Source: Lachnospiraceae bacterium | GTDB lineage: Bacteria; Bacillota; Clostridia; Lachnospirales; Lachnospiraceae | Length of the DNA stretch: 64,000 nucleotides | NCBI GenBank assembly: GCA_017436305.1 | Contig: JAFSDJ010000087.1 | Location: forward strand, 62,001-126,000 | Direction of reading: 5' to 3' | Part shown: piece after piece, positions 1-64,000 of the stretch | Position numbering within the stretch: position 1 is the stretch's first letter | How the letters are laid out: the number at the start of each line of letters is the position of its first letter | Notes under the pieces: generated by a model | What the model saw: the letters and a program-made list of their open reading frames with translations, nothing else | What the model was told of the DNA's origin: nothing | Database searches by the model: none | Made by a program: the position numbers and the translations under genes

Positions 1-2
1 GC

Positions 3-140
3 AGGGATAAGGAGGAAGACAGATATGAGGATTTGAATTACATAGGCGCAATTACAACTAAATACAAAACATACCACTTTTATCAGGGAGAGGAGACAGG
101 AAATTACTGGTATACAAGTGGAGATAAAAAAAGGACTTAG
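3..140 (+). CDS. 3' end of an unidentified prophage gene (partial)
   Basis: An open frame enters from the left edge and ends at TAG 138-140, giving the last 45 residues, rich in Tyr, Asp, Glu and Lys. The start lies outside the window. I do not recognise the family. The stop codon sits inside a perfect hairpin (133-160). Its orientation matches the prophage early genes that follow, so it is probably the last gene of the preceding prophage transcript. Confidence 0.5.
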   Translation, partial: RDKEEDRYEDLNYIGAITTKYKTYHFYQGEETGNYWYTSGDKKRT

Positions 141-160
141 CAAAATAATCTGCTAAGTCC
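133..160 (-). terminator. Hairpin resembling a minus-strand intrinsic terminator
   Basis: Perfect 10-bp inverted repeat: ggacttagca at 133-142 and tgctaagtcc at 151-160, with an 8-nt loop. On the minus strand it is followed by a run of seven T (complement of 126-132), so it reads as a terminator for leftward transcription. On the plus strand no T run follows. Confidence 0.5.
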
Positions 161-225
161 AACTGACATTGCATGCCATAAATAACCTAAGACAAGTATA
201 GCATGCAGTGTTCAGGAAAGCAAGA

Positions 226-252
226 AAAAACGGTAATTTAAGGACCGTTTTT
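226..252 (+). terminator. Bidirectional terminator-like hairpin before the HUH gene
   Basis: Perfect 9-bp inverted repeat, aaaaacggt (226-234) and accgttttt (244-252). The A-rich and T-rich arms make it able to act in either direction. It lies 40 nt before the HUH nuclease gene and probably separates it from upstream transcription. Confidence 0.5.
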
Positions 253-292
253 GACTTGATATAGAATATTAACTTTAGAACAGGAGAAGGAC

Positions 293-1030
293 ATGCCATA
301 CATACAATACGAGTACATTTGTGGTGACACCATAGAGGTAGAGAAAAAACATACCGGGAGATATGGAGCACCAGGACAGAAAAGGCAGAAAAGACAGAGA
401 GCGACCCCGGAAGAGATAGTAAGACAGAATGAAAGAAACGCGATCAAAAAACTCCGGCGGAAGATTAACTGCAATTATAAACAAAATGATTTCCATCTGG
501 TACTCACCTACAGAAAAGAAATCAGACCGGAACCGGAAGAGGCAAGGAAGCAGATTTCACAATTTCTAAAAAAGCTAAGAGCAATTTATAAGAAGCAGGA
601 TGGATTACTAAAATATATATTAACCACAGAATACAAAAACAAAGCAATTCACCATCACCTTATCATCAACAATTTGGAAAACTTTAATGTTCCGGCAGCA
701 GTACGGAGCCTTTGGGAACATGGACGCCCTAAATTTGTATTACTGGATGATACAGGAGATTATGAAAAGCTGGCCGAGTATTTCGTGAAAGAAACCGGAC
801 AAAGCTTCCGGGAACCGGATAACCCGAACAAAACAAGGTATACCTGCTCCCGGAATTTAAAAGAGCCGGAAGTCAGAAAAAAGACCATAAAAGCAAAAAG
901 CTGGAAAGAAGACCCGAAACCAAAGAAAGGCTGGTACATAGCCAAAGAAACACTGGTTGAGGGTATCAATCCGGTCACAGGGTACCGTTATCAGTATTAC
1001 ACAATGCGGAAGATAAAAAGGAGGAAGTAA
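293..1030 (+). CDS. HUH-type replication-associated nuclease
   Basis: A 245-residue protein with a clear HUH metal-binding signature, AIHHHLIIN at about residues 121-129. It is preceded by a beta strand (LLKYILTTEYKN) and followed about 50 residues later by an amphipathic segment with a tyrosine (LAEYFVKETGQS), the arrangement of the catalytic region in rolling-circle Rep proteins of the ORF2/G2P type. Such enzymes nick single-stranded DNA and join its 5' end to tyrosine. Both termini are very basic, as expected for DNA binding. An AGGAGAAGG site precedes the ATG. The role is inferred from the motif: it could initiate phage replication or act on hairpin DNA. It is unusual next to a tailed-phage late module. 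Confidence 0.72.
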   Translation: MPYIQYEYICGDTIEVEKKHTGRYGAPGQKRQKRQRATPEEIVRQNERNAIKKLRRKINCNYKQNDFHLVLTYRKEIRPEPEEARKQISQFLKKLRAIYKKQDGLLKYILTTEYKNKAIHHHLIINNLENFNVPAAVRSLWEHGRPKFVLLDDTGDYEKLAEYFVKETGQSFREPDNPNKTRYTCSRNLKEPEVRKKTIKAKSWKEDPKPKKGWYIAKETLVEGINPVTGYRYQYYTMRKIKRRK

Positions 1031-1032
1031 AG

Positions 1033-1470
1033 GTGCATGTAGATTTGTATGTAGAAACCTCCATTCGTGGACCAAGAAGACAGAACGGAACCTTCGGCTA
1101 TATTCTGGTCTATATCACAAAAAGTGGAGAAGAAGCTACTCTTTGTGATTTTGTAAATAAAAAGGACGTTACTCCACATGAAATAGAGCTGGAAGCCATA
1201 ATAAAGGCACTAGGACGGTTAAATAAAAAATGTGATGTATCTGTAATAGCCGGAAACCCATACGTGGCAGACATGACAAGTAATTTACAGAAGTGGAAGG
1301 GAAACGGATGGATAACAGCTAAAGGAGAGGACATAAAAAACAAGGAACTCTGGCAGCAGTTAGAAGAATTATTAGAAAAACACCAAGTAACGTTTGGTGG
1401 AGACGATACCGGCTATCAAAAATGGCTGATAAACGAAGTGAAAAGGAAGGGAGAACAACAACATGTTTGA
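1033..1470 (+). CDS. RNase H-like fold protein with altered catalytic residues
   Basis: A 145-residue protein that begins at GTG, 2 nt after the HUH gene stop and 9 nt after an AGGAGG site. The layout resembles RNase HI: an N-terminal strand with YVETS where active enzymes have YTDGS, ELEAIIKAL with the helix glutamate (about residue 52), GNPYVADM where TDSQYV is usual, a KWKGNGW segment, and NKELWQQLEELL. The first and third catalytic aspartates are therefore replaced by Glu and Asn/Pro. It may be a degenerate or structural relative. The stop overlaps the next gene by 8 nt, indicating translational coupling. Assignment is from motif order only. Confidence 0.5.
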   Translation: MHVDLYVETSIRGPRRQNGTFGYILVYITKSGEEATLCDFVNKKDVTPHEIELEAIIKALGRLNKKCDVSVIAGNPYVADMTSNLQKWKGNGWITAKGEDIKNKELWQQLEELLEKHQVTFGGDDTGYQKWLINEVKRKGEQQHV

Positions 1471-1954
1471 TAAATTTGGAGAATTTAACTCAGCAGAGGA
1501 ACTGAATAAAGCAGCAGAAGGACTAAAAGAGGAAGGAGATACAAAAAGTCTTTTAGAACTGGCAAAAGAAAACGGAATTGATGAAGAAGATGCACAGGAT
1601 TACATAGATGACTGTGTAGAAGAGTTATGTAATACAAAAATGGCAGCACTTGGAAAATTGAAGGTGGAAAATCAGGAACTGAAGCTTAAAGGCATCATGG
1701 AAGACTGGATTTCTTATATTGAGAATCAGATTGCAGAGAATGAAGCAGTTGCGGCAGCAGTCCGTAAAAAAGGAAAAAGTCTGGAAGGCTGCATAGCGGA
1801 GCTGTTAAAGTGGTCCTTTAAAAACCAGAAGCCGGTACCGCAAAAAGTAATGAAGGCAGCAGGAGTATCAGCAAATAAGTGTACTTTAGGTATTCCGGGA
1901 ATGGGACAGGCAAAGAAAATAATTAAAGAGTACTATCTCGGAAAGCAGGTGTAG
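1463..1954 (+). CDS. PcfK-like / AcrIIA9-family protein (possible Cas9 inhibitor)
   Basis: A 163-residue acidic protein. Its layout matches the PcfK-like family in which the Cas9 inhibitor AcrIIA9 is placed: FDKFGEFNSAEELNKAAEGL at the start, a GIDEEDAQDYIDD segment (residues 38-50), a GKSLEGCIAELLKWSFKNQ helix, and a C-terminal GIPGMGQAKKIIKEYYLG. Most members are uncharacterised, so inhibition of Cas9 is a family-level possibility, not something the sequence proves. It sits immediately upstream of a PcfJ-like gene, the usual partner of this family in phages and conjugative elements. The start ATG is inside the end of the RNase H-like gene. Confidence 0.65.
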   Translation: MFDKFGEFNSAEELNKAAEGLKEEGDTKSLLELAKENGIDEEDAQDYIDDCVEELCNTKMAALGKLKVENQELKLKGIMEDWISYIENQIAENEAVAAAVRKKGKSLEGCIAELLKWSFKNQKPVPQKVMKAAGVSANKCTLGIPGMGQAKKIIKEYYLGKQV

Positions 1955-1955
1955 T

Positions 1956-3908
1956 ATGAGAAAAATGCAATTTGCGCCAAAGAACAGTATGCCAATATAT
2001 CACGAAAAGGCAGCAGGCGAGGAAGATGCCTTAGTAGATGCCTTTGTAAAAGATAACATTCTCGTTATTGATTTTTACAGAAAGCAGACAGATAAATGGA
2101 GCGCCCTGTGGAGAACCCTGATTAATGAAAAGGAATACTGCAATTTTGATTATGAAGCGCAGTCATGGAATGGAGAATATATACATCATCAGGCACACAG
2201 GCATACAGATGCGTACGGTAGGGTTTTCGGCATATGGGAAGAACAGACCAAAGTTACTGAAAAAAGCAGAGATATTATAGAAAAATACATTACGAAAGTG
2301 GGCGGTTACATTTGCGGGGAATTGGAAACGACTATCTTAAGAATGGAAGAAAATTTAGCATATAGAAAGAGAGAAACTGAAAAAGAGAGAAAACACGACA
2401 GAATACAAAAGAAGATGAAAGAGCTACCCGGTACACCAGAGGATTTTGAGAAAGTGATTCTAAGCACAACCTTTAAAAATGACCACATTCTGTATTTTAA
2501 CAAAGAAGAGGGATATTGTTCCAGATGCGGCAGACAATTACCGGGAGTAAAGAAAGAACATAATGAACATGGAAAGTGCCCAAAATGCAGAAAGCCGGTA
2601 GTGTTTAAGCATATGAGATACATGAAAGAGCATGCAGAGGAAAAAGAATTACTCTACATACAGCCTTTTAAAGAAGAAGTAGTATTACGGTATTTTAAAT
2701 GCGCCCTTATTTCCACATGCCACTCAAAAGAAAAATTGGAAATGGTAGAGACTGTCAGAACGTATCATAGCGAAGATATGGCTTATTTTAAAAAGATATA
2801 TATATGCTATCTTGATTGTCTTAATCGCAAATATTGGAGTGACAAAATGAACCCATATTGTACGGTTGCATACGGAAGAAACACAACTTTATATGTTGGC
2901 AACATGGAACAGGTAAGAGAAATAGTAAACCAAAAAGTATGTGACATCATGGAAATAACAGGAAGCGAAGGAGAAAGGCTCCCTGTGATTGATTTGTTGA
3001 GAGGTTATAGTGAAGAAAGAGTTCTCCTGTACGAAAAATTTTACAAAGCAGGATTGCCAAAGCTGGCATTGGAAGTATTAAAGAAATATTGGGATTTTCC
3101 TGTAAATAGGGAACAGAATGAATTAAAAAAAATCCTTAAGATTTCTAAACCAATGTTGAGGTATATGGTCTGTCATAACGGTGACAAAGCTATGTTGGAG
3201 ATTATGCAGGATGCATTTGCAAATCAATACGGACTAAGCGATGACAAGATATTTGAATTGGCGGCAGCAGGCATTAAAGCAAGTGAACTTGCGGAGGTAT
3301 CAGAAAAAAATAAGATTATAAAAACATTTCACTATTTGCGAAAAGCCAACGGATATAAAAGCCTGAAAGGAACATTCAGTCATTACAGGGATTATATATC
3401 TATGGCATCCAGTATGGGATATGACCTAAGTAATGGAACGGTAAGATTCCCAAACAACTTAAAGCAGGCTCATGACAATGCAGTTACATCCTTTTATGAA
3501 GAAGAAAGTGATAAGAGAAAGCGGGAAGTATTAAAGAAATATCCCAATATCCGCAATCTGGAGCAAACGCTAAATGAGCAGTATTCATTTAAAACAAAGG
3601 ATTATGTAATTATGGCACCACATTCGGCAGCAGACATTGTTGAAGAAGGGCGTACCTTACATCATTGTGTTGGCGGTGATACTTATCTGGAAAAACACAA
3701 TAAAGGAAGAACATTTATTTTATTTATGAGAAAAGCAAAGAAACCGGATAAAAGATACTACACCATAGAGATTGATCCAAAGGACAACCGTATTATCCAA
3801 TATTATGGAGCTAATGACAAACAGCCGGATAAAGAGGCTGTAGATGTGTTTTTGAAACAGTGGAAAAGATATTTAAATAAAAAGGCAACGCATAAGGCAG
3901 CAGGATAG
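1956..3908 (+). CDS. PcfJ-like protein
   Basis: A 650-residue protein. Two CxxC pairs (YCSRCGRQL and GKCPKCRKP, about residues 188-212) form a likely zinc ribbon. The C-terminal third carries the PcfJ signature: APHSAADIVEEGRTLHHCVG (about residues 552-571), a strand-rich YYTIEIDPKDNRIIQYYG segment, and a final helix. PcfJ was named from the conjugative plasmid pCF10 and is widespread in Firmicute phages, but its biochemical role is unknown. The gene starts 1 nt after the PcfK/AcrIIA9-like gene, so the two are almost certainly co-translated. Confidence 0.8.
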   Translation: MRKMQFAPKNSMPIYHEKAAGEEDALVDAFVKDNILVIDFYRKQTDKWSALWRTLINEKEYCNFDYEAQSWNGEYIHHQAHRHTDAYGRVFGIWEEQTKVTEKSRDIIEKYITKVGGYICGELETTILRMEENLAYRKRETEKERKHDRIQKKMKELPGTPEDFEKVILSTTFKNDHILYFNKEEGYCSRCGRQLPGVKKEHNEHGKCPKCRKPVVFKHMRYMKEHAEEKELLYIQPFKEEVVLRYFKCALISTCHSKEKLEMVETVRTYHSEDMAYFKKIYICYLDCLNRKYWSDKMNPYCTVAYGRNTTLYVGNMEQVREIVNQKVCDIMEITGSEGERLPVIDLLRGYSEERVLLYEKFYKAGLPKLALEVLKKYWDFPVNREQNELKKILKISKPMLRYMVCHNGDKAMLEIMQDAFANQYGLSDDKIFELAAAGIKASELAEVSEKNKIIKTFHYLRKANGYKSLKGTFSHYRDYISMASSMGYDLSNGTVRFPNNLKQAHDNAVTSFYEEESDKRKREVLKKYPNIRNLEQTLNEQYSFKTKDYVIMAPHSAADIVEEGRTLHHCVGGDTYLEKHNKGRTFILFMRKAKKPDKRYYTIEIDPKDNRIIQYYGANDKQPDKEAVDVFLKQWKRYLNKKATHKAAG

Positions 3909-3920
3909 GAGGAAAGCACA

Positions 3921-5246
3921 ATGAATGAGATTACATATTCATCATATGGAGAATTTAAAAAAGAACTGGATACAGAGCTTCAGAAGACGTCAGAAAGCTT
4001 TGTAAAAATAGGATATTTACTGAAGGTAGCCATGGATACAGATATATTAAAGGAATCAGAATATTTTAATGTAAACGATTTTGCTAAGGGCGAATATGAC
4101 TTAGACCCCACTCAGGTATCAAGATTTATTAATATAAATAACCGATTCGCTGAAAATGGCAATTCCCCATTCTTAAAAGAGGGCTACAGAGGAATAGGTT
4201 ATGCAAAGCTTTCCCTCATGCTCCAACTCCCGGATTCAGTCAATGAGGAAATCACTCCGGCATTCAGTAAATCCGAGGTTCAGGCCATTAAGGACGAAGT
4301 GGAAGAAGAGAAAAAAACATCAGAAATTGAGCTGTGGTTGGAAGGAACCAAAGAGGGAGAATTTGACAATAACCTGCATAAAGTATTCCACCAGCTTTTA
4401 CATGACGAATATCAACTCTACGCAGATGTCTATAAGCCCGCAACACGCATTATTACAGAATCGGAAGCAGATTTTGAAAAACATACAAAAGAACTCCACG
4501 AAGCACTTGCACCGGACGGAGAAAAGATTTACTCCGTAAGGATACAGGGGGTAGGAAGACTGCTCTTATCCATCAAAGATACAGCTAAGGATATTACTCT
4601 CACTAATATTCGCACCGATGAGAAGGAAAGCTACTCTTGGCAGCAGCTTATTGATGTATTAAAGAATATTATAATATTTGCTCCCGGTGCGAAGGAATCC
4701 TGGGAAACAGTCTATGGCGAGTCATTCCCAAAAGAAGAAATTGCACCGGTACAACCGCCAAAGAGAAAAGATCCAAAAGTTACAAAAGCCAAACCGGAGA
4801 AAAAGAAGCAGACGGCAGCAGTCCAAGAGAAAACTGTTACAGAAACAGAGGAAAATGTTTCAAAACAGGAGGAAATTGTTATCAAAGAGCCTGAAAGCGT
4901 ATCAGAACAGGAAGAAACCGTTACAAAAGAGTCGGAAAGCGTTTCGGAAGAAAATAGCTCCAAACACGCAGAAATACAGAATACGGAGCAGATTGAAGGG
5001 CAGACCAATATTCAGGATAATTTTCCACAGTATATGCCGGATGAAACAAAGGAGAATGATGCGCCGGAAGGAAATTCCAATATGGCAGCAGGCTATAAAG
5101 CCGGAATTACCACAGCTATTAGAAGAATTAAGGAAATGGCAGAACAGGAAAGATGGCAGGCGGTTATTACAGCCACAGAGGATATTAAATGGAGAGCCGA
5201 GCAACTTTTAAATCTGGAAAACAAGGAAGAAATCATAGAGGAGTAA
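3921..5246 (+). CDS. Conserved phage protein of unknown function with low-complexity hinge
   Basis: A 441-residue protein. The N-terminal 130 residues are mostly helical (FVKIGYLLKVA, DPTQVSRFININNRF). A second globular part runs to about residue 275. From about 280 to 370 it is low-complexity Lys/Glu/Ser/Val with imperfect repeats such as KEPESVSEQEETVTKESESV. A short helical C-terminus follows. I recognise it as a frequent companion of PcfJ/PcfK genes but know no function. AGGAGGAAAGC precedes the ATG, 12 nt after the PcfJ gene. Bases 5061-5092 inside it recur almost unchanged in the non-coding DNA at 10821-10852. Confidence 0.6.
   Translation: MNEITYSSYGEFKKELDTELQKTSESFVKIGYLLKVAMDTDILKESEYFNVNDFAKGEYDLDPTQVSRFININNRFAENGNSPFLKEGYRGIGYAKLSLMLQLPDSVNEEITPAFSKSEVQAIKDEVEEEKKTSEIELWLEGTKEGEFDNNLHKVFHQLLHDEYQLYADVYKPATRIITESEADFEKHTKELHEALAPDGEKIYSVRIQGVGRLLLSIKDTAKDITLTNIRTDEKESYSWQQLIDVLKNIIIFAPGAKESWETVYGESFPKEEIAPVQPPKRKDPKVTKAKPEKKKQTAAVQEKTVTETEENVSKQEEIVIKEPESVSEQEETVTKESESVSEENSSKHAEIQNTEQIEGQTNIQDNFPQYMPDETKENDAPEGNSNMAAGYKAGITTAIRRIKEMAEQERWQAVITATEDIKWRAEQLLNLENKEEIIEE
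5061..5092 (+). repeat. Dispersed 32-nt repeat, coding copy
   Basis: Twenty-eight of 32 bases match 10821-10852. The core, gaaattccaatatggcagca, is identical in both. Here it is read as protein (residues about 381-391 of the preceding gene); at 10.8 kb it is non-coding and lies just before a TATAAT box. Confidence 0.7.
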
Positions 5247-5249
5247 AGG

Positions 5250-5591
5250 ATGGGAAAGAGAAAGAAATCACTGAATTTTACTAAGAAGGAACGTGAAAAG
5301 ATACTTCAAAGGGATGATGGATGTTGCCTGTTCTGCCAGGAGAATTACTACATGAATTCCACCACAGAATTGGGCTACGAAATCAAAGACATCATGCACT
5401 ACATACCAAAATCCAGCGGAGGCCTTGGAATTGAGGAAAATGGAGTATTAGGCTGCCGATATCATCATTCATTGCTGGATAACGGAAACAAGGGCTTACG
5501 TGGCGAAATGCTGGAAAGAATGAAAGCATACTTAAAATCGATTTATCCAGATTGGTCAGAAGACAATTTGATTTATAAAAAATACAGTTAG
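5250..5591 (+). CDS. HNH endonuclease-like protein
   Basis: A 113-residue protein with a CLFCQENYY zinc-knuckle half (CxxC at about residues 26-29), an IMHYIPKSSGG segment carrying the first catalytic His, ENGVLGC carrying the Asn, and RYHHSLLDNG carrying the final His. This is the beta-beta-alpha-metal layout of HNH nucleases. Phage HNH proteins often cluster with terminases and help packaging, but here the gene lies 5 kb upstream of them, so a replication or defence role is equally possible. It starts 3 nt after the previous gene. Confidence 0.7.
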   Translation: MGKRKKSLNFTKKEREKILQRDDGCCLFCQENYYMNSTTELGYEIKDIMHYIPKSSGGLGIEENGVLGCRYHHSLLDNGNKGLRGEMLERMKAYLKSIYPDWSEDNLIYKKYS

Positions 5592-5602
5592 GAGGAATAG
5601 AA

Positions 5603-5908
5603 ATGGAACGATTAACACAAAAAGTAGAATGTAATGTACCGGAAAAGATGATAAAGATGCTGGAAGCTGACCATGTGGAAGGGGTTGAGTATGAAATAAA
5701 AGAAGCCGGGCATCAATCTTGTAAGGAAATCTGCAAGAAGCATTTCTGTACGGACTGTCCTATTCAGAGGGTAGTAGATAAACTGGCGGAATATGAAAAC
5801 ACAAAATTAACTCCGGAGCAGATTATTCAAATAGACACTCTTTACGCAGAAAAATGTGAGGAACTGGCAGCAGTCAAAAAAGAACTCACAAAAGGAGGGA
5901 AAGATTAA
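5603..5908 (+). CDS. Small cysteine-containing phage protein, unknown function
   Basis: A 101-residue protein preceded by TTAGGAGGAATAG. It has CKEICKKHFCTDCPIQ (about residues 40-55), which could bind metal, followed by VDKLAEYENTKLTPEQI, a segment common in small clostridial phage proteins, and a helical C-terminus. No function is known to me. It sits in a tight run of co-directional early genes. Confidence 0.55.
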   Translation: MERLTQKVECNVPEKMIKMLEADHVEGVEYEIKEAGHQSCKEICKKHFCTDCPIQRVVDKLAEYENTKLTPEQIIQIDTLYAEKCEELAAVKKELTKGGKD

Positions 5909-5910
5909 TC

Positions 5911-6273
5911 ATGGAGGAAAGAATAGGACAGTGCATTTACTGTGGCCAAAATATACAGGTAAGAGTGCCGGAAGGCAGCACAAAGGAAGAAATCAACAGG
6001 GAAGCAGTAAGACTCTGCAACTGCTATGAAGCGCAGTGTCAGCAGGCTATTGAAACCAATATAAATGTAACAGAAAAATATATAGAAAGTGAATTTCAAG
6101 AAGAAAACGTTGTAAGGAACCTGCTCTTGGCAGCAGTCGAACCGGTAGGCAGGGGATACATAGACAAGATAGTCCTTCACGAGGGCAGAAACAAGTACAC
6201 AATGAGCCGGACCAGTAAAAAGACAATTAAAGTGGAGAAAAATACAACAATAAAGAAAGTTAAAGAATCCTGA
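5911..6273 (+). CDS. Small zinc-ribbon-like phage protein
   Basis: A 120-residue protein with an N-terminal QCIYCGQ knuckle and a second CNCYEAQC cluster (about residues 36-43), likely a treble-clef or ribbon metal site. Helices and a basic Lys/Thr-rich tail follow. AAAGGAGGGAAAG precedes the ATG by 9 nt and overlaps the end of the previous gene. Function unknown; nucleic-acid binding is plausible. Confidence 0.55.
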   Translation: MEERIGQCIYCGQNIQVRVPEGSTKEEINREAVRLCNCYEAQCQQAIETNINVTEKYIESEFQEENVVRNLLLAAVEPVGRGYIDKIVLHEGRNKYTMSRTSKKTIKVEKNTTIKKVKES

Positions 6274-6330
6274 TGGTTGAAACACCTTAAGAAACTGAAA
6301 AACCCTTTTGGAATATCACAGTCATCTAAA

Positions 6331-6350
6331 GCCGGACAATAAGGTCCGGC
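6331..6350 (+). promoter_or_regulatory. GC-rich hairpin just before a small ORF's ribosome-binding site
   Basis: Perfect 7-bp stem gccggac (6331-6337) and gtccggc (6344-6350) with a 6-nt loop, directly followed by the GAAAGGGGTGAT ribosome-binding site of the GTG-started gene at 6367. It has no T run, so it is more likely an mRNA stabiliser or translation control element than a terminator. Confidence 0.4.
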
Positions 6351-6366
6351 GGAAAGGGGTGATACC

Positions 6367-6483
6367 GTGAAAGCAATTTTAGTTATGGATATGCCGAGTA
6401 GTTGTTTAGAGTGTCCTATTGGGAAAGATATGAGTATACCAATAGAAACTTGTATAAAGTGTCCGTTCGGAAAAAACAAATGA
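6367..6483 (+). CDS. 38-residue CxxC-containing phage peptide
   Basis: A GTG-started frame of 38 codons, preceded at 8 nt by AAAGGGGTGAT. The peptide begins VKAILVMDMPSSCLECPIG and ends with CIKCPFGKNK. The opening matches a well-known class of very short phage proteins with two CxxC pairs (two here, spaced by 17 residues). It probably binds a metal. The TGA overlaps the next start as ATGA, indicating coupling. Confidence 0.65.
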   Translation: MKAILVMDMPSSCLECPIGKDMSIPIETCIKCPFGKNK

Positions 6484-6605
6484 ATGAATTAAGAACTTGC
6501 CAAAGCAATGTTTTTGTATCAATGCAAATGGAAAGATTGAGAATTACCAAAAATCTTATAGGTGGATTGCCAGACGGTTATCCGATACCTATGACTGAAA
6601 ATTAA
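6480..6605 (+). CDS. 41-residue phage protein, unknown function
   Basis: The ATG overlaps the stop of the preceding mini-gene (ATGA), a classic coupled arrangement. The peptide runs from MNELRTCQSN to PIPMTEN. No domain is recognised. It is accepted as a gene because of the overlap and the AAGGAG ribosome-binding site of the next gene directly behind it. Confidence 0.45.
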   Translation: MNELRTCQSNVFVSMQMERLRITKNLIGGLPDGYPIPMTEN

Positions 6606-6616
6606 GGAGTGACACT

Positions 6617-6940
6617 ATGAAAATTTACATTTCGGGAGCAATAACAAATAACCCCAACTACAAGGAAGATTTTGAGCGAGCAGAAGATTACTTGCAGAGA
6701 GAATATCCGAATGCCGAGATTATCAATCCTGCATTAGTGAATAGCCACTTGCCGAAGTCCACAACGCACGAAGAGTATATGCGAATGAGTTTTTGTATGT
6801 TGGATATGGCAGATGCAATATTTATGATTTCAAATTGGAAAACATCTTGTGGTGCATCACAGGAATATGGTTACGCATTGGCAAAGGATAAGGCTATTTT
6901 GTTGGAAAGGAGTAAGTATGGAGAGATTAACAACAAATAA
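6617..6940 (+). CDS. DUF4406 protein (nucleoside deoxyribosyltransferase-like)
   Basis: A 107-residue protein. MKIYISGAIT at the start, the central FERAEDYLQREYP helix, INPALV, and the C-terminal ADAIFMISNW then GASQEYGYALAKDKAIL match the DUF4406 family. That family shares the Rossmann-like fold of nucleoside 2-deoxyribosyltransferases. Phage versions are presumed to act on nucleotides or their derivatives; no substrate is known. The gene overlaps the next one by 23 nt. Confidence 0.75.
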   Translation: MKIYISGAITNNPNYKEDFERAEDYLQREYPNAEIINPALVNSHLPKSTTHEEYMRMSFCMLDMADAIFMISNWKTSCGASQEYGYALAKDKAILLERSKYGEINNK

Positions 6941-7496
6941 AAATGTATCAGAAATGGGAATGTACGAATTAGCACATAACTGTTGTTATATAAAAGATAG
7001 TGTGGCAAGATACAGAGATTTTGAACTTGATATTGATGCAAGAGAACTGACAAGAAAACTATTGATAGAGCACGCAGAAGATGATGATGCATTTACATCA
7101 GATGAAGATTTTGACGAATGGATGATTGATTATCTGCAAGACGGAATGGATAGTCTTGAAGGATTGATTGCATTATTCTATCGTAATTTGTGGGCTATGG
7201 CAGACTTAAGAGAACGTTTAAAGGCTTACGAAGATGCCGAAGAACAAGGCTTGCTTTTAAGGTTGCCTTGTAAGGTGGGAGATACAGTTTGGTATATAGA
7301 TGACGATGATGATGATTACCCACTTAAATTTATTATTACTAAAATAGATGTTGAAGAAAATGGTTATCTTCGTTATCACGCAAGAGAGAAAGATAATTGC
7401 GGGAAAATAGGTTTCATTAAAGATGATATTGGCAAAACCGTATTCCTAACCAAAGAAGAAGCAGAGCAGGCATTGGCAGAGATGAAAGAGGTGTAA
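6918..7496 (+). CDS. Conserved phage protein, unknown function
   Basis: A 192-residue acidic protein. The ATG at 6918 follows GGAAAGGAG by 7 nt and is preferred over an in-frame ATG at 6849 that lies deep in the previous gene. MERLTTNKNVSEMGMYELAHN and the RERLKAYEDAEEQG helix are familiar from many clostridial prophages. The C-terminal part (LRLPCKVGDTVWYID, then TVFLTKEEAEQALAEM) is a small beta domain common in such phage proteins. Function unknown. Confidence 0.65.
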   Translation: MERLTTNKNVSEMGMYELAHNCCYIKDSVARYRDFELDIDARELTRKLLIEHAEDDDAFTSDEDFDEWMIDYLQDGMDSLEGLIALFYRNLWAMADLRERLKAYEDAEEQGLLLRLPCKVGDTVWYIDDDDDDYPLKFIITKIDVEENGYLRYHAREKDNCGKIGFIKDDIGKTVFLTKEEAEQALAEMKEV

Positions 7497-7498
7497 TA

Positions 7499-7612
7499 TT
7501 GGAAACATCAATAATGATACTACTAATAATCACAGGTTTTTTTCTTATGTTAGGAATGCTAATGGTGATTTGTAGTTGGCTTGATTGGATGGAAGTAAAA
7601 AATAGGCATTAA
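7499..7612 (+). CDS. 37-residue single-pass membrane peptide
   Basis: TTG at 7499 lies 5 nt after AAAGAGGTG. It encodes 37 residues with one hydrophobic helix (MILLIITGFFLMLGMLMVI) followed by CSWLDWMEVKNRH. An internal ATG at 7514 lacks a ribosome-binding site. It looks like a small phage membrane protein of unknown role. Confidence 0.5.
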   Translation: METSIMILLIITGFFLMLGMLMVICSWLDWMEVKNRH

Positions 7613-7636
7613 AGAAGAAAGGAGCGGTGTTAAGGT

Positions 7637-7792
7637 ATGGATTTTTTAGCAGAATTAGACGGAGGAACTTTGAAAGCGGAGTTATTAGCATTTCTTGACT
7701 GTGAAGATATTGAAGTAGACAGCATGGAAGATTTCAAAGAAAAATTTATTGAATATATTGAGGAAGATTTTTCTTATGGGGATTGCGAATAA
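7637..7792 (+). CDS. 51-residue acidic phage protein
   Basis: ATG at 7637 is preceded by AAAGGAGCGGTG. The 51-residue product is strongly acidic (IEVDSMEDFKEKFIEYIEED) and largely helical. Small acidic phage proteins often act as DNA mimics, but nothing here shows that. It lies in the same run of tiny overlapping or closely spaced genes. Confidence 0.5.
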   Translation: MDFLAELDGGTLKAELLAFLDCEDIEVDSMEDFKEKFIEYIEEDFSYGDCE

Positions 7793-7823
7793 AAGATATT
7801 AAAGCAGATGGGAGAGTGAGAGG

Positions 7824-8078
7824 ATGGCAAAGAAAATACATTACACCAAAGAAATGAAAGAATGTCCATACTGTGGCAATGATGAATTTTACATAAAACA
7901 AGCGTACTCTGGTACTTGTAATTATTATATGCGTTTTGATATGAAAAACGAAAAAGCAGAAAACGGAGAAATGTATCAATCGGCAACGCATAAAGATTTG
8001 ACAAAATATGCTTATTGTAGCGACTGCAACAAACGATTGTTTTTAATAGATGAATATTACAACGCATTATTTGATTAG
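7824..8078 (+). CDS. Zinc-ribbon phage protein
   Basis: An 84-residue protein with KECPYCGNDEF (CxxC at about residues 14-17) and a second YCSDCNK pair near residue 65, a rubredoxin-type zinc ribbon with an intervening strand-rich segment. The start follows GAGAGTGAGAGG. No partner is identified. Confidence 0.55.
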   Translation: MAKKIHYTKEMKECPYCGNDEFYIKQAYSGTCNYYMRFDMKNEKAENGEMYQSATHKDLTKYAYCSDCNKRLFLIDEYYNALFD

Positions 8079-8087
8079 CAAAGGAGA

Positions 8088-8519
8088 ATGAGCATGACGG
8101 GGAATGAAAGCAAATACGGAAATATTGCAATAATTGGCGGTGGCAGAGGTTCGGGAAGAACACTTAAAGCACACATTGATATTTTGCAAGAATTAGAAGC
8201 ATACCGAACAATCGGAACGGTGGAAGAATTGAAATCCATGAAAGAAAATGGAGCTTTTACAGGTGTTGAATTAGCACAACTTGCAGCTATGCAGATGCGT
8301 TTAAAAGAGTATTCAGCAATCGGCACTATTGAAGAATTTAAGGCTTTGAAAGAGAAGGATACACCATACAAGCCACAGGAATACGAAGATAGATATTATG
8401 CTTGCAAGTGCGACAATATTCTTCTTCCAAAGTGGAGAAAATATCCAACGGAATTGATGCCAAAAAGTGAAGGATTACCGCATTGTATGGCTTGCGGGCA
8501 GAAACTTGATTGGCAATGA
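8088..8519 (+). CDS. Phage protein with internal duplication and C-terminal zinc knuckle
   Basis: A 143-residue protein after AAAGGAGAATGAGC. It contains two copies of a helix-turn unit, EAYRTIGTVEELKSMKE (about residues 40-56) and KEYSAIGTIEEFKALKE (about 73-89). It ends in a cysteine cluster, YACKC then HCMACGQKL. This layout is common in small phage proteins annotated as hypothetical. Some start at the second ATG (8094), which also fits. Confidence 0.55.
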   Translation: MSMTGNESKYGNIAIIGGGRGSGRTLKAHIDILQELEAYRTIGTVEELKSMKENGAFTGVELAQLAAMQMRLKEYSAIGTIEEFKALKEKDTPYKPQEYEDRYYACKCDNILLPKWRKYPTELMPKSEGLPHCMACGQKLDWQ

Positions 8520-8530
8520 AAGGAGAAAAT

Positions 8531-8797
8531 ATGAGTATTCATGTAACAGATTTTAAGTGGGAAAAAGGGATAAATGATGCCAGATACATAGAATTGCTTG
8601 AAAAAACTTTGAAAAACGAGCAAAGAGTTACTGCATTGGCTATGGCTAAAGTTAGGAAACTGGCAAAAGAAAATCAAGAAATACGCAACGCAGTTATTGA
8701 TGAATTTGTAGAACGAATAAAAGAAGTATATCCATTTACTATTTTAGAGCTGGAACAGCTCAACGAACTCGCAGAGGAAATGAGAGGTGCGGAATGA
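8531..8797 (+). CDS. Small helical phage protein
   Basis: An 88-residue product from ATG 8531, 6 nt after AAAGGAG; an upstream in-frame codon at 8510 lies inside the previous gene and lacks a site. It is mainly helical (YIELLEKTLKNEQRVTAL, ELEQLNELAEEM). The last bases overlap the next gene as ATGA. Function unknown. Confidence 0.5.
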   Translation: MSIHVTDFKWEKGINDARYIELLEKTLKNEQRVTALAMAKVRKLAKENQEIRNAVIDEFVERIKEVYPFTILELEQLNELAEEMRGAE

Positions 8798-9075
8798 GAC
8801 TAATTGATGCGGATGTTGCATTGCAACGGTTTATCAAAGAAACAGAAACAAGTGGGAAGAATGCAATACATATCAATACTATCAAAAGACTTTTACAGGA
8901 TATGGACACAGCCTACGACGTTGAAAAAGTTGTGGAAGAGTTGGAAAAACATAAAACACAATATGGCAAATTACAGTTTGCACATAATGATGCAAATATG
9001 GTAAGTGTGTACGTTGGAAAGGAACAGGCTATTGATTGTGCAATCGACATAGTCAGAAAGGGTAGTGTGAAATGA
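8794..9075 (+). CDS. Small phage protein of the 'LIDAD' type
   Basis: A 93-residue protein starting MRLIDADVALQRFI, then MDTAYDVEKVVEELEKHK. This opening and the AYDVEKVVEEL helix recur in many small clostridial phage proteins. It is coupled by a 4-nt overlap to both neighbours. Function unknown. Confidence 0.6.
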   Translation: MRLIDADVALQRFIKETETSGKNAIHINTIKRLLQDMDTAYDVEKVVEELEKHKTQYGKLQFAHNDANMVSVYVGKEQAIDCAIDIVRKGSVK

Positions 9076-9351
9076 AATACTCAGAAGAAATGTATCTTGG
9101 AAGTAATATTTTCGATGGTGACATGGACGGTTCGGAAAGCAACTTTTCAGAAAAAGTTGTAAAAATAAGAAAATCTCATAACTGTTGTGTGCCAAAAAGA
9201 GATACCAAAAGGAACAAAAATGGTTATGCAAAGTGCAATAGTACAAGATATAGGTTGGTGTAGTTGTTACATATGCTTGCCATGTATTGAGAATTGGCTT
9301 GGAGAATCGGGGCAAATTGATAGTGAGGTGAAAGAATATGACCATAATTGA
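9072..9351 (+). pseudogene. Frameshifted small cysteine-rich phage protein
   Basis: The first frame (9072-9263) gives MKYSEEMYLG to SHNCCV and then degenerates into basic nonsense. A different frame, from about 9192 to TGA 9349-9351, reads QKEIPKGTKMVMQ, then WCSCYICLPCIENWL and a charged tail. That is the expected continuation of a CxC...CxxC metal-binding protein. Inserting two bases into the GT-rich stretch at 9183-9190 would fuse the halves into a protein of about 92 residues. The loss looks like dinucleotide slippage. It could be a real pseudogene, a phase-variable gene or a read error. Confidence 0.6.
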
Positions 9352-9655
9352 ATTTTTAAGAAGTTTATCAAGGGAATTTAATATGTATGAAGTGTCAATA
9401 ATATGGAGCTGGCTAAATAAATGTCCAGTACATGGTAAGTATTATGAGTTAGAGGACGATGAGTACAGTTGCGAAGGATATCATGTAGAAGATTATAGAG
9501 GGAACTCAGTAGAGCATCTTATCGGATATCCGGATGTTTACAATACAGAGATAGCAGAATGTGAAATTAAATTTGAACGTATGCAGATAACTATTTGGCA
9601 CACTGAGCTTGGAAGCGAAAGTATATGTGAAAAATGTGAGAAAATGGAGTGTTGA
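9338..9655 (+). CDS. Hypothetical phage protein
   Basis: A 105-residue acidic protein whose ATG lies inside the end of the frameshifted gene, after GTGAGGTGAAAG. It contains CPVHGKYYELEDDEYSCEG and a C-terminal ESICEKCEKMEC, so four cysteines could form a metal site. No family is recognised. Confidence 0.5.
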   Translation: MTIIEFLRSLSREFNMYEVSIIWSWLNKCPVHGKYYELEDDEYSCEGYHVEDYRGNSVEHLIGYPDVYNTEIAECEIKFERMQITIWHTELGSESICEKCEKMEC

Positions 9656-9657
9656 TT

Positions 9658-10065
9658 ATGAAGAGACTAAAATGTGATTGTGAGCAATGTCCTTTAGCCT
9701 GGGAAGAAAGAGGATATGATGACTGGGATGCAGGATGTCATTTTTATGATGACTTATACGAAAACAAGTTTGTCTGCTTCTTGCCAAGATTTATTAAAAA
9801 ACTTTTACTAAAAAGACAGTTGAAATTAATGGATAAGCAGTATGAGGGAATGGATGAATGGTTCAGGGAAGAGGAAAGAAAAGATAATGCTTTAAGACAA
9901 GCACTACGGGAAGTACTTTTTGAAGATAGTGTTATCTGTTACAAAAATGAAGAAGGAAAACTATTAGAAAGAAATACAGAAAGGCTATTATTCTATGACA
10001 CATTTGACATACGGCTAAGGTATGAGGAGCTACTAAGCGAAACGAAAGGTGATAAAAGAAAATGA
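9658..10065 (+). CDS. Hypothetical phage protein with N-terminal cysteine cluster
   Basis: A 135-residue product from ATG 9658; a GTG nine bases earlier is possible but GGAG is better spaced for the ATG. It starts MKRLKCDCEQCPLAWEERG, a CxCxxC cluster, then a hydrophobic-basic stretch (CFLPRFIKKLLLKRQLK) and helices. The stop overlaps the next start as ATGA. Function unknown. Confidence 0.5.
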   Translation: MKRLKCDCEQCPLAWEERGYDDWDAGCHFYDDLYENKFVCFLPRFIKKLLLKRQLKLMDKQYEGMDEWFREEERKDNALRQALREVLFEDSVICYKNEEGKLLERNTERLLFYDTFDIRLRYEELLSETKGDKRK

Positions 10066-10694
10066 AAAGAATGTATACAGTTAAAATGAGCAATGGAGAT
10101 ATATACGGAGTACCGGCGGAAGTAATTGCGGATAATTATGCAAAGTTTTATGAGAGCCTAGGCGAAGAATATCAGGAAAATTACGACGCAATGATTCAAT
10201 GGTTTGATGAAAGAGACTATGAATTTGCCGATTGGGCAAAGAACAATATGGACTGGGATGATGTGAAGACGGCAGCAGTACTGTTAGTAAAAGCTAAAAA
10301 AGATATAGATTATCAAAATGAATGGGTAAATGGTGAGTATAACCTTATCAATGTTGGTATAGATATGGCTAAAGAAAACACTCTTAAAGTGTATGCAGTA
10401 GATTTTGATGGAACTCTTTGCCTCAGCCACTTTCCGGAAATCATAGAACCAAAGACTGATATAATAGAGCATGTGAAAATGCTCAAGGCAACAGGCCACA
10501 AACTTATCCTTTGGACATGCCGTTGTGGAAAAGACTTAGAGGCAGCAGTCCAGTGGTGTAAAGCGCAGGGGTTAGAATTTGATGCAGTAAACGAAGCATT
10601 ACCTGAGCAAAGAGAAAAGTGGAAAAACGACACAAGAAAAATATGGGCGGATTACTACATAGACGATAAAGCAATCAGACCAGATGAATTATGA
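10062..10694 (+). CDS. HAD-like phosphatase domain fused to a phage N-terminal domain
   Basis: A 210-residue protein. From about residue 108 it carries the HAD-superfamily pattern: VYAVDFDGTLC (nucleophile and acid Asp of motif I), GHKLILWTCR (motif II Thr), a lysine near REKWKND, and ADYYIDDKAI (motif IV acidic pair). The first ~105 residues (YTVKMSNGDIYGVPAEVIADNYA onwards) form a separate acidic helical domain often found alone in phages. The fusion is unusual. A phage HAD enzyme may process nucleotides or DNA ends; the substrate is unknown. Last gene before the early/late junction. Confidence 0.7.
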   Translation: MKRMYTVKMSNGDIYGVPAEVIADNYAKFYESLGEEYQENYDAMIQWFDERDYEFADWAKNNMDWDDVKTAAVLLVKAKKDIDYQNEWVNGEYNLINVGIDMAKENTLKVYAVDFDGTLCLSHFPEIIEPKTDIIEHVKMLKATGHKLILWTCRCGKDLEAAVQWCKAQGLEFDAVNEALPEQREKWKNDTRKIWADYYIDDKAIRPDEL

Positions 10695-10820
10695 AAAAGA
10701 GTAGTACAATTTTCAAAACAAGGTAAAGAATATTCTAAAACAGAATAAAAAATATTCCATGTAGAATATTTCAAACCCGGCAGCAGTCCAGCTAAATTGT
10801 ACCGGTGCATAAAATATAGT

Positions 10821-10852
10821 GCGCCTAGAAGAAATTCCAATATGGCAGCAGG
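10821..10852 (+). repeat. Dispersed 32-nt repeat, non-coding copy
   Basis: Second copy of the repeat at 5061-5092 (28 of 32 bases). Here it lies in the 286-nt early/late junction and ends 13 nt before a TATAAT box, so it may be a regulatory site. The junction also holds an inverted repeat around gaatattcta (10728-10737) and tagaatatt (10762-10770). Confidence 0.65.
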
Positions 10853-10865
10853 ATAAAATATATAG

Positions 10866-10871
10866 TATAAT
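10866..10871 (+). promoter_or_regulatory. Possible late promoter -10 box
   Basis: A perfect TATAAT at 10866-10871 with no good -35 box at 16-18 nt upstream. It lies at the start of the late module and is preceded by the repeat at 10821-10852. A -10 box without a -35 box fits an activator-dependent phage late promoter. Confidence 0.4.
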
Positions 10872-10924
10872 AAAGCAAATAAAACAACACCACCTAGCAA
10901 TCGGGCTATGTGAAGGACTAATTG

Positions 10925-10957
10925 GAGTCAGTTATCGAAAGGTAATTGGCTCTTTTT
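10925..10957 (+). terminator. Intrinsic terminator or attenuator in the late leader
   Basis: gagtcagttatc (10925-10936) pairs along all 12 positions, including four G-U pairs, with ggtaattggctc (10941-10952) across a GAAA tetraloop, followed by TTTTTGTTT. It sits between the likely late promoter and the small terminase gene, so late transcripts must read through it. Confidence 0.65.
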
Positions 10958-10980
10958 GTTTAGAGAGGATGTGAGCTTAT

Positions 10981-11496
10981 AGGGCAAAAGGAAAGTATCA
11001 GGAGTGGCTTGAACCGGAAAAGTTAATATTGATTGAAGGCTGGGCCCGAAATGGGCTCACGAAGGAAGATATTGCACATAATATGGGCATTGGTCTCACT
11101 ACCTTGAAAGAATGGTGTAAAAAGTATCCGCCCATTTCGACCGCCTTAAAAAACGGAAAAGAAGTAGCAGATATTAGGATGGAAAATGCACTTTATGAAC
11201 GTGGATTAGGTGGTATTCATGAAGTAAAGAAAACCTTTAAATTAAAGCATACCTATTATGATAAACAAGGCAGAAAGTGTGAGAAAGAAGAGCTTGTTAC
11301 GGGAACTGATGAGGTATATGTTCCGGGAGACACAACAGCACAAATCTTCTGGCTCAAAAACCGCAAACCGGAAGAATGGAGAGATAAGAGAGAGTTTGAG
11401 AACAAAGTCGAACTAGAGTCTGATGGATTTCTTGAAGCTCTAAAAGGAGAAGTAAAGGACACTTTCAAAGAGGCGGGTGATATTGTTGAAACGTAA
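10981..11496 (+). CDS. terS: Terminase small subunit, apparent AGG start
   Basis: A 171-residue DNA-binding subunit of the packaging motor. The family start (M)AKGKYQEWL...GWARNGLTKEDIAHNMGIGL is present, but its first codon is AGG at 10981 where ATG is expected. An in-frame TGA lies at 10972. The next usable codon (TTG 11029) would cut off 16 conserved residues. GAGAGGATGTGAG precedes it. The helix-turn-helix (EDIAHNMGIGLTTLKEW) lies at about residues 27-43; the C-terminal half is charged. It overlaps the large subunit by 11 nt. Function is well supported; the AGG start is inferred. Confidence 0.85.
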   Translation, partial: RAKGKYQEWLEPEKLILIEGWARNGLTKEDIAHNMGIGLTTLKEWCKKYPPISTALKNGKEVADIRMENALYERGLGGIHEVKKTFKLKHTYYDKQGRKCEKEELVTGTDEVYVPGDTTAQIFWLKNRKPEEWRDKREFENKVELESDGFLEALKGEVKDTFKEAGDIVET

Positions 11497-12811
11497 AGCT
11501 CTATTCAAGTTCAGCAATTTCAGCCGAAAACAGAAGATGGTCCTTGAATGGTGGGTAGAGGGTTCTCCCTATGCGGATAAAGATGGAATTATATGTGACG
11601 GTTCTATCCGTTCCGGCAAGACCACAGTAATGTCCTTGTCATTTGTAATGTGGGCGATGGAAAACTTTGACGGAGAAAATTTTGCCCTGTGTGGGAAAAC
11701 TATCCAGTCCTTACGCCGCAACGTGATTAAGCAACTCAAATTAATGCTAAAATCACGAGGATACGAGGTAACAGAGCATCGGTCTGAAAACTACATGACA
11801 ATCCAGTTGGGAGATGTAGAAAATGACTTTTATCTTTTTGGTGGTAAAGACGAAGGATCCCAAGATTTAATTCAGGGTATTACTTTAGCAGGCGTGTTCT
11901 TTGATGAAGCTGCACTTATGCCTGAGTCATTTGTCAATCAGGCAACCGGACGTTGTTCTGTAGAATGCTCTAAATTCTGGTTCAACTGCAACCCTGAAGG
12001 ACCGGAGCATTACATCAAGACAGAATGGATTGATAAGATAACAGAAAAGAATCTTATTAGGATCCATTTCACTATGCGGGACAATCCCAGCCTTGCCGCC
12101 AGGATTATTGAACGTTATGAGCGGATGTACAAGGGCGTATTCTATGACCGTTTTATACTTGGTTTGTGGGTGCTTGCGTCAGGCATCATATTCCGCTATT
12201 TTGCAGAAAATGACAGTCCATATCTGTTTAAGGATGAAGATATATTTGACTCAAGAGGAAAACTGAAAGTGGCATTTAGCAAAATAGTTATGGGAATTGA
12301 CTTTGGAGGAAATGGCTCCAAAACAACATTCTGTCTCACAGGCTACATGAACGGATATAAAAACTTCCGTTTGCTGGAGGAGGATGGATTACCCATAACA
12401 GAGGATATTGATGCAAAGGCAATCTGTGACAAATTTGTTGAATTTTACAGAATGGCAATAGAAAAGTATGGTCGTGTAGACTGGATATTCCCGGATTCGG
12501 CAAGTACTACAATGATTAACTCGTTAAGGAGTGCGGCAATTGAAGCCGGATTATATTCAGGAAATATAAAGGGCTGCAGAAAGAATGAAGTATCGGAACG
12601 CCCCAAAACCATTGATTTGTTGTTAAATTCGGGGCGATTGAAAATAAATGAAAGATGCACACAAGTCAGAAAAGCAATCGCTTCTTTGAGATGGGATGAG
12701 AAGAAACCGGATATTCCGGAGGATAAGAACATAGGAAACGTGAATGACTGGTGGGATGCGTTCTGCTATACCCTACTGGATTTCATAGAATTTATTGATT
12801 TAAACAGATAG
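11486..12811 (+). CDS. terL: Terminase large subunit
   Basis: A 441-residue packaging ATPase/nuclease of the PBSX type. The ATPase has GSIRSGKTTVMSLS (Walker A, about residues 37-50) and GVFFDEAALMPESF (Walker B with catalytic Glu). The nuclease domain begins at VMGIDFGGNGSKTT with the first metal-binding Asp (about residue 272) and continues with WIFPDSASTTM. TTG 11486 is chosen because LKRKALFKFSNFSRKQK matches the family start and GGCGGGTGAT is well placed; GTG 11477 is an alternative. It acts with the small subunit and portal to fill the capsid. Confidence 0.92.
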   Translation: MKRKALFKFSNFSRKQKMVLEWWVEGSPYADKDGIICDGSIRSGKTTVMSLSFVMWAMENFDGENFALCGKTIQSLRRNVIKQLKLMLKSRGYEVTEHRSENYMTIQLGDVENDFYLFGGKDEGSQDLIQGITLAGVFFDEAALMPESFVNQATGRCSVECSKFWFNCNPEGPEHYIKTEWIDKITEKNLIRIHFTMRDNPSLAARIIERYERMYKGVFYDRFILGLWVLASGIIFRYFAENDSPYLFKDEDIFDSRGKLKVAFSKIVMGIDFGGNGSKTTFCLTGYMNGYKNFRLLEEDGLPITEDIDAKAICDKFVEFYRMAIEKYGRVDWIFPDSASTTMINSLRSAAIEAGLYSGNIKGCRKNEVSERPKTIDLLLNSGRLKINERCTQVRKAIASLRWDEKKPDIPEDKNIGNVNDWWDAFCYTLLDFIEFIDLNR

Positions 12812-12823
12812 GAGAGGATAAGA

Positions 12824-14230
12824 AGGAAAGAATGTGCGAAAGTCTATTTAAACAAATTAGGATATGCAGTAAATGGAGATGCTCTGGCCATTATTCAGAA
12901 ATGCGATAACTGGTATTCTAACAGAGTGGACGAAGATTTTCACAGAAGAAAAAATCTCAATAATGTGGAATATGAGTTAAGCCAGATGAACTTTGCGAAA
13001 AGATGCTGCGCTGACGATGCTAATTTGTGCGAAATCGTATCAGTTGCACCGGTACAAGAATCTGCTTCACAGGAGTTTATTGATAAGCTTCTGCAAAAGA
13101 ACCGTTTTAATGTACGCTATCGGGAACAGCTGGAGAAAACATCAGCAACCGGAACAGTAGGTGCATATATTTACCTACAAAATGCCAAGTATCTGGAATA
13201 TCCGGATACAAAACGCGTAAAAGTCAGAGGCGGAGATATACGCATTAACTACGTGGAAGCAGATTGTATAATACCACTGACTGTAGAGAACAGCCTTGTT
13301 ACAGAATGCGCCTTTTGTGCCACAAATAAGGTTAAGGGAAAGGATAAGACCACTCTTGTTATTTTCACGCAAAAAGAGGGTAAATACAAAGCAGAAACGA
13401 TATATTTTGACGAGCATGGGCGACAGATAGATTCCGAATCAAGTTCCATCCAGTTGGGAGAGGTAAAACCATTCTCCATAATGACGAATGCAGAAGTAAA
13501 TAACCTTGATAATATGGAGGGATACGGACTGCCAAAGATTTATAATGTGATTCCAATGTTTAAGGCATTAGATTTGTGTTATAACGTGCTATTTTCGGAC
13601 CTTTCAAAGGCAGATAAAATAGTGTTACTCAATGAAGCACTTTGCTCGATTAAAAGTAAGGACGGAAAACCAGAGCTAACACCGGAACAAAAAGAAATAT
13701 TTATTCTGTTGGGAGAAAAACTACCTACAGAAAAATCTCTCATACAGGAATATAATCCGGAAATCAGGGTGGATGAGATAACAAAAGCCTTTGAGTTGGT
13801 GCTTTCGTTAATATCGCTAACCTTTGGATATGGCACTAAAAAGTACACATTTGAAAACGGACAGATAAAGACAGCAACAGAATATATTGGCGCACGTCAG
13901 GATGCCATGCAGGAGCTGAACAAACAACGAAAGAATGCTACAGATTACATTAGCGATATAATTCATGCAGCCATGTGGTTTTCAAACCAGTTTCAGGGAA
14001 CAAATTACAATACAGAAGAAGAACTGTCCATAGAATTTGATGATTCCTATGTTGAAGATAAACAAACAAAGCTGGAGAGCATGCGTGCAGATGCAGTTAC
14101 ATTTCAAGAGATTCCATGGCTGACCTTTATGTATATTAAAACAAAGTACAATTTGTCCGATGAGGAAGCAGAGAAATATATCAACGAGGGCAAGATGCGC
14201 GAAGAGCCAATAGATGATTTAGAAGATTAA
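12824..14230 (+). CDS. Portal protein, apparent AGG start
   Basis: A 468-residue SPP1 gp6-like portal: the dodecameric ring through which DNA enters the head. MNFAKRCCADDANLCEIVSV, the EADCIIPLTVENSLVTECAF region and the acidic C-terminus are family-typical. Reading from AGG 12824 gives KECAKVYLNKLGYAVNGDAL before the residues starting at GTG 12926. That stretch matches the expected portal N-terminus, so starting at GTG would lose 34 residues. AGGAGAGG ends 6 nt before the AGG. The frame is closed upstream by TAG 12809. The family assignment is strong; initiation at AGG is inferred. Confidence 0.85.
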   Translation, partial: RKECAKVYLNKLGYAVNGDALAIIQKCDNWYSNRVDEDFHRRKNLNNVEYELSQMNFAKRCCADDANLCEIVSVAPVQESASQEFIDKLLQKNRFNVRYREQLEKTSATGTVGAYIYLQNAKYLEYPDTKRVKVRGGDIRINYVEADCIIPLTVENSLVTECAFCATNKVKGKDKTTLVIFTQKEGKYKAETIYFDEHGRQIDSESSSIQLGEVKPFSIMTNAEVNNLDNMEGYGLPKIYNVIPMFKALDLCYNVLFSDLSKADKIVLLNEALCSIKSKDGKPELTPEQKEIFILLGEKLPTEKSLIQEYNPEIRVDEITKAFELVLSLISLTFGYGTKKYTFENGQIKTATEYIGARQDAMQELNKQRKNATDYISDIIHAAMWFSNQFQGTNYNTEEELSIEFDDSYVEDKQTKLESMRADAVTFQEIPWLTFMYIKTKYNLSDEEAEKYINEGKMREEPIDDLED

Positions 14231-14247
14231 TTAAGGGTGGTGATATA

Positions 14248-15960
14248 AGGGCTTTATCAGAAGCACAAATGGATATTTTAATCGATAAATATATAACAGG
14301 ACTTTACCAGCAGATGGAAGATGAAGTTATCGCTGATATTGCCCGCAGAGTAAAAAAGACAGGACGTTATACCGAAACTGCCGAGCTTATGGCTAAATCC
14401 ATGCATGAACAGGGATATTCCACAGCAAAAATACAGGCGGAAGTAATGAAAAAACTAAATGCGGATGCAGGCTATCAGAAGGCAGTTGCAGAGAATACAA
14501 AAGCGCACAAAGCCGAGATACAGAAAATTATTGAAGAAACAGTAAAAGAAGCAAAGGAAGCAGGAAAAACTCTGATAGCGGAAGCCGGCAATATGGCATG
14601 GAATAATGACCTTTCCATGTGGCAGCAGTACGGAGAAGATTTAACGAAGCCAAACAGCCTGAGCAAGTTAATAAAAGCTTTCCAAGCACAGACAGCGGGC
14701 GCACTTAAAAACCTTACAAAAACAACCGGCTTCAAAAACACACTGTTAGGAACAACCGGAGTAATGAATGCCTATCAGCGAGAGTTGGATTTGGCACTGC
14801 TAAAAGTAGCAACCGGAACATTCTCCTATGATCAGGCAGTAAATGACTGTATACACAGACTTGCTCAAAGCGGATTAAGGGCTATTGATTATGCCAGTGG
14901 AAGAACATATCAGTTAGATACAGCGGCCAGAATGTGTGTAAGAACAGGCTTAAGCCAGCTATCCGGCAAAATCATGGAAGAAAACCTGAAACAGTCAGGA
15001 CAGGACCTTGTTATCACATCACAGCACATGGGCAGCAGACCGGAACATGTACCTTGGCAGAATAAAGTTTTTTCCTATTCCGGAAAAAATAAAAAGTATC
15101 CTGATTTTTTTAAAGAAACAGGCTATGGAACAGCAGGAGGATTAAAAGGTGTAAACTGTACTCATGACTTTTACCCGTTCTGGGAAGGTGCCAGCGTTAT
15201 CCCGGATGATATTCAGGAGCCACCGCCAAAAACGATAAATGGAAAAGAATACACCTATTACCAGACTAACCAACAACAGAGAAGAATGGAGCGCAATATC
15301 AGAGCCACCAAAAGGGAGCTGGAAGCACAGAGGAATTTGGGTGGGGATACAACCCAGCTAAAGGCAAAGCTAAAAAAGCAGATGTCGGATTACAGGGCAT
15401 TCAGCAAGGCAGCAGGGCTAAGAGTAAAAGATAACAGGCTTAGGATGCCAAGTGGAACAAGTAATTTGAGTAGGACAAAAGCTACGAAGTACTATAATTC
15501 GCTTGTAAAATCAAACAGCCATGATATAATTAAATCAACACCGAAAGAGCCAGTTATAGGAAACGATAATTTTCGCATTACCAAATCAAAGTTTTTGAAA
15601 GCAGCTTATGAAGATATTAAGGAATTGAGGTATTCCCTATCAAATTTAGATGTTCGAATATGGTATAAAGCAAAGGATGCAGATATTATAAACATTATCG
15701 ATAAAACATTGCCGATAGAAGAACAGGCAAAACAAGCATGTGAATTGCGAAATACCTATAGAACACAAGCAAGAGAATTAATGAGAGACCAGGAAAAGAG
15801 AAAATCATTGGATAGAGATCATCCTAATGTTGAGTTTGAAGATTTGGTGAAGGACAAAATGGAGAGAAAAGGTATGACACGTGAAGAAGCATTAAGAGAT
15901 ACAATAAGTACGTCTGGGAAAACAAATAAAAAAGTTGATAATTCGTTAGGATTGGAGTGA
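14248..15960 (+). CDS. Minor capsid protein (Phage_min_cap2) with toxin-like C-terminal domain, apparent AGG start
   Basis: A 570-residue head morphogenesis protein. Residues about 210-320 hold the min_cap2 core (VITSQHMGSRPEHVPWQNK, GYGTAGGLKGVNCTHDFYPF). A helical linker follows, and from about residue 425 a distinct A/T-richer domain begins (IRYSLSN-like to KTNKKVDNSLGLE), with LRNTYRTQARELMRDQE and KMERKGMTREEAL. That tail resembles polymorphic-toxin modules fused to phage head proteins. AAGGGTGGTGAT is well placed for AGG 14248 (expected MALSEAQMD); ATG 14269, seven codons later, is an alternative start. The stop overlaps the next gene as ATGA. Confidence 0.8.
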   Translation, partial: RALSEAQMDILIDKYITGLYQQMEDEVIADIARRVKKTGRYTETAELMAKSMHEQGYSTAKIQAEVMKKLNADAGYQKAVAENTKAHKAEIQKIIEETVKEAKEAGKTLIAEAGNMAWNNDLSMWQQYGEDLTKPNSLSKLIKAFQAQTAGALKNLTKTTGFKNTLLGTTGVMNAYQRELDLALLKVATGTFSYDQAVNDCIHRLAQSGLRAIDYASGRTYQLDTAARMCVRTGLSQLSGKIMEENLKQSGQDLVITSQHMGSRPEHVPWQNKVFSYSGKNKKYPDFFKETGYGTAGGLKGVNCTHDFYPFWEGASVIPDDIQEPPPKTINGKEYTYYQTNQQQRRMERNIRATKRELEAQRNLGGDTTQLKAKLKKQMSDYRAFSKAAGLRVKDNRLRMPSGTSNLSRTKATKYYNSLVKSNSHDIIKSTPKEPVIGNDNFRITKSKFLKAAYEDIKELRYSLSNLDVRIWYKAKDADIINIIDKTLPIEEQAKQACELRNTYRTQARELMRDQEKRKSLDRDHPNVEFEDLVKDKMERKGMTREEALRDTISTSGKTNKKVDNSLGLE

Positions 15961-16208
15961 TGATAGTGTTTACCTACCCTATTTGTAATGTAGCAGATGA
16001 AAATATTTTTCAGAAACAGTGTATGGCAATTGAAAAGTATCTGAACCCTTTGGAGAAAGGGACACTTATAGAAGATGTAGACGGTTCAAAAATACAGTCT
16101 TATACATTTGGAAAACACAAAGTAACAGTCAAAAACAGCATGTATACAAATGAGGTGTATGTTGAGAGCGACATTGATATAAAACCTTATTTTGCAAAGA
16201 ATTCATAG
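15960..16208 (+). CDS. Small protein, possible immunity partner of the capsid-toxin tail
   Basis: An 82-residue protein whose ATG overlaps the stop of the minor capsid gene. It is A/T-rich like the 3' end of that gene. MIVFTYPICNVADENIFQKQ and a YTFGKHKVTVKNSMYTNEVYVE strand-rich part suggest a small alpha/beta protein. It replaces nothing known in the morphogenesis order, so cargo status is likely. Immunity to the fused toxin-like domain is an inference from position only. Confidence 0.45.
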   Translation: MIVFTYPICNVADENIFQKQCMAIEKYLNPLEKGTLIEDVDGSKIQSYTFGKHKVTVKNSMYTNEVYVESDIDIKPYFAKNS

Positions 16209-16256
16209 GTGCTTTTTTAGTATGGTTAGCGATATGAAGAAAGAGTAATTTTATTC

Positions 16257-16285
16257 TTGCAAATTATTTACTTGTGATTTATAAT
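16257..16285 (+). promoter_or_regulatory. Sigma-A promoter inside the late operon
   Basis: TTGCAA (16257-16262), 17-nt spacer, perfect TATAAT (16280-16285). It would start transcription near 16292, just before the 44-codon gene and the tRNA. A strong constitutive-type promoter within a phage late operon is unusual. Confidence 0.75.
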
Positions 16286-16309
16286 GTGAGCATGAACAGG
16301 GGAATAAGT

Positions 16310-16444
16310 ATGGAGACGGCTGATAAAAAAGTCATGGAGGCTATTTGGAAAATAGTCAATCGAGGCGGCAACGCAGAGGTAAAACGAAAGAAAGACGGTA
16401 CCCTGGTTGTCTATGAGGTTAAAAAGAATATAGTCGCATCATGA
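16310..16444 (+). CDS. 44-residue conserved phage protein
   Basis: ATG 16310 follows AGGGGAATAAGT. The product, METADKKVMEAIWKIVNRGG then EVKRKKDGTLVVYEVKKNI, belongs to a small family often found between minor capsid and scaffold genes of clostridial phages. It lies directly behind the sigma-A promoter, so it may be expressed in the lysogen. A terminator follows 23 nt after its stop. Function unknown. Confidence 0.6.
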   Translation: METADKKVMEAIWKIVNRGGNAEVKRKKDGTLVVYEVKKNIVAS

Positions 16445-16467
16445 AGTGGCATGATGTTAGAGCTAAT

Positions 16468-16511
16468 AGGAGCTGGTATGTAAAAATTTTTTGCATGCTA
16501 GCTCCTTTTTA
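16468..16511 (+). terminator. Intrinsic terminator between the small gene and the tRNA
   Basis: aggagctggtatg (16468-16480) pairs with catgctagctcct (16494-16506) over 13 positions with two G-U pairs, followed by TTTTTAT. It would end transcripts from the promoter at 16257, so tRNA expression must come from readthrough or another promoter. Confidence 0.7.
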
Positions 16512-16591
16512 TTTGGCTGTTATCCAACATAAACCAATGTTCATATTCCTAGTTTCCTTAAATTGACCGTCAAATCCTAGAGGCGGTCTCA

Positions 16592-16662
16592 GGCGGATTA
16601 GTGTAATGGTAGCACGTCAGTCTCCTTAGCTGATAGTGGGGGCTCAATTCCCTCATCCGCAA
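16592..16662 (+). tRNA. tRNA with anticodon CCU and mismatched 1:72 position (initiator-like)
   Basis: A complete cloverleaf. Acceptor 16592-16598 with 16655-16661 has six pairs plus a G1 x A72 mismatch. D stem GTGT/GCAC (16601-16604, 16612-16615). Anticodon stem 16617-16621 with 16629-16633 (last pair U-G). Loop CTCCTTA with anticodon CCT at 16624-16626. T stem GGGGG/CCCTC and loop CTCAATT. Discriminator A at 16662; CCA is not encoded. CCU reads AGG. A non-paired 1:72 is the main formylation determinant of bacterial initiator tRNAs, but the three G-C anticodon-stem pairs of initiators are absent and U37 is odd. It lies among late genes, several of which have AGG at their starts. Confidence 0.82.
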
Positions 16663-16712
16663 TTCCCATATCGCAGAAAGTGCGATTAAATAAATTATTT
16701 TAGGAGGACATT

Positions 16713-17315
16713 ATGAAGAATATATTTGAAATCATGAAAGAGTACGGTCTTGAAGTGCCGGAAGACAAAAAGAAAGAATTTGAGAAAGTGGTTCTAGATA
16801 ATTATAAGACCGTAACAGACTACGACAACCAAACCGAGAAGCTGAATAAGGCAAATGATACTATCAAGGCAAACGATATTGCTATTGAAAATTTGAAAAA
16901 AGACTTGGAAGGCTTCAAAGATGTGGATGTGACTGCTCTAAATCAACGCATTTCTGATTTAGAAAAAGAGAAAGAGACAATAAAACAGGATTATGACAAT
17001 AAGATTGCAGAGCGTGATTTCAACGACATTCTGAAAGATGCAATTTCTTCTGCAAAAGGCAAAAATGCAAAAGCAATTACCGCTTTGCTTGACATGGAGA
17101 CCTTAAAGGCTTCAAAGAACCAGAAAGAGGATATAGCCGCAGCACTTAGAACCTTATCAGAGGCAGAGGATAGTAAAATGTTATTTGGAGAACCTGAACC
17201 GGATGAAGTCGGAGAGGGCAATCCAATTGGAGCCGTAAAAAAAGGTGGAAATCAAAGTGACGATGCTGCTATGCGTGCAGCAATGGGATTGCCACCGGTA
17301 CAAGAACAGAAATAG
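16713..17315 (+). CDS. Phage scaffolding protein (GP20-like)
   Basis: A 200-residue protein preceded by TTAGGAGGACATT. It is almost entirely helical, with a long coiled coil (about residues 40-105: NKANDTIKAND, LNQRISDLEKEKETIKQDY) and a Gly/Pro-rich C-terminus (EPEPDEVGEGNPIG). This is the usual layout of GP20-type scaffolds, which guide capsid assembly and leave before maturation. The position directly before the capsid gene agrees. Confidence 0.85.
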   Translation: MKNIFEIMKEYGLEVPEDKKKEFEKVVLDNYKTVTDYDNQTEKLNKANDTIKANDIAIENLKKDLEGFKDVDVTALNQRISDLEKEKETIKQDYDNKIAERDFNDILKDAISSAKGKNAKAITALLDMETLKASKNQKEDIAAALRTLSEAEDSKMLFGEPEPDEVGEGNPIGAVKKGGNQSDDAAMRAAMGLPPVQEQK

Positions 17316-17327
17316 GAGGAAAAATAA

Positions 17328-18197
17328 ATGTCTAATACAATTGCTTTAGCTAAAAATTACACAAGTCTGTTAGATGAGGTGTACAGAAGCGCTTCAGTAA
17401 CAGCGGATTTAACATCAGATCCAAAACTGTCACGAGCAGGTGCTAATGCAAATGAGATTATTTATCCGCAGATTACAGTAAGCGGTCTGGGAGAGTATGA
17501 TCGTAACACCGGATATACCACAGGAGCAGTTGACCTGAAATGGAAGACAGCCACGTTTAATTATGACAGAGGCACAAGAATCTCTGTAGATGTAATGGAT
17601 AATGAGGAATCCAGAAACTTAGCATTTGGAATGGCTGGGGCTACCCTTATGCGTGAGAAGGTTGCACCAGAAGCAGACGCTTTTACTTTTGCGACATTAG
17701 CCGCATTAGAGAACATTTCTAAGGCTACTGGAACAATTGAAAATGCGATACAGTTTTTAGACGCATTGCTCACTGCATGGTCTAAGATGGATGAGGACGA
17801 AGTTCCACAGGAAAACCGTATTCTTTACGCTACAGCTACCATGTTGAATAGCGTAATGGCACTGGATACCACCAAATCAAGAGAAATTCTCGGCAAGTTC
17901 GCAATTAAGAAGGTCGTACCTCAAGCAAGATTCTACACTGCAATTGACATGCTGGACGGCAAAACTCCCGGTGAGGAAGCAGGTCATTATCAGAAAGCAG
18001 AATCTGGTGCGGACATCAACTTTATGATTGTACATAAGCCGGCAATCATCAAATTTGATAAACACACAGTTAGTAATATTATTCCGGCAGCATCCAATTC
18101 GAATGCAGATGCAGATATTGTTAAATATCGCAAATATGGTATCGTGGACGGATATGCTAACAAACGTGCCGGTATTTATTTGAACAGTAAAGCGTAG
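17328..18197 (+). CDS. Major capsid protein
   Basis: A 289-residue protein with strong AGGAGGAAAAATA site. The pattern YPQITVSGLGEYDRNTGYTTG, then RGTRISVDVMDNEESRNLAFG and a long helix, followed by a domain ending in YGIVDGYANKRAGIYLNSK, matches HK97-fold major capsid proteins of clostridial siphoviruses. It uses an ordinary ATG, unlike several neighbours, which matters when judging the AGG starts. Confidence 0.85.
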   Translation: MSNTIALAKNYTSLLDEVYRSASVTADLTSDPKLSRAGANANEIIYPQITVSGLGEYDRNTGYTTGAVDLKWKTATFNYDRGTRISVDVMDNEESRNLAFGMAGATLMREKVAPEADAFTFATLAALENISKATGTIENAIQFLDALLTAWSKMDEDEVPQENRILYATATMLNSVMALDTTKSREILGKFAIKKVVPQARFYTAIDMLDGKTPGEEAGHYQKAESGADINFMIVHKPAIIKFDKHTVSNIIPAASNSNADADIVKYRKYGIVDGYANKRAGIYLNSKA

Positions 18198-18207
18198 GAG
18201 GTAGCAT

Positions 18208-18426
18208 ATGAGAACAGTAGGAGTAGGTGCTAAAAAGAAATCCAATGAACTGGATGAGTTAAAAAAAGCAAATAGTGAGTTAGAGGCGAAGCTTGCCGAG
18301 GCCATAGCATATGCCGAAGCCAGAGACAAGCAAATTGAGGAGTTAGAGGCGAAGCTTGCAAAACAGGAGAAAGCAGCTAAGCCCTCAAAGTCTGAAGAAA
18401 AGAAAGAAGCAGCAACAGAGAAATAG
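18208..18426 (+). CDS. Short coiled-coil protein with internal repeat
   Basis: A 72-residue protein after AGGAGGTAGCAT. A heptad coiled coil is built from two ELEAKLA units; at DNA level a 20-nt exact repeat occurs at 18277-18296 and 18340-18359. The end is Lys/Ala/Glu-rich. Short proteins of this kind often follow capsid genes and may decorate or bridge head components, but the role is unknown. Confidence 0.55.
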   Translation: MRTVGVGAKKKSNELDELKKANSELEAKLAEAIAYAEARDKQIEELEAKLAKQEKAAKPSKSEEKKEAATEK

Positions 18427-18446
18427 GAATGGAGGGGAGTTTGTAA

Positions 18447-18806
18447 ATGCCACAGATTGTAGATTGGGAGTATTACAGCTCCCTTTTCTCAAAGGTTCCG
18501 GAAGCAGAATTTAATAAAGCGGAGTGCCTGGCAGAAAAAGAAGTAATGCGCGTGATTGGTCCCATCCGTTGGGCTAATATCACGGAAGATACTTTTGGAT
18601 ATGAGCAGTTAAAGGACTGTATCTGTAATGTCATTGATAAAATGACCGAAGATAATAAGTCAGGCAAAGGAAAAGGAGTTTCTTCCGTCAATAATGATGG
18701 ATATTCCGTCAGTTATGTAGTACAGACAGAAGAACAGCTAAGAAGCGAATTGCAGAGTTCAATCAAGAACTGGTTGAGCGGAACAGGATTGGTAGGTGCA
18801 TACTGA
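18447..18806 (+). CDS. Head-tail connector protein (gp6-like)
   Basis: A 119-residue protein after GGAGGGGAGTTTG. EYYSSLFSKVPEAEFNKAECLAEKEV at the start and a helical ring-forming fold fit DNA-packaging/connector proteins of the HK97 gp6 type, which bind below the portal. It is in the expected place after the capsid gene. Its TGA shares its A with the AGG at 18806 (TGAGG), exactly the position where a TGATG overlap would be expected. Confidence 0.75.
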   Translation: MPQIVDWEYYSSLFSKVPEAEFNKAECLAEKEVMRVIGPIRWANITEDTFGYEQLKDCICNVIDKMTEDNKSGKGKGVSSVNNDGYSVSYVVQTEEQLRSELQSSIKNWLSGTGLVGAY

Positions 18807-19171
18807 GGGAACCATTTAACGATACAGTCACAATCTACAACAAAATAACAGATACCAACTGGAGCAGAACTGTTGTGGATGGAGTGCAATGGACAGATAA
18901 AACGGAGAAACAAAATAACAACGGTAAAATCAGTATAGCCCGCTACGCTTCTATTACCTTCCCGGAAGGCACTTATGAAGGCTTACTGCTAAATACATCA
19001 AATGAAGAAGATTGTATCGTATTTGGGGCTGTTGAGGACGTTGTGGAGGGTGTAAAAGGTAAACGTATTTCCGACCTAATGAAAAAATACCCAAAATCAG
19101 GTCTCATCAAGTCGGTTAATGATAACACAAACCGGGAGTTTTTAAAGAATATTAAGGTGGTGGTTGCGTAA
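18806..19171 (+). CDS. Head-tail adaptor / minor capsid protein, apparent AGG start
   Basis: A 121-residue protein. Reading from AGG 18806 gives EPFNDTVTIYNKITDTNW, the family N-terminus, followed by GVQWTDKTEK and ARYASITFPEGTYEG. The first ATG/GTG/TTG in frame is GTG 18875, losing 23 residues; a CTG lies one codon before the AGG. TAGGTG precedes it. The gene end shares one base with the next AGG. It belongs to the minor capsid proteins that close the head after packaging. Confidence 0.75.
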   Translation, partial: REPFNDTVTIYNKITDTNWSRTVVDGVQWTDKTEKQNNNGKISIARYASITFPEGTYEGLLLNTSNEEDCIVFGAVEDVVEGVKGKRISDLMKKYPKSGLIKSVNDNTNREFLKNIKVVVA

Positions 19172-19581
19172 GGGCTGGAATACATGAATATACGACCCCA
19201 AAAGGGGAGTTTTACGAAACCAAGTTAGAAAATGGAAAGATAACGTTTGGAATTAGATGGAATCCGGAATTCGGTCCTAAATTATCGAAAACATTAAATT
19301 CCGCTCAAGAATTTGTTGATACAGAATGTTTGAGACGTTGCGAAGACAATGTTCCACAAGATGCTAACATATTGATTGAAAGTGGGATATTAAACACACA
19401 AATCGGAAGCGGAGAAGTAAAGTATCGGACTCCATATGCTAGGCGTTGGTATTATATGCCTGCTAAGTTTAAAGAAGCTCCCAAACGTGGGAATTACTGG
19501 TTTAAAAGGATGGTTTCCGAAAATAGAGAGCAAATTTTAAAAGGTGCCCAAAGAATAATCAAACAACAAATGGGAGGATAA
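19171..19581 (+). CDS. HK97 gp10-like / minor capsid protein, apparent AGG start
   Basis: A 136-residue protein of the head-tail joining set. From AGG 19171 it reads AGIHEYTTPKGEFYETKL, FGIRWNPEFGPKLSK and FVDTECLRRCEDNVP, all family-typical. The first ATG/GTG/TTG in frame is TTG 19330, which would remove 53 residues including the whole first domain. AAGGTGGTGG lies 10 nt upstream and the previous TAA overlaps it as TAAGG. This is one of the clearest cases for AGG initiation in the window. Confidence 0.78.
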   Translation, partial: RAGIHEYTTPKGEFYETKLENGKITFGIRWNPEFGPKLSKTLNSAQEFVDTECLRRCEDNVPQDANILIESGILNTQIGSGEVKYRTPYARRWYYMPAKFKEAPKRGNYWFKRMVSENREQILKGAQRIIKQQMGG

Positions 19582-19582
19582 C

Positions 19583-19996
19583 ATGACTATTTCAAAATAC
19601 ATAGTAGATTTTTTAAAAGAAGTATGTGGAATCGAAATAGAGACCAATCACGTAAAAGATGGCTCGGACCAGTACGGTCTTTTCAAATCTCCTACACGAG
19701 ATGTAAAAGAAAACATTGACCCAAGCTATCAGATTACAGAATACTACCAGTTCTTGGCAAGGCTCGATTCTTTATCTGACAGCGAAAGAAAAGAAGCGGA
19801 CGAAGTCCTTGAAGATTTAACATATAAACTGGATGATTATAAAATTAATTATCATTATCCGGACATAGATAAAAACAGAAGAGTAACAGATATTACAGTA
19901 ACAGGCTGTCCATATCCAATGGAAGCAGATGAACAGAACACAATGTATCAGATGTCGTTATCTATAACTTATTCACGAGAAAGAGAGGTTTTATAA
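19583..19996 (+). CDS. Tail completion / tail terminator-like protein
   Basis: A 137-residue protein preceded by GGGAGGATAAC and beginning at ATG one base after the previous gene. ISKYIVDFLKEVCGIEIETN at the start and a beta-rich end (VTGCPYPMEADEQNTMYQMSLSI) fit the small proteins that cap the tail tube. The assignment rests on order and general shape. Its TAA is followed at once by the AGG of the next gene. Confidence 0.6.
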   Translation: MTISKYIVDFLKEVCGIEIETNHVKDGSDQYGLFKSPTRDVKENIDPSYQITEYYQFLARLDSLSDSERKEADEVLEDLTYKLDDYKINYHYPDIDKNRRVTDITVTGCPYPMEADEQNTMYQMSLSITYSREREVL

Positions 19997-20476
19997 AGGG
20001 AAAGACTGAAAAAATTTAAAACAATTCCATTTTTGAATATCAAAGATACAGACACGCCGCAGTGGGCAAGGATTGGTAAATCTACAATATTTGATTTATT
20101 AGTAAATGCGCAGACAGAGGAAAATGATTTTATTGAGGATGAGATGCCAACCACGGAAGTAATATCCTATAAGCCGTCATTAGCACAGGAACTGCAGTGT
20201 AATAAAGGAGATGCGGCTTTTGATTATTTGTATGATATGTTCTACAACCTTCCAACAGGCGAAGATGTAAAAAAGAACCTTCTTATTGTTTTTGCCGGTA
20301 ATCAGGGTACGGATGACGCACCGGAATTTAGAGCATGGAGTACGACTTCTACTTTAACTTTGGAACATCTTAATACTGTAGAAGAAAAGATTTATTTCAG
20401 CTTCAACATCAACAAAATCACACGTGGCACAGTCACTATAACAGACGGGAAACCGACATTTACAGGAACAGAGTAA
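19997..20476 (+). CDS. Tail tube protein-like, apparent AGG start
   Basis: A 159-residue protein in the major tail protein position. From AGG 19997 it reads ERLKKFKTIPFLNIKDTDTP; the first ordinary start, TTG 20033, would drop 12 residues. AGAGAGG lies 8 nt before the AGG. The strand-rich body (EVISYKPSLAQELQCNKGD, EFRAWSTTSTLTLEHLN, KITRGTVTITDGKPTF) fits a tail tube subunit with an immunoglobulin-like or tube fold. Confidence 0.68.
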   Translation, partial: RERLKKFKTIPFLNIKDTDTPQWARIGKSTIFDLLVNAQTEENDFIEDEMPTTEVISYKPSLAQELQCNKGDAAFDYLYDMFYNLPTGEDVKKNLLIVFAGNQGTDDAPEFRAWSTTSTLTLEHLNTVEEKIYFSFNINKITRGTVTITDGKPTFTGTE

Positions 20477-20492
20477 CAGGAGGATGTAAAGA

Positions 20493-20882
20493 ATGGTATA
20501 TACAATTATTGTTAATAACAGAAGCTATGACCTGCCAAAGAAAACATTGGCCTTAGCAGAAAAACTGGATAGTGTTTTAAAGGTGGATTCGGTAAAAGGA
20601 TATACCGTAAGACAGAAATACCAGAAGCTTCACGATTTTATGAAGGAACTGGTGGGAGAGGATAATGCAGCAGAAATGTTTGGCAGCGAAGACCTGTCAG
20701 AGATTGATTTGTCAGAGCTTACACTGGCAGTGAGAAAGGTAGTAGATGCCTATGACAAGCCGGTAGCTGACTACTCTATGGAGAAGAACAGAGAAAAAAT
20801 TGAAAGTCTCCCGATTGAAAAGCTTATCTCTGTAACGAAAGCGGCACAAGCAGTTTCAAACGCAGAGATGATGAAAAAATGA
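20493..20882 (+). CDS. Tail assembly chaperone-like protein
   Basis: A 129-residue helical protein after CAGGAGGATG. It lies between the tail tube gene and the Gp15 gene, where siphoviruses encode the first tail assembly chaperone. It begins with a short beta hairpin (YTIIVNNRSYDLPKK), then helices. It overlaps the Gp15 gene by 4 nt. In many phages the two chaperones are made by frameshifting; here they are separate coupled genes. Confidence 0.65.
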   Translation: MVYTIIVNNRSYDLPKKTLALAEKLDSVLKVDSVKGYTVRQKYQKLHDFMKELVGEDNAAEMFGSEDLSEIDLSELTLAVRKVVDAYDKPVADYSMEKNREKIESLPIEKLISVTKAAQAVSNAEMMKK

Positions 20883-21415
20883 TGGACTTGACAAAAAAAG
20901 CCTTGCCAAATGTCATTGAGATAGATGGCAGGGCTTATTCTATATACACAGACTTCAGACTCTGGATGCGGTTTGAAATAGAAGTAGGGAAGTTAAAAAA
21001 AGGTCAGAAGATGGATGTATCGTATCTTTTTAAAAATGAGATACCTGACAGAGTATCTTTGGAGAATTTACTAACCTTCAGCAGACCGTATTCGCCACTT
21101 CCAAGAAGCACAGGCGGTTCTGGTGAAATCGTATTTGATTATGAGTTAGACGCTGATTACATATATGCTGCCTTTTTAGGACAGTATGGCATAGATTTAA
21201 TGGAAATTGAAGAATTGCACTGGTACAAATTCTTAGCATTGTTTAAAGGCTTAAATGGCAGTAGCAAACTTGCAGAAATAATGTCCTACAGGTGCTATAC
21301 GAAAACTAAAGACGTATCGGACCAGTATGAGAAGTTGAAGTATGCATGGCGAATTGAAAGAGTCGAGCCGGAGGATGAAGAAGAAATACAGAAATTTAGT
21401 GATTTATTTTATTAA
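20879..21415 (+). CDS. Gp15-family bacteriophage protein (second tail chaperone)
   Basis: A 178-residue protein of the Gp15 family. IEIDGRAYSIYTDFRLWMRFE at the start and the YIYAAFLGQYGIDLMEI...LHWYKFLALFKGL core with a final YRCYTK segment are characteristic. These proteins precede the tape measure gene and are thought to help tail assembly. There are two consecutive ATG codons (20879, 20882); the stop of the previous gene overlaps them. Confidence 0.8.
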   Translation: MMDLTKKALPNVIEIDGRAYSIYTDFRLWMRFEIEVGKLKKGQKMDVSYLFKNEIPDRVSLENLLTFSRPYSPLPRSTGGSGEIVFDYELDADYIYAAFLGQYGIDLMEIEELHWYKFLALFKGLNGSSKLAEIMSYRCYTKTKDVSDQYEKLKYAWRIERVEPEDEEEIQKFSDLFY

Positions 21416-21430
21416 GTGAGGGAATAACGA

Positions 21431-23569
21431 AGGGCTGATGGAAGCTTAATTTTTGATACAAAACTGGATAGTAAAGGGATTGTAAGCGGCATACAAGGCT
21501 TAAGCTCCACACTTGGGAACGTAGCAGGTACCGGTCTGAAAGTCTTTACCGCCGGAGTAGGGGCAGCAGCAACCGGAGTAACAGCTCTCGGAACGGCAGC
21601 AGTTAAATCCTATGCGGATTATGAACAGTTGGCTGGTGGCGTTGAGACCCTTTTTGGAGCAGGTGGACAATCTGTAGAAGAATACGCTGATACGGTAGGA
21701 AAATCAGTAGCGGAAGTACAGGAAGAATACAATGCCCTGATGGAAGCACAGGGAGAAGTATTTAAAAATGCTGCAGAAGGGTATAAAACTGCAGGGCTTT
21801 CTGAAAATGAGTACATGGAAACCATCACCAGCTTTGCAGCTTCCTTAAAGCAAAGCTGTGATAGTGAGCTTGAAGCAGCAGAGGCAGCAGACCAAGCAGT
21901 CATTGATATGGCAGATAATGCAAACAAAATGGGTACCAGCATGGAGCTCATTCAAAATGCTTATCAGGGATTTGCAAAGCAGAATTACACCATGCTTGAT
22001 AACCTGAAGCTTGGTTATGGTGGTACAAAAGAGGAAATGGCGCGCCTGCTGGAAGATGCTGAAAAGCTTACCGGTATTAAATACGACATCAACAATTTGA
22101 GCGATGTTTATTCCGCGATTCATGTTATACAGGATGAGCTTGGTATAACCGGAACAACAGCCAAAGAAGCCAGCTCGACCATATCAGGAAGTCTCAGTAT
22201 GGTAAGTGCTTCCTGGTCTAACCTGCTTACTGCAGTTGCTGATGAAAATGCAGAATTTGATACTTACGTAGATGATTTTGTGGATAGCGTAGCGGTAGCT
22301 GCCGAGAATATTCTGCCAAGAGTAGAAGTAGCCATAAATGGGGTTGGAAGCCTGATAGAATCGCTTTTCCCGGTTATCATGGATAGGATTCCGGAGATAA
22401 TTGACAGTGTTCTTCCTAATCTGGTCCAGTCCGGGATAAATATTATAAGCTATTTAATGGAGGGTATCAGTACTAACCTTTCCACACTAACAGAGTCTTT
22501 ATTTGAGATAGCCGGAATGCTCATGGAAGGTTTCGTTGAAACCTTTCCGGAATTTATTCGGATAGGAATGGAAATGATTTCTTCCATCTTGTCCGGAATA
22601 GTGGAGAATATGCCACTAATTATGGAGAATATCAGTATTGCATTTAGCAGTATCGGAGAAAGTATTACCAGTTGTTTGCCGGAAATTATTAGGATGGGTG
22701 GACAAATCATTCTTCAACTGGTTCTCGGAATTGCCGGGGCGTTGCCACAATTAATAGAAGCAGCCGCACAGATGATACTTGAATTGTCTTTGGGGCTGGC
22801 AGATGCGTTACCGGAGCTGATACCGGCAGTGGTGGATATTGTTCTACAAGTAGTGGAAACACTAATTGATAACATAGACCTTTTAATCGACGCAGCTATC
22901 GCTCTTATTGAGGGGCTGGCAGAAGGACTAATCGCAGCATTGCCTAAACTTATCGAAAAAGTACCGCTAATTCTTGCAAAATTAACGACTGAAATTATTA
23001 ATAACGCAGGAAAATTAGTAGTGGCAGCCCAAGCACTGATAGACAGTCTTGTCAATGGAATAATGGAGAGCCTTCCGGAATTACTGGAAAGTGCAAAAAA
23101 AGCAACGGAGAGTACTAAGGAATATTTTCTTCAGGGGTTTGCTGGTCTTGTAGATGTTGGAACTTATGCGGTAGAAGGTATCTGGCAAGGTATTTCAAAT
23201 GGTTATGACTGGATATGCGGAAAACTAAGCGGCTGGGTAGACAATGTACTTGCATGGATAAAAAAGAAATTTGGAATTCATTCTCCATCTACACTTATGC
23301 GTGATGAGGTAGGTAAATATCTTGCACAGGGTGTATTTGTAGGATTTGAGGAAGAGGACCCTATGGGAATGATAGAGGATTCCTTAAGTCATACATGGGG
23401 TAATTTGCAGACAAGCTTTACTGCTAAAGCTCAGGCACAGGCGCTTTCAGTAAATTATGGAAAGTTGGGGGATGCGCTTGCTAATTCATTAGAAAAATCC
23501 GGTCTGACAATACAGATTGGAGAAAGAGAATTCGGTCGTGTTGTCAGAAAGGTAGTAAGTTATGGTTAA
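21431..23569 (+). CDS. Tape measure protein, apparent AGG start
   Basis: A 712-residue tail length-determining protein. From AGG 21431 it reads ADGSLIFDTKLDSKGIVSGI and a Gly/Ala-rich helix that leads into YADYEQLAGGVETLFG. The next ordinary start, TTG 21629, would remove 66 residues that are standard at the start of this family. GTGAGGG lies 8 nt before the AGG. Hydrophobic segments and repeated amphipathic helices (about residues 290-520) are visible, then FGIHSPSTLMRDEVGKYLAQG, the usual C-terminal motif. Inside the gene AGG is used normally as Arg (for example IIRMGG), so it is not reassigned in elongation. Confidence 0.85.
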   Translation, partial: RADGSLIFDTKLDSKGIVSGIQGLSSTLGNVAGTGLKVFTAGVGAAATGVTALGTAAVKSYADYEQLAGGVETLFGAGGQSVEEYADTVGKSVAEVQEEYNALMEAQGEVFKNAAEGYKTAGLSENEYMETITSFAASLKQSCDSELEAAEAADQAVIDMADNANKMGTSMELIQNAYQGFAKQNYTMLDNLKLGYGGTKEEMARLLEDAEKLTGIKYDINNLSDVYSAIHVIQDELGITGTTAKEASSTISGSLSMVSASWSNLLTAVADENAEFDTYVDDFVDSVAVAAENILPRVEVAINGVGSLIESLFPVIMDRIPEIIDSVLPNLVQSGINIISYLMEGISTNLSTLTESLFEIAGMLMEGFVETFPEFIRIGMEMISSILSGIVENMPLIMENISIAFSSIGESITSCLPEIIRMGGQIILQLVLGIAGALPQLIEAAAQMILELSLGLADALPELIPAVVDIVLQVVETLIDNIDLLIDAAIALIEGLAEGLIAALPKLIEKVPLILAKLTTEIINNAGKLVVAAQALIDSLVNGIMESLPELLESAKKATESTKEYFLQGFAGLVDVGTYAVEGIWQGISNGYDWICGKLSGWVDNVLAWIKKKFGIHSPSTLMRDEVGKYLAQGVFVGFEEEDPMGMIEDSLSHTWGNLQTSFTAKAQAQALSVNYGKLGDALANSLEKSGLTIQIGEREFGRVVRKVVSYG

Positions 23570-23604
23570 TGTGTATTATCGGGGCAGTAAGGAGGGTATA
23601 ACTG

Positions 23605-24426
23605 ATGGAGATTTACTACGTCAATTCAAAAAACGAAAAAATATATTTAGACAGATATCCCTTTAAGATGCTGTCAGAAACCAGCTTGTTTGACTATGAA
23701 TGGAGGTACGAAACAAAACGAAACAACCGGGTAAAGAATATTCAAAAGACCACAAAGACGGCTACATTAAAGGTAGTTGTGTATGGAGTGACGTCAGAAG
23801 AATATTATCAGAACATTGCACAGCTGTATGAGGTTTTAGATTATGACTGTGCAATTGGAAGCCCTGGCAGATTATATTGTGGGAGATATTACTTACAATG
23901 TTATTTCTATAAAGGCGAAAAGCCTAAGAAATATTTGAATGTAAAGCAAACCACAGTCACATTCACAGTAGTCACAGACCTTGTAAATTGGGTAAAGGAG
24001 ACTATCACCAACTATCGAAACAGACAGGTTACAGGAACTGATGTAAAAGGTATTGATTATCCATATGATTTTAAGCACGATTATATGTCCGCTTTTCAGA
24101 CCGTCAACAATACGTCTTTCTATCCAAGCGATTTTGTTCTGACTATCTACGGGCCATGTGCAGAGCCTGCAATTACCATAGGGGAAAATATCTACATGGT
24201 ACATACGGATTTAAATATTGGAGACTATCTTGTTATTGATAGCAGAAACCGGAAGATAACAAGAGTACTAAACGATGGAACACGAATTAATGATTTTGCC
24301 AAGCGAAATAAAGAACATTATATTTTTGAAAAAATCTTGCAAGGTATTAATCCGGTTTCTTGGGAAAGCAATTTTGATTTTGACATTTCTATCCTGGATG
24401 AGAGAGGTGAACCAAAATGGACCTGA
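23605..24426 (+). CDS. Distal tail protein (Dit-like)
   Basis: A 273-residue siphovirus tail protein after GGAGGGTATAACTG. The N-terminal part (LLSETSLFDYEWRYET, TKTATLKVVVYG) and a later galectin-like region (ITIGENIYMVHTDLNIGDYLVI) match distal tail proteins that form the hub below the tube. It precedes the tail-tip protein and overlaps it by 10 nt. Confidence 0.82.
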   Translation: MEIYYVNSKNEKIYLDRYPFKMLSETSLFDYEWRYETKRNNRVKNIQKTTKTATLKVVVYGVTSEEYYQNIAQLYEVLDYDCAIGSPGRLYCGRYYLQCYFYKGEKPKKYLNVKQTTVTFTVVTDLVNWVKETITNYRNRQVTGTDVKGIDYPYDFKHDYMSAFQTVNNTSFYPSDFVLTIYGPCAEPAITIGENIYMVHTDLNIGDYLVIDSRNRKITRVLNDGTRINDFAKRNKEHYIFEKILQGINPVSWESNFDFDISILDERGEPKWT

Positions 24427-26612
24427 TATATCAGAACGCAGACAGAGTAGACCAAGGCGTTATGAAAAATTACGAAATGGATCTTGCGTATGGAAAAGAT
24501 GAAAACAGTTTTACACTTACTATCGACTTAGATGAGCATTGTCTGGAAGAGGGATATATCTTGTACATGGAAGGCTCTGAATATGGAGGAATCGTTGATA
24601 AAATCGAAGCATCAAACATAAATGACCGTATTTGTTATTTGGGTCGGACATGGCATGGCATTTTGGAAGGCAAGATATTTGAACCGATAGGGAATAATGA
24701 CTATTTGCTACTTAGTGGAGAGGCACATGAAGTACTGAGGGAGCAAATAGAAATATGGGGGCTTACAGATTTATTTGCAGTATCCGAGGAACAAAGCTCG
24801 GTAACTATTGCAAATTATAAAATCAGATATGCAAAAGGTTACACCGGTATTCGACAGATGCTGTTTGAAGCCGGTGGCAAGCTGATGATGGAGTACAAAA
24901 ATGATAGAGTTGTATTATCTGCAGAACCATACATTGATTACTCGCAGGATGAGGAATTTGATAGCTCACAAGTGTATTTTACCTGCAAAAAAGATTATAG
25001 ACCGCTGAATCACTTATTATGTATAGGCCTTGGAGAAGCTAATGAACTGTATACCATTCATTTATTCTGTAATGAATACAAAGGATTGCAGGCCTATGCG
25101 ACCAAAGATGTGCCTATCATGGATTCTGATTATATTCTTACAAAACAGAATCAGAAGTTATTTGGCAAGGATGAAGTCGCGGAAATGCTTGATATGGGCA
25201 GCGTGCAGGCGGTTAAAAATTATGTACTCTTAAATGCAATGCCAACCGACTGGAACATCGACGCAGATACTTGGAATGAAAGATTTGCAGACATTTATAC
25301 TTTGGATGAAGAAAGTAAATTCAAACAGATAAAGGCAGAAAAAAAGAAGGTATATGAATTACAGACAATAGCACCATCAGACTGGAATGAGAAGTTTAAG
25401 AGTTATTTTATTCAAAATGGGGTAGATGATGAAGGAAATGTGGTATATGAGCATCCTGAATTTGAGTCATATTATGTTTATACTTTGCAGACGGTCAAGC
25501 CAAATGATTGGACAAGTAATTATTATGCATATTATACGAAGTATGAAACCTATGATAATGGTGCCTATGTGACAAAATACAGAGAAGTGAAAGAGGCTGT
25601 AGCTGAAGACTACGTTTTGCAAAAGCAGATACCAAACGACTGGGATAAAAACTATGGAAATTATTATGTGGACACATCAGATGGTGTTATCACTTCATAT
25701 GGCAGAGTGTCAGGAGTGACGCAAAAAATATATATTCAACAAACCGAACCACCATCAGACTGGAATACAAATTACCAAAAATATTTTAAGAAAAGTAGAT
25801 TTACCGGCGAGTATGTACAGCAAGAACCACGTTATGAGCAGGAAACGAAGAAACCCAAAAACTGGAATACGAAGTACATGAATTATTACCGAAGAATCAA
25901 TGACGGGACCACAGTGTACTATCAACAAATATCAGCAGTAAATAAGGATTATTACGTTTTGCAAACAGAAAAGCCAAGTGACTGGGCAAGTAATTATTCA
26001 AATTATTATTATAAGGCTGAAAAAGAATACAAAGAGGTTACGGGGGATAAAGCACCAACGTGGAAAAAGAAAAAATATTATACGAAAAAAACAGAATATG
26101 TTGTACCGTCGTACAATTCTGTAAAACCAGTTTACGGTGCATATGCACCTCATTGGGGAAAATATCCAAGATACACACAAATATCCATTCAGGTAGCACC
26201 AAAATGGAAAAAAGCTACTTATTATTCAATTGTACAGAATTATGTAGCTCCCGAATGGGCTTCTAATACCTACTATACAAAAACAAAGGTAACAAGTCCT
26301 ACATGGGCAACTAATACCTATTACACTGAGGTTGAAAGAATGGTGGCGCCTGAGTGGAAAAATAGTATTTTTTACAGGCAATATCTCGATCATTATGCGT
26401 CTATGGTAGAAAAGGGTATTGAATATCTGCAAAAGAAGCTAAATAGCGACACAATAGATATTTCTCTAGAATTAGAGAATATTTATGACATCAATGATGT
26501 AATTGGTGCGAAGGAGAATGTAACTGGGTTATCGGTTTGGATGCCGATTACCAAGAAAATTGTAAAAATCACAGATACAACAGAAACTGTGGAATATGAA
26601 GTAGGAGAGTGA
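24417..26612 (+). CDS. Gp37-like tail-tip protein with Trp/Tyr-rich repeat insertion
   Basis: A 731-residue protein of the ReqiPepy6 Gp37-like baseplate family. N-terminal about 280 residues (MDLIYQNADRVDQG, IVDKIEAS, YLGRTWHGILEG) and the last 70 (IDISLELENIYDINDVIGAKE, KKIVKITDTTETVEYEVGE) form the known domain. Between them sits a long insertion: seven DWN..NY..YY units spaced 34-45 residues (from about 277 to 525), then several shorter APxW..xxYY units spaced 16-17 residues. Such aromatic repeats suggest carbohydrate or cell-wall binding, so this is a candidate receptor-contact region. Confidence 0.8.
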   Translation: MDLIYQNADRVDQGVMKNYEMDLAYGKDENSFTLTIDLDEHCLEEGYILYMEGSEYGGIVDKIEASNINDRICYLGRTWHGILEGKIFEPIGNNDYLLLSGEAHEVLREQIEIWGLTDLFAVSEEQSSVTIANYKIRYAKGYTGIRQMLFEAGGKLMMEYKNDRVVLSAEPYIDYSQDEEFDSSQVYFTCKKDYRPLNHLLCIGLGEANELYTIHLFCNEYKGLQAYATKDVPIMDSDYILTKQNQKLFGKDEVAEMLDMGSVQAVKNYVLLNAMPTDWNIDADTWNERFADIYTLDEESKFKQIKAEKKKVYELQTIAPSDWNEKFKSYFIQNGVDDEGNVVYEHPEFESYYVYTLQTVKPNDWTSNYYAYYTKYETYDNGAYVTKYREVKEAVAEDYVLQKQIPNDWDKNYGNYYVDTSDGVITSYGRVSGVTQKIYIQQTEPPSDWNTNYQKYFKKSRFTGEYVQQEPRYEQETKKPKNWNTKYMNYYRRINDGTTVYYQQISAVNKDYYVLQTEKPSDWASNYSNYYYKAEKEYKEVTGDKAPTWKKKKYYTKKTEYVVPSYNSVKPVYGAYAPHWGKYPRYTQISIQVAPKWKKATYYSIVQNYVAPEWASNTYYTKTKVTSPTWATNTYYTEVERMVAPEWKNSIFYRQYLDHYASMVEKGIEYLQKKLNSDTIDISLELENIYDINDVIGAKENVTGLSVWMPITKKIVKITDTTETVEYEVGE

Positions 26613-26616
26613 TAAT

Positions 26617-29427
26617 ATGAGTTACGAGATTAATTTGATTGAGGGAGAAAGAGGCAAAATACATGTTACATCAGATGATGCACGGACAGAAAATGCCCTG
26701 ATGTTTGGTGTTGGAAGAAAGGTTTTAAATATTGACGATTCTTTTGAAGCAACGTTAAAAGATAGTAACACTGTCAGAATTGCATCCGGTGTATTTTATG
26801 ACAATGGAATGTTCATCCGCATTGACCGCGACAAATATGTAGAAGTAAATGTTGAAAATGGTCTTCCGGGAGTATTCAGAAATGATTTAATCTGCATCCG
26901 GTACGAGCGAAATATTCAGACACAATTGGAATCTGCAAGCATTGTAGTAAAAAAAGGTGTAGCATCCGAAACAGAGGCGGTCGACCCGGAATACACAGAA
27001 GGCGATGTGCTGGACCTGGAAGTGCATTTAGATGAATTCCCGTTGTATCGAGTATCGCTAGATGGAGTAACACCAACCTTAGAGCCAATGTTTTTGGTAG
27101 AAGATGAGATAAGTAATATCGCTATTTATGAAAGCCTAATTAAGCATATGCAGGCTGATAATCCCCATGAAGTAACTGCAGAACAGGTCGGACTAGGAAA
27201 TGTACCGAATGTAGCAACAAATAATCAAACTCCAACCTATACTATAGCTACCAGTAATGCTGCGTTGAAAAGCGGAGAAAAGTTGTCAGTAGCATTTGGC
27301 AAAATTGCAAAAGCGGTTAATAGCTTAATCAGTCATTTGGCTAATGTTAATAATCCTCATAGTGTAACTAAAAAGCAGGTGGGACTTGATAAAGTAGAAA
27401 ATACGGCAGACGCAGACAAAAGTGTAAAATATGCCGCTACTGCCGGAACCGCAGAATCAGCAGAAACAGCAGAAAAAGCAACGCAGGATGCCAATGGAAA
27501 TATCATAGCGGAAACTTATGCCACAAAAGAAGAAGTGGAAAAGATAGCAGACCCCGATAAATCTATCGTTATTTCCAATACCATTACTGGCACAAACCCA
27601 ACCGCCACCGACAGCACAGACGCACCAATCATATCCCAAATAATCAAAGGCTACACAGTGCAAGACGGAACACCAACACCCGATTCACCAGTTGAGATTG
27701 AGAGTTTGGGAGATTTGCAAGAGGACGGTAGCTACAAGGTTGCTGTTAAGACTTGTGGGAAGAATTTGTTTGGCGGTTTAACGTTGGCACAAGCAATCGT
27801 AGATAGTGGTAGTACGGAAGTGATGTTGGACGAGAGCGCTAAAACTGTGACTTTTAAACAAAACACAAACTATCAAGATAAAGAAAAGCGCATTTTGTTT
27901 TCAAATTTCAAGGAAAACACTCAATACACATTAGTTTTAAATGGCATACATAGTGATTTAGGCATACAGATTGGAATATACACCACGAATCTTTATATCC
28001 GTTATACTGATGGTAGTTCAACAGATTTAAGAGCAACAAACGAAAATGAGTTCACTATTGTTGTAACAAGTGACACTGGCAAGACTGTGGAAAGCTTTAG
28101 TTATGGTTACTCTCAAATGGATTCGACAACATTATATTATGAGCAATGCGGTATTTTCGAGGGTGTTATCACAGCAGATGAATTTGAACCCTACACCGAA
28201 ACAACCGCAGAATTATCCTTGTCAGAGCCATTATACGAGGGAGATTATATCAAATATAGGGCAAATGGTAGTGGTGTGTTGCATAGGAGTATGTGTGGTG
28301 CTGTTTTTGATGGTTCGGATGATGAAGTGTGGAATAAAAGTGATGCACAAACAGGCGACTTTTATATGTTATTTACAGATTTTGATACTGCTTGTAGACC
28401 AAAAATAAAAGATAATATAACAAAAGAACTATTTTGTTCACATTTAAAATATGCAACATATGGTTCGGATTTTGCTATAGGCAATATTACTGTATCTAAT
28501 GCCGCCATTCATTTATGGATTTCTGACGGTTCGCAAATATCCGATATAGCCGAATGGAAAGCATGGCTTGCTGAAAACCCTATCACAGTAGTATACGAAC
28601 TTGCCACACCAACAGAAATCGAACTCACAGCCGAAGAATTAGAGCAATTCAAAAACCTTAGAACTTTTGAGCCTGTCACTAATATTATTTGTGATGGCGA
28701 AACCGAAACAACGTATTACAAGGCTACAGACAATGGAGAGGTTGTAAGTGCTTTGCATGAAAAGGTTGATAGTGCTAATGAAAGCATTGAAAGCTTAAAT
28801 GAAAGTCTAAAAGAAACTGACACAGTGGTAGGCGGTGCAGTTGGTGCAAATGGAGATACAAATGTATCATACACAGACATTCAAGATATAGACCCAGACG
28901 GTAATGTATATTTTAGTCAAGAGAATGGTGGTAGTTTAGTAAATGGTTTGAAAAATGCTACAAGCCAAATAAGAGGTATGTTTGCTAGTTTGAAAAATGT
29001 TTTTTCACTGAAAACACACAACCATGATGATACATATGTTAAAAAAGAAGAGTTTACAGGGTTTAAATATTTAAAAACTGTAGATTTAGCAAATTATGCA
29101 GAACTTGGACCAGAATATAGAGCAAAAGTAGGACAGCTTGGGTTTGATAGATATATGTTTAATTTAAGAGCCACTCAAACATACGATTATAGTGAGCACG
29201 ATGTGGATATTATGAACATTATAAAGCCTGCAAATGAGCCAGTTATGAAGCATATACCGCCAGTAATGGGTTTAAATAGCAGTTATACTTCTATCGTGAG
29301 TTTTTTTAGCGGTGTTGTATATATATCTGATGGTGATGTGGAATTTTTGTTAAGTATTGATGCTGGTGGAACAAATCCAAAAGTACCAAGTGACTATAGA
29401 GTAGATATTTATGGAGCAATGGATTAA
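26617..29427 (+). CDS. Tail fibre / receptor-binding protein
   Basis: A 936-residue protein. Residues 1-170 form a baseplate-attachment domain (YEINLIEGERGKIHVTSDDA). Two NPHEVTAEQVGL / NPHSVTKKQVGL units (about 187 and 248) are phage fibre repeats. A coiled, Ala/Glu-rich stalk follows (TAESAETAEKATQ), then beta-rich modules with carbohydrate-binding appearance (GYTVQDGTPTPDSPVEIESL, a common fibre module) and a tip with THNHDDTYVKKEE. The 3' half uses more A/T-rich, different codons than the 5' half, as expected for a mosaic host-range gene. Confidence 0.8.
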   Translation: MSYEINLIEGERGKIHVTSDDARTENALMFGVGRKVLNIDDSFEATLKDSNTVRIASGVFYDNGMFIRIDRDKYVEVNVENGLPGVFRNDLICIRYERNIQTQLESASIVVKKGVASETEAVDPEYTEGDVLDLEVHLDEFPLYRVSLDGVTPTLEPMFLVEDEISNIAIYESLIKHMQADNPHEVTAEQVGLGNVPNVATNNQTPTYTIATSNAALKSGEKLSVAFGKIAKAVNSLISHLANVNNPHSVTKKQVGLDKVENTADADKSVKYAATAGTAESAETAEKATQDANGNIIAETYATKEEVEKIADPDKSIVISNTITGTNPTATDSTDAPIISQIIKGYTVQDGTPTPDSPVEIESLGDLQEDGSYKVAVKTCGKNLFGGLTLAQAIVDSGSTEVMLDESAKTVTFKQNTNYQDKEKRILFSNFKENTQYTLVLNGIHSDLGIQIGIYTTNLYIRYTDGSSTDLRATNENEFTIVVTSDTGKTVESFSYGYSQMDSTTLYYEQCGIFEGVITADEFEPYTETTAELSLSEPLYEGDYIKYRANGSGVLHRSMCGAVFDGSDDEVWNKSDAQTGDFYMLFTDFDTACRPKIKDNITKELFCSHLKYATYGSDFAIGNITVSNAAIHLWISDGSQISDIAEWKAWLAENPITVVYELATPTEIELTAEELEQFKNLRTFEPVTNIICDGETETTYYKATDNGEVVSALHEKVDSANESIESLNESLKETDTVVGGAVGANGDTNVSYTDIQDIDPDGNVYFSQENGGSLVNGLKNATSQIRGMFASLKNVFSLKTHNHDDTYVKKEEFTGFKYLKTVDLANYAELGPEYRAKVGQLGFDRYMFNLRATQTYDYSEHDVDIMNIIKPANEPVMKHIPPVMGLNSSYTSIVSFFSGVVYISDGDVEFLLSIDAGGTNPKVPSDYRVDIYGAMD

Positions 29428-29451
29428 CTTACAGGAAAGGAGGAAAGAACT

Positions 29452-29766
29452 ATGGATAACTACATATCAAGAGGTGAACATGAAGAGTTTGTCAAACGGA
29501 TGGAAGAAGAAGACTGCCGACAAAACAGACGGATTGCTTTGCTCGAAGAAAGTATTCGACAAACACAGGCTCTAACCTTGTCTGTGGAGAAGATGGCTCT
29601 CAGCATGGAAAATATGTTGAAGGAGCAGAAGAAGCAGGGCGAACGGCTGGAAGCTTTAGAAGAGGTCCCAAAGAAAAACTGGGACACTTTAAAATCCGGT
29701 ATGTTGGGCTCGCTGGCAACTGCATTAGGCGGAGCTATAGTAGCAGCAATTATCAATTTTATCTAA
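29452..29766 (+). CDS. XhlA-like membrane protein
   Basis: A 104-residue protein after AAAGGAGGAAAGAAC. A long charged coiled coil (about residues 10-75: EEFVKRMEEEDCRQNRRIALLEES) precedes one C-terminal hydrophobic helix (GSLATALGGAIVAAIINFI). This is the layout of hemolysin XhlA-type proteins that help holins. The following genes are holin and endolysin. Confidence 0.75.
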   Translation: MDNYISRGEHEEFVKRMEEEDCRQNRRIALLEESIRQTQALTLSVEKMALSMENMLKEQKKQGERLEALEEVPKKNWDTLKSGMLGSLATALGGAIVAAIINFI

Positions 29767-29781
29767 GGGAGGAAAAAGAAC

Positions 29782-30042
29782 ATGATTAACTGGAAAGTAC
29801 GTATTAAAAACAAAACATTTTGGATTACCCTGATACCGGCACTTATCCTGCTTGTGCAGGCAGTGGCAGCAGTATTTGGAGTCAAAATTGACTTATCAGC
29901 TTTAGGAAGCAGATTGGTTAATGTAGTAGAAGCAACCTTTGTAGTTCTTGCTATTGTAGGAGTAATAACGGATCCTACCACTACTGGAGTGTCAGACAGC
30001 AGGACTGCACTTACATACGAAGCGCCAAAAGAAGATAAGTAG
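29782..30042 (+). CDS. phi-LC3-type holin
   Basis: An 86-residue membrane protein with MINWKVRIKNKTFWITLIPALIL, a first transmembrane helix, then a second (VEATFVVLAIVGVITDPTT) and a charged tail with TALTYEAPKEDK. The opening and GVITDPTT are typical of the phi-LC3 (Phage_holin_1) family. It makes the membrane lesion that releases the endolysin, encoded 11 nt downstream. Confidence 0.88.
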   Translation: MINWKVRIKNKTFWITLIPALILLVQAVAAVFGVKIDLSALGSRLVNVVEATFVVLAIVGVITDPTTTGVSDSRTALTYEAPKEDK

Positions 30043-30053
30043 GAGGAGAGCAA

Positions 30054-30701
30054 ATGAAAACATCGGATAATGGAATAAACTTAATCAAACAATTTGAAGG
30101 GTGCCGGTTAAAAGCATATCGGTGCCCTGCCGGAATCCCAACCATTGGATATGGCCATACTGCAGGAGTAAAAATGGGACAAGTTATCACGCAACAGCAG
30201 GCAGATGATTTTTTGAAAGAGGACCTACAAAAATACGAAGCAAAAGTCATGAAATATAATACAACTTATAAGTGGAATCAAAACGAATTTGACGCTATGG
30301 TTTCTTTTTCTTACAATTTAGGGAGCATTGACAAGCTGACCGCATCCGGCACAAGAAGCAAAGCGGTGATTGCGGAAAAGATACTTCTTTATAACAAAGC
30401 AGGAGGAAAAGTTTTAGCCGGACTTACCAGACGTAGAAAAGCAGAGAGAGCTCTGTTTCTTAAAAAATGCACCAGTGCAACTTCTGCCACAACACAGGAA
30501 TACTATCCAAGATATACCGGGAAAGGGGTACTCCTAACAGCTCTGAAAGCTTGCGGATGCAAAGATACGTCCAAGGCTTTTAGGCGGAAAATCGCTGTAA
30601 AAAATGGCATCACAAAAAATGAGTCAAGTTATACCGGGACTTGGACTCAGAACACAAAAATGTTGAATTTATTAAAACAGGGAAGGTTGTTAAAACCATA
30701 G
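30054..30701 (+). CDS. GH24 endolysin (muramidase) with C-terminal binding domain
   Basis: A 215-residue lysis enzyme. LIKQFEGCRLKAY (catalytic Glu at about residue 14), GIPTIGYGHT (Asp/Thr replaced by the usual Thr-Gly region) and NEFDAMVSFSYNLGS are T4-lysozyme-like GH24 motifs; RRRKAERALF ends the domain at about residue 140. A flexible joint and a second domain follow (YYPRYTGKGVLLTALKACG, WTQNTKMLNLLKQGRLLKP), a cell-wall-binding module seen in clostridial endolysins. It cleaves peptidoglycan after holin action. AGGAGGAGAGC precedes the ATG. Confidence 0.9.
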   Translation: MKTSDNGINLIKQFEGCRLKAYRCPAGIPTIGYGHTAGVKMGQVITQQQADDFLKEDLQKYEAKVMKYNTTYKWNQNEFDAMVSFSYNLGSIDKLTASGTRSKAVIAEKILLYNKAGGKVLAGLTRRRKAERALFLKKCTSATSATTQEYYPRYTGKGVLLTALKACGCKDTSKAFRRKIAVKNGITKNESSYTGTWTQNTKMLNLLKQGRLLKP

Positions 30702-30703
30702 TA

Positions 30704-30734
30704 AGGAGCTGGCCGTGTGCCAGCTTCTTTTTTA
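30704..30734 (+). terminator. Terminator of the phage late operon
   Basis: aggagctggc (30704-30713) and gccagcttct (30719-30728) form a stem with a 5-nt loop, then a T run (30726-30734). It starts 2 nt after the endolysin stop and probably ends the late transcript. Confidence 0.85.
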
Positions 30735-31150
30735 TTAACCGATAGATTTTACAACTTAGCATACTTTTTGGAAATACACCTGTAAGTAACAAATAAGTAA
30801 CAAAAAGTTATGGAAGAAGCGCAATTTCAGCGATTTTTTCAAATAATTAATTTTATGTTTCATATTATTTTCCTTTTAATTGAGGCGGCACCCTTTACGG
30901 GTGTCGTTCTTGCGTTTATGGAGAAAGTGGTTTGTATTGTTGCATTGCTGTTCTGGTGTTGGTAGCATTAGGATTTTTTGTGAATAATTTTCCAACTGCA
31001 TTTGGCTCCTGTTTTTTTACAACTTCATAGTGGATTTTTACATCTTACCATAGAGGGCATTGAGGCTCTCTTTTTTTCTGTTTATACTGTGAAAAACAAG
31101 AAAAACAAGTCAGATATAGTCAGGAAAGTAGAAAGATGGGAGAAGATTTA
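30735..31150. other. Prophage/host junction region, no gene seen
   Basis: About 400 bp of A/T-rich DNA between the endolysin and the host exporter. I see short direct repeats (aagtaacaaataagtaac, 30783-30800), a hairpin cggcaccc/gggtgtcg (30886-30906) and a terminator at 31052-31077. The right attachment site probably lies here, but the left site is outside the window, so it cannot be located. A 15-codon frame at 30919 is too short to call. Confidence 0.5.
31052..31077 (+). terminator. Terminator-like hairpin upstream of the exporter
   Basis: A 6-bp stem around agaggg (31052-31057) and the ctctct side (31066-31071), including one G-T pair, followed by seven T (31071-31077). It separates the prophage junction from the exporter genes. 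Confidence 0.5.
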
Positions 31151-32152
31151 ATGGAACAGGAATTACAAAACAAAAGAAGGGAAATGACCGAAAAGAAGGA
31201 AAACAACAGGGAAGTAAAATTTAAAGAAAATGTAATTGAAATAGAACACCTAAAAAAATATTATGGACAGATAAAAGCTGTAGACGATATTAGCTTTTGT
31301 GTAAAAAAAGGGGAGCTTTTTGGTTTCTTAGGTATTAACGGTGCCGGAAAATCCACTACTATTAATATGCTATGTACCTTATTTGCACCAACAGAAGGCG
31401 ACGCAAGGGTATGTGGGTACTCAGTATTGAAACAGCCTGAGGAAATCAGAAAAAGAATCGGCATTGTATATCAGAACAACTGCTTAGATGACAAGCTTAC
31501 CGTTTTAGAAAATCTTATGGTAAGAGGAAGCCTGTACGAAGCAAGCGGAAAAAAGGTAAAGGAAAACGCAGAAAGAGTCATTGAAGAATTAAGCCTTAAG
31601 GAAATTATTAAAAGACCTTTTGGGAAGCTGTCAGGAGGCCAGAAACGTAAATGTGAGATTGCAAGGGCACTGATGAACACTCCGGAAATATTGTTTTTGG
31701 ACGAGCCAACCACAGGCCTTGATCCTGCCACAAGAAAAAGTGTATGGGAAAACATGGAGGTACTTAGAAAAGAGCGGGATATGACCGTATTTTTAACTAC
31801 TCATTATATGGAAGAAGCTGCTAAGGCAAACCATATTGCCATATTGGATAAAGGAAAATTAAAGGAATATGGCACACCTTTTTCCCTAAAAGAAAGTTAT
31901 GCAAAAGACAGTCTTTTCATTCTGCCAAAGGCAGATAAGAGGGAAGATGTGATTTTGCAGCTAAAGAAGCAAAACAGGGAATTGTTAAAAAGGGAAAACA
32001 GACTGCTTTTACCTTTACATGGAACCTTGGAGGCGGTTGCTATTTTACAGCAGTTGCAAGGGCAAATAGAGGGATTTGAAGTGATGCAGGGAACGCTTGA
32101 CGATGTTTTTTTGAACGTGACCGGTAAAAATTTGCTGGACGTGGAAGCGTAA
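31151..32152 (+). CDS. ABC-2 exporter ATP-binding protein
   Basis: A 333-residue DrrA-like ATPase. GINGAGKSTTINM (Walker A), YQNNCLDD (Q-loop), KLSGGQKRKCEIARAL (signature), ILFLDEPTTGLDP (Walker B and D-loop) and LTTHYMEEA (H-loop) are complete. ATG 31151 is chosen because GGGAGAAG lies 5 nt before it; ATG 31136 has no site. A C-terminal domain of about 100 residues is typical of drug/lantibiotic exporters. It acts with the permease at 32230; the substrate is unknown. Confidence 0.88.
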   Translation: MEQELQNKRREMTEKKENNREVKFKENVIEIEHLKKYYGQIKAVDDISFCVKKGELFGFLGINGAGKSTTINMLCTLFAPTEGDARVCGYSVLKQPEEIRKRIGIVYQNNCLDDKLTVLENLMVRGSLYEASGKKVKENAERVIEELSLKEIIKRPFGKLSGGQKRKCEIARALMNTPEILFLDEPTTGLDPATRKSVWENMEVLRKERDMTVFLTTHYMEEAAKANHIAILDKGKLKEYGTPFSLKESYAKDSLFILPKADKREDVILQLKKQNRELLKRENRLLLPLHGTLEAVAILQQLQGQIEGFEVMQGTLDDVFLNVTGKNLLDVEA

Positions 32153-32229
32153 GTGAAGTAGGAAAATGAATTATGTAAACTGAAATATGTGAAAAATTAT
32201 GTAAACCAAGAAAGGGAATAGGTATAAAA

Positions 32230-33138
32230 ATGAGAACAACTTTACAACTGGTAAAACGAAACAGTCTTATGTATTTAAGAGATAAATCATCGGTATTTTT
32301 TTCCATGCTTTCCATGTTGATTGTATTGGGACTTATGGTAGTTTTTTTAGGAAATATGAACAGGGACAATGTGGTAAATTTGCTTTCTGAATATGGTGAG
32401 GACAGAAATACAGACATAGATATGGAAAATGCAGAGCATCTAATTGAAATGTGGACAGTAGCAGGGATTTTAGTGGTAAATGCGGTTATGGTTACTTTAA
32501 CTGTAATTGGTACACGGATTCAGGATGAGGAAAAGAAAAGGCTGCAAAGCTTTTACGTGGCACCTGTAAAGCCTGTGAAAATTGCATTAGGGTATATTTT
32601 CTCAGCGCTGTTCATTGGGACGATTATGTGTATTCTTACATTGGCAGTGGCAGAAGCATATATATTTTTTAAAGGTGGAAGTATTTTAAATTTAAAAGAA
32701 ACACTTACAGTTATTGGTCTGATTTTGTTAAATGTGTTTTTATATAGCTGTATTTTATTTTTTGTAGGCATGTTTGTTAAAAGCGATAGCGCATGGAGCG
32801 GGTTTGGTACTGTAATCGGCACGTTAGTAGGCTTTGTAGGTGGAATTTATCTTCCGGTGGGATTTTTACCGGAAAAAGTTCAGAACGTATTAAAAGCTCT
32901 CCCGGTACTTCATGGAAATGCTATGATGAGGGATATTTTTACAAAAAGAGCTTTGGAGGAAACCTTTGCAGGCATACCAAAAGAGGTTGTGACAGAATAT
33001 AAAAATTATATGGGAATTACAGTAGAAGTAGGAGGAGAAGTGGTTTCTTTGGAAATTCAGGTGGCATTTCTACTGGGATTTGCTATAATAATGATAATCG
33101 GCTCGATAATAGCATGGAAGAAATTTGACAGAAAATAA
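32230..33138 (+). CDS. ABC-2 exporter permease
   Basis: A 302-residue membrane protein with six hydrophobic segments. The first is SSVFFSMLSMLIVLGLMVVF; the ABC2_membrane signature region follows in the second half (VGGIYLPVGFLPEKVQNVLK, ALPVLHGNAMMRDIF). A 78-nt gap after the ATPase gene carries AGAAAGGG. The pair forms an exporter. Immediately downstream are an IR element and LytTR/DUF3021 genes that could regulate it. Confidence 0.85.
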   Translation: MRTTLQLVKRNSLMYLRDKSSVFFSMLSMLIVLGLMVVFLGNMNRDNVVNLLSEYGEDRNTDIDMENAEHLIEMWTVAGILVVNAVMVTLTVIGTRIQDEEKKRLQSFYVAPVKPVKIALGYIFSALFIGTIMCILTLAVAEAYIFFKGGSILNLKETLTVIGLILLNVFLYSCILFFVGMFVKSDSAWSGFGTVIGTLVGFVGGIYLPVGFLPEKVQNVLKALPVLHGNAMMRDIFTKRALEETFAGIPKEVVTEYKNYMGITVEVGGEVVSLEIQVAFLLGFAIIMIIGSIIAWKKFDRK

Positions 33139-33142
33139 GGAT

Positions 33143-33375
33143 GATGCCGGGGGCAAATAGCCCTGTTCACAATTTCAAATAGTCAATTTGTACAATCCAT
33201 TCTTTTAAGCTCCGCAATGCTAAACATTTCAGTAAGCTTCTAAACATTGATTATGTCAGCGAAAGCTTCCATAATCAATAGAGTCTTACTTTCATAGCAT
33301 AAAGTCACTTTCAAGAACAGATTGTACAAATTGACTATATAGTAACCTTCAAAAGGGCTATTTGTTCCTGGCATC
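33143..33375. repeat. Palindromic hairpin element, copy A
   Basis: About 233 nt. Ends gatgcc...aaatagccct and agggctattt...ggcatc pair (about 19 of 22). A second, perfect 19-bp pair is atagtcaatttgtacaatc (33179-33197) with 33320-33338. The inner hairpin has stem attgattatg/cataatcaat (33246-33255, 33270-33279) around the loop tcagcgaaagcttc. The loop is nearly the same in copies B and C while the stems differ. Confidence 0.8.
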
Positions 33376-33389
33376 TAAGGATAAAAAGT

Positions 33390-33827
33390 ATGAAAATAAG
33401 AATAGAAGATATAGGACCTAATGAAGAGGAAGAACTGATTCTTCGCTGTAGAAATCTGGACGACAACTTAATGCAGCTTATTTATGGTGTAAAAATGAAA
33501 ACACGGAAAATAAGCGGAAGTAAGGATGGCTCTATTACCATGATTCATCCGAAGGATATTTATTATTTTGAAGCAGTGGATAATAAGGTTTTTATGTATT
33601 TAAGCAAAGATGTTTATGAAACAAAAAGAAAGCTCTATGAAATTGAAAAGGAATTTGAAGGAACGGATTTTTTCAGGGCATCTAAGTCCGTTATTTTAAA
33701 TATTTCCAAGATTAAAAGTCTGGCAGCCGTTTTTAACGGGCGGTTTGAAGCAACTTTATTAAATGGGGAAAAGGTAATTATTTCCAGACAATACATGGGA
33801 ACTTTGAAAAATAAGCTGGGAATTTAA
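33390..33827 (+). CDS. LytTR-domain DNA-binding regulator
   Basis: A 145-residue protein. The C-terminal ~95 residues are a LytTR domain: GSITMIHPKDIYYFEAVDNKVFMYL, YETKRKLYEIEKEF, FFRASKSVILNISKIKSL, and FEATLLNGEKVIISRQY. There is no receiver domain; the N-terminus is a short charged segment. Single-domain LytTR proteins paired with DUF3021 membrane proteins form membrane-linked regulatory modules. The ABC exporter just upstream is a probable target or partner. Confidence 0.85.
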   Translation: MKIRIEDIGPNEEEELILRCRNLDDNLMQLIYGVKMKTRKISGSKDGSITMIHPKDIYYFEAVDNKVFMYLSKDVYETKRKLYEIEKEFEGTDFFRASKSVILNISKIKSLAAVFNGRFEATLLNGEKVIISRQYMGTLKNKLGI

Positions 33828-33837
33828 GGAGGAGCAT

Positions 33838-34287
33838 ATGAAAAGAGTAAAGGAGCTGCTTTTGACTTTTGCATTGGTTACAACAGGAGTGTTGCTTGCA
33901 GCAGCTATATTTATGACCATTTTCTGGCAGGGGGAGAAGGTGACAGGAGCCATCTTGTGGCAGATTTTGAGTGTGGCAGCACTTTGCAGTCTGGGTAATT
34001 TTATCTGGCCGGAGCGGGAAGTATCAAAAAAAGAATGGATTGTAAGGGAATTTATTCATTATTTTTATGTATGTGTCGTAGTTTTAGGTTGTGGCAGCAG
34101 ATTTGAATGGTTTTATTGGAGTAATCCCAGAATGGTTCTTCTTATGTTGCTAGCTATCCTTATGATATTTGTAGTAGTCATGTTTGTGATGATGCAAATG
34201 GATAAAAAGACTGAGAGGCAGTTAAATGAGCGACTTGAGAGTTTCAGGTTAGAGAGAGAAGAAGCGGAGAAAGAGGCGCAAGAATAA
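33838..34287 (+). CDS. DUF3021 membrane protein
   Basis: A 149-residue protein with four predicted transmembrane segments (LLLTFALVTTGVLLAAAIFMTI, WQILSVAALCSLGNFIW, YFYVCVVVLGC, MVLLMLLAILMIFVVVMFVMM) and a charged C-terminal helix. It follows the LytTR gene by 10 nt after TAAGGAGGAGC. LytTR-DUF3021 pairs are thought to form a membrane-inhibited regulator; the ligand is unknown. Confidence 0.78.
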   Translation: MKRVKELLLTFALVTTGVLLAAAIFMTIFWQGEKVTGAILWQILSVAALCSLGNFIWPEREVSKKEWIVREFIHYFYVCVVVLGCGSRFEWFYWSNPRMVLLMLLAILMIFVVVMFVMMQMDKKTERQLNERLESFRLEREEAEKEAQE

Positions 34288-34330
34288 GATACAGAACGTT
34301 ATGTGCGTAATAAGGGAGGTGTATTATGAT

Positions 34331-35674
34331 ATGAACTACTGCAAGCTTCAGATAGGCTGCATGCTGATTATCCTGTATATGGTATTTATCTACATAAAGG
34401 AATGCAGGAGACTGCGGCATAAGCATAAATGGTCTGTGTTTGACAGACTGTTGGGAGTGGGAATATTAGAGCTTTTATTTGATGGGCTGACAGCCTATAC
34501 GGTAAATCATTTGGAAAGTGTAGACAGCACGGTGAATATGGTGCTGCATCTGTTTTTTTTGTTAAGTCTTGATCTTTTTATTTTCCTGCTGTTCCTTTAT
34601 ATGATTTCCATCACAACCGGGTTACCGAAAAGAAGAAACAGGAGAATGCTTCTGTACAGCATGTTTCTGGTAAATGCCGCTCTGGTAGTGTGGAATATAC
34701 CAAAACTGGAATATCGAAAAGGCCAGCTGAGCAACTACTCAATGGGAATTTCCGTATATATCTGTTTTGTGATGGTTGCAGTATATAGCATGCTTGGTAT
34801 TTTTATCTTTTTCAGACGCTGGAGATATATAGAGGGGCATAAAAGAATTAGTATTTTTACCTACTTATCCGTGCTTGTCTGTGTTACCGGATACCAGATG
34901 TGTTATCCGCAATCCTTGATTAGTAGCATAGGCGTGACTATTATTATGGTGGGAACGTTTGTAAATCAGGAGAATCCTTCTGCGGTGGAACTTTCCTGGT
35001 ATCACCATGAAATGATTATGGGCTTTGCTACACTGGTGGAGAACAAGGATGGTAGTACAGGTGGTCATATCCGGCGAACCACCATGTATGTAAAGCTTCT
35101 TGCTGAGGAGTTGCGGCGCAGGGGCTATTACAAAGAAGTGCTGACAAAGGATTATATGAAAAATCTGTGTTTGGCTGCGCCCATGCATGACATTGGGAAG
35201 ATAGCTGTGCCTGATGTAATTCTGCAAAAGCCCGGAAAGCTGACGGAAGAAGAATATGAAGCTATGAAGCTTCATGCAGCTAAAGGCGGAGAGATTGTCC
35301 TTGAAACCTTCGGACATTTAGGAAACGAACAATATGCGCAGATGGCATATGAGGTGGCACGTTTTCATCACGAAAAATGGGCCGGAGGAGGCTATCCGGA
35401 TGGGTTAAAAGGGAAAGAGATTCCTCTGTGTGCAAGAATCATGGCAATTGCGGATGTATTTGATGCAGTATCGGAGAAACGGTGCTACAGGGAAGCACTC
35501 CCTTTGGAGCAGTGTTTTGAGATTATTATGAAGGGAAGCGGCACAGATTTTGACCCGGTTCTGGTAGAGGTATTTTTGGAAAGTAAGGAAAAAGTGGTGC
35601 AGGTTCACGAGGAAGCCAGTAAAAATGGAAAAAGAGAAGGAAAGTCATCAGTTGTGAAATCCCCATGTAATTAA
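34331..35674 (+). CDS. Membrane HD-GYP domain protein
   Basis: A 447-residue protein. ATG 34331 follows GGGAGGTG. The N-terminal ~220 residues contain about seven hydrophobic helices (IGCMLIILYMVFIYIKE onward). The HD-GYP domain starts near GGHIRRTTMYVKLLAEEL; APMHDIGKIAVPDVIL holds the HD pair and FHHEKWAGGGYPDGLKG the conserved HHE...GYP motif. Such domains degrade cyclic dinucleotides or related signals. The membrane part may sense a signal. All conserved residues look intact. Confidence 0.85.
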   Translation: MNYCKLQIGCMLIILYMVFIYIKECRRLRHKHKWSVFDRLLGVGILELLFDGLTAYTVNHLESVDSTVNMVLHLFFLLSLDLFIFLLFLYMISITTGLPKRRNRRMLLYSMFLVNAALVVWNIPKLEYRKGQLSNYSMGISVYICFVMVAVYSMLGIFIFFRRWRYIEGHKRISIFTYLSVLVCVTGYQMCYPQSLISSIGVTIIMVGTFVNQENPSAVELSWYHHEMIMGFATLVENKDGSTGGHIRRTTMYVKLLAEELRRRGYYKEVLTKDYMKNLCLAAPMHDIGKIAVPDVILQKPGKLTEEEYEAMKLHAAKGGEIVLETFGHLGNEQYAQMAYEVARFHHEKWAGGGYPDGLKGKEIPLCARIMAIADVFDAVSEKRCYREALPLEQCFEIIMKGSGTDFDPVLVEVFLESKEKVVQVHEEASKNGKREGKSSVVKSPCN

Positions 35675-35816
35675 GGGATGTAGAGGCAGCAAAAGAGGAA
35701 GAAATAGAAAAGCTCCTATATGGGTTACGGAAAAAGAGCATATGTTCTTTTTTGAATAAAAATATTATGATAAAGAAGAAATTATTTGGATAGTACAGAG
35801 TGTTACATTTGAAAAG

Positions 35817-35844
35817 GAAGCCTTAAAAAAAGGCTTCTTTTTTT
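35817..35844 (+). terminator. Terminator downstream of the HD-GYP gene
   Basis: gaagcc (35817-35822) and ggcttc (35832-35837) with a 9-nt A-rich loop, followed by seven T. Confidence 0.75.
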
Positions 35845-35929
35845 ATCTCTCCCTTTTATTGAGTCTGTTTTTTGTCTGAATCTCACAGTATTTCTTTAGA
35901 GCCTTTTTTAATCTATGTCCAGATTGCTT

Positions 35930-36060
35930 TTTAGGTTAATATCCAGTTTTTTTCAGCCTTTTTTTGCTGTTCGCCAGTCCGTTTTTTTAGCTGCTTTTTA
36001 GACTGTTTTTCAGGCTGTTTTTTAGGCTGTTTTTTTAGGCTGTTTTTTTAGGCCATTTTC
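35930..36060. repeat. T-rich imperfect tandem array
   Basis: Units of 13-16 nt resembling aggctgtttttt, with at least four clear units between 36008 and 36052 and degenerate ones before. It has no T-rich hairpin of its own and no coding potential. Possible origin is replication slippage. Confidence 0.6.
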
Positions 36061-36273
36061 CTTGTTTTTTTTGGCTATTTTTGGTTTTCTTGTATTCAAT
36101 AACATTACAACTAATAATGAAAGTAACTAAAAAATAAAATGAAAATAATAAAAACAAATAGTTCACTACATACATAAAAGTAACTAATAAAATTTTCTTA
36201 AAATAGTTCACATAACAAAAGTTTACATAAAAATAAAAAGCGTACGTTATACAAAAATAAAATAACAAGTTAA

Positions 36274-36678
36274 ACACAAGATATTGTGCTATGAAGTCAA
36301 TTTATAACAATATTATGTAAAAATAAGAACCACAAAAAAGATAAAATTATATTTAGAATTAACAAATATGTTTTGCGAATAGTTATAAAAATTCCAGGAA
36401 AAATAATTGAAGAAAATCTTTTTTAAAATAAATAAAATAACAGCATTCTAATCGTATTTTTTGGGGTTCATTTGTTATTATCCTAAAAGGATAGCAGTAG
36501 TTACCTAATTCAATGACTAAACTAGTCAATAGAAGTAAAGGCCAACATATAGATTGAATAACACATGAAAACACAAGATGTAGTGTACATAAAATGGCAA
36601 AATTTTGAAGATTATGTGTAAACCAAGAAAAAAGTCAGTAATTTAGTAAAAAAAAGAAATACTACAAGATATTGTGCT
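36274..36678. promoter_or_regulatory. Three similar operator-like dyads
   Basis: acacaagatattgtgct at 36274-36290, acacaagatgtagtgt at 36571-36586 and actacaagatattgtgct at 36661-36678. The core is a CACAA-N4-TTGTG dyad, weaker in the second copy. Repeated dyads suggest a shared DNA-binding protein upstream of purL. Confidence 0.4.
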
Positions 36679-36844
36679 TAAATGTTATGACAACCACCAT
36701 ATAAAGAATAAAAACGCGTGATATGAAAAAATAAGTAACTGTTTAGCAAGTTACAAAACACTTGCTGTTTTGTTGCGTATGAACGTGATTTGGGTGTGTG
36801 CAGGCTTCTTTTGCGTAGCAAAACTTTAAATGAGCCTACGAATT

Positions 36845-36877
36845 GTTATTGTTTATGAGGTACGAGTGAACAGTAAT
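36845..36877. repeat. Hairpin repeat upstream of purL
   Basis: gttattgtttat...gtgaacagtaat around the constant gaggtacga loop region. It is a near match to 57563-57595. It ends 39 nt before the -35 box of the purL promoter; the copy near galE ends 37 nt before its -35 box. Confidence 0.7.
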
Positions 36878-36916
36878 GAGCTGTTATCAAAATATAGAAA
36901 AATACTTCCATTTTGG

Positions 36917-36945
36917 TTGAAAAAGCAAGGAAAAATTTGTATACT
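36917..36945 (+). promoter_or_regulatory. purL promoter
   Basis: TTGAAA (36917-36922), 17-nt spacer, TATACT (36940-36945). Transcription should begin near 36952, about 67 nt before the purL start. I see no riboswitch in the leader. Confidence 0.7.
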
Positions 36946-37018
36946 GTAAAATAGATGTGCTCTTATTAAAGAAGGGTACCTTTAGCAATGGAAAACAACA
37001 AACAACGGAGGATTCATC

Positions 37019-40000
37019 ATGGCTAACGTGAAACGTATCTATGTAGAAAAGAAAGAGGATTTTGCTGTTAAGGCAAAAGAACTAAAAGAAGAAGTAACAA
37101 GTTATCTTGGAATAACTGGAATTTCTAAAGTAAGAGTGTTTATCCGTTATGATGTGGAAAACATTTCAGAGGAAGTTTTTGAAAAGGCTTGCAAGACAGT
37201 ATTTAGTGAGCCACCGGTAGACATTTTATTCCATGAAAACTTTGACATGGCTGAAGGAGCAAAGGTGTTCAGCGTAGAATATTTACCGGGACAGTTTGAC
37301 CAGAGAGCCGATTCCGCAGTACAGTGCGTTAAGTTCTTAAAGGAAGACGAAGATCCGATTATTAAGACTGCTGTTACCTATGTATTTGAAGGAAACATTA
37401 GTGATGAAGAATTTGAAAAAATAAAAGCATACTGTATTAACCCTGTAGACAGCAGAGAAACAGATATGGTAAAACCGGAAACTTTAGTAACAGAGTTTGA
37501 GGAGCCGGCGGATGTACTTATTTTTGATGGTTTTAAGGATATGAAAGAGACAGACCTTAAAAAGCTTTACGATTCCTTAGGACTTGCCATGACATTTAAG
37601 GATTTCTTACATATTCAGAATTACTTCAAAAATGAAGAAAAAAGAAATCCATCCATGACAGAAATTCGTGTGTTAGATACTTACTGGTCTGACCACTGCC
37701 GTCATACGACTTTTTCAACAGAGCTTAAAAATGTAGAATTTGCAGAAGGCTACTACAAAGAACCTATTGTAAAAACCTATAAAAATTACTTAGAGACAAG
37801 AGAAGAAATTTTTAAGGGCAGAGATGACAAGTTTGTTTGTCTCATGGATTTAGCTTTAATGGCAATGAGAAAGCTGAAAAAAGAAGGCAAGCTTCAGGAT
37901 TTGGAAGAATCTGATGAAATCAATGCTTGTTCTATTGTAGTTCCGGTAGAAATTGATGGAAAAGAAGAAGAATGGCTCGTATTTTTCAAAAATGAAACAC
38001 ACAACCATCCAACAGAAATTGAACCTTTCGGTGGCGCGGCTACCTGCTTAGGCGGTGCTATCCGAGATCCACTTTCAGGTAGAGGTTATGTATATCAGGC
38101 AATGCGTGTAACCGGTGCAGCAGATCCAACTGTACCTGTAGAAAATACATTGAAAGGAAAATTATCCCAAAAGAAGTTAGTACGTGGTGCAGCTGACGGA
38201 TATTCTTCCTATGGTAATCAGATTGGACTGGCTACAGGCTTCGTAAAAGAGCTTTACCATCCGGATTATGTAGCAAAAAGAATGGAAATTGGTGCTGTTA
38301 TGGGTGCAGCTCCAAGAAAAAATGTTATTAGAGAAACTTCTGATCCGGGAGATATTATCATTCTTTTAGGCGGAAGAACAGGCCGTGACGGTTGCGGTGG
38401 CGCAACAGGTTCTTCCAAAGTCCACACAGAAGCTTCCATTGAAACCTGTGGTGCAGAAGTTCAAAAAGGTAATGCTCCAACAGAACGTAAGATTCAGAGA
38501 TTGTTCAGAAGAGAAGAAGTTAGTAAGCTTATTAAAAAATGTAATGACTTTGGTGCAGGTGGTGTTTCCGTTGCTATCGGAGAGTTGGCAGACGGTCTTA
38601 TCGTAGATTTGGACAAGGTACCAAAGAAATATGCAGGACTTGATGGTACAGAATTAGCCATTTCTGAATCTCAGGAAAGAATGGCTGTAGTGGTAGATAA
38701 AAAGGATGTTTCACAGTTTTTAACTTATGCAGCAGAAGAAAACTTAGAAGCTGTTTCTGTTGCAGAAGTAACAGAGTCTCCAAGATTAATTTTAAAATGG
38801 AGAGGAAAAGAAATTGTAAATATTAAAAGAGCATTCTTAGATACAAACGGTGCACATCAGGAAACTGACGTAAAAGTAGATATTCCTTCAAAAGAAGATA
38901 ATTATTTTGCAAAACATGCTCTTTCCAAAGTAGAAGAGGCAGTAAAAGCAGGGGATGCCAAGAAAGCCTGGTTAGAAACTGTAAATGACTTAAACGTATG
39001 TAGCCAGAAGGGATTAGTTGAAATGTTTGACTCTTCCATTGGTGCAGCAAGCGTTTATATGCCATATGGTGGAAAATATCAACTTACTGAAACACAGACT
39101 ATGGTTGCCAAGCTTCCGGTATTAAAAGGAAATACAGACGTTGTAACTATGATGAGCTTTGGATTTGACCCATATTTATCAAGCTGGAGCCCATATCATG
39201 GAGCAGTTTATGCGGTACTGGAATCAATGTCTAAAATTGTGGCAGCTGGTGGAGATTATAAAAAAATCCGCTTTACCTTCCAGGAATATTTCAGACGTAT
39301 GACAGAGGATGCAAGCCGTTGGAGCCAGCCATTTGCAGCACTTCTTGGTGCGTATGATGCGCAGATGGGATTTGGTCTTCCAAGTATAGGTGGAAAGGAC
39401 AGTATGTCAGGAACCTTTAATGACATCGATGTACCACCGACACTTGTGTCATTTGCAGTAGATACAGGAAAATATCAGGAAGTTATCACACCTGAATTTA
39501 AACAAAGCGGTAACGCAGTTGTAAAATTAGAAATTCCAAAGAATGCTTATGATTTGCCGGATTATGAAAAAGCAATGGAAGTATTTGAAGAAGTTCATAG
39601 ATTGATTGTAGAAAAGACAGTAATGTCAGCTTATGCATTAGATTCAAAAGGTATTGCTGCTTCTGTAAGCAAGATGGCATTTGGTAACAAATTAGGATTT
39701 GAAGCAGAAGAAAGTCTTTCCTTAGAAGAATTGTTTAAAAATGAGTTAGGTAACTTAATTATAGAAATTGCTCCTGATAAAGTAGCAGAAATCAAAGTGT
39801 CTTATATTGTTGTAGGTAAGGTAACAGAAAGTGGCTTTACCTATAAGGATACAACTGTTTCCACAGAGGATGTATTAAAGGCTTGGAGTGAGAAGCTTGA
39901 AAAAGTATTCCCAACAAAGGCTGTAAAAGATGCGACTAAGGTTGAAACAAAACTTTATGACACTAATAACATTTATGTATGTAAGAATAAAGTGGCAAAA

Positions 40001-40795
40001 CCAACTGTATTTATTCCAGTATTTCCAGGTACCAACTGTGAATATGACAGCACAAGAGCATTTGAAAGAGCCGGTGCAAATGTTATTACTAAGGTATTTA
40101 AGAATTTAACTGCAGAAGACATCAGAAGCAGTGTGGATGAGTTTGAAAGGGCTATTTCCCAGGCACAGATTATTATGTTCCCAGGTGGTTTTTCCGCCGG
40201 TGACGAACCTGACGGTAGTGCCAAGTTTTTTGCAACTGCTTTCCAGAATGAGAAAATGAAGGAAGCGGTTATGAAGCTGTTAAATGAAAGAGATGGTCTG
40301 GCATTAGGTATTTGTAACGGATTCCAGGCACTTATCAAATTAGGATTAGTACCATATGGAGAAATCGTTGGACAGAAGGAAGATTCCCCAACCCTTACAT
40401 TTAATACCATCAACCGTCATATTTCCAAGATGGTTTATACAAAGGTAGTAAGTAACAAATCTCCTTGGTTTGCAGGAGCAGAGCTTGGAAAAACTTATGT
40501 AACACCTGCTTCTCATGGTGAAGGACGCTTCGTAGCAAATAAAGAATGGATTGAAAAATTATTTGCAAACGGACAGGTTGCAACTCAGTATGCAGACTTT
40601 AACGGAGAAGTTTCCATGGATGAAGAATGGAATGTAAACGGTTCCTATGCTGCTATTGAAGGTATTACCTCTGCTGACGGCAGATGCCTTGGAAAGATGG
40701 CTCATGTGGAAAGACGCGATACTTCTGTTGCTATTAACATTTATGGCGAACAGGATATGAAGATCTTTGAGTCTGGTGTGGCGTACTTTAAATAG
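37019..40795 (+). CDS. purL: Phosphoribosylformylglycinamidine synthase (single chain)
   Basis: A 1258-residue enzyme making FGAM from FGAR, ATP and glutamine in purine synthesis. Residues about 210-240 carry LDTYWSDHCRHTTFSTEL; NETHNHPTEIEPFGGAATCLGG (near 323) is the AIRS-type ATP site; a second AIRS-like half follows (SIGGKDSMSGTF). The C-terminal glutaminase has FPGTNCEYDSTRAFE, LALGICNGFQAL (catalytic Cys) and ASHGEGRF (His/Glu pair). A single long chain of this kind is usual in Clostridia. Start: GGAGGATTCATC precedes the ATG. A sigma-A promoter lies upstream. Confidence 0.95.
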   Translation: MANVKRIYVEKKEDFAVKAKELKEEVTSYLGITGISKVRVFIRYDVENISEEVFEKACKTVFSEPPVDILFHENFDMAEGAKVFSVEYLPGQFDQRADSAVQCVKFLKEDEDPIIKTAVTYVFEGNISDEEFEKIKAYCINPVDSRETDMVKPETLVTEFEEPADVLIFDGFKDMKETDLKKLYDSLGLAMTFKDFLHIQNYFKNEEKRNPSMTEIRVLDTYWSDHCRHTTFSTELKNVEFAEGYYKEPIVKTYKNYLETREEIFKGRDDKFVCLMDLALMAMRKLKKEGKLQDLEESDEINACSIVVPVEIDGKEEEWLVFFKNETHNHPTEIEPFGGAATCLGGAIRDPLSGRGYVYQAMRVTGAADPTVPVENTLKGKLSQKKLVRGAADGYSSYGNQIGLATGFVKELYHPDYVAKRMEIGAVMGAAPRKNVIRETSDPGDIIILLGGRTGRDGCGGATGSSKVHTEASIETCGAEVQKGNAPTERKIQRLFRREEVSKLIKKCNDFGAGGVSVAIGELADGLIVDLDKVPKKYAGLDGTELAISESQERMAVVVDKKDVSQFLTYAAEENLEAVSVAEVTESPRLILKWRGKEIVNIKRAFLDTNGAHQETDVKVDIPSKEDNYFAKHALSKVEEAVKAGDAKKAWLETVNDLNVCSQKGLVEMFDSSIGAASVYMPYGGKYQLTETQTMVAKLPVLKGNTDVVTMMSFGFDPYLSSWSPYHGAVYAVLESMSKIVAAGGDYKKIRFTFQEYFRRMTEDASRWSQPFAALLGAYDAQMGFGLPSIGGKDSMSGTFNDIDVPPTLVSFAVDTGKYQEVITPEFKQSGNAVVKLEIPKNAYDLPDYEKAMEVFEEVHRLIVEKTVMSAYALDSKGIAASVSKMAFGNKLGFEAEESLSLEELFKNELGNLIIEIAPDKVAEIKVSYIVVGKVTESGFTYKDTTVSTEDVLKAWSEKLEKVFPTKAVKDATKVETKLYDTNNIYVCKNKVAKPTVFIPVFPGTNCEYDSTRAFERAGANVITKVFKNLTAEDIRSSVDEFERAISQAQIIMFPGGFSAGDEPDGSAKFFATAFQNEKMKEAVMKLLNERDGLALGICNGFQALIKLGLVPYGEIVGQKEDSPTLTFNTINRHISKMVYTKVVSNKSPWFAGAELGKTYVTPASHGEGRFVANKEWIEKLFANGQVATQYADFNGEVSMDEEWNVNGSYAAIEGITSADGRCLGKMAHVERRDTSVAINIYGEQDMKIFESGVAYFK

Positions 40796-40855
40796 GATGT
40801 GGTTACAAAAGGCAAAAAGGAGTAGCCTGAAGATAAGAAGTAAATAAGAAGAGAG

Positions 40856-40902
40856 AATGACCTTGAAATAGGAATGCCCCCTATTTTGAGGTCATTTTTT
40901 TG
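40856..40902 (+). terminator. purL terminator
   Basis: gaatgacc and ggtcattt arms (about 40856-40863 and 40890-40897), extended inward by gaaatag/ctatttt with wobble pairs, then a T run. Confidence 0.85.
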
Positions 40903-40961
40903 TATTTTGCCAAAGGATACTGATTTGAAAGAAGCAAGAGCAGGCTTCTATGTTTTTTTCG

Positions 40962-40990
40962 TTGACGATAAGCATAAATTGCAGTAGAAT
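40962..40990 (+). promoter_or_regulatory. Promoter of the LtaS-like gene
   Basis: TTGACG (40962-40967), 17-nt spacer, TAGAAT (40985-40990), 89 nt before the preferred start codon. Confidence 0.65.
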
Positions 40991-41079
40991 ATCTTGAAAA
41001 CATTTTAGATAATTTTTACACAAGCATCATATTTTACAACATGAAAGAATATTTATATACCAACGAAGAAGGCGAATTT

Positions 41080-42636
41080 ATGAAAAAAAAGATACATATG
41101 AAACGGGTTATTGCCCTTTTTATATTATTATTAGGAAACTTATTGTTTTTCCTTACTGTATGGCTGTTAAATAAATATGACCAGATATGCTTAGACCAGT
41201 TGATTTTTCAGTTGAAAACTTCATCTGAAGGAGTACATAGGGATCTTGCTAACAGCGCTGCTGTCAGGGTAGGGCTCTTTGGCGTTGTATTTACTGTTTT
41301 AGAGGCTGTTTTGTATGAGATATTAGCAGGAAGATGCAGTGAAAAGCTACATAATAGTAAGCTATATATTCATTATAGAAAAACAAAGATTTGTTATTTC
41401 TTTGAAAAAAAGGCACTAACACTGGCGGTTGGTGCATTAATTGTGTCAACTGTACTTTTTGTTACTCAGGTAGATGTACTTGCTTATGTGGAAACGGTTT
41501 CTACTGAATCAGATTTTATTGAGGAACATTATGTTGCACCGGATTCCGTTAACATTCAGTTTCCTAAAGAAAAGCGGAATCTGATTTATATTTATCTTGA
41601 ATCCATGGAAAATACCTTTTCTGATACATCGGCGGGAGTGCCTATTACCGATAATTATATTCCGGAGTTGACGGAGCTCGCCGGATCCAATGTGAATTTT
41701 TCTCATACAGAAGGTGTGGGAGGTGCCCGTTCCTTTTCCGGTACAACCTGGACTGCGGCAGCAATGGTGACGCAGACGTCAGGTGTGCCTGTGAAAATGG
41801 AGGTTTCTGCAGATGAAGATGCTTACGGTGCCGGAGCAGATTTCCTTCCGGGAGGTATTTCTTTAGGACAGATATTAGAAGAACAGGGCTATCAGCAAAC
41901 TTTGCTTGTTGGTTCTGATGCAGCATTTCATGGAAGGGAAGCATATTTTACCAAACATGGAAATTATGAGATTGTAGATATTAACTCTTTAAAAGAAGAG
42001 GGAAGATTACCGGAAGATTATGAAGTATGGTGGGGATTTGAGGACGAAAAGCTGTTTTCCTTTGCAAAAGAAGAACTAACATGCTTGGCAAGTGATGATG
42101 AACCCTTTAATTTTACTATGCTTACGGTAGATACCCATTTTCCGGATGGTTATCAGTGTCAGTTGTGCGAAGAAATTTATGAAGAACAATATGCAAATGT
42201 TATGGCATGTTCTTCCAGACAGGTGTATGAATTTATCTCATGGATTAAAGAACAGCCTTTTTATGAAAATACCACAATCGTCATAAGCGGTGACCATTTA
42301 ACAATGGATGCCTCTTTCTTAAAAGAGGTAGATGAAGATTATGTTCGTACTATTTATAACTGTATTATCAATGCACCGGTTACACCATCTAAGGAGAAAA
42401 ATCGCCAGTTTGGCACCTTTGATATGTTCCCTACAACCCTTGCTGCTATAGGTGTAGAAATTGAAGGAGACAGACTTGGGCTTGGGACAAATCTGTTTTC
42501 TGATAAAGAAACATTAACAGAGCAGTATGGATTTGAAGCACTAAATGAGGAGTTGCAGAAAAACTCAGAGTTTTATAATGTACAACTTCTGGAGATGACA
42601 GATGAAGAGGATATTGAAGAAGAGACAGAAGAATAA
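41080..42636 (+). CDS. LtaS-like sulfatase / phosphoglycerol transferase
   Basis: A 518-residue membrane enzyme. Three or four N-terminal transmembrane segments (IALFILLLGNLLFFLTVWLL, VGLFGVVFTVLEAVLYEIL, LTLAVGALIVSTVLFV) precede an extracellular sulfatase-like domain: NLIYIYLESMENTF with the metal/nucleophile region (Thr in GARSFSGTTWT), LLVGSDAAFHGREAYF, TVDTHFPDGYQC and ISGDHLTMD (metal ligands). It resembles LTA synthases and MdoB-like enzymes that transfer phosphoglycerol. Start 41080 is favoured by AGAAGG; ATG 41041 lacks a site. The very acidic C-terminus (EMTDEEDIEEETEE) is unusual. Confidence 0.8.
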   Translation: MKKKIHMKRVIALFILLLGNLLFFLTVWLLNKYDQICLDQLIFQLKTSSEGVHRDLANSAAVRVGLFGVVFTVLEAVLYEILAGRCSEKLHNSKLYIHYRKTKICYFFEKKALTLAVGALIVSTVLFVTQVDVLAYVETVSTESDFIEEHYVAPDSVNIQFPKEKRNLIYIYLESMENTFSDTSAGVPITDNYIPELTELAGSNVNFSHTEGVGGARSFSGTTWTAAAMVTQTSGVPVKMEVSADEDAYGAGADFLPGGISLGQILEEQGYQQTLLVGSDAAFHGREAYFTKHGNYEIVDINSLKEEGRLPEDYEVWWGFEDEKLFSFAKEELTCLASDDEPFNFTMLTVDTHFPDGYQCQLCEEIYEEQYANVMACSSRQVYEFISWIKEQPFYENTTIVISGDHLTMDASFLKEVDEDYVRTIYNCIINAPVTPSKEKNRQFGTFDMFPTTLAAIGVEIEGDRLGLGTNLFSDKETLTEQYGFEALNEELQKNSEFYNVQLLEMTDEEDIEEETEE

Positions 42637-42732
42637 ATATAAGTATTGCAAGTCATAAGTTGTACTTCCCTATAGCTGGGTGGTAGGAAATAGGAACATA
42701 TAAGCAAATAGATATTCAAACAAACATAGAAA

Positions 42733-42776
42733 GAGAAGGTATTTTTCATGGGAAAAACACCTTCTCCTATTTTTTT
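42733..42776 (+). terminator. Terminator after the LtaS-like gene
   Basis: gagaaggt (42733-42740) pairs with accttctc (42759-42766), extended by atttttc/gaaaaac, then a T-rich run ending at 42776. Confidence 0.85.
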
Positions 42777-42833
42777 ACATATATTGACATATGGGTTAGT
42801 GTTTGCACAAAAAAACTCATGGGAGGAAACTAT

Positions 42834-43772
42834 ATGGTTAAAAAGAAAATATTTGTAATTGGTGGAGACATGCGCCAATACTATCTGGCTATGAAATTAT
42901 TTGATAAAGGGTATGATATCGCATGTTATGGAATGAAAAGACTGGAAGAAGAAAAAAACGTAGAAGTACCGGAAACACTGGCTTTAGGCATGGTTGACAA
43001 TGGTGTCATTCTACTTCCGGTGCCGGTTTTGCAAGATAACTTGCAAATTAAATCCACGGAAAAAAAGATACTTTTAAAAGAGCTTGAAGATAGCATCAGG
43101 AAGGGACAGATTGTGTTTGGAGGCAACCTTCCCAAAAGCCTGATACAAGTCTGCAAGGAAAAAGAAGCGATTTGCGTTGATTATATGAATTTGGATGAGG
43201 TAACAGTAGAAAATGCCCAGGTAACGGCAGAAGGGGCTATTTTAGAAGCGGCTTTGCTTGGAAACATTAGAATGCAGAATAGTAACTGTCTGGTAATCGG
43301 TTTTGGCAAATGTGGGGAGGCATTGGCCCAAAAACTGTCTGCATGGGGAGCGGTAGTTACTATTATGGCAAGAAGTAAGGAAGCAAGAAGCAAGGCAGAA
43401 GCTTATGGTTATTATACAAGGGATATGTTTGGAAAAGAAAGAGAACTGAAAACTGATAAGGAAAAGGAGCAGGAAAAAGAAATTGCCAAGAGAATAAAAT
43501 ATCAGTTTGTATTTAATACAGTTCCGGCTATGGTTCTTGATAAAAAAGCAGTTGATATTATATTGACAGATAGAGGAAAAGAGGAATACCCCATTATTGT
43601 AGATATAGCTTCTTTGCCTGGGGGAGTGGATTTTGAGTACTGTAGAGAAAAAGAAGTAAAAGCAGAGATTCATCAGGGGATTCCGGGAAAATATGCGCCG
43701 AAAACAGCAGGTGTTATTTTAGCCAAGGCAGTGCTAAATAGAATAGAGAACAGTAGTTGTACAAATAAATAG
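42834..43772 (+). CDS. dpaA: Dipicolinate synthase subunit A
   Basis: A 312-residue Rossmann-fold protein. IFVIGGDMRQYYLAMKLFDKG opens the N-terminal domain, NCLVIGFGKCGEALAQKLSAWG the second nucleotide-binding fold, and EYPIIVDIASLPGGVDFEYC and GIPGKYAPKTAG the conserved C-terminal motifs of DpaA (SpoVFA). It works with subunit B to make dipicolinic acid in the mother cell during spore formation. ATG 42834 is preferred since GGGAGGAAAC precedes it. The two subunit genes are separated by about 125 nt. Confidence 0.9.
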   Translation: MVKKKIFVIGGDMRQYYLAMKLFDKGYDIACYGMKRLEEEKNVEVPETLALGMVDNGVILLPVPVLQDNLQIKSTEKKILLKELEDSIRKGQIVFGGNLPKSLIQVCKEKEAICVDYMNLDEVTVENAQVTAEGAILEAALLGNIRMQNSNCLVIGFGKCGEALAQKLSAWGAVVTIMARSKEARSKAEAYGYYTRDMFGKERELKTDKEKEQEKEIAKRIKYQFVFNTVPAMVLDKKAVDIILTDRGKEEYPIIVDIASLPGGVDFEYCREKEVKAEIHQGIPGKYAPKTAGVILAKAVLNRIENSSCTNK

Positions 43773-43897
43773 TGGTAGGGAAAAAAACTGATGTAATTAT
43801 AAACAAAACCAGGTGAAAAGTTAAATAAAAGTTAATTATTAGTCGTTGGTTACTTCATGATAGGAAACAAGTGTTATGTTATGAATGGGAGGGTGTT

Positions 43898-44491
43898 ATG
43901 AAAGAGTTAAAAGATTTGACAGTAGGGCTGGCAATCACCGGTTCCTTTTGTACTTTTGATAAAATAAAGAAAGCTGCAAAGGAGTTAAAGGAAGCAGGGA
44001 TGAGAATACGGCCAATTTTTTCCAATCAAACTGCAACATGTAACTGCAGGTTTGGATGTGCAGATGAATTTGTAAAGGAAATTGAAGATATTGCAGGTCA
44101 AAAAGGAATTTATTCTATTTGTGAAGCAGAACCAATTGGTCCGAAAGGATATCTGGATGTGCTTGTAATTGCGCCTTGTACCGGAAATACAATGGCAAAG
44201 CTTTGTAATGGGATTACCGATTCTCCGGTGTTAATGGCTGCCAAAGCCCATCTTAGAAATGATAAGCCTTTAGTAATATCTATTTCTACCAATGATGCTC
44301 TGGGAATTAATTTTAAAAATCTTGGGCAGCTTATGAATATGAAAAATATTTATTTTGTACCCTTTGGGCAGGATAATTATGAGAAGAAGCCTACTTCCAT
44401 GATTGCCCATACAGAGTTGATTTTAGAAACAATACAGGCTGCACTGGAAGGAAAGCAGATACAGCCTGTAATCAGAGGATATGCGGATTAA
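43898..44491 (+). CDS. dpaB: Dipicolinate synthase subunit B
   Basis: A 197-residue flavoprotein of the SpoVFB type. VGLAITGSFCTFDKIKKAA (FMN-binding start), RPIFSNQTATCNCRFGCADEF, PIGPKGYLDVLVIAPCTGNTMAKL, and KAHLRNDKPLVISISTNDALG are conserved. ATG 43898 follows GGGAGGGTG; an earlier in-frame ATG lacks it. Partner of dpaA. Together with dpaA it is good evidence that the host forms endospores. Confidence 0.92.
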   Translation: MKELKDLTVGLAITGSFCTFDKIKKAAKELKEAGMRIRPIFSNQTATCNCRFGCADEFVKEIEDIAGQKGIYSICEAEPIGPKGYLDVLVIAPCTGNTMAKLCNGITDSPVLMAAKAHLRNDKPLVISISTNDALGINFKNLGQLMNMKNIYFVPFGQDNYEKKPTSMIAHTELILETIQAALEGKQIQPVIRGYAD

Positions 44492-44587
44492 ATAGCGAAA
44501 GTTATTATTTTATGTGATAAACTAAAAGTTTCTGTAGACAGATGAAAATAGATTTCTATTTTGAATAAAAACATTTGTTATTCAATG

Positions 44588-46438
44588 CTACAGATGTACA
44601 GAAATTCTATATTTCTTTAACCAGAAATCTATCTGCAAAAGATAAGCAATCATCTGTGGTCCTGCCATAAGCTGACCGTACCAGGGAGCACCATAGTCCT
44701 TTGGATTATGAAGAAAGGTCCGGACATTTTTCTCATCTAATATGGAAAGAAGTGGACTGTTTCCATCTAAAACAGCAACCAGTCTTTCTATAAGCAGTTT
44801 TTCATAGGAAGGGTTATACGTTTTGGGGTAGGGACTTTTTTTACGATACAAAATCTCCTGCGGCAGTAAGTGTTCACTGGACTGGCGTAGGAGATTTTTT
44901 ACTACACCGTCTTTTGCCTTCATTTCCCATGGAACGTTAAAAACATAAGAAACCAGTTCTTTATCAGCAAAAGGAACTCTGGCTTCTAAGCCTGAATTCA
45001 TGCTGGTTCTATCCATGCGGTTTAAAAGTGTCTGCATAAAATAACGAATATTTAAATAGGCTATCTGACGTCTGTTGGACTCTGTATGATTATCCGTTGG
45101 CAGAATATCAATTTCACTAATGGAATGATAATAAGCATTTTGGACGTAATCTTCCATTTGAAGTGTATCTAGAACTTCTTTTTTCAAAAGTGACTGTCTG
45201 GGAGTTAGAGAAGGTGTCCAGGGAAAGGTGTCACTTTCTAAAAACTCTGGTTTGTGAAACCAGGGATAACCGCCAAATACCTCGTCTGCACATTCTCCGG
45301 TTAAGACAACCTTGTGGGTTTTTGCCACCTCTCCACAAAAATAAAGAAGCGAGGAATCAATATCAGCCATGCAGGGAAGATCATGAGCAATCACAGAGGA
45401 AAGGAGCAAATCTGCCTGAGTTTTACTGTCACATTCCAAATAATGGTGCTTAGAATCTAAATATTCTACCATTTTATCTACATAAGGACGGTCTTCAGAG
45501 GGCTGAAAAGCATTGGCTTTAAAATAGTCATGGTTATTTGTAAAATCAAAGGAAAAGGTATGAAGCTTTTCACCATGCTTTTTTAATTCCCGGGCTGCAA
45601 CACTGGAAACAAGGCTGGAATCTACTCCACCGGATAAAAAGGTGCATACAGGTACATCGGATACCAGTTGCTTTTTAATGGCGTTTTCTATCAAATAGGA
45701 AGTTTTCTCTAAGGTTTTTTCATAATTGTCCTCATGTGGCTTACTTTCCAAACGAAAATACACAGTTTCTTTAACACCATATTTATTGATTGTAAGATAG
45801 CAACCTGGCTTTACCTCTTTCATACCTAGAAAAATGCCGTTTCCAACAGATCTGGCAGGTCCTAAACCGAAAATTTCATTGATTCCGTTTTTATCAAGAA
45901 TGGCACGAATACCAGGAAAAGTAAAAATTGCTTTCAGTTCTGAGCCAAAAAGCAAAGTACCATTGTGAACTGTGTAAAATAAAGGTTTAACACCAAAAAA
46001 ATCACGGAATAAATAGCAGGTTTCATGAATCTCATCATAAATGGCAAAGGAAAAAATTCCGTTTAATTTATTTACAAAAGAAGCACCATATTCTAAAAAT
46101 CCTGTTAAAATGACTTCGGTGTCAGATGTGGTAGAAAATTTATGTCCTCTGTCAGAAAGTTCTTTTTTAAGTTCTTTATAATTATAAATTTCCCCGTTGT
46201 ATACAATGTGACATTTGGCGCCCTGATATTCTTTTGTCATAGGCTGACTTCCTGTTTCCAAATCGATGATGGAAAGCCGGCTGTGAGTAAGTCCACAGGT
46301 ATTGCTTAAAAAAATGCCGTTACCGTCAGGTCCTCTATGGGTAATGGTATGGTTCATCTTTTGTAAAATATACTTATAGTCAGCTTCTTTTGATAGGAAA
46401 GAAGCCCTAGGGTCAAAAAAACCGGATATTCCGCACAT
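44588..46438 (-). CDS. asnB: Asparagine synthase, glutamine-hydrolysing
   Basis: A 616-residue enzyme read leftwards. The start at 46438 gives MCGISGFFDP, so Cys2 becomes the catalytic nucleophile after Met removal; longer frames to 46594 would bury it and are rejected. AAAGGAG precedes this start. THRGPDGNGIF, HSRLSIIDLETGSQPM and VYNGEIYNYKEL belong to the class II glutaminase domain; CTFLSGGVDSSLVS is the ATP-binding loop and LTGECADEVFGGYPWF the synthetase motif. Copy B of the palindromic element lies about 48 nt upstream, in the expected promoter/leader region. Confidence 0.93.
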   Translation of the reverse strand: MCGISGFFDPRASFLSKEADYKYILQKMNHTITHRGPDGNGIFLSNTCGLTHSRLSIIDLETGSQPMTKEYQGAKCHIVYNGEIYNYKELKKELSDRGHKFSTTSDTEVILTGFLEYGASFVNKLNGIFSFAIYDEIHETCYLFRDFFGVKPLFYTVHNGTLLFGSELKAIFTFPGIRAILDKNGINEIFGLGPARSVGNGIFLGMKEVKPGCYLTINKYGVKETVYFRLESKPHEDNYEKTLEKTSYLIENAIKKQLVSDVPVCTFLSGGVDSSLVSSVAARELKKHGEKLHTFSFDFTNNHDYFKANAFQPSEDRPYVDKMVEYLDSKHHYLECDSKTQADLLLSSVIAHDLPCMADIDSSLLYFCGEVAKTHKVVLTGECADEVFGGYPWFHKPEFLESDTFPWTPSLTPRQSLLKKEVLDTLQMEDYVQNAYYHSISEIDILPTDNHTESNRRQIAYLNIRYFMQTLLNRMDRTSMNSGLEARVPFADKELVSYVFNVPWEMKAKDGVVKNLLRQSSEHLLPQEILYRKKSPYPKTYNPSYEKLLIERLVAVLDGNSPLLSILDEKNVRTFLHNPKDYGAPWYGQLMAGPQMIAYLLQIDFWLKKYRISVHL

Positions 46439-46485
46439 AATGTTCTCCTTTTCATTATATTGAATGATCATCTGGTAGGTCGTGA

Positions 46486-46642
46486 GAATATTCGATAGTT
46501 TTTTCTGTGCCAGACCGGATATGCCGGACATTCCAATGAGCCTTAGAACAAAGAATTGTGTCAGCAACGGCTTCCACAATTCTTTAAGTCTCATTTACAT
46601 GGCATATAATGGTCTGGCACAGAAGGAACTATCGGAATATTC
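46486..46642. repeat. Palindromic hairpin element, copy B
   Basis: Outer arms gaatattcgatagtt...tgtgccagacc (46486-46515) and ggtctggcaca...gaatattc (46611-46642) pair almost throughout. The inner hairpin has aaagaattgtg/cacaattcttt stems around loop tcagcaacggcttc (46561-46574), and atatgcc/ggcatat between. It lies just upstream of asnB on the minus strand. Confidence 0.85.
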
Positions 46643-46664
46643 CCCACTACGTTTACGAGTTCAG

Positions 46665-46698
46665 TAATTAGCCTGAGACCGGTAATTAGCCTGAGCCC
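46665..46698. repeat. Short tandem duplication
   Basis: gtaattagcctgag occurs twice in tandem (about 46666-46679 and 46682-46695). The 150-nt region up to 46795 has no credible gene; it also has ccccact (46642-46648) and agtgggg (46744-46750), which could pair. Confidence 0.5.
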
Positions 46699-46795
46699 AG
46701 ATACCTTATAGTATATGAAGATAGGGCGGAGAAAATGCGTGAGCAGTGGGGCTGGGTATGAAAAGGATAAGTAAAAGTAGTTGTTTGAACAATTT

Positions 46796-47908
46796 TTAAT
46801 TAAGGTAAATTTTAGTATCTCCAATTTGGAGTCCGGAAATTTCTCCGATTTCTTTAGGAGTACTTAATATTACACTGCTGTCTAAAAACATGTTATTGCT
46901 GCTTCCACTGACAGAAGGTTCAAAATCAGTTGATTCTTTACCGTCTTTTAGTAAAATCTTGTTTATTTGGAAAGAGTCAGGCATATGAAAAGTTTGGTCT
47001 TTTTCATTGTTAGAAAATGGATTTCTTATGCCCCAAATGCTAATGGAAATAGGGGAAACCTCCACCTTTGTAATAAACACATTGATTCCGATACAGTTAG
47101 CAGTTTTAAAGGGATAGTAGGTTTTAACGTTTTCTGCATACTGGTAGGTCCAACGAAGGTTCCAGGTACCTTCTTTAAAAAGAGTTCTTTCTCCGGCTTC
47201 GGTTTCGTAATACAAATCTTTTAAGATAAGGTTTATGCCCAGTCGGTTTATATTTTCACAGTTAATTGTCAAAAGAAAATAAAGCTTACCATCTTCCACA
47301 AAAGATTCCAGACAAGAGCCATAGCCACAATTAGCAGGGGAGCCATTTTTAGTTTGAAGATTAATGTCATTGGAATCAAATAAAAAATAGCCCTTTTCTG
47401 AAAGATTTAACAATTCGTCCGACTTTTCATCTGTTATGTCAACCTCTAAAATAATGGCAGTATTATTTTTATCCCCAATAGAAGAATAAGCGGTTATAGA
47501 CATATGGTTATCCTGGTTGCTTTTGACATCAATTAAGACAGCACCGTCACTTAAATAAGTTGTATCAGTCAAATTCCAATATTCCATTAGACGGATATCC
47601 CAGCTACCATCGTTAGCCGCAAGAGCAACCATGCTAAATAAGAAAGTAGCAGCTAAAATCCCTGCAAGCCATTTCTTTTTCTTTAATATTCGGACAGGAT
47701 TTTGAGACTGTATAAACTTGTTTGTGACGATATTGTCATCTATGGAAATGTCACTAATAGAAGCATCAGCAGTGGAATTGGTGCAGGTGTCAATTTTAGT
47801 TAGTATTAGAGAAGTAACCCTTTCCTTACGCTTAGGCTCCATAGAGTTTTCAAAATCTACGGTTTCTTTATCAGAGATTTGTGTAATCAAATTCAATATA
47901 TCACTCAT
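46796..47908 (-). CDS. Anti-sigma-factor-like membrane protein (DUF4179-like)
   Basis: A 370-residue single-pass membrane protein read leftwards. The first 75 residues are cytoplasmic (MSDILNLITQISDKETVDFE, acidic-basic), then one transmembrane segment (WLAGILAATFLFSMVALAA) and a beta-rich extracellular domain. The layout, and the 8-nt overlap with the ECF sigma gene upstream in the operon, make it a likely regulator that holds the sigma factor. DUF4179 similarity is by overall pattern. Confidence 0.7.
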   Translation of the reverse strand: MSDILNLITQISDKETVDFENSMEPKRKERVTSLILTKIDTCTNSTADASISDISIDDNIVTNKFIQSQNPVRILKKKKWLAGILAATFLFSMVALAANDGSWDIRLMEYWNLTDTTYLSDGAVLIDVKSNQDNHMSITAYSSIGDKNNTAIILEVDITDEKSDELLNLSEKGYFLFDSNDINLQTKNGSPANCGYGSCLESFVEDGKLYFLLTINCENINRLGINLILKDLYYETEAGERTLFKEGTWNLRWTYQYAENVKTYYPFKTANCIGINVFITKVEVSPISISIWGIRNPFSNNEKDQTFHMPDSFQINKILLKDGKESTDFEPSVSGSSNNMFLDSSVILSTPKEIGEISGLQIGDTKIYLN

Positions 47909-48455
47909 TGCTAATGCCCCTTTCTTTTAATGCAGCTTCTAATTTGGATTTGCCACGATACAAAATGTTTTTTACCTTCCCGGATGTGCAGCCTGTGCGT
48001 GCAGCAATTTTTGCTATGGGCTCCAAATAGAAATAACGAAGAATAAAAATTGTCCGATCCGGTTCCTTCATGGCTTCCAATGTATGATGAAGAATGGTTT
48101 CGGTGGACTTTTTTATAAAGTCATTTTCAATATCTATATGGGAAGTGAGGTTAATCTCTTCTATAGGAATGGGAAAAGACCGTCCTTGCTTTCTAAGTAT
48201 ATCAATACAAGTGTTGCGGGCTATGGAATAAATATAGCTTTTTAGGCTGTGACCTTTATCCGGCTTAAAATGGTGGGAGTTTTGCCATAGTTTAATAAAG
48301 GTATCCGCAATGGCTTCTTCCAAATCCTGTTCAGGCAGATTTATCAGAAAATTTTTGCAGATTGTTTCCACCCCACCGCCGTAAAGGTCAAGGGCGGCTT
48401 TAATGCCTGCTTCTGCATCGCTTTGTAATAGTTGTAATAAGGTTTTGTCGTCCAA
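47901..48455 (-). CDS. ECF-type RNA polymerase sigma factor
   Basis: A 184-residue sigma-70 family protein read leftwards. Region 2: DLEEAIADTFIKLWQNSHHF and LKSYIYSIARNTCIDILRKQ; region 4: EPDRTIFILRYFYLEPIAKIAART and KVKNILYRGKSKLEAAL. Region 3 is absent. It is followed by the anti-sigma-like gene in the same operon. Target promoters are not visible. Confidence 0.9.
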   Translation of the reverse strand: MDDKTLLQLLQSDAEAGIKAALDLYGGGVETICKNFLINLPEQDLEEAIADTFIKLWQNSHHFKPDKGHSLKSYIYSIARNTCIDILRKQGRSFPIPIEEINLTSHIDIENDFIKKSTETILHHTLEAMKEPDRTIFILRYFYLEPIAKIAARTGCTSGKVKNILYRGKSKLEAALKERGISNE

Positions 48456-48646
48456 TGTATGGGCCTCCTATGTGTTTCTATATACCTATACGTAGGTTTT
48501 CTTTAAATGGCTCAGGGAAATTTCAGTTATTTTTGGGTTAGGTTTATAATAGCATATAAGGGGAAGGGAAAGAAAATATATTTGACATATAAGAACCGGA
48601 CCTTTATAATCGTCTGATAGTGAAAGAAAAAAGAGAGGTAAATTTG

Positions 48647-49123
48647 ATGTTAAAGAAATATTTGATAGTATTTTTTATTTCTATGGTGCCATTAATTGAG
48701 CTTCGTGGAGCCATTCCTTATGCAGTAGCGTTTGGACTTCCTACATTGCAGTCCTATATTATAGCTGTTTTAGGAAATATGCTACCGGTTCCGATTATTT
48801 ATTTATTTGCAAGAAAAGTTTTAGAATGGGGTGCTGATAAACCTGTGATTGGTAAGTTCTTCACATTCTGCCTGGAGAAAGGTAAAAAAGGCGGAGAAAA
48901 GTTGCAGGCAAAAGCAGGAAAGGGTCTTTTTCTGGCTCTTTTCCTTTTCGTAGGAATTCCGCTTCCGGGAACAGGCGCATGGACAGGTACATTGGCAGCA
49001 AGTCTTTTGGATATGGACTTTAAGTCCAGTATTTTAGCTGTTATGTGCGGCGTTATTTTAGCAGGTATCATTATGGGTGTTGCCAGTGCAGGTCTGTTTG
49101 GTGCCTTAGGGGCATTTTTTTAG
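48647..49123 (+). CDS. Small multidrug-export-like membrane protein (COG2426)
   Basis: A 158-residue membrane protein with four hydrophobic segments. IVFFISMVPLIELRGAIPYAV, FGLPTLQSYIIAVLGNMLPVP and LFVGIPLPGTGAWTGTLAASLL are typical of the COG2426 family, whose function as exporter is unproven. AGAGAGG precedes ATG 48647; upstream TTG/GTG codons lack support. Confidence 0.82.
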   Translation: MLKKYLIVFFISMVPLIELRGAIPYAVAFGLPTLQSYIIAVLGNMLPVPIIYLFARKVLEWGADKPVIGKFFTFCLEKGKKGGEKLQAKAGKGLFLALFLFVGIPLPGTGAWTGTLAASLLDMDFKSSILAVMCGVILAGIIMGVASAGLFGALGAFF

Positions 49124-49173
49124 AAATGCATATTCCAAAATGAACGTGTGAAAATAGACGTAAAATAGAAATA

Positions 49174-49213
49174 CCCCATAGATCAGAGGCAGATCTGACT
49201 TATGGGGATTTTT
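49174..49213. terminator. Bidirectional terminator
   Basis: accccata (49173-49180) and tatgggga (49201-49208) with inner gatcag/ctgac pairing, flanked by T on the plus side. It serves the plus gene before it and the convergent minus VOC gene. Confidence 0.8.
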
Positions 49214-49597
49214 TTATACAGTTATCTCAATCATGTTACCTTCAGCATCTAAAATACAGCTTTCATAGTAACCGTCTCCGGTTGTCCTTGGACCGCTTAT
49301 TACAGTATATCCGTGAGCTTTTAGTCTGTCTGTAAGCGCGTCTACTTCTTCCTTGCTTCCTACATTAAATGCCAAATGAATAAAGCCCCAGCTTACAGGA
49401 GACTTTTCGTGCTCGCTTAGTTCCGGTTTCGTCATGATTTCCAGTCTTGTATGATCGTCAAAGCTAAGAAAATAGCTTTCAAACCCGGTAGTTTTATTGT
49501 GATATTTTTCGTTGGAAACGGCATTAAAATAAGTTTCAAAAAACGTTTTTGCCCTTTCTAAATCTTTTACATATAATGCTGCGTGGTCAATTGTCAT
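49214..49597 (-). CDS. VOC (glyoxalase-fold) family protein
   Basis: A 127-residue protein read leftwards from ATG 49597, just behind GGAGGC on that strand. TIDHAALYVKDLERAKTFFETYF and the second half starting WGFIHLAFNVGSKEEVDAL carry two beta-alpha-beta-beta-beta modules with metal-ligand positions His3/Glu near DHTRLEIMTK, His in WGFIHLA and Glu near the end (GNMIEITV). The substrate is unknown. Confidence 0.85.
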   Translation of the reverse strand: MTIDHAALYVKDLERAKTFFETYFNAVSNEKYHNKTTGFESYFLSFDDHTRLEIMTKPELSEHEKSPVSWGFIHLAFNVGSKEEVDALTDRLKAHGYTVISGPRTTGDGYYESCILDAEGNMIEITV

Positions 49598-49754
49598 AAA
49601 AGCCTCCAATGCTAAATTTATATATCCAAACCTACCATAATGATAAAAAATTAGCAAGTATTATACTTTTTAAACAGATATTATTTTACCATTTGAAAAA
49701 AGTGGATTTTTGTGAAAAATGCAAAAAAAATCTGAAATATGTATTAAAAATTTG

Positions 49755-49783
49755 TTTACAAATACATAAAGAAAAGCTATAAT
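49755..49783 (+). promoter_or_regulatory. Promoter of the Ig-like gene
   Basis: TTTACA (49755-49760), 17-nt spacer, TATAAT (49778-49783). Confidence 0.72.
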
Positions 49784-49817
49784 TAAAATATCATTTTTTT
49801 ATAGGAGGTAAGGGGAC

Positions 49818-50897
49818 ATGAAGAAAACTATGAAAATCCGGTTGGCTGTATTTCTTTCTATTTTATTGGTACTTCCAACCATCGTAGCTGCATTACCAAT
49901 GGCTTCCACAGAAGCGCTGGCAGCAGGAAATGATGTTAGCATGTATTGGAATTGGGATGTGGCAAGCCATCCTACTATTGAGGTAGAAGCGGGTCAGCAG
50001 TTCTATTTAGGAGACTATGCAATTTTAAATGTCTATGGAAAAAAACCTTGGTATGGAAGGGTTTCCTTAGTAAAAGCAACTTACACATCCAGTAAGAAGG
50101 CTGTGGCAACTGTAAACAAAAGTGGATATTTTACAGCAAAGAAAACAGGAACTACTACAGTTACTGTAAAATATAAAAGTAAAAAGATAACTACTAAAAT
50201 TAAGGTAGTGCCAAAAGGAACATTTGCTACTTCCGAGAATATTTCCGGTTTACAAAAAAAAGCAGAAGCACTTAGCAAGCAGATTCCTAAAAAGATTACC
50301 ACAAAGAATGGATTTGCACTTTATAAAGTGGTAAGTGACTATCAGAAATATACAGACGAGGTCAATGACATTGGTGTAGAGGGCTTTTTGAAGGAAGCGG
50401 TTACAGCTTACGGCGGTTCAACTTATTACAAGAACACAGCCCAGCTTGCAGTTCCACAGGCAGGACGTTATGCAGCTTTAAATGCAATGCTTTCTAATTA
50501 TGGATGGGAGAACAATCCAACAGGTACAAAAGGTGCAAAGCTTTTCAAGATTAAATCCGTATCTGCAACGAAAAGTTCTATCGTGATTAAATTGAAAAAG
50601 AAAATTGATACAGTACAAGTTTTAGCAACACGAATTAATGGTTACAATCTTGGAAATGAAGAATTATCAGGAAATACAAAGGCATATGCCGGTGTATATG
50701 TATATGATAAGAAAACCCATGAAAGTTTCCGTTGCAAGGCAGAAGTAAAGAAAGGTAGCAATACTTTAAAGCTTATTCCGATGAAGTATTCTCCACAAAA
50801 GGGAGAATGGGTAAAGACCACACTGAAAAAGGGTCATACATACGTTTTAGAAACTAAGGATTACTGGACAAAAGGAAAAACCGTAAAAGTAAAATAA
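49818..50897 (+). CDS. Secreted protein with bacterial Ig-like domain
   Basis: A 359-residue exported protein. A signal peptide (MKKTMKIRLAVFLSILLVLP, then ALAAGND cleavage region) leads into a beta region; a Big_2-like domain spans about residues 60-135 (KATYTSSKKAVATVNKSGYF, TTTVTVKYKSKKITTKI). A helical domain and a final beta-rich part follow. No sortase or membrane anchor is seen. AGGAGGTAAGGGG precedes the ATG. Probable cell-surface or matrix role; partner unknown. Confidence 0.75.
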   Translation: MKKTMKIRLAVFLSILLVLPTIVAALPMASTEALAAGNDVSMYWNWDVASHPTIEVEAGQQFYLGDYAILNVYGKKPWYGRVSLVKATYTSSKKAVATVNKSGYFTAKKTGTTTVTVKYKSKKITTKIKVVPKGTFATSENISGLQKKAEALSKQIPKKITTKNGFALYKVVSDYQKYTDEVNDIGVEGFLKEAVTAYGGSTYYKNTAQLAVPQAGRYAALNAMLSNYGWENNPTGTKGAKLFKIKSVSATKSSIVIKLKKKIDTVQVLATRINGYNLGNEELSGNTKAYAGVYVYDKKTHESFRCKAEVKKGSNTLKLIPMKYSPQKGEWVKTTLKKGHTYVLETKDYWTKGKTVKVK

Positions 50898-50903
50898 AAT
50901 AGC

Positions 50904-50938
50904 AAAAATGCTCTGTCAGAACTGGCAGAGCATTTTTT
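50904..50938 (+). terminator. Terminator after the Ig-like gene
   Basis: aaatgctctg (50906-50915) and cagagcattt (50926-50935) with a 10-nt loop and a T run. Confidence 0.9.
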
Positions 50939-50948
50939 GGAGGTTATT

Positions 50949-52766
50949 ATGAAGAAGAAACAGAAGGTAAGGCAAAATACAAAGCAAACCGCAAATCAGA
51001 CTGAAAATCAGGGAATGTGGGATTTGTTGTTGCCGGTCTTGATGATTATTATCGTGTTGCCTTGGATAATACATCTGGCAGTATATAGTTGTGGCTACGC
51101 AGATTATGACTGGTATGCAATGGATGATTCATTAGCTGATTTTTATTGCTATTATAAAAGTTATTTTTTGGACATTATTGGATTTTTTGCTGCTATAGTA
51201 CTGGCATTTCGCATGAATTTTTATAAAGAGAAAAATAAAGCCATGAAGGTTTACATTCCTTTGGTTATATATGGTTTTTCTGTGATTTTGTCTACTATAT
51301 TTTCCATAAATTCTCAGGCATCCATCCAGGGTAATTTTGAGTCCTTTGAAAGTTGCTTTGTTTTACTTTCTTATATTATATTGTCTGTGTATGCTTATCA
51401 GATTATGGAATATGAAAGAGATTACAAAATTATCTGGTTTGCTCTTTTGGGAATTAGTATTGCATTTTCCGTAATAGGATTGTTACAGGTTTTTGGTTAC
51501 GATTTTATGGATTTTCAATGGGTGCAAAAGCTGATTATGTCCAAGGAGGCTTTTGAAATGTATGGAGGAGAGTTAGAGGATACTTTTTCAAAGGGAAGAG
51601 TATATCTGACTTTGTATAATCCTAACTATGCAGCAATTGTACTGGCAATGCTTTTTACAGTGGTGTTTATTATGTGCCTTACTGAGAGGACAAAACGGAA
51701 AAAAACAGGCTATGGGCTGCTGGCAGCAGTGCTTCTTGTATTAATCTGGTATACCTACTCCAGAGCTTCCCTGTTGGCCGTTGTGGCAGTTCTTTGCTAT
51801 GTGGTTTTTTTACAGTGTAAATCCGATAGAATGAAAATTACCGGAAAGTGGATGGCAGCAGCCGGTCTTTCAATTGTATTAATAATTGGTATTTTTGTGG
51901 CTTTAGATTATCAGGCTGATTTTAAATATTTATCCCGTATTGTAGAAGAAAATAACAGAGAACCATTAGAAAATCTTACAACAGAAAAAGATGGCATACA
52001 TATTACTTATGATGGCAATGAGTATTTGCTTTGGATGGACGGGGAAACGTTATTTTATAAAAATGAAAGCACAGAAGAAATAGTTAATGCTCTTAAAGGA
52101 GAAGAAATGGCTCTGACTATGGAAGAAGGGGCAAAAGCAATCTACATGAATGGAGAAGAGCCTGTCATTATGATGTATCTTGCAGACACTACCTTACATT
52201 TTGTGAAGCAGGACAATGACTATTTCTATCAGACAGTAGCCGGAAAAATAACAAAAATGACAGAAGTGCCGGCAGCAGATTTTCATGGTTTGGAATATTT
52301 AGGCTCTGCCAGAGGATATATTTGGTCCAGAGTGCTCCCTCTTTTAAAAGATTATATTTTTATAGGTAGCGGACCGGATACATTTGCGGAAGTATTTCCA
52401 CAACATGACTATGCAGGAAAAATTGTTTATTCAGACCAGCCGGATATGGTTATGGAAAAAGCCCATAATGATTATCTGACAAAATGGGTTCAGACAGGAA
52501 TGATTTCCGTAATTTGCATTGTAGTATTTTATTTTGCTTTGTTCTGGCAGGGAAAAGCAGTTTTTATGAAAAAAGAGAAAATAGAAAGCATGCAAAGCAG
52601 AATCGGATATGGATGCTACTTTGCATGCCTGGTTTACATAATTGCGAGTCTGGCTAATGATTCAACACTTCAGACAGCGCCGTTATTCTGGGTATTTGCA
52701 GGAATTGCATTTTCCTGTATTAAAAAATCTAAAAATGCTTCTAAGCCCTCTACAATGTCATCATAA
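50949..52766 (+). CDS. O-antigen ligase / Wzy-like membrane protein
   Basis: A 605-residue protein with about eleven hydrophobic helices. The N-terminal half has six or seven (LLLPVLMIIIVLPWIIHLAV, FAAIVLAF onward); YLTLYNPNYAAIVLAMLFTV and WYTYSRASLLAVVAVL match the polymerase/ligase motif region. A large extracellular loop (about residues 330-450) with DGIHITYDGNEYLLWMDGE is followed by GSGPDTFAEVFP and a last set of helices. It may add or polymerise surface sugars. Its last 97 nt overlap the convergent phosphatase gene. ATG 50949 follows GGAGG. Confidence 0.75.
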   Translation: MKKKQKVRQNTKQTANQTENQGMWDLLLPVLMIIIVLPWIIHLAVYSCGYADYDWYAMDDSLADFYCYYKSYFLDIIGFFAAIVLAFRMNFYKEKNKAMKVYIPLVIYGFSVILSTIFSINSQASIQGNFESFESCFVLLSYIILSVYAYQIMEYERDYKIIWFALLGISIAFSVIGLLQVFGYDFMDFQWVQKLIMSKEAFEMYGGELEDTFSKGRVYLTLYNPNYAAIVLAMLFTVVFIMCLTERTKRKKTGYGLLAAVLLVLIWYTYSRASLLAVVAVLCYVVFLQCKSDRMKITGKWMAAAGLSIVLIIGIFVALDYQADFKYLSRIVEENNREPLENLTTEKDGIHITYDGNEYLLWMDGETLFYKNESTEEIVNALKGEEMALTMEEGAKAIYMNGEEPVIMMYLADTTLHFVKQDNDYFYQTVAGKITKMTEVPAADFHGLEYLGSARGYIWSRVLPLLKDYIFIGSGPDTFAEVFPQHDYAGKIVYSDQPDMVMEKAHNDYLTKWVQTGMISVICIVVFYFALFWQGKAVFMKKEKIESMQSRIGYGCYFACLVYIIASLANDSTLQTAPLFWVFAGIAFSCIKKSKNASKPSTMSS

Positions 52767-53164
52767 GTAACATCAAAATTTCCAGTAAACCAGGGGTCAG
52801 CAATGTCCCTTGGGTTATCGGAAAAATCCAAAAGCCGGTGCATTTTTTCTTTAGGATCTCCCCCTGTGATACGTAACATATTGGAAAGGTTTCTTTCTTC
52901 CATTCCCAGCAAATAGTCATAATCTGTATAGTCTTTCTTAGTAAGCTTTCTGGCATATTTGCCGGCAGTAGAAATGCCGTACTGCATCAATTTATTTCTT
53001 GTTCCATGATGAACCGGATTGCCGGTTTCTTCTGAGCTTGTGGCAGCAGAGGCAATGTAAAATTCATGTTCCAAGCCTCTTTTTTTGACCATGTCTTTCA
53101 TAACAAATTCCGCCATTGGGGAACGACAGATGTTGCCAAGGCAGACGAATAATACTCTAATCAT
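52670..53164 (-). CDS. Low-molecular-weight protein-tyrosine phosphatase
   Basis: A 164-residue enzyme read leftwards. VLFVCLGNICRSPMAEFVM carries the Cys-x5-Arg catalytic loop; ADPWFTG supplies the general acid Asp (about residue 127). LTKKDYTDYDYLLGMEERN completes the family pattern. It removes phosphate from tyrosine, often on capsule regulators; the neighbouring polysaccharide ligase is consistent with such a link but does not prove it. C-terminal bases overlap that gene on the opposite strand. Confidence 0.92.
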   Translation of the reverse strand: MIRVLFVCLGNICRSPMAEFVMKDMVKKRGLEHEFYIASAATSSEETGNPVHHGTRNKLMQYGISTAGKYARKLTKKDYTDYDYLLGMEERNLSNMLRITGGDPKEKMHRLLDFSDNPRDIADPWFTGNFDVTYDDIVEGLEAFLDFLIQENAIPANTQNNGAV

Positions 53165-53298
53165 ATTTCTAAATCCCTTTCAAACTTAATAGTATTTTCA
53201 TTACAGCAAAGTAAACCGGTTACTTCACATAGATATTCTATTATAATAACCTGAAAATCTCAAGTTAATCTTGTAATTCACCTTTTATATAAAACCTG

Positions 53299-53326
53299 TT
53301 GACAAATAATAAATATAGGATATAAT
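53299..53326 (+). promoter_or_regulatory. Promoter of the metal-response operon
   Basis: TTGACA (53299-53304), 16-nt spacer, TATAAT (53321-53326). Confidence 0.78.
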
Positions 53327-53328
53327 GA

Positions 53329-53352
53329 ACATATGAACAAATACTCATGTGA
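53329..53352. promoter_or_regulatory. Likely ArsR/SmtB operator
   Basis: The imperfect dyad ATGAACAAATACTCAT (about 53333-53348), extended to catatga...tcatgtg, sits directly after the -10 box where a SmtB/CadC-type repressor would block transcription. Confidence 0.55.
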
Positions 53353-53406
53353 AAAAATGTAACCGGACACTTATGAAAAGTTACAAGAGAATAGGAGGTA
53401 TCCCGG

Positions 53407-53757
53407 ATGTCAGAGGAAAAATGCGATTGTACTTTTGTTCACGAAGACATTGTAGCTAAGGTAAATGAAAAAATGCCTGACGAAGAAACATTATATGACT
53501 TAGCAGACTTTTTTAAAGTATTTGGAGATTCTACAAGAATTAAAATTCTTTATGTGCTGCTTTGTTCGGAGATGTGCGTGTGTGACATTGCCCAGATTTT
53601 AGGTATGACTCAGTCAGCAATTTCCCATCAGCTTAGAATGTTAAGGCAGATGGATTTAGTACGTACCAGAAGAGATGGAAAAACGGTTTATTATTCTTTA
53701 TCAGATGGACATATTTTCAATATATTAAGCCAGGGCATGGAGCATATAGAGGAATAA
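53407..53757 (+). CDS. ArsR/SmtB-family metal-sensing repressor
   Basis: A 116-residue winged helix-turn-helix repressor. EKCDCTF (N-terminal CxC) and SEMCVCDIAQIL (CxC in the alpha-3 region) are the metal-binding pair of CadC/CmtR-type sensors; MTQSAISHQLRMLRQMDLV is the recognition helix and TRRDGKTVYYSL the wing. It likely responds to Cd/Pb/Zn and represses the transporter genes that follow, from the operator just upstream. Confidence 0.9.
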   Translation: MSEEKCDCTFVHEDIVAKVNEKMPDEETLYDLADFFKVFGDSTRIKILYVLLCSEMCVCDIAQILGMTQSAISHQLRMLRQMDLVRTRRDGKTVYYSLSDGHIFNILSQGMEHIEE

Positions 53758-53785
53758 AGGTAATTGGTGATGAGGGAGATTGTGA

Positions 53786-53943
53786 GAAGTTTCCCATAGG
53801 GTATTTAGTGCAAGACTAGATATGCTGAACATTCCAATGAGCCTTTGGGCAAAGAATTGTGTCAGTAAGGGCTTCCACAATTCTTAAAGTCTCATTTCCA
53901 TAGCATATAATAGTCGTGCACTAAATACCCTATGGGAATCTTC
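53786..53943. repeat. Palindromic hairpin element, copy C
   Basis: Outer arms ttcccatagggtatttagtg (from 53791) and cactaaataccctatgggaa (to 53938) pair perfectly and extend outward with gaag/cttc. The inner stem is aagaattgtg/cacaattctt around loop tcagtaagggcttc (53862-53875), and atatgct/agcatat between. Copies B and C differ in a C-G to T-A exchange in this stem. Confidence 0.88.
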
Positions 53944-54056
53944 CGCCAATACTACTGCATATGCAATTGCCTATAAGGTGGCGTAGATTAGTTGGCTATA
54001 GGTAATAGATTTTATAACCATATACTAAAAATAAAAAAGAAAAGGAGAAAATTATC

Positions 54057-54278
54057 ATGAAAAAAACTTACATTTTAGAGGATCTTGATTGTGCACATTG
54101 CGCAGGAAAAATTGAGGAGGCTGTAGCAGCACTTTCCACTGTGGAAAAATGCAGCTTAAACTTTTTAACGAAGAAGCTGGTTGTTGATGCCGAAGAAAGT
54201 AATTTCGAAGCAATTACAAAGGATGTTAAGAAAATTGTAAAGAAAACAGAACCGGATGTAACGGTAGTGGAAAAATAA
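54057..54278 (+). CDS. Heavy-metal-associated (HMA) domain protein
   Basis: A 73-residue single HMA domain. DLDCAHCAGKIEEAVAAL holds the metal-binding CxxC (about residues 13-16); the remaining ferredoxin-like fold is typical. It lies between the repressor and the ATPase and probably binds the metal to be exported, acting as a chaperone for the ATPase. The CAHC pair fits zinc/cadmium or copper-type sites. Confidence 0.9.
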   Translation: MKKTYILEDLDCAHCAGKIEEAVAALSTVEKCSLNFLTKKLVVDAEESNFEAITKDVKKIVKKTEPDVTVVEK

Positions 54279-54351
54279 TGTTATCGTTTTTAGGGTAACA
54301 GTATGATAGCAACTGTTTATAAGGGACAGATAAGAAACTGTAGGTGAAGAA

Positions 54352-56244
54352 ATGACAAAGAAATTAAAGAGAAAGCTACGTAACATTATTTTAGGCGCAA
54401 TTATTTTCGCCTGTGCCTGTGTCGTGGAACATTCCGCATCAGGTATAAATGCAAATCTTATATTAGGATTTTTTCTGGTTGCCTATTTTATTATAGGCGG
54501 TGATGTGGTGAAAAAAGCAGGTAATAACATTGTACACGGCAGAGTTATGGATGAGAATTTTCTTATGCTCATTGCCACAGTAGGAGCCTTTTGCGTAGGA
54601 GACAATGCGGAAGCGGTAGCCGTTATGCTTTTTTACCAGGTTGGTGAGTGGTTCCAGTCCTATGCAGTAAATAAGTCCAGAAAATCCATTTCAGACCTTA
54701 TGGATATCAGACCGGATTATGCTAATGTAATTCGGGATGGCAAAGAAGAAGAGGTTGATCCGGAAGAAGTAAAAATCGGAGAAACCATTGTAGTAAAAGC
54801 CGGGGAGAAAATCCCACTTGACGGTGTTGTCACAAAAGGGAATACTACTGTTGACACTATGGCCTTAACCGGAGAAAGCGTACCAAGAGATGTGATTTTG
54901 GGGGATGATGTCATAAGTGGATGCATTAACCTTACCAGTGTTATAGAAATTCAGGTAACAAAAGAATTTGAACAGTCTACCGTAGCAAAGATTTTAGACT
55001 TAGTAGAAAATGCCAGCAGTAAAAAGGCAGAGGCAGAAAACTTTATTTCTAAATTTGCAAAATACTATACCCCAACTATCGTGGTGTTAGCTGTTATGCT
55101 TGCATTTTTACCACCGCTTTTTATAGATGGACAATATTTTAAATGGATTTACAGAGCATTATCCTTCTTAGTTATTTCCTGCCCTTGTGCCCTGGTTATC
55201 TCTATTCCTTTAAGCTTTTTTGGAGGAATTGGCGGTGCCAGCAGAGAGGGCATTTTAGTAAAAGGCAGCAATTACTTAGAGATTTTATCAAAAGCAAGTA
55301 TTGTTGTTATGGATAAAACCGGAACCCTTACAAAAGGAATCTTTAAGGTAAAAGAAATTCATCCTTCCAAGGAAAGCAATTTATCAGAAGAAAAGCTGTT
55401 AGAGCTTACAGCATATAGCGAAAGCTACTCCAATCACCCAATTTCAAAATCCTTAAAAGAAGCTTATTTTGAAAAAGCAAAAGAAAAGGAGTTTGCAAAA
55501 GAAAGAATTGGTGAAATTAAGGAAATATCAGGATATGGCGTGGAGGCTAAAATTGACGGATGCGTCATATGTGTAGGAAATGACAAACTGATGGAAAAAT
55601 ATCAAATTTCCTATGAAATGACACAAGCACCGGGAACCGTTATTTATGTGGCAAAAGAGAATCAATATCTTGGTTATCTTGTAATCGGTGATGAAATTAA
55701 GTCTGACAGTAAGCAGGCTGTTGCCCAGCTTAAAAAAGCAGGTGTGAAAGAAATTGTTATGCTTACCGGAGACAGAGTGGCAGCAGCAGAGGCTGTTGCA
55801 GGAGAACTTGGAATTAAAAAGGTCTTTTCAGAACTGCTTCCTGGTGATAAAGTAGATAAGGTAGAAGAATTATTAGCCCAAAAAGGCGAAAAAGAAGCAC
55901 TTATTTTTGTTGGTGATGGAATTAACGATGCACCGGTATTAGCCAGAGCAGATGTGGGAATTGCCATGGGTGGTCTTGGTCAGGATGCAGCCATTGAAGC
56001 AGCTGACATTGTCATCATGACAGATGAACCAAGTAAAATTGCAAGAGCTATGGAAATTTCAAAAAAGACACTGACTATTGTAAAACAAAACATTGTGTTT
56101 GCCATCGGCATAAAAGTACTGGTACTTATATTGGCAGCAGTGGGAATTGCCAGCATGTGGCTTGCCATTTTTGCAGATGTAGGTGTGGCATTTTTAGCAA
56201 TTTTAAATGCAATGCGTACTTTAAAATCAAAGTCAGCAAAGTAA
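54352..56244 (+). CDS. Heavy-metal translocating P-type ATPase (Zn/Cd/Pb type)
   Basis: A 630-residue P1B-type ATPase without its own HMA domain. ALTGESVPRDV (actuator), VISCPCALVISIPLSF (transport CPC), MDKTGTLTKGIF (phosphorylated Asp), YSNHPISKSL (HP motif), TGDRVAAAEAVAGELG and FVGDGINDAPVLARADVGIAM are all complete. Six to eight membrane helices. CPC and the HMA partner fit Zn/Cd/Pb export of the CadA/ZntA kind. It is the effector of the repressor upstream. Confidence 0.92.
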   Translation: MTKKLKRKLRNIILGAIIFACACVVEHSASGINANLILGFFLVAYFIIGGDVVKKAGNNIVHGRVMDENFLMLIATVGAFCVGDNAEAVAVMLFYQVGEWFQSYAVNKSRKSISDLMDIRPDYANVIRDGKEEEVDPEEVKIGETIVVKAGEKIPLDGVVTKGNTTVDTMALTGESVPRDVILGDDVISGCINLTSVIEIQVTKEFEQSTVAKILDLVENASSKKAEAENFISKFAKYYTPTIVVLAVMLAFLPPLFIDGQYFKWIYRALSFLVISCPCALVISIPLSFFGGIGGASREGILVKGSNYLEILSKASIVVMDKTGTLTKGIFKVKEIHPSKESNLSEEKLLELTAYSESYSNHPISKSLKEAYFEKAKEKEFAKERIGEIKEISGYGVEAKIDGCVICVGNDKLMEKYQISYEMTQAPGTVIYVAKENQYLGYLVIGDEIKSDSKQAVAQLKKAGVKEIVMLTGDRVAAAEAVAGELGIKKVFSELLPGDKVDKVEELLAQKGEKEALIFVGDGINDAPVLARADVGIAMGGLGQDAAIEAADIVIMTDEPSKIARAMEISKKTLTIVKQNIVFAIGIKVLVLILAAVGIASMWLAIFADVGVAFLAILNAMRTLKSKSAK

Positions 56245-56303
56245 ACAGATTACCGGAAGAACACAAATAGTAATAGAAACAGTAAAATAAAAGGAATAAG
56301 AGC

Positions 56304-56954
56304 ATGAAGCAAGTAAAGTTTACCTTGAATTTATCAGAAGAACAGATAATGGAAACAATAAAACGTTACCATTTTTCAGAGGAAGATTTACCTGCTTTAT
56401 GCTCTTTTTTTCAGGCATTAAAGCCTTTAATACAAGGGAAAGCCTATTATGAAGTAATAAAAGAACCAAAAGAGAAACCGGATAACCTACAGTTTGTGGA
56501 GGAAGAAAGCTTTTTGGTGGCGATTGTTACTTTGGGAAAAGGGGCGGATAAGTTACATGAGCTGTATTTGGAGGCGGAAGACATTCTGGCTGCTTATATG
56601 ATTGACTGTTTAAGTTTTGATTTGCTAAGTCAGGCATATGACAAGCTGGCGGGACAGATAGAAAAGGAAGAAAAGCTTTATATAGAGAAATATGAGTTTT
56701 TAGGAGGAAAATATCCTTTGGAAAGAATGGATGAAATTTTTCAGTATTTTTCCCAGGATGAAGTAACCTATAATGATGCTTATATGCTACTGCCGCAAAA
56801 AAGCGTAGTTTACTTAGGAAAGCTTACAGAGATAAAAGAAGAGAGCTGTCGGCATATTTGTGCATGTTGTGATAATACAACGTGCCCTAACAGACAGCCT
56901 CTTCCCTATGGATATCAAAGAATTTTTGGAAAGGAAAAGGTCGAACCGGCTTAA
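56304..56954 (+). CDS. MetH-activation-domain-like protein
   Basis: A 216-residue protein. VAIVTLGKGADKLHELYLEA, the DCLSFDLLSQAYDKL helix and MDEIFQYFSQ...YNDAYMLLPQKSVVYLGKL resemble the activation domain of cobalamin-dependent methionine synthase, which binds S-adenosylmethionine. A C-terminal CRHICACCDNTTCPNRQ cluster is unusual and may bind zinc or an iron-sulfur group. A cob(I)alamin adenosyltransferase follows at 8 nt, supporting a cobalamin link. Assignment by pattern. Confidence 0.6.
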   Translation: MKQVKFTLNLSEEQIMETIKRYHFSEEDLPALCSFFQALKPLIQGKAYYEVIKEPKEKPDNLQFVEEESFLVAIVTLGKGADKLHELYLEAEDILAAYMIDCLSFDLLSQAYDKLAGQIEKEEKLYIEKYEFLGGKYPLERMDEIFQYFSQDEVTYNDAYMLLPQKSVVYLGKLTEIKEESCRHICACCDNTTCPNRQPLPYGYQRIFGKEKVEPA

Positions 56955-56962
56955 AATAAAAT

Positions 56963-57490
56963 ATGGAAAAAGGACTGATACACGTATATCATGGAGATGG
57001 AAAAGGTAAAACTACTGCTGCAGTGGGCCTTGCAATCAGGGCAGCAGGGGCGCAAAAGCAGGTAATTTTTGCTCAGTTTTTAAAAGGAAGCCCTACCGGA
57101 GAATTGCAAAGCTTTGAAAAACTTTCCAATATCAGAGTGCTTCGTAGTAAAGAAGATTTGGGATTTTTTAAAAATATGACACCGGAAGAAAAAGAAAAAT
57201 CGGAAAAAATTCATACGGAAATTATGCAACAGATTTTTTCCATTTTGGAAAAGGAATCAATTGATTTGGTGATTCTGGATGAAATCACCTATCCATATGA
57301 ATATGACAATGTTGACAGAAAATTAGTGGAAAAGCTGATACTTCAAAAACCGGATAATATAGAGCTTGTGATTACTGGTAGAAATCCGGCATCACTTTTT
57401 TTGGAAAGAGCGGATTATATAACTGAAATGAAAAAAATAAGGCATCCATTTGACAAGAACATACCAGCAAGATGTGGTGTTGAATATTAA
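56963..57490 (+). CDS. cobO: Cob(I)yrinic acid a,c-diamide adenosyltransferase
   Basis: A 175-residue CobO/BtuR-type enzyme. HGDGKGKTTAAVGLAIRAAG is the P-loop; VIFAQFLKGSPTGE and LVILDEITYPYEYD are conserved family motifs, and the end ARCGVEY is typical. It adenosylates cobalamin precursors. Only the ATG after AATAAAAT is available; a weak site precedes it, likely by coupling with the gene before it. Confidence 0.88.
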   Translation: MEKGLIHVYHGDGKGKTTAAVGLAIRAAGAQKQVIFAQFLKGSPTGELQSFEKLSNIRVLRSKEDLGFFKNMTPEEKEKSEKIHTEIMQQIFSILEKESIDLVILDEITYPYEYDNVDRKLVEKLILQKPDNIELVITGRNPASLFLERADYITEMKKIRHPFDKNIPARCGVEY

Positions 57491-57562
57491 AGGGTACGGT
57501 CTATAAGAATACTTTCAGTCAATTTGTATATTCCGGCACTTTATGAATGACATGGATGAATT

Positions 57563-57595
57563 GTTACTGTTTACGAGGTACGAGTGAACAGTAAC
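57563..57595. repeat. Hairpin repeat upstream of galE
   Basis: gttactgtttac...gtgaacagtaac with the constant gaggtacga between. It is the second copy of 36845-36877. It is a 12-bp stem with one wobble pair. Confidence 0.75.
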
Positions 57596-57632
57596 AACTG
57601 TTACAATAATTTAAAAATTTAGAAAAAATAAG

Positions 57633-57661
57633 TTTCAAAACAGACAACTCTTTGCTATAAT
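57633..57661 (+). promoter_or_regulatory. galE promoter
   Basis: TTTCAA (57633-57638), 17-nt spacer, TATAAT (57656-57661), about 41 nt before the start codon. Confidence 0.72.
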
Positions 57662-57701
57662 ATACCAATAAAAAGAAACACTAAAAGAAAAGAGGCGCAA
57701 T

Positions 57702-58718
57702 ATGGCAATTTTAGTAACAGGTGGTGCCGGATTTATCGGAAGCCACACCGTAGTAGAATTACAAAATGCAGGATTTGACGTAGTAGTTGTTGATAATTTA
57801 GTAAATTCCAGCGAAAAGTCTTTAAAACGTGTAGAAGAGATTACAGGAAAGCCGGTAAAATTTTATAAGGCTGATATCTTGGACAAGGAAGCATTAGAAG
57901 AAGTATTCACAAAGGAATCCATTGATTCCTGTATTCATTTTGCCGGATTAAAGGCAGTTGGTGAATCGGTACAAAAGCCTTGGGAATATTACCACAATAA
58001 CATTACAGGTACTTTAATTTTATTAGATGTTATGAGAAAACATCAGGTAAAAAATATCGTATTTTCTTCTTCTGCAACTGTATATGGTACTCCGAAGTTT
58101 GTACCGGTTACAGAAGAATGTCCAAAGGGAGAAATAACCAATCCTTATGGCCAGACAAAAGGCATGTTAGAGCAGGTGCTTTCTGATATTTACAAAGCAG
58201 ACAATGAGTGGAATGTTATTCTTCTTCGTTATTTCAATCCAATTGGTGCTCACAAGAGCGGTAAAATTGGAGAAAATCCAAATGGCATTCCAAACAATCT
58301 GATGCCTTATATTACACAGGTTGCAGTAGGAAAACTGGAAAAACTGGGAGTATTTGGAAACGATTATGACACTCCTGACGGAACCGGTGTGAGAGATTAT
58401 ATTCATGTAGTGGATTTGGCAAAAGGGCATGTAAAAGCCATTGAGAAAATAGCGGAAAATCCGGGATTGAAAATTTACAATCTTGGTACCGGAGTCGGCT
58501 ACAGTGTATTAGATATTGTAAAGAATTTTGAAGAAGCCAACGGAATTAAGATTCCATACGAAATTAAAGAAAGACGTGCAGGCGACATCGCTACCAATTA
58601 TGCAGATGCTTCTTTAGCCAAGAAAGAGCTTGGATGGGTAGCGGAGAATGGCATCAAGGAAATGTGCCAGGATGCGTGGAGATGGCAGAGTATGAATCCA
58701 AATGGATTTGAGGAGTAA
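57702..58718 (+). CDS. galE: UDP-glucose 4-epimerase
   Basis: A 338-residue short-chain dehydrogenase. LVTGGAGFIGSHTVVEL binds NAD; HFAGLKAVGES, FSSSATVYGTPKFVPV (Ser/Thr near the catalytic site) and NPYGQTKGMLEQVL (YxxxK) are intact; LRYFNPIGAHKSG and RVRDYIH-like GVRDYIHVVDLAKGH are GalE signatures. It interconverts UDP-glucose and UDP-galactose for surface sugars. A repeat hairpin and a sigma-A promoter lie upstream. Confidence 0.95.
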   Translation: MAILVTGGAGFIGSHTVVELQNAGFDVVVVDNLVNSSEKSLKRVEEITGKPVKFYKADILDKEALEEVFTKESIDSCIHFAGLKAVGESVQKPWEYYHNNITGTLILLDVMRKHQVKNIVFSSSATVYGTPKFVPVTEECPKGEITNPYGQTKGMLEQVLSDIYKADNEWNVILLRYFNPIGAHKSGKIGENPNGIPNNLMPYITQVAVGKLEKLGVFGNDYDTPDGTGVRDYIHVVDLAKGHVKAIEKIAENPGLKIYNLGTGVGYSVLDIVKNFEEANGIKIPYEIKERRAGDIATNYADASLAKKELGWVAENGIKEMCQDAWRWQSMNPNGFEE

Positions 58719-58779
58719 GACTTAAACCATAGATGAAGCCTGAGGCAAATGCTGTTAGGAAACGAAGGGTGCATAAAAC

Positions 58780-59574
58780 GTGAATCAAGAAATAATGAAA
58801 GAAGTTTTAGAACATTGTAAGAAATTAGCCATGAAAGCCGGGCAGGCAATTATGGAAATTTATAATGATGCAGATGATTTGCAGGTAGAATATAAAGACG
58901 GTGAGATGCCTTTAACGGTGGCAGACAGAGTTTCTAACCGGATTATAGTGGAAAACTTACGGAAAAAATATCCGGAATATGCCATTTTATCAGAAGAAGA
59001 AAAGGACAATAAAGAAAGATTAGGCAATGATTACTGCTTTGTAATTGATCCTTTAGACGGAACCAAGGAATTTATTAAGAGAAACGGCCAGTTTACTGTA
59101 AATATTGCACTTTGCTATAAACAAAAAAGTATTCTTGGAGTTATTTATGTTCCTGTCACAGGTGAGTTATACTATGCTTTAAAAGGAGAAGGCAGTTATC
59201 TAAAGGAAGCAAATGGTAATATTCGCAAATTAATCGTATCGGACATTACAGAAACAGAAAAATTACGATTTGTTATGAGCAGCTCTCATGGCTGTAGTGA
59301 AATGGACGAACTGATAAAGAAGCATAATATTGTGAATTTTGTGAAAATGGGCAGTTCTCTGAAAGGATGCTTAATTGCAAAAGGAGAGGCAGAAGTTTAT
59401 TATCGTTACAATCCTACTATGGAATGGGATACTGCTGCTATGCAGTGTATTGCCGAAGAAGCCGGAGCAATTTTTAAGCAGATGGATGACACAGAAATGT
59501 TGTATAACAGAGAAAATTCATTAAATAAAAAAGGATTTTATATTATCAATCATATAAAGAACAGGATTCGTTGA
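58780..59574 (+). CDS. cysQ: CysQ-like 3'(2'),5'-bisphosphate nucleotidase / inositol-phosphatase family
   Basis: A 264-residue protein. AGQAIMEIYN and EMPLTVADRVSNRIIVENL open the fold; ILSEEEKD, CFVIDPLDGTKEFIKRNGQF (metal-binding DPLDGT) and MEWDTAAMQCIAEEAGA (C-terminal WDTA motif) are complete. The 'TKEFIKRNGQF' variant points to CysQ-type nucleotidases. It recycles 3'-phosphoadenosine phosphate. The start is GTG at 58780; AAGGGTG precedes it. Confidence 0.85.
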   Translation: MNQEIMKEVLEHCKKLAMKAGQAIMEIYNDADDLQVEYKDGEMPLTVADRVSNRIIVENLRKKYPEYAILSEEEKDNKERLGNDYCFVIDPLDGTKEFIKRNGQFTVNIALCYKQKSILGVIYVPVTGELYYALKGEGSYLKEANGNIRKLIVSDITETEKLRFVMSSSHGCSEMDELIKKHNIVNFVKMGSSLKGCLIAKGEAEVYYRYNPTMEWDTAAMQCIAEEAGAIFKQMDDTEMLYNRENSLNKKGFYIINHIKNRIR

Positions 59575-59590
59575 AATCTAAAAGAACAAG

Positions 59591-59634
59591 AGGCAGTTGC
59601 TATCGTTTATATAGGATAGTAGCTGTCTTTTTTT
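59591..59634 (+). terminator. Terminator after the cysQ-like gene
   Basis: aggcagttgctatc (59591-59604) pairs with gatagtagctgtct (59615-59628), with wobble positions, followed by a T run. Confidence 0.85.
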
Positions 59635-59734
59635 ATGTAGAGGGCACACTATTGTTTTAAAAATTGGTAGAAAGTAGTTGAAAACAAACTGTCACATACA
59701 ATATAATAATGTCATTAAAAGGGGGGAAAATGAT

Positions 59735-60466
59735 ATGAATTTTAGAATTGCTGTCTGTGATGATGAGAAGGATATGCTTTCCATTCTTTCCGATTATCTG
59801 AATGCAGTTTTTTTAAAAAAAGGAGTTGAAATGGAATTGAGGGAGTTTACAGAGGGAAAGACTCTCTTAGAGCAACACCGCATAAAACCCTTCCAAGCTA
59901 TATTTTTGGATATTTCCATGCCGGGAATAGATGGATTTCAGATTGCGGAAGTGCTTAGAAAGAAAAACAAAAGAGCAAAGATTGTTTTTGTTACATCAAA
60001 GGATGAGCTTGTTTATCAAAGCTTTGATTATCAGCCATTTCATTTTATCAGAAAGGCTGAGGCCATAGAAATGGAAAAGCAGTTTGACCATGTAGTGGAT
60101 AAACTGATTGATGATAGTAAAAATTGTGCAAAAATCAAGTTACTATTACCATATGGAACAACAGAAGAAGTTAACGTTAATGATATTATTATGATTCAAA
60201 GTGATAAGAACTATTTGGAATATGAGTTTAATAATGGAAAAATTCTTCGTGTCAGAGAGAGTATGGCCATTGCTGAGGAAAATTTGCAGAAGTATGATTT
60301 TATCCGCATTAGCAGTAGGATTATGATTAATATAAGCTATGTGGTAAGAGTCAGGGAACGGGAAGGAGAAGTTGTTTTAAAATCTGGATATGTGTATTCT
60401 GTAAGTCGTAATTATAAAAAAAGTGTAATATCAGCTTATATGAAATACTTAAGGAGTAGAGTATGA
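59735..60466 (+). CDS. LytTR response regulator (AgrA-like)
   Basis: A 243-residue two-domain regulator. RIAVCDDEKDMLSILSDYLN opens the receiver, with AIFLDISMPGIDGFQIAEVL holding the phosphorylated Asp and KIVFVTSKDELVYQS the Thr/Lys region. The C-terminal LytTR domain has NVNDIIMIQSDKNYLEYEF, YDFIRISSRIMINISYVV and a final RNYKK. ATG 59735 follows GGGGGGAAAATG. It overlaps the kinase gene as ATGA. Confidence 0.92.
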   Translation: MNFRIAVCDDEKDMLSILSDYLNAVFLKKGVEMELREFTEGKTLLEQHRIKPFQAIFLDISMPGIDGFQIAEVLRKKNKRAKIVFVTSKDELVYQSFDYQPFHFIRKAEAIEMEKQFDHVVDKLIDDSKNCAKIKLLLPYGTTEEVNVNDIIMIQSDKNYLEYEFNNGKILRVRESMAIAEENLQKYDFIRISSRIMINISYVVRVREREGEVVLKSGYVYSVSRNYKKSVISAYMKYLRSRV

Positions 60467-61788
60467 GGGAAGTATTTTGGGGTTGTTATGAGAATTTGAT
60501 AAACATTTTACAGGCTTTTATTCTTGTTGCTACAATAACCAGTATTTATGGGGTAAAATATTGGAAAAAGAAGCCCTTTCTCACAGTATTACTTGGAACG
60601 ACAGTTTATTCCATATTACTTATCCTGTCAAATCACATTGTGGGATTTGAAGGATTTGGTATTATTGTCTTTGGTGTTTTAGTGGGGATTTATGCAATTT
60701 TTATGTTACAGGGAAAATGGATCGGCAAAATTCCGGTGGCTATGGTGGAAACATTAATTTTGATAATTGTGTCAACCGTTGTGTCACTTTTTACCTGCTG
60801 TATTACAGGAATAGATGGAGAGATGTTGGCATATTCCATATGTATAGAACGATTTATGGCACTTATTATGGCACAAGTAATATTAGCCTTATGTATGAGA
60901 ATTTTTGTGGCAGTATTGAAACGGCAAAAAAATCCATTTCCCTTTAATAAAAACGAGGGAAGTATTTTTACACTTATATTTTTAACTTCTCTTGTGATTT
61001 TCTTTTGTATTACCCAGACTGTTTTTACACAGGAATTGTCAGAACGCAATACTACAAGACTGTTGTGTTCCTGTGGTGGGCTGGTTTTGCTTAACATTAT
61101 TTGCTTTTATATGCTAAATGACCTGACAAAAAAGCGGAAAATTGCAACCGAAAATCTTATCTTGAAAGAGCAGGCATTGTATCAGGAAAAATACGCAAAA
61201 GAAGTAAAACAACAATATGATGAAATAAAGCGACTGCGCCATGATATGAAACAGCAGTACAGTGTTTTGGAAAATCTGCTTGTACAAAGAAAGTATCAGT
61301 TAATGGATGAATATTTGTTAAAATCTATTCAGGGAATTAATAGTAAGGAAAGTTTTATTTACATAAAAAATGAATATATAAATGCCATATTAAACAGGAA
61401 AATAAATCATGCCAGAGAGGAAGGCATTGAAGTAAGCTTAAATTCCATAGAAGAATTTTTAGGTGTAGACGAAATGGATATGTGCAATTTATTAGGAAAT
61501 CTGTTTGATAATGCAAGAGAAGCATGTGTGAAAGTAACCGGAAAACGTAAAATTGAGCTAAATCTTTTTCAGGATGCAGATAAAATTCATGTGGAAATAA
61601 AAAATACTATTAAGGAATCAGTGTTAAAAAATAATGAGGAGCTTAAGTCTGATAAAAAAGACAGAGATGAACATGGATATGGCATGAAAACCATAAAAGA
61701 GATTGTGGAAAAATACGAAGGACTTATGGATATATGGGAAGAAGGTGGAAAATTTTGTATTGGGATTGTTCTTTATATCGATAAATAG
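60463..61788 (+). CDS. Sensor histidine kinase of the AgrC/GHKL type
   Basis: A 441-residue kinase. Six N-terminal hydrophobic segments (LQAFILVATITSIYG, FLTVLLGTTVYSILLIL onward) form the peptide-sensor domain. DEIKRLRHDMKQQYSVLENLL holds the phosphorylated His (about residue 264); CNLLGNLFDNAREACVKV (N box) and HGYGMKTIKEIVEKYEGLM (G box) form the ATP domain. This is the HPK10 architecture of AgrC-like kinases that read cyclic peptides. It is 4-nt coupled to its response regulator. Confidence 0.9.
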   Translation: MREVFWGCYENLINILQAFILVATITSIYGVKYWKKKPFLTVLLGTTVYSILLILSNHIVGFEGFGIIVFGVLVGIYAIFMLQGKWIGKIPVAMVETLILIIVSTVVSLFTCCITGIDGEMLAYSICIERFMALIMAQVILALCMRIFVAVLKRQKNPFPFNKNEGSIFTLIFLTSLVIFFCITQTVFTQELSERNTTRLLCSCGGLVLLNIICFYMLNDLTKKRKIATENLILKEQALYQEKYAKEVKQQYDEIKRLRHDMKQQYSVLENLLVQRKYQLMDEYLLKSIQGINSKESFIYIKNEYINAILNRKINHAREEGIEVSLNSIEEFLGVDEMDMCNLLGNLFDNAREACVKVTGKRKIELNLFQDADKIHVEIKNTIKESVLKNNEELKSDKKDRDEHGYGMKTIKEIVEKYEGLMDIWEEGGKFCIGIVLYIDK

Positions 61789-61812
61789 CAGCTGAAATGT
61801 ACTAATTTTCGT

Positions 61813-61852
61813 TAAAAATTACCAAACTTCCCTAAAAATTACCAAACTTCCC
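61813..61852. promoter_or_regulatory. Tandem 20-nt direct repeats upstream of agrB
   Basis: taaaaattaccaaacttccc occurs twice head-to-tail (61813-61832, 61833-61852). Paired direct repeats at about one to two helical turns are the usual site layout for LytTR-type regulators. The leader after it also contains a long-range pair, gggactga (61930-61937) and tcagtccc (about 61997-62004). Confidence 0.6.
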
Positions 61853-62028
61853 TAAAATCTTGTTAAAATTTCAAGAATGTTTTAACATAGAAGTTGCTAA
61901 TTGGCTTTAGGGCAATTAGTGATTTTATTGGGACTGAATTTTAGGATATTGAAAGATTCGTGTATCTTTCTCCGCCATTAATGTTAACTTCCTTATCAGT
62001 CCCAAGCTTTAAGTGAAGGAAATAGGGC

Positions 62029-62616
62029 ATGATAAGTAAAGTAGCCGGAAGTTTTTTTAGATTTTTCCAGGTAGATTCCAAAGTAGATGAAGAACGGTTG
62101 GAGATTTGCCGGTATGGTATGGAAATCCTTATATCTACCCTGATCAATATGATTTCTATTATGATCATAGGAGTAATTGGGGGAGCATGGCAGGAAAGTA
62201 TGCTATTTCTAATATGCTTTTCTTTTCTAAGGAAGCAGACAGGAGGTTATCATGCAGGAAGTTATTTTACCTGCAATCTTTCCTTGATATTCTGTTACAG
62301 CATTCTTGTATGGAGTTATCAGAGTACGGTGGATGAGTTTGGATGGACAGGGATGATTATCATATACTGTATACATTTTCTAATATGGTACTTGTTTATG
62401 CCTGTTGAAAATGCCAATAAGCCTCTAAGTGACTTGCAGAAAAAAAGAGCAAAGAAATATAGCTTTGTTATTTCCATTACATATGCAATGGTATCCGCCT
62501 TTTGTCTTATATGGAATTTTAGAGAAGGACTTATGTTAACCTATTCGGTGATACTGACAGATATCTTAGCTCTAATTTCTATAAAAAAGGGAAAAAAGGA
62601 GGATTTTCAAAAATGA
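62029..62616 (+). CDS. agrB: AgrB-like peptide-processing membrane protein
   Basis: A 195-residue membrane protease of the AgrB family. FFQVDSKVDEERLEICRYGMEI, then RKQTGGYHAGSYFTCNLSL carry the conserved His and Cys of the catalytic pair (about residues 78 and 86); several hydrophobic helices follow. It matures the AgrD peptide encoded directly behind it. AAGTGAAGGAAATAGGGC precedes the ATG. Confidence 0.92.
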   Translation: MISKVAGSFFRFFQVDSKVDEERLEICRYGMEILISTLINMISIMIIGVIGGAWQESMLFLICFSFLRKQTGGYHAGSYFTCNLSLIFCYSILVWSYQSTVDEFGWTGMIIIYCIHFLIWYLFMPVENANKPLSDLQKKRAKKYSFVISITYAMVSAFCLIWNFREGLMLTYSVILTDILALISIKKGKKEDFQK

Positions 62617-62762
62617 AAAAAGAAAATCAAATCAGCAAATTCATCGTTGAGGTAACAACAAAGGTTGCAGCAGCAAGCGCAGGAGAGGCTTCTCTTTGGT
62701 ACTTACATCAGCCAAAGGAGCCGGAAGCTTTAAGAAAATTTGTTGAAGAAAAACAGAAATAA
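62613..62762 (+). CDS. agrD: AgrD-like autoinducer precursor
   Basis: A 49-residue precursor that overlaps agrB by 4 nt, after AAGGAGGATTTTC. It has an amphipathic N-terminal helix (ISKFIVEVTTKVAAAS), a central EASLWYL and an acidic C-terminal HQPKEPEALRKFVEE. By comparison with known AgrD proteins the ring is expected to be formed by Ser-Leu-Trp-Tyr-Leu, a five-residue lactone through Ser rather than the more usual Cys thiolactone. The HQPKEPE recognition tail is conserved. Confidence 0.88.
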   Translation: MKKENQISKFIVEVTTKVAAASAGEASLWYLHQPKEPEALRKFVEEKQK

Positions 62763-62778
62763 GAAAATTGTATGAAAA

Positions 62779-62821
62779 AAAGCTTTTGCCTTACCGCTTT
62801 GGAGGGCAGAGGCTTTTTTTG
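62779..62821 (+). terminator. Terminator after agrD
   Basis: aaagcttttgcctt and gagggcagaggcttt arms (about 62779-62793 and 62801-62815) with wobble pairs, then a T run. Confidence 0.82.
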
Positions 62822-62878
62822 TATAGGATTAGTCTTTGTTTAGAATAATAAAAAAAATATAAAACTTCAAAATAGATA

Positions 62879-62906
62879 TTGCAATTTTGGAAATAAGTGA
62901 TATATT
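62879..62906 (+). promoter_or_regulatory. clpB promoter
   Basis: TTGCAA (62879-62884), 16-nt spacer, TATATT (62901-62906), upstream of the CIRCE site. Confidence 0.65.
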
Positions 62907-62917
62907 GAAGATATGAA

Positions 62918-62944
62918 TTAGCACTCAACAAAAGAGAGTGCTAA
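62918..62944. promoter_or_regulatory. CIRCE operator (HrcA site)
   Basis: TTAGCACTC (62918-62926), 9-nt spacer, GAGTGCTAA (62936-62944): a perfect CIRCE. It shows that the heat-shock repressor HrcA controls the clpB gene, 59 nt downstream. Confidence 0.95.
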
Positions 62945-63002
62945 CAAAAGAGTTATGCAAACAAGTGATGGTTATGTAAACTAATAACAAGGAGGAAGCA
63001 GT

Positions 63003-64000
63003 ATGAACATTTCAAAATTCACACAAAAGTCAATGGAAGCTGTACAAAACTGTGAAAAGCTGGCATATGAGTATGGCAACCAGGAAATAGAGCAGGAACA
63101 TCTGCTTTTAAGCCTTTTGGATTTAGAGGAAAGCCTGATAAAAAAGCTTGTTGAGAAAATGGAGATTAATACAGAGCATTTTCATGACAGAGCTGTCAGT
63201 GCTGTTGAAAAGCGGGTGAAAGTACAGGGAGGTCAGGTTTATGTTGGGCAGGCGTTAAATAAGGCACTTGTGTCAGCTGAGGACGAGGCAAAGGCAATGG
63301 GAGATGAATATGTTTCCGTAGAGCATTTGTTTTTAAGTCTTTTAAAATATCCGAATCAGGAAATTAAGAAACTATTTTCCGAGTATGGACTTACAAGAGA
63401 ACGGTTTTTACAGGCACTTTCTACTGTAAGAGGCAATCAGAGAGTAACCAGCGACAATCCGGAGGCTACCTACGATACGCTTGAAAAATACGGAAAAGAT
63501 TTGGTAGAAGAAGCCAAAAACCAAAAATTAGATCCGGTGATTGGAAGAGACCAGGAAATTCGCAATGTAATCCGTATTTTATCCAGAAAGACAAAGAATA
63601 ATCCGGTACTGATTGGTGAGCCGGGTGTTGGTAAAACAGCAGTGGTAGAAGGGCTTGCACAGCGTATTGTAAGAGGGGATGTACCACAGTCCTTAAAGGA
63701 TAAAAAAGTATTTGCATTAGATATGGGTGCTTTAGTGGCAGGTGCCAAGTACAGAGGAGAATTTGAGGAACGACTGAAAGCAGTGCTTGATGACGTAAAA
63801 AACAGCAATGGACAGATTCTTTTGTTTATTGATGAGCTCCATACTATTGTTGGTGCCGGAAAAACTGATGGCGCTTTGGATGCAGGCAATATGCTAAAGC
63901 CTATGCTTGCCAGAGGGGAGCTTCACTGTATAGGTGCCACAACCTTGGACGAATACAGAAAATACATTGAAAAAGACCCGGCACTTGAGAGAAGATTTCA
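63003..64000 (+). CDS. clpB: ClpB-type disaggregase (partial, 5' end)
   Basis: The first 332 residues, cut by the window end. [23 protein letters not shown] and [15 protein letters not shown] form the N-terminal Clp repeats; [22 protein letters not shown] is the first Walker A (about residue 200), [17 protein letters not shown] the Walker B, and [22 protein letters not shown] the sensor/arginine region. It rescues aggregated proteins with DnaK. AAGGAGGAAGC precedes the ATG, and the CIRCE site upstream fits heat-shock control. Confidence 0.93.

Follow-up and report, generated by a model that had tools for sequence, protein, structure and literature searches.

A prophage of a gut bacterium of the Lachnospiraceae very probably encodes a natural pair of initiator tRNA and start codon, consisting of a tRNA with the anticodon CCU and of late genes that begin with AGG. 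To our knowledge, the start codons of bacteria and their viruses have been taken as read by a single kind of initiator tRNA, with the anticodon CAU. Among the papers listed by literature searches that reached few subscription papers and preprints, none describes phages with AGG starts or with an initiator tRNA other than CAU. The DNA analysed here, called the window, is a stretch of 64,000 nt of contig JAFSDJ010000087.1 (GCA_017436305.1). An earlier note on it had proposed AGG as a start codon; comparison with relatives and an initiator-type CCU tRNA, a key part that the note lacked and that is added here, bear this out. We find AGG at homologous starts, a CCU tRNA, an initiator-type build of that tRNA, co-occurrence of the two across phages and selection on the N-termini. 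If the reading is true, a codon has been reassigned at initiation, not at elongation, and in such phages gene finders miss or truncate the genes for portal, capsid and tape measure. It raises the question whether methionine is the only first amino acid of natural protein synthesis, would hand synthetic biology an orthogonal start signal ready for use and allows a clean test of whether phages employ decoding changes to time virion production or to escape tRNA-cutting defences.

Late genes that begin with AGG

Seven late genes of the window, all on the forward strand and at the places given in the earlier note, have AGG where relatives have ATG. They encode the terminase small subunit (10981..11496, phrog_309), the portal protein (12824..14230, phrog_533), the minor head protein (14248..15960, phrog_581), a small head-tail-region protein (18806..19171), a gp10-type minor head protein (19171..19581, phrog_556), the tail tube protein (19997..20476) and the tape measure protein (21431..23569, phrog_6900 and phrog_58). 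The identities proposed earlier are thus backed by PHROGs for five genes, weakly for the tail tube (phrog_3099; phrog_820, major tail protein), and for the gene at 18806 only by the unnamed phrog_3366, of unknown function. The AGG lies inside TGAGG (from 18804) in the head-tail-region gene and inside TAAGG (from 19169) in the gp10-type gene, both overlaps being present as described before, and it directly follows an in-frame stop in the tail tube gene. In the ORF list the cost of moving to the next in-frame ATG, GTG or TTG is indeed 16, 34, 7, 23, 53, 12 and 66 codons, respectively. AGG begins 7 of the 15 late genes listed in the window; translated with table 11, these seven and eight neighbouring genes are open, with no in-frame stops. 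That the other genes all start with ATG did not hold entirely: the ORF list gives GTG for the large terminase and for at least one early gene. Among the early ORFs of the window, ATG or GTG candidates are found throughout and an AGG start is never needed; one doubtful ORF has ATG.

Is AGG at these positions more than a coincidence? Start codons were aligned with those of loci and contigs compared with the window phage (labelled L with a number; some contigs share one MAG). AGG sits at the homologous start beyond chance, because it recurs there in relatives and because the 20 bases that precede AGG in the window gene at 18806 are identical to those that precede ATG in L108; the same gene has AGG in L009. 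The portal start is also AGG in L001, L115, L017, L081, L085, L086, L124 and L235, and the minor head start in L001, L115, L017, L081, L124 and L235, directly behind an in-frame stop in L001 (L117), L081, L115 and L235. For the tail tube, AGG recurs in L001, L009, L081 and L235, and for the tape measure in L001, L081, L096, L005, L009, L086, L085, L235 and L055. The gp10-type gene has it at the matching position in L081 and L235; in L081 an ATG without a Shine-Dalgarno (SD) site stands three codons past it. The small terminase starts with AGG in L085 and with GTG in L082/L007. AGG starts also reach past the seven families: the major capsid gene (17328..18197, forward strand), which has ATG in the window, begins with AGG in L081, L085, L017/L009 and L235.

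AGG starts and the CCU tRNA across phages

The window contains a single tRNA gene, at 16592..16662 on the forward strand, within the late operon of the prophage, and its anticodon, CCU (CCT in DNA), pairs with AGG. Do AGG starts go with this tRNA? Tallied by hand, the tape measure starts at AGG in 12 of 13 CCU phage lineages and the portal in 9 of the 11 where it is visible. An automatic rule, which left out matches below 30% identity or beginning after residue 12 and dropped 13 duplicate or near-duplicate rows, called AGG at 31 of 109 homologous starts in CCU loci vs 4 of 206 in other loci, a group with no CCU tRNA seen that includes short contigs in which the tRNA slot is uncovered. Without the window the CCU count is 24 of 94, one of these calls (the L083 scaffold) being spurious. 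L009 and L124 were set aside since AGG is present in them and their contigs end before the tRNA site; with both counted among the other loci, the control figure becomes 9 of 216. L009 is 100% identical to the CCU-carrying L017 across 1500 bases. By locus, at least one AGG call was made in 11 of 14 CCU loci vs 4 of 99 others, the 11 including L083, whose call is plainly spurious, and L096 with L115, which are two contigs of one MAG. The four control loci are L023, L028, L029 and L030; the two calls inspected, the L023 large terminase and the L028 scaffold, are both misalignments, an ATG following within a few codons. The rule scores the gp10-type gene of L081, the portal of L115 and the tail tube of L009 as canonical, where reading by SD gives AGG. 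Counted as AGG preceded by an SD site, such starts occur in 19 of 190 ORFs where the CCU tRNA is present, in 3 of 150 where close relatives lack it and in 0 of 399 in loci with a CAT tRNA; the last figure may owe something to weaker SD use in other hosts, and 3 of 150 is the fairer control. No AGG start was called in L108 or L125, relatives in which a CAU tRNA takes this slot, or in L119, which has an odd remnant there.

A tRNA search blind to the anticodon gave 60 CAT and 7 CCT calls. The three CCT phages new from it have AGG at the start of 7 (L235), 7 (L220) and 1 (L264) of their late genes, and protein families were checked for ten of these AGG-start proteins; one of the phages found by the tRNA alone has unrelated head genes and has AGG starts too. 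In L051, L053 and L211 the genes covered have ATG or GTG starts only. The L055 contig, whose tape measure starts at AGG after AAGGAGGTG, is 95-97% identical in the overlap to the CCU-bearing L053 and L051 and has no coverage of the tRNA site; an AGG tape measure is thus probable for L051, L053 and L211. With the AGG tape measures of L085, L235 and L055, three CCU loci that show no AGG would belong to a lineage that has it. The CCU lineage L083 has no AGG start, though its tape measure is visible. In separately assembled contigs with the same AGG starts the portal is 53-73% and the minor head protein 65-78% identical to that of the window.

The CCU tRNA is seldom met. In samples of 392 and 398 genomes an exact match was found only in the window's own genome, with a pattern that covers one branch of the CCU family, and these genome-wide pattern scans found no further CCU prophage. 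An anticodon-arm pattern of the L086 type had no match in viral contigs, and a pattern match in L210 proved not to be a tRNA. Of 31 named phage records matched by related capsids, five were taken up, and the stretches covered, which belong to three of the five, contain no CCU tRNA. In Ruminococcus phage RG-TP1 gaps between genes had suggested hidden AGG starts; its tape measure has ATG with an SD site.

Build of the CCU tRNAs and rival readings

In bacterial initiator tRNA the absence of a Watson-Crick pair at 1:72 serves formylation and exclusion from elongation; three G-C pairs in the anticodon stem and R11:Y24 are further classical marks. The window tRNA has a G1.A72 mismatch, G2:C71, C3:G70, G4:C69, A73 and G30:C40. 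In all 14 CCU phage tRNAs of this type, 1:72 is mismatched and G2:C71, C3:G70 and A73 are present, whereas the 1:72 ends are paired in L208 and L276, the two elongator tRNA-Arg(CCU) of phages used for comparison, and, read by eye, in the ordinary tRNA-Arg(CCU) that the host genome has of its own. G30:C40 occurs in 12 of the 14; the other two, L083 and L086, have C30:G40, and an engineered 30:40 swap reduces initiation (PMC11497404). None of the 14 has G:C at all three of 29-31:39-41 (A29:U41, G30:C40 and U31:G39 in the window). Position 11:24 is U11:A24 in the window tRNA, not R11:Y24, and across the set A11:U24 in four, U:A in nine and C:G in one. ARAGORN labels the window tRNA as tRNA-Arg because it assigns the name from the anticodon, which is CCU and not the initiator CAU. 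Of the bacterial arginine identity set, which includes C35, U or G at 36, G2:C71 and C3:G70 with A20 as the main determinant (PMC9976931), the anticodon provides C35 and U36; A20 is missing in 13 of the 14 (D loops read by eye), the window having U20 and only L053 an A behind the GG of the D loop. Each of the two identity sets, arginine and methionine, is present only in part. A covariance model built only from 11 of the CCU tRNAs (R1) was run on 397 genomes, and all 28 non-phage loci among the 30 returned were tRNA-Met(CAT) with the GGGCTCATAACCC arm, that is, host tRNAfMet. R1 recovers its own members by construction, the window tRNA among them at 83.6 bits, vs 37.8 for the host tRNA-Arg(CCU); in the same genome it also scores a tRNA-Gly at 53.3 and a Met tRNA at 52.2 bits. 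Judged by sequence, the window tRNA appears closer overall to bacterial initiator tRNA than to elongators.

Could it nevertheless be an ordinary elongator tRNA-Arg for a rare codon, with AGG read weakly by host fMet-tRNA behind strong SD sites? The ARAGORN name and the shared arginine determinants speak for this, and against it stand the mismatched 1:72 ends, the lack of A20 and the retrieval by R1 of tRNAfMet and not tRNA-Arg. Codon supply was rejected as a role for the tRNA: internal AGG has much the same frequency in the late genes as in the host (4.7 vs 4.5 per 1000), which already has its own tRNA-Arg(CCU). As for weak reading by the host, IF3 tolerates in vitro nothing but Watson-Crick pairs at the first two codon bases (PMC10158994), which makes CCU, not CAU, the anticodon expected for AGG, and the AGG calls in control loci were misalignments where inspected. 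We consider this reading very improbable. Still harder to credit is that the true starts are the ATG, GTG or TTG codons 7 to 66 codons on and the AGG codons mere bystanders. The stretches that would be skipped begin at the same residue as the ATG-started relatives, in several genes AGG directly follows an in-frame stop and has its own SD site, and the stretches behind AGG are, to judge from codon substitutions, under purifying selection. Their pN/pS is 0.10-0.37 in five of six genes, the gp10-type gene lying outside the set (small terminase 0.10, tail tube 0.14, portal 0.27, head-tail-region protein 0.37); the tape measure has 0.65 overall, owing to indels, and about 0.25 in the best-aligned pair. 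The window does come from a draft assembly of 107 contigs, but a sequencing or assembly error, or a modified base misread as G at starts, is the least credible reading. The earlier note had held error to be a poor account of seven codons, and it is now excluded in practice, since many contigs of public viral and genome collections, assembled independently, share these AGG starts, as does the phage with unrelated head genes. Errors would neither hit start codons alone nor track a tRNA anticodon.

Proposed initiation at AGG and known systems

How would the CCU tRNA and its AGG starts work together? The tRNA would be made from the late region in lytic growth, aminoacylated and formylated by host enzymes and brought into the 30S P site by IF2, as tRNAfMet is, where it would pair with AGG starts behind ordinary SD sites. 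The true N-termini of the small terminase, portal, minor head, head-tail-region, gp10-type, tail tube and tape measure proteins would then be made, and the early and remaining late genes would keep their ATG or GTG starts. By analogy with a proposal made for other phages, those that recode stop codons, virion production would most likely depend on the late-made tRNA. Does the system have a purpose? It may be a natural orthogonal initiation in which AGG opens the virion genes, chiefly the tape measure, and particles form only with the phage tRNA, a prospect that we rate as nearly, though not quite, even. Such a system may use formyl-arginine in place of formyl-methionine, and may sustain virion production after defence RNases have destroyed host tRNAfMet, or withhold virion proteins from cells or satellites without the tRNA. 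The same mechanism without a purpose, in which a CCU initiator, once in place, let starts drift to and fro between ATG and AGG and a ratchet made the tRNA necessary, seems possible but rather doubtful. AGG use does differ among genes and close relatives, the capsid with AGG in L081 being 84% identical to the ATG-started one of the window, and CCU, CAU and no-tRNA-seen phages are intermingled on the capsid tree. Drift is less readily squared with the confinement of AGG to the late region in the window phage and with its recurrence in essential genes, the tape measure and portal.

The CCU tRNAs resemble bacterial initiator tRNAfMet (CAU) and the CAU initiator-type tRNAs of phages in the 1:72 mismatch, G2:C71, C3:G70, A73 and fold; the 60 CAT phage tRNAs share their 5' half, and 56 are mismatched at 1:72 as read by script. 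Unlike tRNAfMet, they keep the anticodon-stem G-C pairs only partly, and most (9/14) have U11:A24. The scheme is like that of engineered initiator tRNAs, in which an initiator body with a new anticodon initiates at the matching codon (PMC13232202 and PMC10158994), many anticodons having done so in vitro in the latter. Whereas those initiators, for amber and other starts, are made in the laboratory, the CCU tRNA is natural and its AGG starts stand in the same genome. In phages that recode TAG or TGA to an amino acid (PMC9523058) a phage tRNA likewise alters decoding in late structural genes, and the limitation of the change to late genes is shared by the window phage. Recoding there concerns elongation at stops; here it would be initiation at a sense codon, with no in-frame stop read through, and the seven genes have no in-frame stops and the only tRNA found is the CCU one. 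There is finally a likeness to phage tRNAs that resist anticodon nucleases and back up host tRNAs that defences may cut (PMC10264068, with an initiator-cleaving VapC in its reference list). In those tRNAs mutations of the loop protect, whereas in the phages described here the anticodon and the start codons have changed jointly.

Late genes that probably begin with AGG

The seven AGG codons that the earlier note had placed at the starts of late genes (10981, 12824, 14248, 18806, 19171, 19997 and 21431) lie exactly there in the window sequence, and its distances to the next ATG, GTG or TTG are identical to those in the ORF list. Domain searches agree on six gene identities (terminase small subunit, portal, minor head, gp10-type minor head, tail tube and tape measure), but the gene at 18806, previously called a head-tail adaptor, encodes a head-tail-region protein that they leave unnamed. 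The 20 bases before its AGG are identical to those before the corresponding ATG in L108, a related phage. The remaining late genes and all early genes were said to begin with ATG; eight late neighbours do have canonical starts and the early ORFs have canonical candidates throughout, including those within 20 kb upstream of the window, but these are ATG or GTG, not ATG alone. A single early ORF is doubtful (ATG at codon 26).

Is AGG itself the start codon? Homologous AGG starts in phages with a CCU tRNA, low pN/pS in the N-terminal stretches and the matching CCU tRNA argue that it very probably is, as had been proposed. Computed from AGG to the next canonical start, pN/pS is 0.10 for the terminase small subunit, 0.14 for the tube, 0.27 for the portal, 0.37 for the 18806 gene and, from few sites, 0.32 for the minor head; the tape measure gives 0.65 with indels and about 0.25 in its best-aligned pair. 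A homology-free test ranked candidate start codons in each ORF by their Shine-Dalgarno context; AGG came out best in 19 of 190 ORFs from CCU loci versus 3 of 150 from close relatives that lack this tRNA (p = 0.003). It was best in none of 399 ORFs from CAT-tRNA loci, whose phages have other hosts.

A phage tRNA with initiator features

ARAGORN finds a sole tRNA in the window (16592-16662, anticodon CCT, reading AGG) between the minor head and scaffold genes and labels it tRNA-Arg; Rfam agrees over bases 1-40000. Two gut-2 RNA matches (RF02990) were also seen, one at 10888-10935, just upstream of the terminase small subunit gene, and one, slightly below gathering score, at 16433-16480, with the tRNA some 110 bases downstream of it. 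G1 stands opposite A72, followed by G2:C71, C3:G70 and G4:C69, with A73; these bases set the acceptor end apart from an elongator's. The host has its own separate tRNA-Arg(CCT), in which G1 pairs with C72 and the D loop contains GGA. The 1:72 mismatch occurs in all 11 different CCT tRNAs first collected (93.9% of their cloverleaf pair cells are paired, these mismatches included), and with three later ones all 14 are mismatched at 1:72 and carry G2:C71, C3:G70 and A73. G30:C40 is kept in 12 of the 14 and A11:U24 in four; in none is the G:C triplet complete in the anticodon stem.

A covariance model (R1) of the 11 tRNAs, scanned against 397 genomes of the host family, returned 30 loci: two phage CCT tRNAs and 28 tRNA-Met(CAT) sharing the initiator arm GGGCTCATAACCC. 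Host tRNA-Arg(CCT) scores 37.8 bits versus 83.6 for the window tRNA, a member of R1 by construction; the best host scores, in the searched stretches of the window's own genome, are 53.3 bits for a tRNA-Gly and 52.2 for a Met tRNA. A role in codon supply was ruled out: the tRNA is not needed for it, because internal AGG is equally common in late genes and host (4.7 and 4.5 per 1000 codons).

AGG starts and the tRNA across phages

Relatives were gathered with the major capsid protein, which gave 80 loci in viral sequences and 36 in genomes, and with the portal, which gave ten (nine with new ids); homologous starts were counted by an automatic rule over 15 gene families. AGG stands at 31 of 109 starts in the 14 CCU loci, one call (the L083 scaffold) being spurious, and at 24 of 94 with the window excluded; the figure for other loci is 4 of 206, or 9 of 216 once two set-aside loci (L009, L124) are added. 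The same rule called no AGG start in L108 and L125, where a CAU tRNA occupies the corresponding slot, nor in L119, with an odd tRNA remnant there. The L108 tRNA (9294-9366) has a paired C1-G72 end, unusual in an initiator; that of L119 (13669-13740), as in L120, looks odd or decayed, with an anticodon loop of apparently eight bases, and the phage uses ATG starts. By hand tally, with L017 and L009 merged into one lineage, L051, L053, L211 and L055 into another and L115 and L096 into a third, the tape measure starts at AGG in 12 of 13 CCU lineages; the portal can be seen in 11 lineages and starts at AGG in 9. In L055, 95-97% identical in overlap to CCU-bearing L053 and L051, the tape measure AGG follows AAGGAGGTG. 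L083, the one lineage with a different tape measure start, shows canonical starts in its visible genes, tape measure included, despite its CCU initiator-type tRNA (566-639). A skipping-rope RNA (RF02924) lies at 8839-8935 of L086, about 340 bases upstream of its CCU tRNA.

Searching viral contigs with the 5' half of the tRNA, anticodon unconstrained, gave 72 pattern-bearing calls (60 CAT, 7 CCT, 5 other), so that phage-encoded initiator-type CAT tRNAs are frequent (L213-L285); by script reading, 56 of the 60 have the 1:72 mismatch. Three new CCT phages emerged. L235 has AGG starts at terminase small subunit, portal, minor head, capsid, gp10, tube and tape measure. L220 has them at terminase small subunit, portal, protease, capsid, a tail protein, tape measure and one gene best matching an endolysin family, each preceded by a purine-rich Shine-Dalgarno-like stretch, and its portal, protease and capsid belong to PHROGs families different from the window's. 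In L264 the tape measure AGG immediately follows a stop. In an L220 relative, L297, whose contig stops short of the tRNA site, the portal, protease and tube genes carry AGG. Adjoining the CCU tRNA of L220 is a second tRNA-like gene (1104-1176, minus strand; Ala, CGC; ARAGORN).

Decoding, purpose and spread

How would such a tRNA initiate? According to PMC10158994, in vitro initiator tRNAs of many anticodons can start synthesis, and IF3 passes nothing but Watson-Crick pairing at the first two codon positions; on that account AGG therefore fits CCU, not CAU. PMC11497404 describes an unusual 1:72 pair as a requirement for formylation. In the window tRNA 1:72 is unpaired. Met identity wants C34, A35 and U36. 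Among these determinants CCU loses A35 alone. Arg identity wants A20, C35 and U/G36, as stated in PMC9976931, and A20 is missing from 13 of the 14 CCU tRNAs.

What would the pair be for? The position of the tRNA within or next to the late region, together with the recurrence of AGG at two essential virion genes, makes it most likely that particle production relies on this late-made tRNA. Drift plus a ratchet is a serious rival to this purpose of the AGG/CCU pair, but does not compete over mechanism. The tRNA states seem to turn over quickly, because CCU, CAU and no-tRNA-seen phages are intermingled on the capsid tree. The CCU/AGG system is rare among sampled genomes, and the open literature, with most subscription papers outside its scope, yielded no prior description. 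If virion production does depend on the late-made tRNA, the proposed arrangement would be much like what PMC9523058 suggests for other phages, where alternative coding may prevent early expression of structural genes.
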